A stretch of DNA of 35,510 nucleotides from an uncultured Bacteroidota bacterium (GTDB taxonomy: Bacteria > Bacteroidota > Bacteroidia > Chitinophagales > LD1): the NCBI GenBank assembly GCA_903889265.1, contig CAISWS010000128.1, positions 1 through 35,510 on the forward strand. Reading direction: 5' to 3'. Shown piece by piece: positions 1 through 35,510 of this stretch; the first letter of the stretch is position 1; every line of letters starts with the position of its first letter. The translations under genes and the position numbers were made by a program. The notes under the pieces are model-generated. The model searched no databases. It worked only from the letters and a program-made list of their open reading frames with translations, and was not told the DNA's origin.

Positions 1-260
1 CCCTTCCCATTATGTCCTGTTCCCCAATTATCCCAGGTCATACCTGGTTGAAAAAGAGATTTAAAATAATTTTTTAATTCTTCAATAGAACAACCTAAAA
101 GTTCTAATGTTCTTTTAGACTTAAAACCATGTTTAATTGATTGACTTATTCTTGCACCTAAATTATCTTTTATTTTTCTTTTTAAATTTGTATGACGTAA
201 TGTTCGTAATTTTAAATTAGCTCTTTTTCTTTCATGATATTTTTGAAGTTTAAAATACGA
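1..260 (-). CDS. HNH endonuclease fragment, partial at both ends
   Basis: An open minus-strand frame enters from the window edge and runs to an in-frame TAA at 261-263, with no usable start codon. It translates to a Lys/Arg-rich helix (KYHERKRANLKLRTL) followed by LELLGCSIEELKNYF and QPGMTWDNWGTGHNGKG. The LGCS-EELK and F-PGMTWDNxG blocks are the hallmark lead-in of a phage and organelle HNH nuclease family, in which a WHIDHI metal-binding motif follows. Here that catalytic part lies beyond base 1. The fragment is far more AT-rich than the rest of the window and abuts a gene of different composition on the other strand. It could be real DNA from a mobile element or an assembly chimera. The family call is firm; its belonging to this chromosome is doubtful. 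Confidence 0.7.
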
Positions 261-262
261 TT

Positions 263-1504
263 ATCAAAAAAACAGGGATATCAAATCTCCTTACTGACGA
301 GCAGTTCGAATGGCTGGTAGTAGCTTGCTGTCAGGCTATATTTATTGGCTTTGTATGCTCGCGCGCGCTGGTAAGCATTGGTATGATAAGCCTGTTGGTT
401 GCTTCATTGCTTTTTAAAGGCATTGGGTTCACCCTCAAAAAGTATTTTCAAACCAAAGAGTTACTGGTTATTTCCCTTTACATGGTTATTGTGCTCATTT
501 CCGGCACATACTCCGAAAATAAGAGCGACTGGATGAACTGGGTCCGTATTAAATTGCCATTTATTGCATTGCCGCTTGCCTTTGCGCCTATTCAGCAATT
601 GAGCAGCAAAAAGTTTATAGTAGTGCTGTATGGCTTTATGCTCACCTTTTTTGGATGCACGGTTTTAGTGCTGGGCAACTATTTTATGCATTATGAAACT
701 ATGACCCAATCTTTCAGCTGGGGAACACAAATACCCATGCCGTTCAACCATATCCGGTATACGTTGATGCTGGCATTTTCTTTTTTCTGTGCCCTGTATT
801 TATATAAGGAACAAAGCTTTGTTCTTTCCGCAAACGAAAAATGGGTGCAACTGAGCTATGCGGGATTTGTGTTTATAGCCCTTCACGTTTTAAGTGTGCG
901 TAGTGGTTTGCTGGCTCTTTATCTTGGCCTTTTTTACCTGGCTATCAGCGGCGTGTTTAAGCGCAGGCAATTTCTTGTTGGGGGCTCTATTTTTTTGCTT
1001 ATCGCCGTGTTGCCCTTTGCTGCGTATAAACTGGTGCCCAGCTTACATAACAAGCTGGAGTACATGCGTTACGATTTAAACGAGTACCAAAAGGGAAACA
1101 TCAACGAAAATTCAGATGCCATGCGGTTGCTTTCTATGCAAATTGGTATGCAGATGTGGAGGCAGAATCCTTTGCTTGGTGTAGGCTCCGGCGACCTTGA
1201 AACTGAGACTTACAGCATATACGAAAAGCAATACCCTCAAATTACTGTCATCAATCGTCGCGTACCGCACAACCAGTTTATATGGGTGCTGGCAGGTACG
1301 GGATTATTGGGCTTTGCGCTTTTTCTGACGGCCTTTTTTTACCCGCTGATAGCGCAGCGGTATTACCAACACGGATTGTTTCTTATTTTGAACCTTATGA
1401 TCTTTTCGTCGTTTTTTACTGAAGATACTTTTGAAGAGCAGATGGGCAGCGGTTTTTATCTTATCTTTCTTTTGCTTTTAATGAATCATTTTAAACGCGA
1501 ATGA
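263..1504 (+). CDS. O-antigen ligase/polymerase family membrane protein, 5' end missing
   Basis: This is a polytopic membrane protein of the O-antigen ligase (WaaL/Wzy_C) family, which transfers or polymerises undecaprenyl-linked glycans at the periplasmic face. The first ATG is at 383. However, the same frame stays open and protein-like back to about 263 (FEWLVVACCQAIFIGFVCSR, then ALVSIG), which looks like the first membrane segment. No ATG, GTG or TTG lies in frame between the stop at 251-253 and 383, so the true start was lost at the junction with the AT-rich fragment. About ten hydrophobic segments follow. The periplasmic loop ends in PHNQFIWVLAGTGLLG, the conserved His-Asn region of the family. 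Its stop overlaps the next start (ATGA at 1501-1504), so the two are co-translated. Whether it acts as ligase or polymerase cannot be decided. Confidence 0.85.
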   Translation: MKKTGISNLLTDEQFEWLVVACCQAIFIGFVCSRALVSIGMISLLVASLLFKGIGFTLKKYFQTKELLVISLYMVIVLISGTYSENKSDWMNWVRIKLPFIALPLAFAPIQQLSSKKFIVVLYGFMLTFFGCTVLVLGNYFMHYETMTQSFSWGTQIPMPFNHIRYTLMLAFSFFCALYLYKEQSFVLSANEKWVQLSYAGFVFIALHVLSVRSGLLALYLGLFYLAISGVFKRRQFLVGGSIFLLIAVLPFAAYKLVPSLHNKLEYMRYDLNEYQKGNINENSDAMRLLSMQIGMQMWRQNPLLGVGSGDLETETYSIYEKQYPQITVINRRVPHNQFIWVLAGTGLLGFALFLTAFFYPLIAQRYYQHGLFLILNLMIFSSFFTEDTFEEQMGSGFYLIFLLLLMNHFKRE

Positions 1505-2262
1505 ACAAGCTGTCGGTAGTTATCATCACTTTTAATGAGGAGGAGAACATTGGCCGGTGCATTGAATCGGTAAAGACGGTAGCGGATGAAATTGTGGTGC
1601 TGGATTCTTTCTCCACCGACCGCACCGGGCAAATAGCGATAGCAGCAGGCGCGCGTTTTATACTACACACATTTGATGGACATATTGAACAAAAGAACCG
1701 GGCCCGCAAACTGGCAACTTACGAATGGGTTTTATCGCTGGATGCAGATGAAACGCTGAGTTACGAACTACTGGCACAACTTATTAGCTGGAAAAACGAA
1801 CCGGAAGAAGAGCTGGCCTCAGGCTATTACATGAACCGCTTAAACTATTACTGCGGCAAACCCATTAAAACCTGCGGGATGTACCCCGACCGAAAACTGC
1901 GCCTGTGGCACGCGGACGTTGGCCAATGGCAAGGCACCAACCCGCACGATAAGTTTGTATTAAATGATGGCGAAGTAGCTGATTTTATGAAGGGTGACAT
2001 TTTGCACAATACCTGGCCCACGCATCAGGCATTTTTAAACCAGGTAGATAAGTTTGCTACCATCAGCGCACAGCATTTAAAAAATAAAAGCCCCCTTTAT
2101 TTGCTTTTTAAAATGATATTTAGTCCACCATTTAAGTTTATAAGGATATACTTTTTCAGGCTAGGTTTTACTGATGGTGTTACCGGTTTAACTATTTGTT
2201 ATCATCAAAGCCGCGAGGTGTTTTTAAAATACCGGCGGGCGATAAAATTTAAATACAGTTAA
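1501..2262 (+). CDS. Glycosyltransferase family 2 (WaaE/KdtX-like)
   Basis: This GT-A fold glycosyltransferase is 253 aa. It opens with LSVVIITFNEEENIGRCIES (residues 4-23), continues with IVVLDSFSTDRT, and carries the metal-binding D81-A-D83 in LSLDADE. The arrangement matches the lipopolysaccharide-core beta-1,4-glucosyltransferase group (WaaE/KdtX), which adds a hexose to the inner core from a nucleotide sugar in the cytoplasm. The GT2 assignment is firm; sugar and acceptor are inference. It starts inside the stop of the O-antigen ligase (ATGA overlap), consistent with one polysaccharide operon. The C-terminus is basic with a hydrophobic helix, suggesting membrane association. Confidence 0.9.
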   Translation: MNKLSVVIITFNEEENIGRCIESVKTVADEIVVLDSFSTDRTGQIAIAAGARFILHTFDGHIEQKNRARKLATYEWVLSLDADETLSYELLAQLISWKNEPEEELASGYYMNRLNYYCGKPIKTCGMYPDRKLRLWHADVGQWQGTNPHDKFVLNDGEVADFMKGDILHNTWPTHQAFLNQVDKFATISAQHLKNKSPLYLLFKMIFSPPFKFIRIYFFRLGFTDGVTGLTICYHQSREVFLKYRRAIKFKYS

Positions 2263-2266
2263 TTCA

Positions 2267-2394
2267 ATTTACCGCAAAGCGCGCCAAGAACTCAAAGATT
2301 TAAACAAGGAAAAACGGAAAAAGCCGAAACGCTTTGGAAAGACTTGTTTTATCTTTTGTATTCCTTTGCGACCTTAGCGCGCTTTGCGGTAAAT
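2267..2394. repeat. Inverted-repeat intergenic element, perfect 18-bp arms
   Basis: The arms ATTTACCGCAAAGCGCGC (2267-2284) and its exact reverse complement (2377-2394) enclose about 92 bp. Weaker pairing continues inward, with CAAAG/CTTTG blocks on both sides. The CTTTGCGG core resembles dispersed intergenic repeats I associate with Bacteroidota genomes. The right arm falls inside an upstream extension of the following reading frame, which is one reason to move that gene's start to 2407. Confidence 0.75.
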
Positions 2395-2406
2395 AAAATA
2401 TCAGAA

Positions 2407-3591
2407 ATGCGATTAGGATTTGATGCAAAACGGGCTTTAAACAATTTTACCGGCCTCGGTAATCATGCCCGTATTTTGCTCAACGCCTTGATGCGCGATT
2501 TTCCGGATAACGAATACTTTTTGTATTCGCCAAAAGTTAAAACGGAACTGTTTAACGAACTGCATGGAGACTTTAAACTCTTACTGCCCGAAAGCAGGCA
2601 CCAGCGCATTTTTCACCCGGGGCAGTCATTTGGTTTTTATTCAGCGCTGGCACAGCCTTTTATTTTTTTGAAAAAAGTAGGCCTGTGGCGGTCGTGGGGT
2701 GTTACAAATGATTTACTGAAGGAGCACGTAAATTTGTACCACGGGCTTAGTAACGAATTGCCTTTTAATATTCACCGCAGCGGCATAAAAACGGTTGTTA
2801 CTATACACGACCTTATTTTTTTAAAACATACCAAACAATACCCTTTTATTGACCGGCTGTTTTACAAACTAAAAACCCGCTATGCGGCCAAACATGCCGA
2901 TAAAATAATTGCGGTAAGTAAGGAGACAAAAGCAGACCTGATTCATTTTTATAAAGTACCAGCCGAAAAAATTGTGGTAATCTATCCAAGTGTTGACGCA
3001 GCATTTCAAAAAGGAACCCAGCCCGATTTTTCGGGGTTGTCAAAGTACAATTTACCCGCTAAATACATTTTAAACGTAGGCTCCTTTTTTCCCCGCAAAA
3101 ATCAAAAAACTTTGATTGAGGCGTTCAGCCTTATAAAAGATAAAATTGAAGAAGACCTGGTACTGGTAGGTTCTGATGGCTCAATAAAACAGGAAGTAGA
3201 AGCTTTGATTGCATTGAAAAACCTGGGTAACCGGGTAAAAATAGTTTCTGGCATAGCCAATGAAGACATGCCTTCACTCTATAGTAAAGCCAATCTGTTC
3301 GTTTTCCCCAGTTTGTTTGAGGGGTTTGGCGCACCCGTGCTTGAGGCATTGTTTAGTAAAGTGCCGGTTGTAGCCTCTAAAGGTGGCGCTATTGAAGAGG
3401 CCGGAGGAACTGGTTCGTTATTCATAGACCCCACCAATGTTAATGAACTGGCGGATGCTATACTGAATGTGCTTACGAATGATGAGTTAAAACACAAAAT
3501 GGCCAAGGCTGGCTATATTCATGCCCAAACTATGACGGACAAAATATTTGCAGAAAAGGCGATGCACGTATACCGGCAGCTTCTAAAATGA
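2407..3591 (+). CDS. Glycosyltransferase family 4 (GT-B), mannosyltransferase-like
   Basis: This is a retaining GT-B glycosyltransferase of 394 aa from the ATG at 2407. That start gives the family-typical opening MRLGFDAKRALNNFTGLGNH. An ATG-less extension to 2344 exists but is encoded by the inverted-repeat element, so it is rejected. The N-terminal acceptor domain carries VTIHDLIF. The C-terminal nucleotide-sugar domain carries YILNVGSFFPRKNQKTLIEA and the catalytic E-x7-E in FEGFGAPVLEAL. Related enzymes move mannose, glucose or rhamnose onto lipid-linked glycans in the cytoplasm. It lies in the same polysaccharide cluster as the GT2 and GT87 genes. The sugar donor is not determinable from sequence. 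Confidence 0.9.
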   Translation: MRLGFDAKRALNNFTGLGNHARILLNALMRDFPDNEYFLYSPKVKTELFNELHGDFKLLLPESRHQRIFHPGQSFGFYSALAQPFIFLKKVGLWRSWGVTNDLLKEHVNLYHGLSNELPFNIHRSGIKTVVTIHDLIFLKHTKQYPFIDRLFYKLKTRYAAKHADKIIAVSKETKADLIHFYKVPAEKIVVIYPSVDAAFQKGTQPDFSGLSKYNLPAKYILNVGSFFPRKNQKTLIEAFSLIKDKIEEDLVLVGSDGSIKQEVEALIALKNLGNRVKIVSGIANEDMPSLYSKANLFVFPSLFEGFGAPVLEALFSKVPVVASKGGAIEEAGGTGSLFIDPTNVNELADAILNVLTNDELKHKMAKAGYIHAQTMTDKIFAEKAMHVYRQLLK

Positions 3592-3637
3592 GTCTGGCGA
3601 TTTGCCCTTAAAATTGTGTTACTTCGATTTCATAAAT

Positions 3638-4924
3638 ATGCTTAACCGCGCCAAACAGTTCTTTCTTTTATACCGTACTGAGCTAATCATCTTTTTGATT
3701 GCATTGCCCTACTTAATTGCCCAAAACCTCCATGGTGGCGATTTCAGGATTTTGCTTACCGGGTCAGGTTATCTGGCAAAGGGATTTTCGCCGTACGGTA
3801 TTGTTATGCCTATTGAGCCGGGCATTACAGATGTTTTTTTATACAGTCCTTTTGTTGGCTTCATATTAATGCCGCTTACTTACCTCCCCGAAATTATACC
3901 CACTTTTATTTTTTGCCTGGTTAATTTTTTAATGCTTTACCGTATCTGGCATATTATGGGTAACTGGCTTCAGATAAAAACCCTTTCCGATATTCAGAAA
4001 AAATGGTGGTTTGCCATTTCCATTGCGCTTACTCTGCGCTTTATATTACATAACTTCGAAAAGGCACAAATGAACATTGTAGTGTTCTACCTAACTTTCG
4101 AAGGGCTTTATCAGATATTTTTGCTTGCAAAGCCGGCAAGAGGTGGTTTACTGCTGGCCCTGGGTATTTGCCTTAAAGTGTTGCCCGTAATTTTTCTGCC
4201 TTACCTGGTCTATCGAAAAAAAATAAGCTCAACAATGGCAGTGGTTTTATTTTGTATGTTGCTATTGCTTTTGCCGGCTACCTGGTTTGGTTTCGCGTTC
4301 GATGTGCATCTTTTACAAGGTTGGTGGGCTGCCATTAATCCTACGCTTGATAAATACAACAGCCAGCAAAATGTTGGGGTTTATTTTCATTGCATCTCGG
4401 CTTTAATTCCGGTTTACTTTTCCGACTGCTCCTACCAGGGCCTCTCCGTAAACATTATGAGCCTTGAGCCACAAGCTCTGTTTTTATTAATCAATATTAT
4501 CCGTGCAAGTTTGGTTGGCCTGGTGTTCTTTTTTCTTTTGAAAAGCGCTTCAGATAATAAGCGTAATGCAATATTTATGTTTTGGGAGCAGGCATATATT
4601 TTTCTACTCATCCCGCTTGTCTTTCCGCACCAGCAAAAATATAGCTACGTTAACCTGCTGCCGGTTTTTGGGTATATCGCGTACTACATAGTCAACGTCT
4701 TTGCTGTTTCTACAAAAACGGGTAAAAGAGACAAAACCATTCTTCTGGTTTCAATGGCCGTTATTTTAATCCCACTTGTGCTTAGCGCCGATATTTTTTG
4801 GGGAATGCGGATAGGAAAATATTTCCAGTTTATGAAAATGGTAACTATAGGAACCATTTTACTTATACCGGTTCTGGCATATTTTTCTCCTGCGCGGTTT
4901 CTGCGGGTTACCGAGCCGGGTTAA
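3638..4924 (+). CDS. GT87/DUF2029 family polyprenol-phosphate-dependent glycosyltransferase
   Basis: This membrane protein has about ten predicted transmembrane segments, 428 aa from the ATG at 3638; a TTG at 3602 would add 12 residues. The N-terminal part (GGDFRILLTGSGYLAKGFSP) and the loop with FEKAQMN match the GT87 (DUF2029) pattern, whose members use polyprenyl-phosphate mannose or a similar lipid-linked sugar on the periplasmic side. It follows the GT4 gene by 46 bp in the same direction and probably ends the operon. Its 3' end converges on the 4955 gene with 30 bp between and no clear terminator. The family call is good; the substrate is unknown. Confidence 0.8.
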   Translation: MLNRAKQFFLLYRTELIIFLIALPYLIAQNLHGGDFRILLTGSGYLAKGFSPYGIVMPIEPGITDVFLYSPFVGFILMPLTYLPEIIPTFIFCLVNFLMLYRIWHIMGNWLQIKTLSDIQKKWWFAISIALTLRFILHNFEKAQMNIVVFYLTFEGLYQIFLLAKPARGGLLLALGICLKVLPVIFLPYLVYRKKISSTMAVVLFCMLLLLLPATWFGFAFDVHLLQGWWAAINPTLDKYNSQQNVGVYFHCISALIPVYFSDCSYQGLSVNIMSLEPQALFLLINIIRASLVGLVFFFLLKSASDNKRNAIFMFWEQAYIFLLIPLVFPHQQKYSYVNLLPVFGYIAYYIVNVFAVSTKTGKRDKTILLVSMAVILIPLVLSADIFWGMRIGKYFQFMKMVTIGTILLIPVLAYFSPARFLRVTEPG

Positions 4925-4954
4925 CAGGAAAATCACCCCCCCAAAAAGTGGTCA

Positions 4955-5527
4955 TTACTTCATTAGCCTCACCAATGGAATCTGCAAATTAGTTGGCCGG
5001 TTTTCTTCTGTATCAAAACCCCTTCCGTCTACATTCCTTGCTCCCCAAAACAGCAGGCCGTTAAACAAATATATCAGGTCGAACTCTGCAAAGGTTTGGC
5101 CTTCTTTCAGTCCGAAAGGTGCAAAGGCTTTTCCTTTTACACTTTGGGCACTGTTTACTTCCCATCTATCATAGCCCTGCGATGCAAATTGGTTCATGGC
5201 ATCAGCAAACCCCTGATGTAGTGGCGTAACTTCATAAGCATCATCTGCAATAAAATCAACCTTTTGCGCACCTGTGGCAATGGCATGTTCCCCCCGCCAT
5301 ATTATATGCCCTTTAATTAAAATTTTCGCCAGCGGCAATTTGCCGTAAGCATCTTCCAGGTTGGTTACAGTTAATTCAAATTTATCGCCGCTGGTGTATT
5401 TAAACGCACGGGTTAGATAAAATGGTTTCATGCTGCCATCGGCATTTTTGGCAATGCTCGGCCTTATTTCCGGCGCTATACTTACCCATTCGCCCAATAT
5501 AGATTGTTTTATTTCTTCAACTGTCAT
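4955..5527 (-). CDS. Conserved protein, APCDD1-like beta-rich domain (tentative)
   Basis: This soluble protein of 190 aa has no signal peptide. The order GEWVSIAPEIRPS, FYLTRAFKY, D-AYGKLPLAKILIKGH, GAQKVDF and YEVTPL resembles the repeated unit of the APCDDC domain (W-S...E-RP...LTR-F...D...P...G...VTP), but the match is from memory of the pattern only. The C-terminus GARNVDGRGFDTEENRPTNL looks highly conserved. It is transcribed divergently from an HxlR regulator (89 bp between the two ATGs), a layout that often means the regulator controls the neighbour. The biochemical role is unknown. Confidence 0.6.
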   Translation of the reverse strand: MTVEEIKQSILGEWVSIAPEIRPSIAKNADGSMKPFYLTRAFKYTSGDKFELTVTNLEDAYGKLPLAKILIKGHIIWRGEHAIATGAQKVDFIADDAYEVTPLHQGFADAMNQFASQGYDRWEVNSAQSVKGKAFAPFGLKEGQTFAEFDLIYLFNGLLFWGARNVDGRGFDTEENRPTNLQIPLVRLMK

Positions 5528-5545
5528 ACTCAGATTTATTTAAAA

Positions 5546-5562
5546 CAAAGGTGTTAGCTTTG
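5546..5562. promoter_or_regulatory. Overlapping divergent -7 boxes between the APCDD1-like and HxlR genes
   Basis: TAGCTTTG at 5555-5562 is a perfect TAnnTTTG -7 box for the rightward HxlR gene, about 55 nt before its ATG. CACCTTTG on the minus strand (5553-5546) is a one-mismatch box for the leftward gene, 18 nt before its ATG. A clear -33 TTTG is not seen for either. The overlap would let one bound regulator affect both genes. Confidence 0.45.
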
Positions 5563-5616
5563 CCTGCAACAAACAAGTTTTCGTGCCCTGCACGCTTACT
5601 ACATTTTTATAGACTA

Positions 5617-5964
5617 ATGGCAAAAACCCGCAAAAACAAAGATTTCAATCCCAATAACTGTCCGGTTACCCACTGCCTTAACCTTATTGGGGGCAAATGG
5701 AAAATCCTTATCATTTATGGTATCAGCAAAAAGGTGAACCGCTTTAGTATGTTGCAAAAAGCTATTCCTACTATTAGTAAACAAATGTTGGTTAACCTGC
5801 TTAGAGAGCTGGAGGCTGATATGATTATTGAACGCACCATTTTTGCCGAAACACCGCCCCGGGTTGAGTACAGCGTTACTGACTATGGCATGTCGTTAAT
5901 GCCAGTTATAAATACCTTACAAAATTGGGGTATAGAAGACCTTAAAAGGATTGCAGCCCTTTAA
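5617..5964 (+). CDS. HxlR-family winged-helix transcriptional regulator
   Basis: This DNA-binding regulator is 115 aa from the ATG at 5617; a GTG at 5551 would add 22 residues that do not fit the family. CPVTHCLNLIGGKWKILIIY is the classic HxlR opening, with the redox-type Cys after NPNN. It is followed by the recognition region IPTISKQMLVNLLRELEADM and the wing RVEYSVTDYG. HxlR proteins bind as dimers and often respond to aldehydes, oxidants or quinones. It is divergent from the APCDD1-like gene and probably regulates it and itself. The effector is unknown. Confidence 0.92.
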   Translation: MAKTRKNKDFNPNNCPVTHCLNLIGGKWKILIIYGISKKVNRFSMLQKAIPTISKQMLVNLLRELEADMIIERTIFAETPPRVEYSVTDYGMSLMPVINTLQNWGIEDLKRIAAL

Positions 5965-5975
5965 TCTCTCTGATT

Positions 5976-7631
5976 TTAATTCTCAAACACCACTACTCCG
6001 GTCTGATGATACCAGCTCTCGTAGCTTTGCTGGTATTTGTCTTCAATAGGGTTGCGTTTAATTTTCATGGTTGGTGTTAGCAGGCCGTTTTCAATGGTCC
6101 AGTCGCCATTTAAAATAACCAGTTTATGCAGTCGCTCGTGCTTTTCAAGCTCTGGGTTAACCAGCTCCAACGTTTTGCCAAGGCTCTGTTTCAAATACTC
6201 CCGGTCCTTTCCTCTGCCATCTGCTGAGAGCACCACAAGGCCGATAGGCTGGGGTAACGAACTCCCCACAACACACACCTGCTCAACATAATTGTTCCTG
6301 GTAATTTTCATTTCAATGGGCGCCGGTGAAACGTATTTTCCTTTGTCCGTTTTAAACAACTCTTTTACACGGCCGGTAATTTTCAAAAAGCCATCTGCAT
6401 CTATCACTCCCCGGTCGCCGGTGTATAGCCAGCCATCTTTAAGCGCGGCGTTAGTCATTTCCGGTTCCTCGTAATAGCCGGTCATATTGCACGGCACTTT
6501 AATTAATACTTCGCCTGCATCAGTCAGTTTAACTTCAACACCCGGAAAAGGCTTGCCTTGCGTTCCCACTTTAAAATCGCCGATTTTATTAATGTGCGAA
6601 ATGGCACAGTTTTCGGTCATTCCATAAACTTCCTCAATTTTTACACCCAGGCGCTCCCACCAGGCCACCAGTGAAGGCGATATAGGGGCTGCCCCGCTTA
6701 TAAAGTTGGTACAATTTTGCAGCCCAAGGCCGGTCTTTATTTTTTTGCGGATAACGTTATTAACGATGGGAATGGATAACAGAATATTAAGCGTCCTCTG
6801 CGACATTTTAGAAAGAATACCCATCTGAAACTTAGTCCAAATACGAGGCACTGCAAAAAAGATATTGGGTTGGGCCTGGGCCAGATTTTTTACAAACAGG
6901 TCCAGGCTTTCGGCAAACCATATTTCGCTGTTGGTGTAAACACCGGCTATTTCAGTTAACATCCGCTCTGCAATGTGCGACATCGGCAAATACGAGAACA
7001 AACGCATGCTGCCCACCGGTAATTTAAAATGTCCCACACCGGTTGCCACCGCCCATGCAAAATTATAGAAGGTATGTACAACTCCTTTGGGAGCTCCAGT
7101 GGTGCCCGAAGTGTAAATAATGGTCATAATATCATCCAGTTCACGGTCAGGGTTGCCCTGTAACGGCGTTTGGTTTTTTGTCAGGTCTTCCCAATAAGCA
7201 AAGCCATCCTGCCTGGGGCCATACCACGGAAAGCTGATGCATTGCACCTCAGCAGGCACACCGGCCTTCATAAAACCCCAATCATCCAGCTTGCCCACCA
7301 ATAAAATTTTTGCCTGGCTGTGTATAAGCACATAATTTAAAGTATCGGCACCTACATTGGGGTAAACCGGTACCGATTCATAACCAGCCATCATAATGGC
7401 CAAATCAGCAATTATCCAATGCGCGCAGTTTTTAGAAACCAACCCAATCCTCGATTTCGGCGGCAGGTTGTACGATTGCAAAACAGCAGCCAGCTTACGC
7501 ACTTCCTCCGCCGTTTGTTTCCAGGTAAATTTATGCCATTGCCCGTGCAACGGTTGCACCATAAATACCTTATCGGGACAGGTTTTTTCCCACTCATAAA
7601 ATTTTGCCAGCGGCGATTGTAGCTTTTCCAT
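5976..7631 (-). CDS. AMP-dependent long-chain acyl-CoA synthetase
   Basis: This 551-aa adenylate-forming enzyme activates a fatty acid to acyl-AMP and then acyl-CoA. The ATP-binding P-loop YTSGTTGAPKG is at residues 173-183. The A5 motif YGMTEN is at 336-341, WLYTGDRG at 401-408, and the hinge with the long-chain-type GRVKELFKTDKGKYVSP at 420-436. These features place it with the FadD15/long-chain ligase group. It lies 135 bp downstream of, and codirectional with, a 3-hydroxyacyl-CoA dehydratase homologue, which suggests a shared role in long or modified acyl chains. It converges on the HxlR gene with 11 bp between the stops. Chain-length preference cannot be read from sequence. Confidence 0.93.
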   Translation of the reverse strand: MEKLQSPLAKFYEWEKTCPDKVFMVQPLHGQWHKFTWKQTAEEVRKLAAVLQSYNLPPKSRIGLVSKNCAHWIIADLAIMMAGYESVPVYPNVGADTLNYVLIHSQAKILLVGKLDDWGFMKAGVPAEVQCISFPWYGPRQDGFAYWEDLTKNQTPLQGNPDRELDDIMTIIYTSGTTGAPKGVVHTFYNFAWAVATGVGHFKLPVGSMRLFSYLPMSHIAERMLTEIAGVYTNSEIWFAESLDLFVKNLAQAQPNIFFAVPRIWTKFQMGILSKMSQRTLNILLSIPIVNNVIRKKIKTGLGLQNCTNFISGAAPISPSLVAWWERLGVKIEEVYGMTENCAISHINKIGDFKVGTQGKPFPGVEVKLTDAGEVLIKVPCNMTGYYEEPEMTNAALKDGWLYTGDRGVIDADGFLKITGRVKELFKTDKGKYVSPAPIEMKITRNNYVEQVCVVGSSLPQPIGLVVLSADGRGKDREYLKQSLGKTLELVNPELEKHERLHKLVILNGDWTIENGLLTPTMKIKRNPIEDKYQQSYESWYHQTGVVVFEN

Positions 7632-7766
7632 ACACGGCTAAATTAAGTAAATACAAGCAGTCGCAACAGCCACGCTTTCCGTTCACTAAAGGGGTGGGGT
7701 CGGTGCAAATAAAATACCCGTTATATGAGCCCGACAATACGGTATACACCAGAATGGCTGGCAGCG

Positions 7767-8387
7767 CTACCCGATCTTCGCCTTACGCTGTTTCCACATA
7801 TATCCGTAAAGAACCGGGAAGTAGTAAGCATAACTGATAAAAAGAACTACCGCAAAAGCCCGGTAACCATAAAAACCAAGAGGAACTTCGCGTCCATGCG
7901 CTAAAACACCGCCGATAATAACCGGCGCCAGAATAATTAACCATTCGCCAACTACACCCGTTGGGTAAAGCACTATAAAAAAAGAATAGCGCATCCACAA
8001 CAACCAGCCCGGCTGTTTATTAAATAATGAAAGCAAGTAGAGAGAGTAACGCACCAGTTCAGTTATACTCCAGGCAAACGAAACAACAACGATACCAACT
8101 GCCACTATCGTATCTGTCATTGAACCAGTATTAAACATATTGATTAACACCAGCACCAGTAGCCTTGACGACACCTGGGCTATGGTAGAACCCACCGGCG
8201 ATTTTACCCATTTCAGCAAGGCATGCACAATTTCCAATACCGCCAGCCCCTGAGCTATATTAAGTAGCAGCATAGTTTGCGGGTTCAGGTAAAAACCCGT
8301 GGCAATAAAACAAATGATATATGCCGCCCAGAAAATAAAAGCTGCTGCATTGAAAGCGCCTAAATAATATTTAACTGCATTGCTCAT
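7767..8387 (-). CDS. 3-hydroxyacyl-CoA dehydratase-like protein (HACD/PTPLA/Phs1 family)
   Basis: This is a 206-aa protein with about six membrane segments, from the ATG at 8387; a TTG nine bases earlier is also open. The motifs follow the eukaryotic PTPLA/HACD family in order: LAVLEIVHALLKWVKSP, TIAQVSSRLLVL, WSITELVRYSLY and MRYSFFIVLYPTGVVGEW. In yeast Phs1 the catalytic pair is Tyr149 and Glu156. Here Tyr141 and Glu148 show the same seven-residue spacing inside the same motif, so the site appears intact. Family members dehydrate 3-hydroxyacyl-CoA in very-long-chain fatty acid elongation in a membrane. In a bacterium the acyl substrate is unknown, but the acyl-CoA synthetase directly downstream supports an acyl-CoA role. 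Confidence 0.85.
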   Translation of the reverse strand: MSNAVKYYLGAFNAAAFIFWAAYIICFIATGFYLNPQTMLLLNIAQGLAVLEIVHALLKWVKSPVGSTIAQVSSRLLVLVLINMFNTGSMTDTIVAVGIVVVSFAWSITELVRYSLYLLSLFNKQPGWLLWMRYSFFIVLYPTGVVGEWLIILAPVIIGGVLAHGREVPLGFYGYRAFAVVLFISYAYYFPVLYGYMWKQRKAKIG

Positions 8388-8446
8388 GGGTAGCAATATA
8401 AATAATATATCTGCCGGATGTTAGCGCCTGAATTATTTTGCTGCGC

Positions 8447-9934
8447 TTAATGCTGTAGCACTAATAATTGTTTTGTATTAAACCCCTTTGGGCCACCCCT
8501 TACAACCACCACGTAAACCCCGCTGGCCTGGTTGGATATATCAACTGGCACCCAATCGCGCCCGCGGAAGGCCGAATAAACTTTTTGCCCCAGCATATTA
8601 TATACTTCCACCTCACCACCAACCGGCTCCTGGCGCAGAGTGTAAAGCGTGAATTGGCCCCGGGTAGGATTAGGATATATCAATATGTTTTCAGCACCAA
8701 CTGAATCGTCATAAGTTGTGGGGCATAAAAAAGTGGCCGGAATATACGTCGTGTCACCCCGCTTAATCCAGAAGCCCACAGTATCGGATACATACCCGGG
8801 CTTTTCAGCTATCAGCCAATAATAGGTAGAATCGGTATTCCGGTTTCCGGCCCAAACACCGAAATGATATTGTCCGTTTGCATCTGTCATTTGCCGGCTG
8901 CGAAACATAGTATCTCCCGATACCCTGCCCTTGCAATATACCCTTACAAATCCATTGGCAAGGGGCAGGCCGGTAGTACAATCATATAAATTACCCTGGC
9001 CCGCGCCCAGGTAAGGATAGTAAAGTGAATCTAACCAGTGCGGCAAATTAAATCCGTTCCAGATATTTAACGGTATGTTTTGCTTAACCAAAAAAACGCC
9101 GGCAAAAAGCGTAACACCATTAATATCCCCGTTATCATACCTGTCGAGCGCATGCGATAACCAGTAATGCACCCCATCGGCTGGCAGCCAGCCCACACCG
9201 CTGTTTTTAAGATAGATTCCAACCTGAATTTCCTTGCCCGGATAATTGGCCCTTAGCGAAGTAATATCGCTATCCAGGCTCTCATAGCAACACAACTGGG
9301 TTGGCACATGGTAATACTGTACGCCATCCAGAACCTGTGATGCGCCCGGAACAGAATCTGTTTTATACACCACACAGTAAAGTTTATTATAGGGCGTAGT
9401 GGCCACACTTTCGCTGTGCACCACGCCCTGGTCATCTACATACTTGCCTTCCACGGCATCCCTAACCTGGCGCGTAATAGAAGTATCGCCTGACCAATCA
9501 TCCAGTATAACACCGCAGAAACCACCGTACAATTGCGATAACCGCGAAAAACGCTGTCCGCCCTGTATCATTCCCGGGCCGTTGTGCTGGGGGAAAGGGG
9601 CGTATAGTGCAGTATCTGCCGGTTGGTTATAAGTGCCCTGTTCGGTAGGTGGTTGAAGAATAGCCACCACCCGGTTAGCATTCCACGATATACACGAATC
9701 AAGCTCAGGCATAAAATCCATACCGTTATCAACGGCCTGGTCGGGCATGGCCATTTCGCCAAACCTGAATTCGTACTGCATTACGGTTGAATCAATACCA
9801 AAGGTATCGGTATAGCTATAGCCTGCTGCAATGTGGTACTCGCCCAGCGGGCCGGTTATTTTATTGTTGTTCTGGGCAAACAAATGCCGGTTGCCAAGCA
9901 GAATAAGTGCTATGAAAAGTAGTTTTTTTCTCAT
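8447..9934 (-). CDS. Secreted protein with type IX secretion C-terminal sorting domain
   Basis: This is a 495-aa exported protein. Residues 1-20 form a Sec signal peptide (basic MRKK, hydrophobic core, cut after LFAQ). The central part contains FCGVILDDWSG and alternating strand/helix segments reminiscent of a TIM-barrel glycosidase-like fold, without a recognisable catalytic set. Residues around 320-410 look like a carboxypeptidase-regulatory-like beta sandwich (TGLPLANGFVRVYCKG, TDANGQYHFGVW). The last 80 residues are a type A T9SS sorting domain (ILIYPNPTRGQFTLY, VEVYNMLGQKVY, GVYVVVV, ending KQLLVLQH). A perfect -7 box TACGTTTG lies on the minus strand at 9957-9950. It is probably surface-attached or released; its enzymatic role is unknown. 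Confidence 0.85.
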   Translation of the reverse strand: MRKKLLFIALILLGNRHLFAQNNNKITGPLGEYHIAAGYSYTDTFGIDSTVMQYEFRFGEMAMPDQAVDNGMDFMPELDSCISWNANRVVAILQPPTEQGTYNQPADTALYAPFPQHNGPGMIQGGQRFSRLSQLYGGFCGVILDDWSGDTSITRQVRDAVEGKYVDDQGVVHSESVATTPYNKLYCVVYKTDSVPGASQVLDGVQYYHVPTQLCCYESLDSDITSLRANYPGKEIQVGIYLKNSGVGWLPADGVHYWLSHALDRYDNGDINGVTLFAGVFLVKQNIPLNIWNGFNLPHWLDSLYYPYLGAGQGNLYDCTTGLPLANGFVRVYCKGRVSGDTMFRSRQMTDANGQYHFGVWAGNRNTDSTYYWLIAEKPGYVSDTVGFWIKRGDTTYIPATFLCPTTYDDSVGAENILIYPNPTRGQFTLYTLRQEPVGGEVEVYNMLGQKVYSAFRGRDWVPVDISNQASGVYVVVVRGGPKGFNTKQLLVLQH

Positions 9935-10065
9935 CGCACAGGGTTAAGGCAAACGTAGTAAAGCAATACCATACGTTATTTTATTGAAACAAACATTTTA
10001 AGATAATAGCAGGGAACGAACCCTATAACGAAGGGTTAATAAACTTATTTTATTAAAACTCGCCG

Positions 10066-12033
10066 CTATTGTTTTGCCTCACTATTCAGCCTTACTAAAG
10101 CCGGGCTTTCTACCGATTGAATTATCATGGGGTAGTTTTCTGTTATTACATCGCTGCGGTCGAGCCCGAAGTTAAGCTCCTCACTAACACTGATTCGTTT
10201 AATCATAAAGTAGAGCTTCATAATCATATTGCTGAAAAAAGGCAGTTCATTGTCGTATGACAGAAAGCTGTTCATCAGCACAAAGCGTATTTCGCCCAGC
10301 GCATTGTCCTGGTAGCTCCTTTCAGGGCAGGGCGTTGGTTCAAGGTCCTTTTGAGCCATCAGGTCGGCCAGTACTTTTCTGAAATAGTAATCCATACGCG
10401 GGGCAATTCTGAAACCCATATTGAACTTTACAAAATACACATCATTGCGGGCCAGGGTATCAACCGCATATTCAAGGGTAAATGGGTCGTCAGTAATATT
10501 AACGTGCAAAAACCAATAAACATCTGCCCTTTTAGGAATGCCTGAAAGAATAGATTTAATGACCGTTTTTTCAACCTGCTTTGAAGAATTGGACGTAGTA
10601 AGATATACCAGGTTGGTACAATATTTAGGAATTAGGTTGTCCTGGCTAAGCCCAACCAGCCGGGGCACATATTCCTTCAGGTCTACCCTTTCGGTAATTT
10701 TGCGCTTAATATTTTTGCCCATCCACCAAATCACCATCAGTGCCGAGAGGCAGCTGCCTATAACAATCGTAATCCAGCCCCCTTCGCGCAGCTTTTGCAG
10801 GTTGGCTACCAAAAACGTTAACTCCACAGTTAAAAATACCCCGGTAACCAGTGCAATTACATATATAGGCACTCTTCTGGAATACAAATAAAAGTTAATC
10901 AAAAAGGTGGTAGTAAGCATGGTTAGGGTAACACTTAGACCGAATGCCGCTTCCATTTTGGTCGACTCTTTAAAATATAACACCATACCCAGGCAGCCGC
11001 ACATCAGCATCCAGTTAATAGCCGGTATATAAATCTGCCCTTTTATCCTGCCCGGAAAAATTACCATCAGCCGGGGCCATATTTCCAGCCGGATTGCTTC
11101 ATTAATCAAAGTAAAACACCCGCTTATAAGCGCCTGGCTGGCTATAATAGTTGCCAGGGTGGCAATAATAAGGCCTGGCAGATATATGGCATGTGGCACA
11201 ATAGCGTAAAAGGGGCTTATGTTGGTTACCCGTTCGCCAACATGCGATAACAACCATGCAGTTTGGCCCGCATAGCTGAAAATCAACATTACCTTTATGT
11301 ACACCCAGCTTATGCGGATGTTGTTACGCCCGCAGTGGCCCATATCGCTGTACAGGGCCTCGGCGCCGGTGCTGCATAAAAATATGCTGCCCAGCAACCA
11401 AAAGTTTTCCGGCGACTCCGCAAAAAACCGGTAGGTATAATAAGGGTTCAGCGCTTTCAGTACCGAAAAATTATGACTGAGCGCCAAAAACCCTACCGCC
11501 CCCATAAATGTAAACCACACCAACATAACCGGCCCGAATACCCTGCCAATCTTCTCGGTTCCAAATTGCTGAAACACAAATAGCAAAACCAGGATACCAA
11601 TTACAATGGGCTGAATATTTAAATTGGGGCTAATGGCATAAACGCCCTCCATGGCCGAGGTAACAGAAATGGGTGGGGTAATAATGCCATCGGCCATTAA
11701 AAACGCGCCACCGGCTATGGCTGGTATAATAAGCCAGCGCCCAAAATATCTCCTTATCAGCGCATACAGCGAAAAAATACCACCCTCGCCATTGTTATCC
11801 GCCTGCAAAGTAAGCAGCACATATTTGATGGTGGTCTGCAACGTCAATGTCCAGAAGATAGCAGACAGGGTACCCAACGCTACTGTTTCGGTAATAATGC
11901 GATTGTGGAAAATTGAATCCTGGGTATAAAGTGGCGAGGTGCCAATATCGCCAAAAACAATACCGGTGGCCACCAGCATACCGGCAATGGTAATTTTACT
12001 CTGAAAGTTTTTGTTGGTCTCCGCAGATGTCAT
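10066..12033 (-). CDS. kup: Kup-family potassium uptake protein
   Basis: This 655-aa transporter belongs to the KUP/HAK/KT family (K+/H+ symport at the inner membrane). The N-terminal signature GIVFGDIGTSPLYT (about residues 21-34) leads into about twelve membrane segments. GGIFSLYALIRRYF, the SVTSAMEG region and NNIRISW are family-typical, and a hydrophilic C-terminal domain of about 180 residues follows. The length is close to the usual 620-680. It appears monocistronic. Within the 423-bp region upstream there is only a weak promoter-like GCATTTTG. Confidence 0.93.
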   Translation of the reverse strand: MTSAETNKNFQSKITIAGMLVATGIVFGDIGTSPLYTQDSIFHNRIITETVALGTLSAIFWTLTLQTTIKYVLLTLQADNNGEGGIFSLYALIRRYFGRWLIIPAIAGGAFLMADGIITPPISVTSAMEGVYAISPNLNIQPIVIGILVLLFVFQQFGTEKIGRVFGPVMLVWFTFMGAVGFLALSHNFSVLKALNPYYTYRFFAESPENFWLLGSIFLCSTGAEALYSDMGHCGRNNIRISWVYIKVMLIFSYAGQTAWLLSHVGERVTNISPFYAIVPHAIYLPGLIIATLATIIASQALISGCFTLINEAIRLEIWPRLMVIFPGRIKGQIYIPAINWMLMCGCLGMVLYFKESTKMEAAFGLSVTLTMLTTTFLINFYLYSRRVPIYVIALVTGVFLTVELTFLVANLQKLREGGWITIVIGSCLSALMVIWWMGKNIKRKITERVDLKEYVPRLVGLSQDNLIPKYCTNLVYLTTSNSSKQVEKTVIKSILSGIPKRADVYWFLHVNITDDPFTLEYAVDTLARNDVYFVKFNMGFRIAPRMDYYFRKVLADLMAQKDLEPTPCPERSYQDNALGEIRFVLMNSFLSYDNELPFFSNMIMKLYFMIKRISVSEELNFGLDRSDVITENYPMIIQSVESPALVRLNSEAKQ

Positions 12034-12456
12034 TACAGCAATAGTAATAAATCAAAATGCATTATTGCATGATTTCAGGCATCCTTATGCGAAATTAAAT
12101 CAACCCAGCCTTGTAGCTTTTCAGGCAATGGCGGAGATTCTCTTGTAACACCCAGCATCTCAAAGGCCTCTTTTGGTTTAAGGTATTCGGAATGCAATGT
12201 GATGCAGAAAGACATACAAGGTTTCACGAAATGGGTTTATAACATGTCGAAATGGGATGGCGTGGACGATTTGCTCAAATAGGCGTTACGAGGAAATGGG
12301 GCGGAATTAAGTTATTCATTATGCAATGTGATGCTTATCGAAGCGAAGGACGATTTGCTCCAAGTTGGAAAAGGCTTTTTAGATAAACCACCGTTTTAGA
12401 TGCCTTTTTTTAATGACACTATCCTATATTTAACAATATTATATCCATTACAACAT
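12034..12456. other. Intergenic stretch with short direct repeats and a possible decayed gene
   Basis: No confident gene lies here. A 46-codon minus-strand frame (12215-12075) reads like real protein but is very short. To its right are two pairs of direct repeats. ATGCAATGTGATGC occurs at 12192-12205 and 12321-12334, and GGACGATTTGCTC at 12264-12276 and 12348-12360. The two repeat units therefore contain the same blocks with different internal lengths, as if an element were duplicated and partly deleted. CGAAATGGG also occurs twice at 12227-12256. Confidence 0.5.
12075..12215 (-). pseudogene. Short ORF or gene remnant, 46 aa
   Basis: This minus-strand frame from ATG to TGA encodes MSFCITLHSEYLKPKEAF, then EMLGVTRESPPLPEKLQG and WVDLISHKDA. 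Its composition (amphipathic helix, Pro-rich turn, Trp) looks like the C-terminal end of a normal protein rather than random translation, and it ends 41 bp before the kup start. I do not recognise a family. It may be the surviving 3' end of a deleted gene. Confidence 0.3.
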
Positions 12457-12924
12457 ATGATAGAGACTACCCGTACTATTGAAACAAATATAAATTACCC
12501 GGAACCAGCAAAATATGATGAAATGTTTTATTACTCTACTGGTAAAAGCTTCTTATATATGTTTTTGGCCGTTCCTTCCTTCGGGTTGGGGTTTTTGATT
12601 CTTCCGGTTGGTGCGTTTTTAATTATAACTGCTATCTTTTTATTTTATATGGGCTACAGGCAATGGAGTGATAAATCACCTATATTAAAACTTGCATCGG
12701 AAGGTTTGTGGACCAGAGAACTTGGATTTAAACCCTGGTCGGCCATTGAAAGCGCCAAGGTGCAGTCCAGAAGTGGTAGTAAAACTTTTAGCGTATGGCT
12801 GGAAATACGGTTAAAAGATCAAATTAATGGCACCGGTAAAATAATTGGGCTAAATGACATTTCCGGAAGCATTGATAAAGTTCAAAAGTGCATTGACCGC
12901 TTGAATGTGCAGGTCCCCATTTGA
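12457..12924 (+). CDS. Small membrane protein with two TM segments and a PH-like tail
   Basis: The protein is 155 aa from the ATG at 12457; a frame open from an upstream ATG at 12400 would add 19 hydrophobic residues that look spurious. It has a hydrophilic N-terminus, then two adjacent hydrophobic segments (SFLYMFLAVPSFGLGFLIL and GAFLIITAIFLFYMGY). The tail PILKLASEGLWTRELGFKPW then SAIESAKVQ resembles the C-terminal half of STM3941-type proteins, where a strand-rich domain follows a membrane hairpin. The similarity is pattern-level only. The function is unknown. A hairpin at 13002-13036 may terminate its transcript. Confidence 0.6.
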   Translation: MIETTRTIETNINYPEPAKYDEMFYYSTGKSFLYMFLAVPSFGLGFLILPVGAFLIITAIFLFYMGYRQWSDKSPILKLASEGLWTRELGFKPWSAIESAKVQSRSGSKTFSVWLEIRLKDQINGTGKIIGLNDISGSIDKVQKCIDRLNVQVPI

Positions 12925-13001
12925 CTCAGTAGATTAATCCTCAAGTAATCTATTCTTTCTATAGTTAACCCATGCACTCTTGTATCCTTTAGTCTATAAC
13001 A

Positions 13002-13036
13002 AAAACAGCCCCACCGAAAACCGGCAGAGCTGTTTT
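13002..13036 (+). terminator. Hairpin, possible terminator of the small membrane protein gene
   Basis: AAAACAGC (13002-13009) pairs with GCTGTTTT (13029-13036) around a 19-nt loop. The right arm ends in TTTT and is followed by AAAATTTT. The stem is short and AT-rich at the base, so termination efficiency is uncertain. Confidence 0.4.
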
Positions 13037-13116
13037 AAAATTTTCCAAACATCCGGTATTCCTTTTCCCATCCGCAGCTTATTTTCCATTTCACAAAAGA
13101 CAAAAAGTTTTTTCGC

Positions 13117-13124
13117 TATCTTTG
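13117..13124 (+). promoter_or_regulatory. Bacteroidota -7 promoter box TATCTTTG
   Basis: TATCTTTG is a perfect TAnnTTTG, preceded by a T-rich tract (13108-13113) in place of a clean -33 TTTG. It sits 19 nt before the ATG at 13144, giving a short 5' leader for the frameshifted small gene. Confidence 0.55.
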
Positions 13125-13143
13125 GATAGTAAACGGATTCACC

Positions 13144-13366
13144 ATGTTAATTGAGCGCACAGATAATAACCAAATTGTAATTACAGTTTCCTCGGGCGCA
13201 GATAGCTTCGGGCTTCAAAGGCTTATTGACTATGTAAATTACCTGGAGGCCACCGCCAAAAGTAAAGCAAACGGATGCTGATAAATTGGCGGACGAGGTA
13301 AACGCCAGCTGGTGGTCAAAAAACAGCAAACGGTTTGTCAAGTTAAATTCAAACCCAAAAACTTAA
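13144..13366 (+). pseudogene. Small antitoxin-like gene disrupted by a 1-nt frameshift
   Basis: Frame 1 begins MLIERTDNNQIVITVSS and runs through GLQRLIDYVNYLEATAKSKA, then hits TGA at 13279-13281. From 13271 another frame continues naturally with TDADKLADEVNASWWSKNSK and RFVKL to TAA at 13364-13366. Removing one A from the AAA run at 13269-13271 restores a continuous 73-aa protein. I recall similar small helical proteins (MLIER opening, then a ring-helix and WW near the end) in Bacteroidota, some annotated as antitoxins, but cannot confirm that. It has a good promoter box at 13117-13124. Its stop overlaps the convergent higA stop in the palindrome TTAA. It could be a real mutation or a sequencing error. 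Confidence 0.6.
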
Positions 13367-13716
13367 ACTCCCACTAATCCCTGCACCGGTATTTTCAATC
13401 CCCTGCTCAGTTTGCGAATCATCTCAACGGTAAGCGAACGTTTGCGGTTCATTATTTGCGACACGGTGCTTTTGCTGCCTATGTATTCAACTAAATCGCT
13501 TTGGTGCAAACCTTTGGTACTCATTACATATTCCAAAAAGTCCACAGGATCGGGTGAGGGCATAGGATAGTGCTCTTCTTCGTATTTCTCTACTAATAGC
13601 GCCAGTAGTTCAAGTTCATCGCCTTCAACGGTGTTCTTTTTTACCGCATTCATTAATACAAATATGCGCGCAAGCGCTGTTTGGTATTCTTTTTCGGTTT
13701 TAATTATTCTTGTCAT
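13363..13716 (-). CDS. higA: HigA-type antitoxin with XRE helix-turn-helix
   Basis: This 117-aa antitoxin starts at the ATG at 13716 (TTG at 13722 also open). The N-terminal half is helical and acidic (the toxin-binding part, ELLALLVEKYEEEHYP). The C-terminal half carries an XRE-type HTH: YVMSTKGLHQSDLVEYIGSK, then STVSQIMNRKRSLTVEMIRK. This is the long HigA class with an N-terminal extension. Its start overlaps the toxin stop by 17 nt, the usual higB-higA order with translational coupling. It presumably neutralises HigB and represses the operon through the palindrome at 14031-14061. Confidence 0.9.
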   Translation of the reverse strand: MTRIIKTEKEYQTALARIFVLMNAVKKNTVEGDELELLALLVEKYEEEHYPMPSPDPVDFLEYVMSTKGLHQSDLVEYIGSKSTVSQIMNRKRSLTVEMIRKLSRGLKIPVQGLVGV

Positions 13717-14011
13717 AACCAATCGTTTTTACATCAATTTTATCATACTGCTTATGTGTGCCTATCCACAAAATAAAAACCATACTGAATTTAAAATCAA
13801 TGTAAGCTACCAGTCGGTAATCGTTTCCTTTAATATTAAAAACGACTCTATTATCGCCCACAACACTGGCATTGGTAATCTCTCTTTTTAATTCAGCCGG
13901 ACTTCCCCAATCGCTCTCACTTATTAGTTTATGCCAGTTTAACAATGGCTTTTCGGCATCGGGATATTTTATCCAAAATTTTTTAAGCGTTGCTTTGGCG
14001 ATAATCCGCAT
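13700..14011 (-). CDS. higB: HigB-family mRNA interferase toxin
   Basis: This 103-aa toxin runs from the ATG at 14011 (TTG at 14023 also open). The order IIAKATLKKFWIKYPDAEKP, LLNWHKLISESDWGSPAELK, ITNASVVGDNRVVFNIKGN, YRLVAYIDF and VFILWIGTHKQYDKID matches the HigB_toxin family (PF09907), a RelE-fold group that cuts mRNA on the ribosome. The C-terminal THxxYD is characteristic. The gene is intact. It lies directly behind a TATCTTTG promoter and palindromic operator and overlaps higA by 17 nt. Confidence 0.92.
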   Translation of the reverse strand: MRIIAKATLKKFWIKYPDAEKPLLNWHKLISESDWGSPAELKREITNASVVGDNRVVFNIKGNDYRLVAYIDFKFSMVFILWIGTHKQYDKIDVKTIGYDKNN

Positions 14012-14020
14012 AATTATACG

Positions 14021-14061
14021 CAAAGATAGAAACTAAAGTTTGCATTTTGTAAACTTTAGTT
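14021..14061 (-). promoter_or_regulatory. higBA promoter with perfect palindromic operator
   Basis: The minus-strand -7 box TATCTTTG (14028-14021) lies 9 nt before the higB ATG. Immediately upstream is a perfect inverted repeat, AACTAAAGTTT (14031-14041) and AAACTTTAGTT (14051-14061), separated by 9 nt. The -33 region falls inside the palindrome. HigA bound there would block RNA polymerase, so the layout predicts autorepression. Confidence 0.75.
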
Positions 14062-14071
14062 GTCATTACGC

Positions 14072-14108
14072 AAAAAAACAGCCCCAACAATAAATTGCCG
14101 GGGCTGTT
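14072..14108 (-). terminator. Rho-independent terminator of the rimP-nusA-infB operon
   Basis: On the minus strand a 9-bp perfect stem (14108-14100 with 14085-14077, AACAGCCCC/GGGGCTGTT) with a 14-nt loop is followed by seven T (14078-14072). It lies 51 nt beyond the infB stop. This is the strongest intrinsic terminator in the window apart from the operon leader. Confidence 0.85.
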
Positions 14109-14122
14109 CAACTGTAAACCTA

Positions 14123-14138
14123 CCTGCCGGTAGGCAGG
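14123..14138. repeat. Small palindrome between infB and its terminator
   Basis: CCTGCCGGTAGGCAGG forms a 6-bp perfect stem with a GGTA loop and is flanked by similar CTGTAAAC/CCGTAAAC words. Short palindromes of this type recur between genes in Bacteroidota. It may stabilise the infB 3' end. Confidence 0.5.
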
Positions 14139-14159
14139 CTGAAGACCGTAAACTGAAAA

Positions 14160-16916
14160 CTACAGCTTCCTCTGCACTTCCGTCTCTTCAAATATTTCTA
14201 GGATATCAAGCTCTTTCAAATCCTGGTAGTCTTTAATCTGCACACCGCACTCTAAGCCGCTTACAACTTCTTTTACGTCGTCTTTAAAACGTTTAAGGCC
14301 GCTGATGGTACCGGTATGAATAACTATACCATCGCGCACTACGCGCACTTTGCTGCGGCTAAAGGTTTTGCCTTCGCGCACAAAACAACCGGCAATGGTA
14401 CCCACCTTGCTAACGGTAATAACGTTGCGCACTTCCAGGTTACCAATAATTTTCTCTTCAATCTTAGGCTCCAGTAAACCTTCCATTGCGCTCTTAATTT
14501 CTTCAATAGCGTTGTAGATGATAGAGTATAAGCGTATATCCACTCCTTCTGCATCCGCAATCTTCTTGGCGTTAGCCGAAGGGCGAACGTTGAAGCCTAT
14601 AACGATAGCGTCTGAAGCGGTGGCCAGCAACACATCCGATTCGGATATGGCACCCACGCCTTTGTGTATAATACGCACAGCAATTTCTTCGGTGGAAAGT
14701 TTCAGTAACGAATCGGCCAAAGCTTCTACCGAACCATCCACGTCGCCCTTTAATATCAGGTTCAACTCTTTAAAGTTACCCAATGCCAAACGGCGGCCGA
14801 TTTCATCCAACGTAATGTGTTTCTTGGTACGTATACCGGTTTCGCGTTCAATCTGTGCACGTTTAGTTGCCAGTTCTTTAGCGTCCGATTCATTATCAAA
14901 CACCTTGAATTTTTCGCCTGCCTGTGGCGCACCGCTTAAACCTAAAACCTGCACCGGTCCCGATGGGCCAATGTTTTTTACCTTGCCGCCCTTATAATCA
15001 AACATGGCTTTAATACGGCCGTAGTAAGGCCCGGCAACAATAATATCGCCCAGCTTTAAGGTTCCCGACTGAACAAGCACCGTGGTAGTGTATCCGCGGC
15101 CCTTATCAAGCGTTGCTTCAACTACCGAGCCCATAGCATTCTTGTTCGGGTTGGCTTTCAGTTCCAGTAATTCCGACTGAATCAAAATCTTATCCAGCAG
15201 CGCATCAATATTCAATCCCTTCTTAGCCGAAATTTCCTGGCTTTGGTAAGGGCCGCCCCATTCTTCAACCAATAAATTCATGCTGGCTAACTGCTGGCGG
15301 ATGTTATCGGCGTTAGCACCGTCTTTATCAATCTTGTTAAACGCAAATATCATCGGCACACCCGCACTTTGTGCGTGGTTGATGGCCTCTTTGGTTTGAG
15401 GCATCACCGCATCATCAGCAGCAATTACTATCACTGCTATGTCGGTTACTTTGGCACCCCGTGCACGCATGGCGGTAAACGCTTCGTGGCCCGGTGTATC
15501 AAGGAAGGTAATGTTCTTGCCACTGGCAGTGGTTACTTCGTATGCACCAATGTGCTGGGTAATACCACCCGCTTCTTTACCGGCAACGTTTGTTTTACGG
15601 ATATAATCCAGCAAAGATGTTTTACCGTGGTCAACGTGGCCCATGATAGTAACAATTGGGGCACGCGGTAATAATTCCTCTGTAGTATCTACGTGGTCTT
15701 CAACAAAGGCTGTTTGATCGGCAGCTGAGATAAACTCAATCTGGTATCCGTTTTCAGCCGCAACCAATTCAATAATGGTAGCATCCAAACGCTGGTTAAT
15801 AGATACGATAACGCCCAATTGCATACAGGTTTGAATAACCGCCACCGGCGCAATATTCATTAAGCTGGCCAACTCCGATACTGAAGTAAACTCCGCTACC
15901 TGCAGGTGGTTATTTTCTCTGCCCTCCTGTTCTTCGCTGGCCATTTTTTCCTGAATGGCTTCACGTTTTCCTCTTCTGAACTTCGACCGGTCACTCTTGG
16001 CAGTTTGGGCCTGAATTTTGGCCATCGTTGCCCTTATTTTATCCTCAATCTCCTTTTCGCTGATTTCAGCTGGTTGAGCAGGGGCTTCGGGTTTACGTGG
16101 TAAAACTTCGCGCTTGCGCTGAAAGTTTTCTACTTTCTTATCATAATACTGGTCGCCAGCCAAAGGTGGACGCACCTTCTTTTGTACCAGCTTACGGGTT
16201 CTGTTCTTTTTAGCTGCATCGCCTGCGGCATCTTTCCCCAGCACTTTCGCCTCTTCCTTCTTCTTCGGTTTCTCGTCAAATTTCGAAAGATCTATACGGC
16301 CTACTTCTTTAGGCCCGTCCAGGGTTTGGTATTTGGTGGTAATGCGGTGTTCAGCTTCAGGGTCAACCACCGGCTTAACAACTTCAACCGGTTTTTCTTC
16401 TTTGCCCGGTTCGGCTATAACTTCCTTTTCTTCTTTTACAACCAGTGCAACAACCTCTTCAACCGGTGCTGTTTCAACAACTTCTTCTTCCTTCTTTTTA
16501 GTGGTTTTCTTTGGCTTGTTAAGGTCTACCGTGCCAACAACCTTAGGGCCTTCCAGCTGCACCTTATCGGCGGAAATGGTTTGAACCACTTCTTCCTCTT
16601 TTGGCGCCAGGTTGGATTTAACCATCACCTCTTTTTCTTCTTCCTTCTTCTGGTGCGTGGCTATGTTATTCTCTTGCATCTCCACACTGGCCTTCTTCTC
16701 AGTTTTGTCTATTTTGGTGTTATCGGCCTGTTCCTTAATAGCCTTATCAACACCAAAAGCCTTCTCCAGCACCGAAATCATTTCGGATGTTAGTTTAGAC
16801 GTGGGTTTGTTCTCCAACACAAAACCGCTTTGTTTCAACTTTTCAAGTAAGTGGTCGGTACTTACGTTGTAAGTTGTTGCGGCTTTTGCCAATCGCATGC
16901 TTGGTGCTTCTGCCAT
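14160..16916 (-). CDS. infB: Translation initiation factor IF-2
   Basis: IF-2 is a GTPase that places fMet-tRNA on the 30S subunit and promotes subunit joining. This copy is 918 aa. The N-terminal IF2_N domain begins [20 protein letters not shown] (residues 7-26). A long Lys/Glu-rich linker (about 60-330) repeats valine-acid-lysine segments and is typical of Bacteroidota IF-2. The G1 motif GHVDHGKT is at 426-433, followed by DTPGHEAF and NKIDKDGAN, then domain II and the C-terminal fMet-tRNA-binding domain. It is the third gene of the rimP-nusA-infB operon, 110 bp after nusA, and ends before a strong terminator. Confidence 0.97.
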
Positions 16917-17026
16917 AGTTTGTTTTTAGTATACTAATATTCGGTGACCGGTAGTTGGCTTTTACTAATCACCAAATACCAGTCACTTCTTTTTTTCTGT
17001 GTGTATTGCCGTTTTCATCGCTCAGC

Positions 17027-18286
17027 TCAGGCTTTGCCTTCGTCCTGAAACTCGCTCTGAAGTATCTTCCGTATTTCCTTGATGGTCTCTTCTTCAAGGT
17101 CGGTACGGCGTACAAGCTCATCATCATTCAGGGCTAGTACACTTTTTGCTGTATCGCAACCTATCTTCTTCAACTCATCAATCATCCAGTCGTCAATTTC
17201 ATCTGCAAATTCATCTAAGTCGATATCGTATTCTTCTTCACTGCCTTCCTCGTTCTCGCGGTAAACATCAATTTCAAAACCCACCAAACGGCTGGCCAGC
17301 TTAATGTTTACACCGCGCTTACCAATAGCCAAACTAACCTGGTCTGGTTTCAGATAAACTGAAATCCTTTTGGTTTCCTGGTTGATATCAATAGAGGTGA
17401 TTTTAGCCGGAGCCAAAGCACGTTGTACCATCAGCGAAAGGTTGTTGGTATGGTTAATGATATCAATATTCTCATTCTTCAGTTCGCGCACAATGCCGTG
17501 AATACGTGAGCCTTTTACGCCTACGCAAGCACCTACCGGGTCAATACGGTCATCGAACGACTCAACTACTACTTTTGCCTTTTCTCCCGGTTCGCGTACA
17601 ATGTTCTTAACCACTATTAAACCATCAAAAATTTCCGGTACTTCCTGCTCCAGCAACTTAGCCAGGAACGCGTTGTCGGTTCTTGACAGGATGATGAACG
17701 GGGTTCCGTTTCTTAACTCCACTTTGCGCACAACGGCACGTACCTGTTCTCCTTTTTTGAAGAAATCCGTTTTAATCTGCTCAGATTTAGGTAACAATAA
17801 TTCGTTTCCTTCTTCATCCAGCAACAAAATTTCTTTTTTCCAAACCTGGTAAACTTCGGCTGAAATAATTTCGCCAATCCGGTCTTTATATTTTTTGAAA
17901 ACTTCGTCTTTTTCCAAATCGCCTACTCTTGACGCCAGTGTTTGGCGGGCAGCCAGAATTGCACGACGGCCGAAGCTTTCCAATTCAATTTTTTCGTATG
18001 TTTCTTCACCAATTTCAAAATCTTCTTCAAGTGCTTTAGCCTCGGTAATACCAATCTGCAGAATAGGGTTCTCTACTGCATCATCCGCAACTATTTCGCG
18101 TCTGTGCCAGATTTCAAGGTCACCTTTATCGGTGTTAACGATAATGTCGAAGTTATCGGTCTCGCCGTATTTTTTACGAAGCAGGGTACGGAAAACGTCT
18201 TCCAGCACCTTCATCATCGTAGGACGATCGATGTTCTTCATTTGTTTGAACTCGCTGAACGAGTCAATCAGGTCTAAGCTGTTCAT
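17027..18286 (-). CDS. nusA: Transcription termination/antitermination factor NusA
   Basis: NusA binds RNA polymerase and nascent RNA and stimulates pausing and intrinsic termination. This copy is 419 aa. The N-terminal polymerase-binding domain (residues 1-130, MNSLDLIDSFSEFKQMKNID) is followed by an S1 domain. Two KH domains follow, with the conserved DPVGACVGVKGSRIHGIV, VSLAIGKRGVNIKLASRLVG and EIDVY. The C-terminus ends in a helical HhH-like segment (DDELVRRTDLEEETIKEIR) without the extra E. coli acidic repeats. It is the second gene of the operon. Since NusA promotes intrinsic termination, the leader terminator upstream of rimP could provide feedback. Confidence 0.97.
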   Translation of the reverse strand: MNSLDLIDSFSEFKQMKNIDRPTMMKVLEDVFRTLLRKKYGETDNFDIIVNTDKGDLEIWHRREIVADDAVENPILQIGITEAKALEEDFEIGEETYEKIELESFGRRAILAARQTLASRVGDLEKDEVFKKYKDRIGEIISAEVYQVWKKEILLLDEEGNELLLPKSEQIKTDFFKKGEQVRAVVRKVELRNGTPFIILSRTDNAFLAKLLEQEVPEIFDGLIVVKNIVREPGEKAKVVVESFDDRIDPVGACVGVKGSRIHGIVRELKNENIDIINHTNNLSLMVQRALAPAKITSIDINQETKRISVYLKPDQVSLAIGKRGVNIKLASRLVGFEIDVYRENEEGSEEEYDIDLDEFADEIDDWMIDELKKIGCDTAKSVLALNDDELVRRTDLEEETIKEIRKILQSEFQDEGKA

Positions 18287-18346
18287 GATCTTTAATTTTG
18301 TGTTTTGAAGATTTATGGTTTTAGTTCTGTAATTAAAGCTGTTTTA

Positions 18347-18838
18347 TTAAAATTTAAATTGAAGCACCGCTTTTTTTATGTCGGCATACTTCACAACAAA
18401 TTCCTTCGGCTCTTCTTCTTTAACGCCTTTCTTTTTATCCTTCTTTTTCAATTCCGGTAATATCTCCTGCAATGTTATCTGTTCGTCATCGGCTTTCAGC
18501 AAAGTTGCCTCAATATGTGTGCCGTCGTTTTTATCAATTTCAAATATCCGTCCAATCCTTCTTTTATACTGGCGTGGCACTTTTAACGGGTTACTCATAC
18601 CCGGGCTTGATGACTCGAGTATATAATTATCGGGTACCAAACCGCTGCCGTCCAAATGACTTTCAACCAAACGCGAAATAATGGCACACTCTTCAATAGT
18701 AATACCAGTATCGCTATCGGCAAACACTTCAATTTTGCGGCCCATGGAAATCCTGACATCTACCAGAAAGAGATTTTTTTCTTCCAGCAGCGGTGCCAGC
18801 CATTCAGCAATTTTTTGTTTTACTACTTCCTGCTCCAT
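18347..18838 (-). CDS. rimP: Ribosome maturation factor RimP
   Basis: RimP assists 30S assembly. This copy is 163 aa from the ATG at 18838, giving MEQEVVKQKIAEWLAPLLEE. A frame open to 18889 would add 17 residues that fall in the leader and is rejected. LFLVDVRISMGRKIEVFADS and the motif SSPGMSNPL (usual SSPGLDRPL) identify the family. The C-terminal SH3-like domain contains a Lys-rich insert (KKKDKKKGVKEEEP). It is the first gene of the conserved rimP-nusA-infB operon, 60 bp ahead of nusA. Confidence 0.95.
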   Translation of the reverse strand: MEQEVVKQKIAEWLAPLLEEKNLFLVDVRISMGRKIEVFADSDTGITIEECAIISRLVESHLDGSGLVPDNYILESSSPGMSNPLKVPRQYKRRIGRIFEIDKNDGTHIEATLLKADDEQITLQEILPELKKKDKKKGVKEEEPKEFVVKYADIKKAVLQFKF

Positions 18839-18895
18839 TTTTCCTCTTCCTTTTGCCCCGTTTTGCCATAAAAACCACAAAAACGGCACCTGTAG

Positions 18896-18926
18896 AAAAA
18901 ACGAGAGGGGACTCTCGTCCCCTCTC
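18896..18926 (-). terminator. Strong intrinsic terminator in the rimP operon leader
   Basis: On the minus strand the arms GAGAGGGGAC and GTCCCCTCTC (18926-18917 and 18912-18903) form a perfect 10-bp GC-rich stem with a 4-nt loop, followed by GTTTTTT (18902-18896). No minus-strand gene lies upstream of it before the divergent gene at 19138. It sits between the operon promoter (18975-18944) and the rimP ATG (18838), which makes it a candidate attenuator. Confidence 0.75.
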
Positions 18927-18943
18927 CTTCTTTAATTCTGATG

Positions 18944-18975
18944 CGAATATAGGGTGTTTTATTGAGAAAAGCAAA
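18944..18975 (-). promoter_or_regulatory. Promoter of the rimP-nusA-infB operon
   Basis: The minus-strand TTTG (18975-18972) is separated by 20 nt from TATATTCG (18951-18944), a one-mismatch TAnnTTTG. This is the Bacteroidota primary-sigma arrangement with ideal spacing. The start point would be around 18938, leaving a leader of about 100 nt that contains the terminator hairpin. Confidence 0.65.
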
Positions 18976-19105
18976 AATAGATTCATTCGCTTTAGGCCGG
19001 GTCAACACCTGGCATAATTACTAATAGCTGTTTAGCTTTTAATACCAGGGCAATTAAAATCATAAATGAGGGCTTAACAGAATAAGCCATGCAAGGAAAA
19101 ATCAT

Positions 19106-19113
19106 TAGGTTTG
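19106..19113 (+). promoter_or_regulatory. -7 box TAGGTTTG before the radical SAM gene
   Basis: A perfect TAnnTTTG lies 24 nt before the ATG at 19138. No clear -33 TTTG is seen at the expected distance, so this is a candidate only. Confidence 0.4.
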
Positions 19114-19137
19114 TTATCACAGTTTATCTATCATTTT

Positions 19138-20403
19138 ATGCTTGGTAATTTATTTAAAAAGAAGGCCCCGGCCATTAAGAAAAGAAACCCCGATGAAACG
19201 GATTTCTGCTATTATCCGTTTTTCCAGGTGCTGGTTTCGGCCGATGGCAAGTATATGCCATGCAGCCATCACGATGGTTACATTACAAAGGATGGAAAAC
19301 AAATTTCAGTAGATAAATTTTCAATAGAGCAGGCATGGAACTCTGAGTACATGCAAACCCTCCGTCAGAATTTTCATGATGGGGTGCGTAATAAAGGCTG
19401 TAGCCATTGCTGGAAGGAACAGGCCCTGGGTTTAAAACCTATGCGGTACGATTCGTACGGATATAACATACCCGAAAGCCAGGTTAAAAGCCCCGAAAGC
19501 CCCATGCGGGTTGAAATTAACGCCAGCAACGTTTGTAACCTGCGCTGCAGGATATGCTGGAGTAACGCCAGCACCCGATGGATAAAGGAGGCAAAAGAGC
19601 TTTACGGGGCGGATGGTGAAGTGCATTATAATATGACCCCCGAAAACCAGGCCATTATACGCAAATGGGTGCCCCACTTTAGCCAGATTGGTTTTTTTGG
19701 CGGAGAGCCTTTAAAGAGCGATGAGAATATTGAATTGATGCGCTACTGTGTACAAACGGGGGATAGCAAACATATTTCGTTGCTTATAAACACAAACGCC
19801 ACCGTTTACAGCGATGAGCTGGTATCGCTGTTTAAACAGTTTCAAAGTGTATACCTGAATTTTAGCATTGATGATATTGGTGCCCGATTTGAATACCAGC
19901 GCAGCGGAGCCAACTGGGATGAGGTGGTTGAGAACATGAAAAAGTATATCCCCCACGGTGGATTTACCGGCAATGACCAGTTGCAGATAAAAATTTGCTG
20001 CTCGGTTACCAGTATGAACATTTACTATTTTCCGGAATATTTTGAGTTTATGAATGAACATTTTCCGGGCCTGCCGGTTTTTTGGAATCTGGTTTTTAAC
20101 CCTTATGAACTTTCTATACAATTACTTCCGCAGGATATTAAAGACCTGATAGCTGAACGGTTAAAAAAGTTTGTGCGCACCACTTATAAAATGGAGGAAA
20201 GCCGTACACGTACTATTGAAAATCTTATAACTTATCTCAACGGCCAGGACGACCGCGATTTTGGTGCGTTTTTTAAACGAACTGACCTCCACGACCGCTA
20301 CCGTCTTGAAAGCTTTGTTGAAACCTTCCCTGAATTTTACAGCGTAATTGAAAAATATAAACCGGTGGACCTGAAGATGAACGAAACAATTACTGGTCAT
20401 TAG
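19138..20403 (+). CDS. Twitch-domain radical SAM protein
   Basis: This 421-aa enzyme starts at the ATG at 19138 (a TTG at 19111 adds nine residues). The radical SAM cluster motif is C133-x3-C137-x2-C140 (VCNLRCRIC), and GGEP follows at 188-191. Ahead of the core, residues 24-92 form a second Cys-rich domain: FCYYPFFQVLVSADGKYMPC, a conserved AWNSEYMQTLR, and CSHCW (Cys24, Cys42, Cys88, Cys91). This matches the twitch/SPASM type of auxiliary iron-sulfur domain placed N-terminally. Such proteins generate a 5'-deoxyadenosyl radical; the substrate here is unknown. No precursor peptide is seen nearby. It runs toward an SGNH gene 93 bp downstream and is divergent from rimP. Confidence 0.85.
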   Translation: MLGNLFKKKAPAIKKRNPDETDFCYYPFFQVLVSADGKYMPCSHHDGYITKDGKQISVDKFSIEQAWNSEYMQTLRQNFHDGVRNKGCSHCWKEQALGLKPMRYDSYGYNIPESQVKSPESPMRVEINASNVCNLRCRICWSNASTRWIKEAKELYGADGEVHYNMTPENQAIIRKWVPHFSQIGFFGGEPLKSDENIELMRYCVQTGDSKHISLLINTNATVYSDELVSLFKQFQSVYLNFSIDDIGARFEYQRSGANWDEVVENMKKYIPHGGFTGNDQLQIKICCSVTSMNIYYFPEYFEFMNEHFPGLPVFWNLVFNPYELSIQLLPQDIKDLIAERLKKFVRTTYKMEESRTRTIENLITYLNGQDDRDFGAFFKRTDLHDRYRLESFVETFPEFYSVIEKYKPVDLKMNETITGH

Positions 20404-20496
20404 ATAAGAGTGCTGCCGTTTGGGTGCTAATTTTTGTTTTATAGCGTTTCTTCCGTTTTTCGCTAAAGTGTAATTTTTGATTAATCAACCGCGTTC

Positions 20497-21708
20497 ATGA
20501 GAAAATATTTTTCCTCTTTCCGCTCACTTCCTTATAAATACAAAATACCTGTAATTATATACATTGTATGGGGGCTTAGCATTTGTTTAGATTTTTTTTT
20601 GGGCGTTTCCTCTTTTCTTACCACCATTTATATTTATTCAATTGCGGCCTTAGCGCTTCTGGCAATTAGCCGAAAATTAAACATGAGTGCTAACTTTAAG
20701 TTGCTTATGTTTTCTGTACTTCTGGCATTGTTCGGCGCCGAGTTTGTATTGCGTTTTATAGTAAAATACCCCGTAACATATAGCGAAAAGCGGGGCGAAG
20801 GATACTATTCTATATATAAAAGCCCAAGCCGGGATTATATACAGTTTAAACTGCTGAGCAATAGAAAAAATTTTCATACCCTGGAATTTGATTCGGGTGA
20901 AGTGCGCAATTATGAATGCAGTGATTATCATTTCCCTGACGAAAACTGCAATGCACTTGGCCTTCGGGGCCGGTTACCGGCTAAGAACAAAAAGGTGGTT
21001 CTTTTTCTGGGCGACTCATTTACTGAGGGGGTTGGGGCACCTGCGGATAGCTGTATTCCCTTTCTGGTTAACAAACACATAACCGCGGCCGATTCAAATG
21101 CTGCTGTTCTAAATGGCGGGGTTGCTGGTAACGATATGTTTTTTGATTGGAAAATGTTACAGAAACTATCTCCCCGTTACCCTATAAAACAAGTAGTGTT
21201 TATTAGCAATACCACCGATATTGGAGATGTGCTTGTACGGGGTGGTAATGAGCGCTTTTGCCCAAATGGAAATCTGAGCTATAATGCTGCACCTTGGTGG
21301 GAACCCATCTATTCTGTAAGTTTTGTTTTCAGGCTGATTATGCATAATGCGTTAAAGCTTAACTACCTTCTTTTAACTCCTGAGCAAGAACAAATCCAGA
21401 AACAGGATGCGGCGAATAAAATGGCTTTGCTCCTTAAAAATGAAATATTGCCATGGGCCAAAAGTCGTAACATACCGGTACTTGTTGTTTTAATTCCAAT
21501 GTACCCCGACATCGGGACTACCAATGGGGATTATAGCCGGCTTTACAACGCACTTAAATCTGTACCGGGCTTACAGCTACTTGATTGCATGCCTGCTATA
21601 GAAACTCAAGCCAATGTTCACGACCTGTATTGGCCCATGGACGGGCACTTTAAGCCTGTGGGCTATAATATTATCAGCCAGTACATCATTAACAGCGGCC
21701 TTCTGTAA
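20497..21708 (+). CDS. Membrane-anchored SGNH/GDSL hydrolase, paralogue 1
   Basis: The protein is 403 aa. Residues 15-90 hold about three membrane segments, followed by an SGNH domain. Block I is LGDSFTEGVGAP with nucleophile Ser174, block II is NGGVAGND, block III is SNTTDIGD with Asn238, and block V is DGHFKPVGY with Asp382/His384. Between III and V lies RGG-ERF then WWEPIY, a segment shared with the two following SGNH proteins and not part of the generic fold. SGNH enzymes hydrolyse or transfer acyl esters; membrane anchoring suggests an envelope glycan or lipid substrate. It is codirectional with the radical SAM gene. No MBOAT acyltransferase partner is visible. Confidence 0.82.
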   Translation: MRKYFSSFRSLPYKYKIPVIIYIVWGLSICLDFFLGVSSFLTTIYIYSIAALALLAISRKLNMSANFKLLMFSVLLALFGAEFVLRFIVKYPVTYSEKRGEGYYSIYKSPSRDYIQFKLLSNRKNFHTLEFDSGEVRNYECSDYHFPDENCNALGLRGRLPAKNKKVVLFLGDSFTEGVGAPADSCIPFLVNKHITAADSNAAVLNGGVAGNDMFFDWKMLQKLSPRYPIKQVVFISNTTDIGDVLVRGGNERFCPNGNLSYNAAPWWEPIYSVSFVFRLIMHNALKLNYLLLTPEQEQIQKQDAANKMALLLKNEILPWAKSRNIPVLVVLIPMYPDIGTTNGDYSRLYNALKSVPGLQLLDCMPAIETQANVHDLYWPMDGHFKPVGYNIISQYIINSGLL

Positions 21709-21774
21709 ACCCTCTTTTACTGTTCACAGCGCCCAGTTAATACCTTTTGTTGAGCCTAAGCTATTATCCGGTTG

Positions 21775-23127
21775 TTATTGAACCGGCTGGCCAATAGATG
21801 AGGTATCGGAAAAAACAGGTAAAAGCTGTTGTTGTAAAACTTTGGCAAATAAATAATAGCCCTGTGGTTTGTTGTGTCCATCCTGAGGCCAAAAGTAAGT
21901 ATCAACGTTTTTTGCGCTCATGCCTTGCTGCTTAAATCCCTCCAGCATATCTACGCTTTCGTATCCTTTTGACTTTGCGTATTGCATTACGGGATAAGCA
22001 CTCATGCTATCGCGCCTGACTTCTTCATTGCCCGGGTGAAAAATAAACACGCAGCGCGTATTATTGGCTGCGCACAAACTATAAAATCTGTCCAACGCTT
22101 CTTCAAGTTCAGCTATTGCTTTTTTTTCTTCGGCGGCCAGTACTGTGGGGGTTAAGTGGACATTAATATCAATATTAAACTGCCGGTAAAGTATAAGCCG
22201 GGCTATATAAAAATGCGCATATAGTGGTTCGTGCCACGGGCCATGGTTAAAGGTTGTGGTGCCGTCTTTGTTAAAGCGCCCGAACCCTCCATAGGCTATC
22301 ATGTCATTTATATCCGATGCGTTTACGGTAAGGGTAACAATATCAGGATGGTAAAGCAAGGCCCGTTCTTTTAGTGCCATATAACCAAAATCAGGCTCGG
22401 TTCCGGCAACGCCAAAATTCATTACTTCACAATCCTGCAACATATCCTGCAACAGGGTAGGGTAAGATGAGTCGGCCGGTGCGCCCATCCCTTGCGTAAA
22501 TGAATCACCAATGCAGGCAATGCGTAGTTTGGTGTGCTTTTTAACCGCCCATTCTTTATCGCAATAACCCTGCGAGTTAACTTTGTGCGAAAAAGTGAAC
22601 TCTGCTGTTTTGCTGTTAGCAGTAGTGTTAGGCCTGCATATATTCAGCCACCCCGTGGCACGGGGTTCATAGGCTGATTGGTACGACATGCCCATTGCCT
22701 CATTGGCACTGGTATAGGTACCCGCAATCCTGAGCGCCATTTCTTCAAGTATAAGGCTGATGATAAGAAAACCGGTGAGCATAATAAACATAAAAGACAT
22801 GTGCCGGGCATCTGGGATTGTTTTGCTTACAGAAGCTAACATGCGTTTTACCAGCCCAAACACATACCGGCGGCAAAATATGTGCAGGCCATAAAGCCAA
22901 AATGCCAGCATTAATACATAATTAATCCACCAAAACCGGGGAAAAACGTACCTGGAGGTTTGTAACAGGTTATGTGCAATTACTGTTTGCCCGTGCCAAA
23001 GCCTCAAAACGTTATCAGCAAAGTGTAAGTCATACCGGTACGATATATCCAGATAAGGAATATATAATACAATAATGCATATAGCTAATGCGTAAAGGGC
23101 AATAACAAAGCCTAAAAAAAATTTCAT
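21775..23127 (-). CDS. Membrane-anchored SGNH/GDSL hydrolase, paralogue 2
   Basis: The protein is 450 aa with three membrane segments (residues 4-25, 66-90 and 111-133), the longest membrane part of the set. The SGNH domain has IGDSFTQGMGAPADSS (Ser209), NFGVAGTEPDFGY, VNASDIND (Asn269) and QDGHNKPQGY (Asp416/His418). It shares the GG-GRF then WHEPLYAHFYIARL segment with paralogues 1 and 3. It is convergent with paralogue 1 (66 bp between stops) and codirectional with paralogue 3 (184 bp upstream). It probably acts outside the cytoplasmic membrane on an O-acyl group; the substrate is unknown. Confidence 0.82.
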   Translation of the reverse strand: MKFFLGFVIALYALAICIIVLYIPYLDISYRYDLHFADNVLRLWHGQTVIAHNLLQTSRYVFPRFWWINYVLMLAFWLYGLHIFCRRYVFGLVKRMLASVSKTIPDARHMSFMFIMLTGFLIISLILEEMALRIAGTYTSANEAMGMSYQSAYEPRATGWLNICRPNTTANSKTAEFTFSHKVNSQGYCDKEWAVKKHTKLRIACIGDSFTQGMGAPADSSYPTLLQDMLQDCEVMNFGVAGTEPDFGYMALKERALLYHPDIVTLTVNASDINDMIAYGGFGRFNKDGTTTFNHGPWHEPLYAHFYIARLILYRQFNIDINVHLTPTVLAAEEKKAIAELEEALDRFYSLCAANNTRCVFIFHPGNEEVRRDSMSAYPVMQYAKSKGYESVDMLEGFKQQGMSAKNVDTYFWPQDGHNKPQGYYLFAKVLQQQLLPVFSDTSSIGQPVQ

Positions 23128-23311
23128 TTCGCTTATCTTAATTCCTCACTTAAATCCCCGGGCATTAATTACCGTATACATGCCAATGAATATAATGGTT
23201 TTATGCTTCCGGGCAACAAAGGTCGGGTCTCTGGCAAATTTCAGGCCGCGCGTTATCAAACCGGTCGCAAGATTCCCGAATTATCTTTTGAGTATTGTTA
23301 TTAGTTGACTA

Positions 23312-24541
23312 TTAATGATTACCCTCTTCAGATGGACATACTATGTCTTTTCTGTTAATTAGCTCCCGGGCTATTTTATTCCCCATAACGCTATATCCCA
23401 AAGTATTGAAGTGTCCATCGTTGGGCCAATAGTACTTTGTATAATTTTGTTCGTTAAGGCCCAAACTATCTAAAAAATACGGTAGCAAATCTATCGGCTT
23501 TAGTATGGCTATTTCTTTTATCAAACCATCTGTGCCTTCATCTCCGTATTCTTTTCTAAAAATATCATACTTCAAAGGATGAACCACAACCATCATTTTA
23601 ATCCCTCTTTTAGCAAGTTCTTTATGTGCTTCTAAAAGCGCGTATTTTATTTTTGAACTTGCTTCGGCATTTAGTTTCCGGCCTTCAGATGGAGAACGCA
23701 TTACACCACTATAGCCCATTATTTCCTGCGTAAAAAAACGCACCACATGCAGTGAGGCATAAAGCGGTTCCCATACCGGTGGCCGGGTAAAAGATACTGT
23801 GTTGTCAGCTTTAAACCGTTCCATGCCCCCACGGATAGCCACTTCCGGAATATCGGTGGTATTAACGCAAAAAATTACTTCATCCCATTTTACATCCCAC
23901 AGCTTTCCTCGTAGTAAATGATAGTTATAAATAGGGTCGCAACCGGCAATGCCGGCATTGTAAACCATGTAGCTGTCGCGGGCGCATAAGTTAATGGCCC
24001 TTTCCAGTGTCCTTGGCCAGGAAGAATCCACACCGGTACCCAGCCCTTCGGTAAAAGAATCGCCCAGGCAAAGAATTTTTTTTGTGGTAGTGTCTTTAGG
24101 GTTTAGTTCCCGCTCAGGAATACCTAAACTGTTTGTTATTCTATTATAAGTATAATCTCCCCTGAAGTTTTGTAAAGTATCGTTTGGGGAATACAAATGC
24201 CAGAAGGCGTCCTCCTTATCGTGCCAGTAAGGCGACCGGTATTGCAATTCTCCAATCTTCTCTCTGTACGTCGCCTCTGTTTTTAGTACGCGTAATATGC
24301 CTTCAAAAACAATTAACGCAATAAATACAGAGGTTACCACCGCCTGCATGTTTTCCAGGAGGTTTTTAGGTGCCCTGATTTGTGTTGATTGAATAATGCT
24401 TATTAATAGACTGAACAATAAAAACGGGAAAAGTAACAACAGGCAAGCCGAAACAAATGAGGTATTATAATGAGCCAATACCCTGTAATCAATTATCCCT
24501 ATAACTATCAGCACAATAAAAAGCAGCAGGTTCTTCAGCAT
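23312..24541 (-). CDS. Membrane-anchored SGNH/GDSL hydrolase, paralogue 3
   Basis: The protein is 409 aa from the ATG at 24541 (TTG at 24544 also open). About three membrane segments lie in residues 3-85. The SGNH domain has LGDSFTEGLGTGVDSSWP (Ser162), YNAGIAGCDPIYNY, VNTTDIPE (Asn227) and NDGHFNTLGY (Asp375/His377). The segment RGGMERF then VWEPLYASLHVVRF matches paralogues 1 and 2. A perfect -7 box TAGCTTTG lies on the minus strand at 24595-24588, about 47 nt before the ATG, so it probably heads a two-gene unit with paralogue 2. The substrate is unknown. Confidence 0.82.
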   Translation of the reverse strand: MLKNLLLFIVLIVIGIIDYRVLAHYNTSFVSACLLLLFPFLLFSLLISIIQSTQIRAPKNLLENMQAVVTSVFIALIVFEGILRVLKTEATYREKIGELQYRSPYWHDKEDAFWHLYSPNDTLQNFRGDYTYNRITNSLGIPERELNPKDTTTKKILCLGDSFTEGLGTGVDSSWPRTLERAINLCARDSYMVYNAGIAGCDPIYNYHLLRGKLWDVKWDEVIFCVNTTDIPEVAIRGGMERFKADNTVSFTRPPVWEPLYASLHVVRFFTQEIMGYSGVMRSPSEGRKLNAEASSKIKYALLEAHKELAKRGIKMMVVVHPLKYDIFRKEYGDEGTDGLIKEIAILKPIDLLPYFLDSLGLNEQNYTKYYWPNDGHFNTLGYSVMGNKIARELINRKDIVCPSEEGNH

Positions 24542-24877
24542 CAAAAGAAGTTTTCTAAATGCAATAAAATCAATGTTTGCACCGATACAAAGCTATGATA
24601 TATTCCTCTGGCATTACTATTGATTTGGTATTATACAATTCCGGTAAATATAAAGAGACTAGTAGTAAGTGCCATCGGCAAGCTGGCTGCCTTCAAATAC
24701 TTAGCGGCCTTTTTCGCTCTATATGGTTTAAAGTACTCAACAGTGTTGTCATTGCTTACGGTAACAGTTCTAATTTAACCAAGGGCTGGCCGCTTCGGCC
24801 AATGCAAAAAAACACCTACTTTAGTTTATCTGTTTTCCTAATCTCTTTATTAATAGCGCACAAAAAATAAAAATTCA
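24542..24877. other. Intergenic stretch with the left copy of a diverged direct repeat
   Basis: No convincing gene is present; a 97-codon plus-strand frame here lacks protein character. Two blocks recur to the right of the next gene in the same order. GGCATTACTATTGATTTGGT (24610-24629) and a 24-bp block at 24677-24700 correspond to 26257-26276 and 26284-26307. Read on the minus strand the second block gives VFEGSQLADGTYY before a stop, which could be a decayed coding remnant. The paralogue 3 promoter box is at 24588-24595. Confidence 0.5.
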
Positions 24878-26182
24878 ATGAGGAATGCTGTTGTAGCAAT
24901 AAAATCTTTTTTTGCGTTTATCGGTATTACTTTTTTTCTTTTTGTGCTACTTGAGGTAAGCAGCTATGCATTTTTAAAAATCCACTACGGTATTAATCCG
25001 CTACAAACTGAACAGGAAATTTACAGCCAGAAAATAAGCGGCTATTATGTAAGTAAGAACTCGCCCTGTTTTACACTGAATACCTTTAACGGCTTAAACA
25101 ATTTTGAACCGGATAAAACGGTTACCGACAGTAACGGTTTTATAGTGGACCAGCCTTTCAACAGAATAAAGCCGGCTAATACCATCAGGATATTTTTAAT
25201 TGGGGGCTCAACAGCTTTCGGCTTTATTCAAAGCCAGGACCTTGTAGACGATAAAACATACCCGGCCGGCGTTTATGATTATCCATCATCTATCTGCGGT
25301 TTGCTGAAAAAGAAACTGCAACAAAAGTTTCCGGGTAAAAAATTCGAAGTTATCAATGCTGCCATTCCCATGCACCTTTTCCATCAGGGCTATTTACAGT
25401 ACCTGGCATTACTGCACGATTTTAATCCTGATATTATTATTAATATAGACGGTAACAACGATGGCGGCTCTATTTCCACAGGCATGCCATTTAAGTGCGC
25501 CGAAGATCAGGAACTTGATAATTTGATAGCGCTTAAAGCCGCGCAACCCCGCCCCTGGCCATTTTCCTTATTTCTGATAAAGTATTACCGGGATAGAAAT
25601 TATAGTCGTGCACATGCTAAATTTAACCCTCCCCCTCCGAATTTCACAGAAGCAGATTATCTTCGCATTGAACCTGAATTAATTCAAAAATCGGGCACAT
25701 TTTTGTGGAGCATAAATGCCTATGAAAATCAATTAAAGAGCGATAATGTATATTCTGTTTTCGTACTCCAGCCTTTGCTGCACAGAACAGTTTTTCAAAA
25801 AAAGCTAACACTCCTTGAAAAAAGGCTTTTAAAAAATGACCAAAAAAGTAACTTAATGGATATGACTGACCCGGCTGTTCGTAAAAATATTGCAGAGTTT
25901 TCAGGTAATAATTATATAAATTTTTTAGGTAGCAAAATGCCGCAGTTTCTAAACATTGTTTCTGGTTACTATTACGACCGGTACTTTTCTGCCCGCGCCG
26001 ATTCTATAGTTACGGGCAATGGCATGTGCTTTATTGACATGAACAAAGAAATTGTTAGCCTGCCCGATACCACCGAATTTTACGTTGACTATTGCCATTT
26101 AACCCCTTTTGGAAATGAGTTTACGGCCCAAAAGCTATTAGCGCCCGTTGCCAAATATATTTTGCAAAAAGATAGTATTTAA
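24878..26182 (+). CDS. SGNH hydrolase-like protein with N-terminal anchor
   Basis: The protein is 434 aa. One hydrophobic segment (residues 8-33) acts as signal anchor. The SGNH pattern is of a different subtype from the three preceding paralogues: IFLIGGSTAFG with Ser111, VINAAIPMH, NIDGNND with Asn193, and VDYCHLTPFGNE with Asp404/His407 in a DxxH layout. The opening GGST in place of GDS and the single anchor resemble SGNH proteins of exopolysaccharide or lipid modification loci. It is flanked on both sides by copies of a diverged direct repeat, which suggests a duplication or insertion event. The substrate is unknown. Confidence 0.8.
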   Translation: MRNAVVAIKSFFAFIGITFFLFVLLEVSSYAFLKIHYGINPLQTEQEIYSQKISGYYVSKNSPCFTLNTFNGLNNFEPDKTVTDSNGFIVDQPFNRIKPANTIRIFLIGGSTAFGFIQSQDLVDDKTYPAGVYDYPSSICGLLKKKLQQKFPGKKFEVINAAIPMHLFHQGYLQYLALLHDFNPDIIINIDGNNDGGSISTGMPFKCAEDQELDNLIALKAAQPRPWPFSLFLIKYYRDRNYSRAHAKFNPPPPNFTEADYLRIEPELIQKSGTFLWSINAYENQLKSDNVYSVFVLQPLLHRTVFQKKLTLLEKRLLKNDQKSNLMDMTDPAVRKNIAEFSGNNYINFLGSKMPQFLNIVSGYYYDRYFSARADSIVTGNGMCFIDMNKEIVSLPDTTEFYVDYCHLTPFGNEFTAQKLLAPVAKYILQKDSI

Positions 26183-26457
26183 AAAGGTGGGAGAGCTTGC
26201 TGCAAAACTATTTCAGTAACTCACCTTTGTATCCGCATTCGGCAGCGGTTCCTTTAGTCATCACTATTGATTGGGTATCAAATGGCAAGCTGACTGCCAT
26301 CAAATACAATAATATTTCTCGGGCCCGTTATACGTCAATTCTTTCCATTTCGGCCAGGTTCCCAATAAATCTATCAGATATTTCTACTTTCGTTTTCAAT
26401 ACATCATCATGTCAGAGGGCGGTAAATTGCCATTTTTTCATATAAAATAAAAACGGT
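26183..26457. other. Intergenic stretch with the right copy of the diverged direct repeat
   Basis: The blocks at 26257-26276 and 26284-26307 match the left copy at about 17/20 and 22/24 positions but lie only about 6 nt apart here, against about 46 nt on the left. An 82-codon plus-strand frame spans the region and has no protein-like features. No promoter or terminator is clear. Confidence 0.5.
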
Positions 26458-27030
26458 TTGAAAATCGGCCTTTTTTTCGGTTCATTTAACCCGGTACATA
26501 ACGGGCACCTCATTATAGCCAGCTACATCAGTCAAACCACTGATTTGGATAAGGTATGGCTGGTAGTATCGCCACAAAACCCTTTAAAACCCAAAGAAAC
26601 CCTGCTGCGCGACCATGACCGCCTGCACCTGATTAACATGGCTATTGAAGAGAGTAAGCACCTGAAAGCATCGGGCATAGAATTTAAGCTGCCGAAGCCT
26701 TCTTACACTATTGATACCCTGGTTTACCTGCACGAAAAATACCCGCAACACCAGTTTTCGCTCATTATGGGTAGCGATAACCTGGTAACCCTGCACAAAT
26801 GGAAAAATTTTGAAAAGCTGCTTACTTATCCCATTTATGTATACAAACGCCGGGGGTTTGATGAAAACCCTTACCCTGAGCGTAACAACATTCAGTTGCT
26901 GGATTTTCCCTTCCTCGACATTTCTGCCACTTTTATCCGCGAAAGCATCCGTAGTGGTATTTCTATGCAGTACTTTTTACCGGATCTTGTTTGGAAGTAT
27001 ATTGATGAGTCGGGCTGGTACAAAAAGTAG
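26458..27030 (+). CDS. nadD: Nicotinate-nucleotide adenylyltransferase
   Basis: NadD converts nicotinate mononucleotide and ATP to deamido-NAD in NAD biosynthesis. The protein is 190 aa, the usual size. The nucleotidyltransferase opening KIGLFFGSFNPVHNGHL contains the GSFNP and HxGH motifs, and DISATFIRESIRSG near the C-terminus is the conserved ISxTxIR motif. The start must be TTG at 26458, because the codon sits exactly where the family begins and the only nearby upstream ATG (26409) runs into a stop. No obvious operon partner follows; the next gene starts 133 bp later. Confidence 0.95.
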   Translation: MKIGLFFGSFNPVHNGHLIIASYISQTTDLDKVWLVVSPQNPLKPKETLLRDHDRLHLINMAIEESKHLKASGIEFKLPKPSYTIDTLVYLHEKYPQHQFSLIMGSDNLVTLHKWKNFEKLLTYPIYVYKRRGFDENPYPERNNIQLLDFPFLDISATFIRESIRSGISMQYFLPDLVWKYIDESGWYKK

Positions 27031-27163
27031 TGTTTCGGCTTATTGTATAGCCCAGCGTACAAAAAGTGATTTTTCTCGCTCCCTCTTGAAAACTATAGCA
27101 TAAGCATAAAGCCCTACCCATTGTCAAACGGCATACTTTTGGTTTTTTAAAATCACGGCTGTT

Positions 27164-28696
27164 TTGAAAAATTTTTTATTCCCCCTTTTTTTCTGTCTTT
27201 GCTTTGCGATCAGCAGTTTTGCTACCGGTTTTGACATAAAAACCAGCTCAATTATTGACCAACCGGCCATTGAAGTGCTGGGCGATTTTAATAACAATTG
27301 GTACGTTATCGGTTTTGAAAAACCCAATTACCCCGAAAAACCAGCCCGGTTCTATATCCTTAAATATGCGGCCGGCTTTCCTACTGCAAAAAGCTCACCT
27401 GTTTATCCTCCTTTTGGCGAGAAAACCGATTATCTGAAAGCTGCCATTGTAAATGGCAAGGTCTCCATTTTTTATGCCCGCTGCGAAAGGGTAGTTGAAA
27501 GGCCCGACATGGTTGATAGCCGCGATGGCTATAAGCAGATACCCAAAATTTTGCGCCAGGATTACGACCCGGTTACTTTATTACCTGCGGGCGAACCCGT
27601 TACTGTATTTGACGAAAACAAAGAGCATTTTGCAGCCAGCGGTATTGAAATTGCCCAAAGCGACGATAAAAGCAAAACGGCTATTCTTATAAAACACTAC
27701 TTCCGCCAGCAAAAATTTAAGGTTATTCTGGTAGATAACAGCAAGGGCGTGTTATTTGAAAAAAGTTATGAAATAAAAGCAGAGAAAGACCTTATCAACT
27801 TTAAGCACCTCGTAGTTGGCAATAATGGCCAAATGCTGTTGGAAGCCAAAACACAGGAAGACCCCCTGCACCTGGAACCCAAAGGCAACAAACCCCTGAA
27901 GTATTATTTTTTCTCAATAAACAGCAAAGACGATGACCCGGCTATGCTAAGCCTGGCTGCAACTGTTGGGGGTAATCAAGCCTCCGGAGAGCCTGCGATT
28001 GCTTTGCTCAATAATGAAGAGTTACTAATCAGTTACGACCATTATGTGATCGACCACAGCCCGGTGCTTAAAGGTATATCTGTAAGCAAGTACACGACCG
28101 ATTTTACATTAACCTCTACTTATGATATAGTTCCTGATCAAAAGTTGCTGGATAAAGCCGCTTCGTATCAAAAAACCCGGGAGAACGGGCTTGAATACCT
28201 GGAAACACGGCAAATACTGCCCTTGGAGGTCGGAAATTTTATGCTGATAGCCGAATACCGGCGCAGTACTGATAACAAAGACAAAGTTACAAGTGCAGTA
28301 ACCACGGTTTTGGACCGGCACTATCTGGCCGCCTTCCGTTTTGATGAGCAGTTAAACTTAAAGGGTTCAGATTTTATAGATAAAAAGCAAACCACCCAAA
28401 AGTTGGGCTACGCCTTTTCTTTTCAGGCTTACCATAAAGGCGGTGATGTTTACTTATTACACAACGAAGATTGCGAAAGCGATGATGAGCATGGGTTATA
28501 CTTGTTGAATACGCTATTGCCTGCTATCGGGGGTGGGCAAACTACTCAAAAGATAGTTCACACCTCAGAAGACTTTTTTGTTAGCCTTGCCCATATTTAC
28601 ACGGCTGGCAACCGGATTTTATTTACCGAGGAAAAGGTAGTGGATTTTTCGGCTGAGGGCAGTGAGCTAAAGTTGTTGGAAGTAAAACTTAAATAG
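27164..28696 (+). CDS. Secreted protein of unknown function
   Basis: This 510-aa protein starts with TTG at 27164. The start is supported by the signal peptide it gives (MKNFLFPLFFCLCFAISSFA) and by the absence of an in-frame ATG nearby. The mature part consists of regularly spaced beta-strand pairs (NNWYVIGFEK, GKVSIFYARCE, NGQMLLEAK, GNFMLIAEYRR), suggesting a beta-propeller-like repeat fold. No catalytic motif or T9SS sorting domain is visible. A TACTTTTG -7 box lies at 27134-27141. It is probably periplasmic or outer-membrane associated. I do not recognise the family. Confidence 0.7.
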   Translation: MKNFLFPLFFCLCFAISSFATGFDIKTSSIIDQPAIEVLGDFNNNWYVIGFEKPNYPEKPARFYILKYAAGFPTAKSSPVYPPFGEKTDYLKAAIVNGKVSIFYARCERVVERPDMVDSRDGYKQIPKILRQDYDPVTLLPAGEPVTVFDENKEHFAASGIEIAQSDDKSKTAILIKHYFRQQKFKVILVDNSKGVLFEKSYEIKAEKDLINFKHLVVGNNGQMLLEAKTQEDPLHLEPKGNKPLKYYFFSINSKDDDPAMLSLAATVGGNQASGEPAIALLNNEELLISYDHYVIDHSPVLKGISVSKYTTDFTLTSTYDIVPDQKLLDKAASYQKTRENGLEYLETRQILPLEVGNFMLIAEYRRSTDNKDKVTSAVTTVLDRHYLAAFRFDEQLNLKGSDFIDKKQTTQKLGYAFSFQAYHKGGDVYLLHNEDCESDDEHGLYLLNTLLPAIGGGQTTQKIVHTSEDFFVSLAHIYTAGNRILFTEEKVVDFSAEGSELKLLEVKLK

Positions 28697-29110
28697 TAGG
28701 CTCTTAAACTTTCCGCTTATCCACAAAAACGCCTGTTGGTAACGCCAAAAAGCAGTGGGTAACTGATTATGAAATAAGTTTGGAAATGCGGGTTAAAAAA
28801 CTCCCGGTTTTCCGTAAATAGTTGTGTTCATGTTATTCACGTAATCCACACTTACGTCAACATAAAGTTACCAAAAAGTTATGCTGATACGGCTGTCAAC
28901 AGGGGTTTCCACAGCCTGTGCATAAGGTATATAATTACATGTTTTTCAAGTAGTTAAATGGCGCTTTATATGTGGATTACGGTGAACAACTGTATATAAT
29001 TGTGAACGCAAAGTTTTAGGGCTCCAACTTAGGCTATAAATTCACACAGCTAGTAATAACTGTTCTATTGATTAATTAAACTACTTATTATAATACAAGG
29101 TGTGGATTGA
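28697..29110. other. Candidate chromosomal replication origin (oriC), DnaA-box cluster
   Basis: This gene-free stretch carries one perfect DnaA box TTATCCACA (28717-28725) and three one-mismatch boxes: TAATCCACA (28842-28850), TTATGCACA on minus (28925-28917) and TAATCCACA on minus (28979-28971). Two-mismatch boxes lie at 28833-28841, 28905-28913 and, on minus, 29109-29101. GTAATCCACA and TGTGGATTAC form a perfect 10-bp inverted pair. An AT-rich tract at 29065-29096 could be the unwinding element. dnaA is not adjacent, which is not unusual in Bacteroidota. This is inference from motif density. Confidence 0.55.
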
Positions 29111-29191
29111 TTGAAATTTGTTGGTTGTGGCCACTTAATTTTTTCTCTGCCGTATACCCGAAAAGCGAAACCCCCGTTTGAATATGAGATT

Positions 29192-29974
29192 ATGACCCTT
29201 TTAAAAACAAGTTTACTATTTCTGCTTCTGGCGCTTAGCTCGGGATTTACGCCCGAAAAGAGCACTTTTGAGGAAATACAAAAGGGTTTTCCGAGGGTAA
29301 AGGATGTTTATGAACGAAAGGAGGAGCTGATAAACATGAAAATGCGCTCCCTTGAGATACCCGAAGAAACTTTTGGGAACATGTTAATCAGGGTTTTTAA
29401 AATGGAGTGCATATTGGAAGTATGGGTACAAAAGCCTGATGGTAAGTACATTAAGTTTAAGGAGTTTAATATTTATGCACTTTCGGGCGTTTTAGGGCCT
29501 AAAAGGCAGGAAGGTGATAAACAGGTGCCTGAGGGCTATTATTACATCAAGGATTTTAACCCGCAAAGCAATTATTACCTGTCTTTAGGCATAAACTACC
29601 CTAACGAATCAGACATGAAATTAAGCACTGCCGAAAGGAAGGGCAGGGATATATACATACATGGGGCCAAATGCAGTGCGGGATGCCTGGCTATGAGTAA
29701 TTACTACATTGAGGATATTTACATGTGCGCTGTTAAAGCACACAGCAACGGGCAACAACAAATACCGGTTGAGATTTTTCCATTTAAAATGACGGATAAA
29801 AACATGATGTATTACAATCACTGGGGTGCGTATCAACGTCAGGTTATGTTTTGGAATAATCTGCGCAAGGGCTATGCCTTTTTTGAAAAATACCACCGGG
29901 TTCCTGATGTTAGCGTTGCTGATAATGGAGAATATTTGTTCAGCGATCCGGCTAGGGTACAAGCTTCTAAATAG
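29192..29974 (+). CDS. L,D-transpeptidase-family protein (YkuD-like)
   Basis: This 260-aa exported protein starts at the ATG at 29192, which places a signal peptide first (MTLLKTSLLFLLLALSSGF). A frame open from TTG at 29111 would put 27 charged residues before it and is rejected. The catalytic motif of the YkuD fold is present as HGAKCSAGCL: His157, Ser162, Gly164, Cys165, with an extra Cys161. The preceding IYALSGVLGPKRQEGDKQVP then EGYYYI corresponds to the usual G-P-TP-G-Y region. Such enzymes make 3-3 peptidoglycan cross-links or attach proteins to peptidoglycan; this distal subfamily is less well studied. The following gene is psd, 41 bp downstream. Confidence 0.85.
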   Translation: MTLLKTSLLFLLLALSSGFTPEKSTFEEIQKGFPRVKDVYERKEELINMKMRSLEIPEETFGNMLIRVFKMECILEVWVQKPDGKYIKFKEFNIYALSGVLGPKRQEGDKQVPEGYYYIKDFNPQSNYYLSLGINYPNESDMKLSTAERKGRDIYIHGAKCSAGCLAMSNYYIEDIYMCAVKAHSNGQQQIPVEIFPFKMTDKNMMYYNHWGAYQRQVMFWNNLRKGYAFFEKYHRVPDVSVADNGEYLFSDPARVQASK

Positions 29975-30015
29975 TTTTTTGCCTGTAAGAAATCCATTTT
30001 ATGTAGGTTTGGCGA

Positions 30016-30651
30016 ATGAAATTTTTACGTTTACTCATCTGCACTGCAGTTATACTAACCGTTTTTTTATTTACCTATTACCAGGTTTGGTTTCTTCGTC
30101 AGCCTGCACGGAATATACCGGGTAACGAACATGTTTTTGTTAGCCCCGCCAATGGTAAAATAGTTTCCATTCACAAATGGAATAGTGCAAGTTTGGTAGT
30201 TACCAAGGAAGAATTTGGCGCTATCAACGTGTGGACAAAAGATGTGGATACTGCGGGTACTATTATTTCTATCCAAATGGATGTTACCAATGTACATTTT
30301 CAAAGGGCACCGGTGGCAGGTAAGGTGCTTGCCGAAACTTATACCCACGGCAGTTTTCATAATGCGGTGCAAATGAGTAATGATTATGGTATCCGGTTCG
30401 AAAATGAGCATAATGAAATTTTAATGCAAACGCCATCAGGTAAAAAGTATAAGGTTATTCAGATAGCCGGTTTTTTAGCGCGCAGGATTGTGGATATGAC
30501 GGTGCCTAACCAGGTAGTAAAACAAGGAGATGTAATAGGATTAATTAAACTGGGCAGCCAGGTAACGGTTTTATTACCACATGATGTAGAAGTGTTGGTT
30601 AAACAAGGTGATGTAACTGTGGATGGAGAAACTATTTTAGGAAAAGAATAG
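30016..30651 (+). CDS. psd: Phosphatidylserine decarboxylase proenzyme, short type
   Basis: This 211-aa enzyme makes phosphatidylethanolamine from phosphatidylserine at the membrane. An N-terminal hydrophobic segment (residues 6-27) is followed by VSPANGKIVSI, NVHFQRAPVAGKV and the self-cleavage site KLGSQVTVLLP, where the chain breaks between Gly180 and Ser181 to give the pyruvoyl group. The size matches the short PSD-A class. A TTTG (29978-29981) and TAGGTTTG (30004-30011) pair with 22-nt spacing ends only 4 nt before the ATG. Transcripts from it would be leaderless or nearly so. Otherwise it may be cotranscribed with the L,D-transpeptidase gene. Confidence 0.93.
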   Translation: MKFLRLLICTAVILTVFLFTYYQVWFLRQPARNIPGNEHVFVSPANGKIVSIHKWNSASLVVTKEEFGAINVWTKDVDTAGTIISIQMDVTNVHFQRAPVAGKVLAETYTHGSFHNAVQMSNDYGIRFENEHNEILMQTPSGKKYKVIQIAGFLARRIVDMTVPNQVVKQGDVIGLIKLGSQVTVLLPHDVEVLVKQGDVTVDGETILGKE

Positions 30652-30671
30652 ATTTGAGCATGCCTTTAATT

Positions 30672-30744
30672 GCCGATGTAGCTCAGTTGGTAGAGTAGCG
30701 CATTCGTAATGCGTTGGTCGCGGGTTCGAGTCCCACCATCGGCT
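30672..30744 (+). tRNA. tRNA-Thr (anticodon CGT)
   Basis: The acceptor arms GCCGATG and CATCGGC pair perfectly. The D arm is GCTC/GAGT, the anticodon arm GCGCA-TTCGTAA-TGCGT carries CGT (reads ACG, Thr), and the T arm is GCGGG-TTCGAGT-CCCAC with one C/A mismatch. The discriminator is T, and CCA is not encoded. The length is 73 nt. The hicA remnant starts 3 nt after it. Confidence 0.95.
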
Positions 30745-30747
30745 CTT

Positions 30748-30935
30748 ATGAAAATCAGGGAAATTATAAAAAGACTGGAGGATGAGGGGTGGATACTTAT
30801 TAGACAAAAGGGTAGTCATAAGGTCTATAAAAGCAAGGTGTTCCTGAAATAATAGTTGTTCCGGATCATGGTGGTGCAAAGGAGCCTTTTGTTAGAGTAC
30901 TAAACGACATTAAGAAAAAGGCTGGTTGGAAGTAG
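30748..30935 (+). pseudogene. hicA: hicA toxin gene disrupted by a frameshift
   Basis: Frame 1 reads MKIREIIKRLEDEGWILIRQ, KGSHKVYKSKV and stops at TAA 30850-30852. A second frame from 30840 continues with VPEIIVVPDHGGAKEPFVRV and LNDIKKKAGWK to TAG at 30933-30935. Together they give a normal HicA: an RNA-binding fold with the catalytic His in GSHK and the VPDHG strand. The break lies at GTGT (30838-30841); removing one GT restores a single 61-residue frame. The intact hicB antitoxin gene follows after 22 bp. It could be a true inactivating dinucleotide duplication or a sequencing error. Confidence 0.8.
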
Positions 30936-30957
30936 TAAAATCATTAAATTTACAGTA

Positions 30958-31173
30958 ATGAATTATCTGGTTATATACGAAAAAGCTGAAGACGGTACAA
31001 TATGGGCCAGAGTGCCGGATTTATCCGGCTGTTATAGCTGCGGCGATAATTTGGAAGAAGCACATTCAAATATTATTGAGGCTATTGAACTCTATCTTGA
31101 AACGGCAAGAATTGAAGGTATCGATATACCCCCGGCAAATCATTTTCAGGCTGAGTTGGTTAAGGTTGCGTAA
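30958..31173 (+). CDS. hicB: HicB-family antitoxin
   Basis: This 71-aa protein consists of the partial RNase H fold of HicB: MNYLVIYEKAEDGTIWARVP, DLSGCYSCGDNLEEAHSNII, then EAIELYLE. It lacks a C-terminal DNA-binding domain, so autoregulation would need another protein. HicB binds and blocks the HicA mRNA interferase. It follows the frameshifted hicA by 22 bp, so it may now be an orphan antitoxin. Its 3' end converges on the methyltransferase gene with 16 bp between. Confidence 0.92.
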   Translation: MNYLVIYEKAEDGTIWARVPDLSGCYSCGDNLEEAHSNIIEAIELYLETARIEGIDIPPANHFQAELVKVA

Positions 31174-31189
31174 AGTTTAAGGAAATCTT

Positions 31190-31912
31190 TTACCTGCTCA
31201 ACAAAAAAATACAATACCGCTTCTGCAAATGCACTTCAGTCGCTTTTTTCCAGGCCTTAATTGTTTGCGATTTTATAAACTGAGTGGATAGGGTTAAGTC
31301 ACAAGCAATACAAAGCATGGTATCATCCTGGCAGGTTTTTAATATTTCATCAAACATGTTTTGATTACGGAACGGGGTTTCCATAAATATTTGTGTGGTG
31401 CCTCGGCAGAAGCTTTCCATGTTTTTGATTTTCTTGCTTCGCTCGGGGTTTTGAATAGGTATATAACCGTTAAAACAAAATTGCTGTCCGTTAAAACCGC
31501 TGCTTATAAGTGCAAGTAATATTGAACTTGGGCCCACCAGTGGAACAACTTTTATATTGCGTTTATGTGCATAGGCTACAATTTCATGGCCAGGGTCCGC
31601 AATGCACGGATTGCCGGCTTCTGATATCAGGCCACAGTCAACACCTTTTAGCACATTTTCTAATAACGATTCACAGTTTTGATGGTCGGCGTGTTTATCC
31701 AGTTCGCGGATGGTTACTTCTGTGTCAAAATTCTTTTTGTAACCGATAGCACGCAGATACCGGCGTGCAGTTTTTGCATTTTCAACAATAAACTCAGTCA
31801 TGGGATGCACCATCGTCTTTACCTGGTCGCAGATGATGCTTGCGTCGTCCTCGCCCATGAATGACGGTATCAGTATTATCTTCCCCGTGTTTTGGCTTAA
31901 TGGTAAAGGCAT
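31190..31912 (-). CDS. RsmI-like SAM-dependent methyltransferase (tetrapyrrole methylase fold)
   Basis: This 240-aa protein has GKIILIPSFMGEDDASI as the first strand, the position of LYLIPTPLG in relatives. FIVENAKTARRYL, LISEAGNPCIADPG, VVPLVGPSSILLALISSGF and FMETPFRNQ then follow. These match the RsmI group, which 2'-O-methylates 16S rRNA C1402. It is the shorter Bacteroidota paralogue and lacks the canonical N-terminal GNLGD glycine motif, so the substrate is uncertain. The first 39 codons overlap the 3' end of the PBP gene in another frame; a shorter start at 31858 would remove part of strand one. Confidence 0.85.
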   Translation of the reverse strand: MPLPLSQNTGKIILIPSFMGEDDASIICDQVKTMVHPMTEFIVENAKTARRYLRAIGYKKNFDTEVTIRELDKHADHQNCESLLENVLKGVDCGLISEAGNPCIADPGHEIVAYAHKRNIKVVPLVGPSSILLALISSGFNGQQFCFNGYIPIQNPERSKKIKNMESFCRGTTQIFMETPFRNQNMFDEILKTCQDDTMLCIACDLTLSTQFIKSQTIKAWKKATEVHLQKRYCIFLLSR

Positions 31913-34187
31913 CTTTTATTTTGGTTATGATGTTATTGAATACTACCAGGCTTTTTTTTTGACTGGTATCAATTGGAACAGGGGCGCAATCTAAATTGAT
32001 GGTAAAACTTGAATCGCTGGGTAAAGAAAACTCATTTCGGGGCACCATTAAGGTTCTGTCGGCAAATATGCGCTTTAAAAAGCCGCCCGCAATAGGCATA
32101 GCAGCCGTTGCGCCAGCTCCTGAACTGTTACCGGCAAAATGCACACTGGGCTGCTCAAAGCCCACCCAAACACCTACAACAATGTTGGGGTTATAACACA
32201 TAAACCAGGCATCGCTGTTACTTTGGGTAGTGCCGGTTTTTCCGGCCAGGGGCATATCCAAATCATAACGGCCTCTTAACCGTGCTGCAGTACCTTTGTT
32301 TATTACACCTTTCAGCATCTCAGTTACGGTATAAGCAGTTTTTTCAGGTATAGCTTCCTTATGTGTTTCGCCGAACTGGGCTAATACGTTACCATCTTTG
32401 TCTTCAATCTTTTTAATAAAATAAGGCTTGCTGTAAGTGCCTAAATTGGCGAAGCAGGTATAAGCGCCCACCATTTCGTATAAAGAAATATCCGCTGTGC
32501 CCAGGCAAAGTGATGGCACCGGGTCTAATGGGCTTTCAATTTCGCAACGCTTGGCAAAATCAACCAGCAAAGTGGGGTCACCTATTTCGCACATAATACG
32601 GCTGGTTATCCGGTTATCGGAAAATGCAAGGCCATCTTTCATAGGCACCATCTGGCCCTCTTCAAATTTACCACTGCCTTCAGGGTTCCAGCTGGCATCA
32701 ATGCCTTTGCATTCGGGAGCCAGGTAAGGTATAAGGGTACAAGGTTCGTAATTTCTTTCAAGTGCTAATCCGTACAAGAAGGGTTTCATAGTTGAGCCAA
32801 CTTGCCGTTTGGTGCTTTTTTTAGCGTGGTCTAACTGAAAATAACGGATGTTGGGCCCGCCAATCCAGGCTTTTATTTCACCGGTTTTTGCATCACAGGC
32901 AATAAAGCCAACCTGTATAATTTGCATAAAATACCGCAGCGAATCAAGGGGGCTCATCACCGTATCTACACTAGAGGCTTTGTTTCCATGCCACGAAAAA
33001 ATGGTCATCGGGATTTTAGTGGCAAAGGCCTCTTTTATTTCTTCTTCAGTTTTGCCATCCGCCTTCATGCTTTGATACCGGTCGGTTTCATGTATCATCC
33101 GGTTCAGCAAATCAGGCTTTGCTTTTGAGCCAAACTTCCAGGGGTCTTTACCGTGCCAGTCTTTAAAATATTGGTCCTGTAGTTGCGACAGGTGTTCGGC
33201 CATCGCATCTTCCGCATCGCGTTGCATGCGCGAGTCGATGGTAGTAAACACCTTTAACCCGTCTTCATAAATATTCCATTTACTGCCATCTGGTTTGGGG
33301 TTTTTATCGCACCAGTTCTGTAGTTCCTGTCTCAGGTTCTCTCGTAAATAAGTAGCTAAACCGGTCCGGTAGTCGGGGTTGTGATAATTGAGCTTTATCT
33401 TTTTTTGTTTCAGCGAGTCGCATTGTATTTTAGTAATAAATCCGGCTTCGCTCATCCGGTCTAATACCAGGTTGCGCCTAACCATAGCCCGCTCGGGATA
33501 TCTTTTTGGGTTCAATCTTGACGGGGCGTTTACAATAGCCACCAGCAAAGCGGCTTCTTCCGGTTTCAGGTTAATGGGGTCCTTATAGAAATAAGTAAAT
33601 GACGCAGTTTTAATGCCGTATGAAAGTGAACCAAACTCAACGGTGTTGTAATAGATGTTTATCAGCTCTTCTTTGGTAAAAGTTCTTTCAAGGCGTGCGG
33701 CTAATACCCATTCCTTTATCTTCTGGCCTATGCGTTGAAACCGGCTGGCATGTGCAAAATCCTGGTGAAACAGGTTTTTGGCTAACTGTTGTGTTAAGGT
33801 GCTTCCGCCGCCTTCATCACGCCGTAAAATACCGGTCATAACAATTGCGCGGAAAAGGCCTTTCAGGTCAATACCGCTATGCTCGTAAAAACGTTTGTCT
33901 TCAGTGGCTACCAGTCCCTTTACCAGGTAAGGCGAAAGTTCTTCGTACGATATTTCAATCCGGTTTTCGGTATAATAGCTACCCAATACCTCATAATCCG
34001 ATGAATAAATGCTGGTGGAAACAGAGTTGTTGGGGTTTTGTATAGCATCTAAATCGGGTAGTTTACCCAGTAAGCCATAGTTAACCCCAACAAAAAACAA
34101 CACAATCAGCAAAATAAACGACCACAATGCAATCTGCACCCACTTAAATACCGACCAGAAATCTTTTGGATTAAACTTTTTTGCCAT
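31794..34187 (-). CDS. Class A penicillin-binding protein (PBP1A-like)
   Basis: This bifunctional peptidoglycan synthase has 797 aa. The N-terminal membrane anchor spans residues 18-38. The glycosyltransferase domain has EDKRFYEHSG (catalytic Glu96), GGSTLTQQLAKNLF and RTFTKEELINIYYN. The transpeptidase domain has the nucleophile in GSTMKPF (Ser465, Lys468), SDN at 523-525 and KTGT from Lys650. The C-terminal tail is charged and probably disordered (HGRGRRKHHLRPGKDDG) and is encoded in the 119 bp shared with the methyltransferase gene. It polymerises and cross-links peptidoglycan in the periplasm. The two genes are likely cotranscribed. Confidence 0.96.
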   Translation of the reverse strand: MAKKFNPKDFWSVFKWVQIALWSFILLIVLFFVGVNYGLLGKLPDLDAIQNPNNSVSTSIYSSDYEVLGSYYTENRIEISYEELSPYLVKGLVATEDKRFYEHSGIDLKGLFRAIVMTGILRRDEGGGSTLTQQLAKNLFHQDFAHASRFQRIGQKIKEWVLAARLERTFTKEELINIYYNTVEFGSLSYGIKTASFTYFYKDPINLKPEEAALLVAIVNAPSRLNPKRYPERAMVRRNLVLDRMSEAGFITKIQCDSLKQKKIKLNYHNPDYRTGLATYLRENLRQELQNWCDKNPKPDGSKWNIYEDGLKVFTTIDSRMQRDAEDAMAEHLSQLQDQYFKDWHGKDPWKFGSKAKPDLLNRMIHETDRYQSMKADGKTEEEIKEAFATKIPMTIFSWHGNKASSVDTVMSPLDSLRYFMQIIQVGFIACDAKTGEIKAWIGGPNIRYFQLDHAKKSTKRQVGSTMKPFLYGLALERNYEPCTLIPYLAPECKGIDASWNPEGSGKFEEGQMVPMKDGLAFSDNRITSRIMCEIGDPTLLVDFAKRCEIESPLDPVPSLCLGTADISLYEMVGAYTCFANLGTYSKPYFIKKIEDKDGNVLAQFGETHKEAIPEKTAYTVTEMLKGVINKGTAARLRGRYDLDMPLAGKTGTTQSNSDAWFMCYNPNIVVGVWVGFEQPSVHFAGNSSGAGATAAMPIAGGFLKRIFADRTLMVPRNEFSLPSDSSFTINLDCAPVPIDTSQKKSLVVFNNIITKIKDAFTIKPKHGEDNTDTVIHGRGRRKHHLRPGKDDGASHD

Positions 34188-34192
34188 TGTTT

Positions 34193-34370
34193 GAGCTGTG
34201 TGCTATGAGCTGTGTGCTATGGGCATTGTGGCCCGTAATACTCAACTCACGGCTAAAATAGTTTTCAGAATAACAGATAAACGTATTTCTCCCGAAATCA
34301 TTATAACAATAGCCGGTTATTGAGCAATAGAAAAGACATTTGAGGCCCGGAAGCGCTTACAGCTCATAGC
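34193..34370. repeat. Intergenic tandem plus inverted repeat
   Basis: GAGCTGTGTGCTAT occurs twice in tandem (34193-34206 and 34207-34220). GCTATGAGCTGT at 34202-34213 has a perfect inverted partner ACAGCTCATAGC at 34359-34370. The pair encloses the space between the PBP and DUF3109 genes. Repeats built from GCTATGAGCT words are, as I recall, common between genes in Bacteroidota. Confidence 0.65.
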
Positions 34371-34377
34371 CCAAAGC

Positions 34378-34956
34378 TCATTTTGTGAATTTGGCTTGCA
34401 CCGTAAGTTCGAGGGTGTTATAAAACTCCTCGCCGTACTTGCGTATTAAAGGCTCTTTAAGGAATTTATATACCGGCACTTTTAATGCCTTGCCGTTTTT
34501 GCAGGCAGCTTTGCAAATATTCCAGCGCTCGTAATTAACAGCATCGTAATTTTTGTATTTGGTTATCCGGATGGGATATAGATGGCATGAAATAGGTTTT
34601 TTCCAATCCAGCATACCTGCGCGGTAAGCTTTTTCTATAGCGCAGATAACTATGCCTTTTTCATCATGCGCCAGCCACGCACAACCCTTGCTTTTCTCCA
34701 TTAAAGGGGTGCAGTATTCTTTTGTTTCTTTTACGTAAACGTATTTGCCATGCTTTTCTATGGTGTTAATGCCGTCTTCGGTTAGCAGCGGCTTAACCGT
34801 TTCGTATATTTTATCCAGAATCGGCAGTTCGTCTTTATCCAGTGGTGCGCCAAAATCGCCTTCAATACAACAAGCGCCTTTGCAGGCGTTCAGGTCGCAT
34901 ACAAATTGTTCTTCAACTACGTCGTCGCTTATTGTTTTATCGTCTATTACTATCAT
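34378..34956 (-). CDS. DUF3109 family cysteine-rich protein
   Basis: This 192-aa cytoplasmic protein matches DUF3109. It has CDLNACKGACCIEGDFGAPL near the N-terminus, then YCTPLMEKSKGCAWL, VICAIEKAYRAG, SCHLYPIRITKYKNYDAVNY and WNICKAACKNGK. The evenly spaced cysteines suggest an iron-sulfur or zinc site (compare the YkgJ-type CxxxCxxCC cluster proteins). The biochemical function is unknown. It lies 190 bp upstream of the PBP gene, separated by the repeat region. Confidence 0.88.
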   Translation of the reverse strand: MIVIDDKTISDDVVEEQFVCDLNACKGACCIEGDFGAPLDKDELPILDKIYETVKPLLTEDGINTIEKHGKYVYVKETKEYCTPLMEKSKGCAWLAHDEKGIVICAIEKAYRAGMLDWKKPISCHLYPIRITKYKNYDAVNYERWNICKAACKNGKALKVPVYKFLKEPLIRKYGEEFYNTLELTVQAKFTK

Positions 34957-35058
34957 GAAGTTATAATTGCAGAGGTTGGTTTCATTTTAATCGCAAACCA
35001 AAGTTCATAATAAAACTCATTTTTCACCGGAAAATTAATGCGAAGTATGGAGTTCCGT

Positions 35059-35066
35059 TATTTTTG
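35059..35066 (+). promoter_or_regulatory. -7 box TATTTTTG before the TraB/GumN gene
   Basis: A perfect TAnnTTTG lies 34 nt before the ATG at 35101. The -33 element is not well defined (TTAATG region at about 35034-35039). Confidence 0.4.
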
Positions 35067-35100
35067 AATCGTTGTTAGTGAATTTAATAACGATAGAAAC

Positions 35101-35510
35101 ATGAAAAAAGCAATTCAGGCCCTTATCCTTTTACTAATTGCCGGCAGCACCCAGGCGCAGTACAAATCGCTGTTATGGAAAATTTCGGGCAACGGGCTTA
35201 AAGATACCTCGTACTTGTATGGCACCATGCACACGGCTGATGCCCGCATTATAAACATGAGCGAACGGGCAAGGCCTTATTTTGATGGCTCAAAAGCTTA
35301 CGCCATGGAAATTGACCCGGATGGCGAAAAGAATATGATGGGCCTGATGAGTAAAATGATGATGGGTAAGGGCTACAGCCTGCAAAAGATGATTCCTACC
35401 AAAGAATATACATACCCGGATTCAATTTGTACCAGCCAGATTGGTTTCCCGATGTCGATGTTCGACAATGTATCACCGGTGATTGTAATGACACTTTTTG
35501 AAGGCGTAAG
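35101..35510 (+). CDS. TraB/GumN family protein, cut by window end
   Basis: The 5' part, about 136 codons, is seen. A signal peptide (MKKAIQALILLLIAGSTQAQ) is followed by SLLWKISGNGLKDTSYLYGT then MHTADARI, the family's first GTxH motif (related to TIKI/PrgY putative metalloproteases). EIDPDG matches the region holding the acidic residue of the active site. A Met-rich stretch (MMGLMSKMMMGKGYS) follows. The protein is presumably periplasmic or outer-membrane associated. The frame remains open at base 35510. Confidence 0.85.
   Translation, partial: MKKAIQALILLLIAGSTQAQYKSLLWKISGNGLKDTSYLYGTMHTADARIINMSERARPYFDGSKAYAMEIDPDGEKNMMGLMSKMMMGKGYSLQKMIPTKEYTYPDSICTSQIGFPMSMFDNVSPVIVMTLFEGV

Follow-up and report, generated by a model that had tools for sequence, protein, structure and literature searches.

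Where on the chromosome of an uncultured Bacteroidota bacterium (order Chitinophagales) does replication begin, and could a gene-free stretch on a contig that does not carry dnaA be the place? Chromosomal origins (oriCs) of Bacteroidetes usually lie far from dnaA (PMC4755523), and mapping those of uncultured Bacteroidota is made difficult by this distance and by the fragmentation of the genomes. The home genome studied here comprises 5.1 Mb in 527 contigs, and the window, meaning the whole stretch of DNA that was analysed, is one entire contig (C128) of 35,510 nucleotides. A sequence-only reading of the window had proposed an origin away from dnaA at 28697-29110. Comparison with related genomes, those named here being MAGs labelled Bacteroidetes or Chitinophagales, bears this proposal out, and we consider 28697-29191 to be very probably a chromosomal oriC away from dnaA (a probability of roughly 0.93). 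The support comes from the elements of the locus, namely a DnaA-box cluster and an unwinding module, from their conservation and order, from the near-uniqueness of the site in each genome, from box arrays at homologous sites, from a GC-skew flip at the homologous site of one complete chromosome, and from the location of dnaA on another contig.

The interval had been described as about 400 bp of gene-free DNA. It is indeed gene-free, but its length is nearer 495 bp (28697-29191) than 414, because the start of the downstream L,D-transpeptidase gene is placed at the ATG at 29192, the start used by relatives and most probably the correct one, rather than at the TTG at 29111 (Table 1). When the interval 28697-29191 was searched against Rfam, no RNA family was found within it, and a tRNA-Thr downstream was the only match. 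On the left-hand side, nadD lies two genes from the putative origin in the window. The rimP-nusA-infB operon further left (14160-18856) is transcribed leftward, as had been claimed; its orientation is compatible with an origin at this locus and taken alone is a weak argument for one.

Table 1. Features of the putative oriC and its flanking genes, in window coordinates
Feature	Position	Strand	Remarks
Candidate oriC, gene-free interval	28697..29191	.	Between the ORF at 27164-28696 and the L,D-transpeptidase gene; placed from the ORF list, the relatives' start and conserved DNA
Perfect DnaA box TTATCCACA	28717..28725	+	Several relatives have TTACCCACA, TTTTCCACA or TTATACACA at this position
One-mismatch DnaA boxes	28842, 28917, 28971	+, -, -	
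Two-mismatch DnaA boxes	28734, 28754, 28833, 28905, 28991, 29101		
GTAATCCACA with one-mismatch box TAATCCACA, left arm of inverted pair	28841..28850	+	Kept in most of the genus
TGTGGATTAC with box TAATCCACA, right arm of inverted pair	28971..28980	-	Minus-strand TAATCCACA also at the g3 site
32-bp module TGTCAACAGGGGTTTCCACAGCCTGTGCATAA	28894..28925	+	Inverted boxes GTTTCCACA (+) and TTATGCACA (-), with TGTCAACA ahead of them
Unwinding module (degenerate box, spacer, DnaA-trios, AT-rich unwinding element)	29026..29109	+	Match to model R1, E 1.1e-16
Trio-proximal DnaA box AAATTCACA	29038..29046	+	Degenerate, three mismatches
DnaA-trios 3'-GAT CAT TAT-5'	29050..29058	-	After 3-bp spacer CAG; trio definition from PMC8287927
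AT-rich DNA unwinding element	29060..29099	.	80% A+T; ends in conserved TAATACA(A/G)G
YkuD/YafK-like L,D-transpeptidase-fold gene	29192..29974	+	Flanking marker in genera g1 and g4; outside the origin proper
psd (phosphatidylserine decarboxylase), family-specific second copy	30016..30651	+	Steadiest neighbour of the origin within the family
nadD	26458..27030	+	Left-hand neighbour; also adjoins the homologous site in two other families

Within 28697-29191 we counted one DnaA box that is perfect, three that carry a single mismatch and six that carry two; the first two numbers agree with the sequence-only reading, which had listed only three boxes of the last class. The exact inverted pair that it had reported, GTAATCCACA/TGTGGATTAC, is present. 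The best 270 bp of the cluster score 8.7, compared with 3.1 on average and 6.3 at most among 1000 windows simulated under a first-order Markov model, and boxes with at most one mismatch number 4 where 0.23 are expected (P ~1e-4 at the window's own box rate). Genome-wide, perfect boxes are found 30 times and the reversed pattern 29 times, which is chance level, so the signal lies in the clustering of boxes and not in their count. This same chance level is what can be said for the idea that the cluster is an accident, an accumulation of DnaA-box-like words in AT-rich DNA. We find that idea scarcely credible, since the observed score was reached in 0/1000 simulations and the non-coding DNA is strongly conserved across genera (see below); the latter result refutes it. 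A DnaA-box cluster beyond chance in non-coding DNA is what one looks for in an oriC. No comparable cluster had been noticed elsewhere in the window. A second group of boxes exists at 30230/30243/30489, but it is located within the psd coding sequence. Its box-like words, TTGTCCACA and GTATCCACA (30230-30497), are found at the same positions in the psd of most relatives, and for the first two words (30230 and 30243) this shared position points to coding conservation. The group was consequently rejected as a rival cluster.

Homologous loci in the genus and family show which parts of the interval have been kept. In most genomes of genus g1, the cluster sits upstream of the L,D-transpeptidase-psd pair. 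Genus g3, in which this L,D-transpeptidase was not found, has the cluster in rearranged form between psd and gcvH. The unwinding module adjoins psd in genus g2 and lies upstream of the L,D-transpeptidase in two genomes of genus g4. The neighbourhood that had been suggested as a check on the origin is conserved in part: the genus keeps both L,D-transpeptidase and psd next to the cluster, other genera of the family keep psd, and conservation of the left-hand "secreted protein" was not seen beyond the nearest relatives. Alignment of the non-coding regions from g1 and the other genera of the family revealed two conserved blocks, one at 28894-28925 with the pattern TGTCAACA......T.TCCACAGC.TGTG.ATAA and one at 29026-29109 that reads box, CAG, CTA(R)TAATAA, AT-rich tract, TAATACA(R)G. 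The first of these, the 32-bp module, occurs free of mismatches at the candidate oriC locus in nine genomes of the genus, with no such match anywhere else within the genus, and it recurs with one and two mismatches at the psd-linked site of genus g3. The core pattern of the second block is present in 42 of the 243 loci examined, and those that were placed are copies of the same site.

With the cluster directly upstream of L,D-transpeptidase and psd, and with two promoter-like matches overlapping it, one could also read the locus as a DnaA-regulated promoter region of one of these genes. We regard this as highly improbable: the promoter-like matches are at the level of shuffled sequence (2 found, 2.2 expected), and the cluster or its core persists in the absence of the L,D-transpeptidase (g3 and g2) and at sites beside nadA or ctaA.

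The second conserved block carries the features expected of the place where an origin opens. The AT-rich tract noted earlier at 29065-29096 was confirmed, with an A+T content of 84% that is equalled or exceeded by 0.3% of window positions, and the full element (29060-29099) adjoins boxes in a conserved position, as would be looked for in an oriC. In the basal unwinding system (BUS), DnaA-trios with GAT proximal to a DnaA box are recognised as three or more NAN trios no further than 16 bp from the box (PMC8287927). The window has three trios, separated from a degenerate box by a 3-bp spacer. The stricter rule of the BUS search program, under which the box next to the trios has at most two mismatches (PMC8287927), passes over the window because its proximal box, AAATTCACA, has three, but accepts g3 and other families at the corresponding position; the equivalent of this box reads TTATACACG in g3, and some other families have a perfect TTATCCACA there, sometimes in tandem. 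Similar to the BUS of B. subtilis (PMC8287927, PMC6669920), the module consists of a DnaA box, a short spacer, trios with a box-proximal GAT and then AT-rich DNA. It differs from that system in the degeneracy of its proximal box, in having three trios only, and in lacking the tandem second box of some other families.

From the second block we constructed a profile of the unwinding module, R1, using sequence only and this family alone. The match at 29026-29109 is the only one in the home genome, and the profile finds strong sites in g1 and g3, one to a genome, and weaker ones in g2 and g4. When 299 genomes of the order were searched, mostly a single best site per genome was obtained beyond the family. 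In a search of 296 genomes from the class, an E value of 0.001 was reached outside the order by only four. At 14 R1 sites read outside the family, the 1.2 kb around the match contain 103 boxes with at most one mismatch (3-18 per site, with 18 in one genome) versus 22 in the remaining 1.9 kb, a roughly 7-fold enrichment over the flanks in which the proximal box is inside the model and all other boxes are outside it, and in which the weakest listed matches may be due to chance. The neighbours at R1 sites in other families include nadD, nadA and ctaA. Among the relatives, exceptions to one site per genome are G005, in which the profile search returned no match, and G002, whose match is weak and located on a contig (C49:185416) other than that of L,D-transpeptidase/psd. 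In G029, a weak match (C4:143588) lies 27 kb from the L,D-transpeptidase. The position of the matches in G002 and G029 suggests that either the origin or its neighbours have moved.

Two groups of perfect DnaA boxes were seen in the course of these comparisons. In G239, from another family, three such boxes fall within ~170 bp (locus L158, 273-438), ~1.2 kb from a module-like match; the weak R1 match (C2:74501) is nearby, and this is a likely origin. In G304, four perfect boxes fall within 0.6 kb (C1:892424-893038), ~10 kb from the module match at 882353; this is possibly a second box locus.

GC skew had been proposed as a further check, with mixed results within the family. The cumulative skew of the window bottoms out at 28178, at a distance of 0.7 kb from the cluster, and minima within 2.5 kb of the site are found in the window and in G015, G017 and G028, but in 7 of 11 family contigs, which come from fragmented relatives and are noisy, the whole-contig minimum is 16-76 kb away. 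The contig of G003 shows no V in its cumulative skew. In 11 of 11 contigs, skew over the 20 kb on the left of the site is below that over the 20 kb on the right, and the combined P of this rise over nine contigs, 7e-4, is supportive only, because related contigs are treated as independent and gene orientation is uncorrected. The one complete chromosome sampled for skew, that of G131 from another family (twenty 20-kb segments), has a single R1 match at 949526. Skew is -0.033 at 920-940 kb and +0.033 at 955-975 kb, with the match in between. Positive skew extends from 0.955 to 2.6 Mb, and from 2.9 Mb onwards round to 0.94 Mb the skew is negative. The sign change at 940-955 kb is the sole minimum of the sampled profile, the maximum lies near the antipode, and the homologous site coincides with this minimum.

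The dnaA gene of G131 is at 1.81 Mb, 0.86 Mb from the R1 match. The home genome carries its dnaA gene on contig C134, where there is no box cluster, and in G020, G007, G014 and G003 it is ~100 kb or more from the site, as measured by the distance to contig ends. The locus is thereby far from dnaA, as in a Bacteroidetes-type origin. Loci at which DnaA is titrated or reactivated, such as datA and DARS in E. coli, are likewise intergenic box clusters away from dnaA, and both this and the weakness of several boxes in the window speak for a locus of this kind. We nevertheless judge such a function to be very unlikely here. Neither DnaA-trios nor an AT-rich unwinding element would need to be kept at a titration or reactivation locus, and both belong to the best-conserved parts of this DNA; in G131, moreover, the homologous site falls on the skew minimum of the chromosome.

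Taking the locus to be an oriC, we infer from its layout that DnaA would bind and melt the DNA here, that helicase would be loaded and that firing would be bidirectional. DnaA would bind the scattered boxes at 28717, 28842, 28905/28917 (an inverted pair) and 28971, and an ATP-DnaA oligomer would be guided to the DnaA-trios of one strand (29050-29058) by way of the degenerate proximal box (29038-29046). Engagement of the trios would open the adjoining AT-rich element (29060-29099), at which the helicase would be loaded, and two forks would then leave, one leftward and co-directional with infB-nusA-rimP and the other rightward through L,D-transpeptidase and psd. The points against an oriC are the presence of one perfect box only, the three mismatches of the proximal box, the skew offsets, and the exceptions in G029, G002 and G005. 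As a tentative and rather doubtful extension, the origin of this family may have come to rely on weak one-mismatch boxes and on a trio-proximal box that is degenerate. The conserved 32-bp inverted module (TGTCAACA..TCCACAG..TGTG.ATAA) might then take over DnaA loading or bind a further origin protein, which, if true, would amount to a divergent start of the basal unwinding system.

The putative oriC resembles Bacteroidetes oriCs distant from dnaA, for example that of Prevotella intermedia OMA14 (PMC4755523; DoriC), in having several boxes within a short interval, in its distance from dnaA and, in the window, G015, G017, G028 and G131, in the turn of GC skew at the site. In contrast to those origins, to which it is likened by general features, this family has mostly one-mismatch boxes and has psd, L,D-transpeptidase and nadD as neighbours. 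Since origins of Bacteroidetes as a rule lie far from dnaA (PMC4755523), this kind of origin is already known; what is new here is the mapped putative origin, its footprint and a search profile at the level of the order. The profile of the unwinding module finds candidate origins in many Chitinophagales genomes. Located origins would permit peak-to-trough growth estimates, origin-based plasmids, and the study of origin neighbourhoods that move around a constant unwinding core.

Some observations concern the flanking genes. Besides the origin-linked copy, a distant psd is present elsewhere in most family genomes, and other families of the order sporadically carry copies resembling the origin-linked psd. 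Most members of the order carry a different psd, and the gene was dropped as a route to origins across the order. The L,D-transpeptidase (29192-29974) is a YafK/DpaA-like protein with a score below the NCBIfam cut-off. Its homologues outside Bacteroidota include proteins of Brachyspira with 46-48% identity, which suggests lateral transfer.
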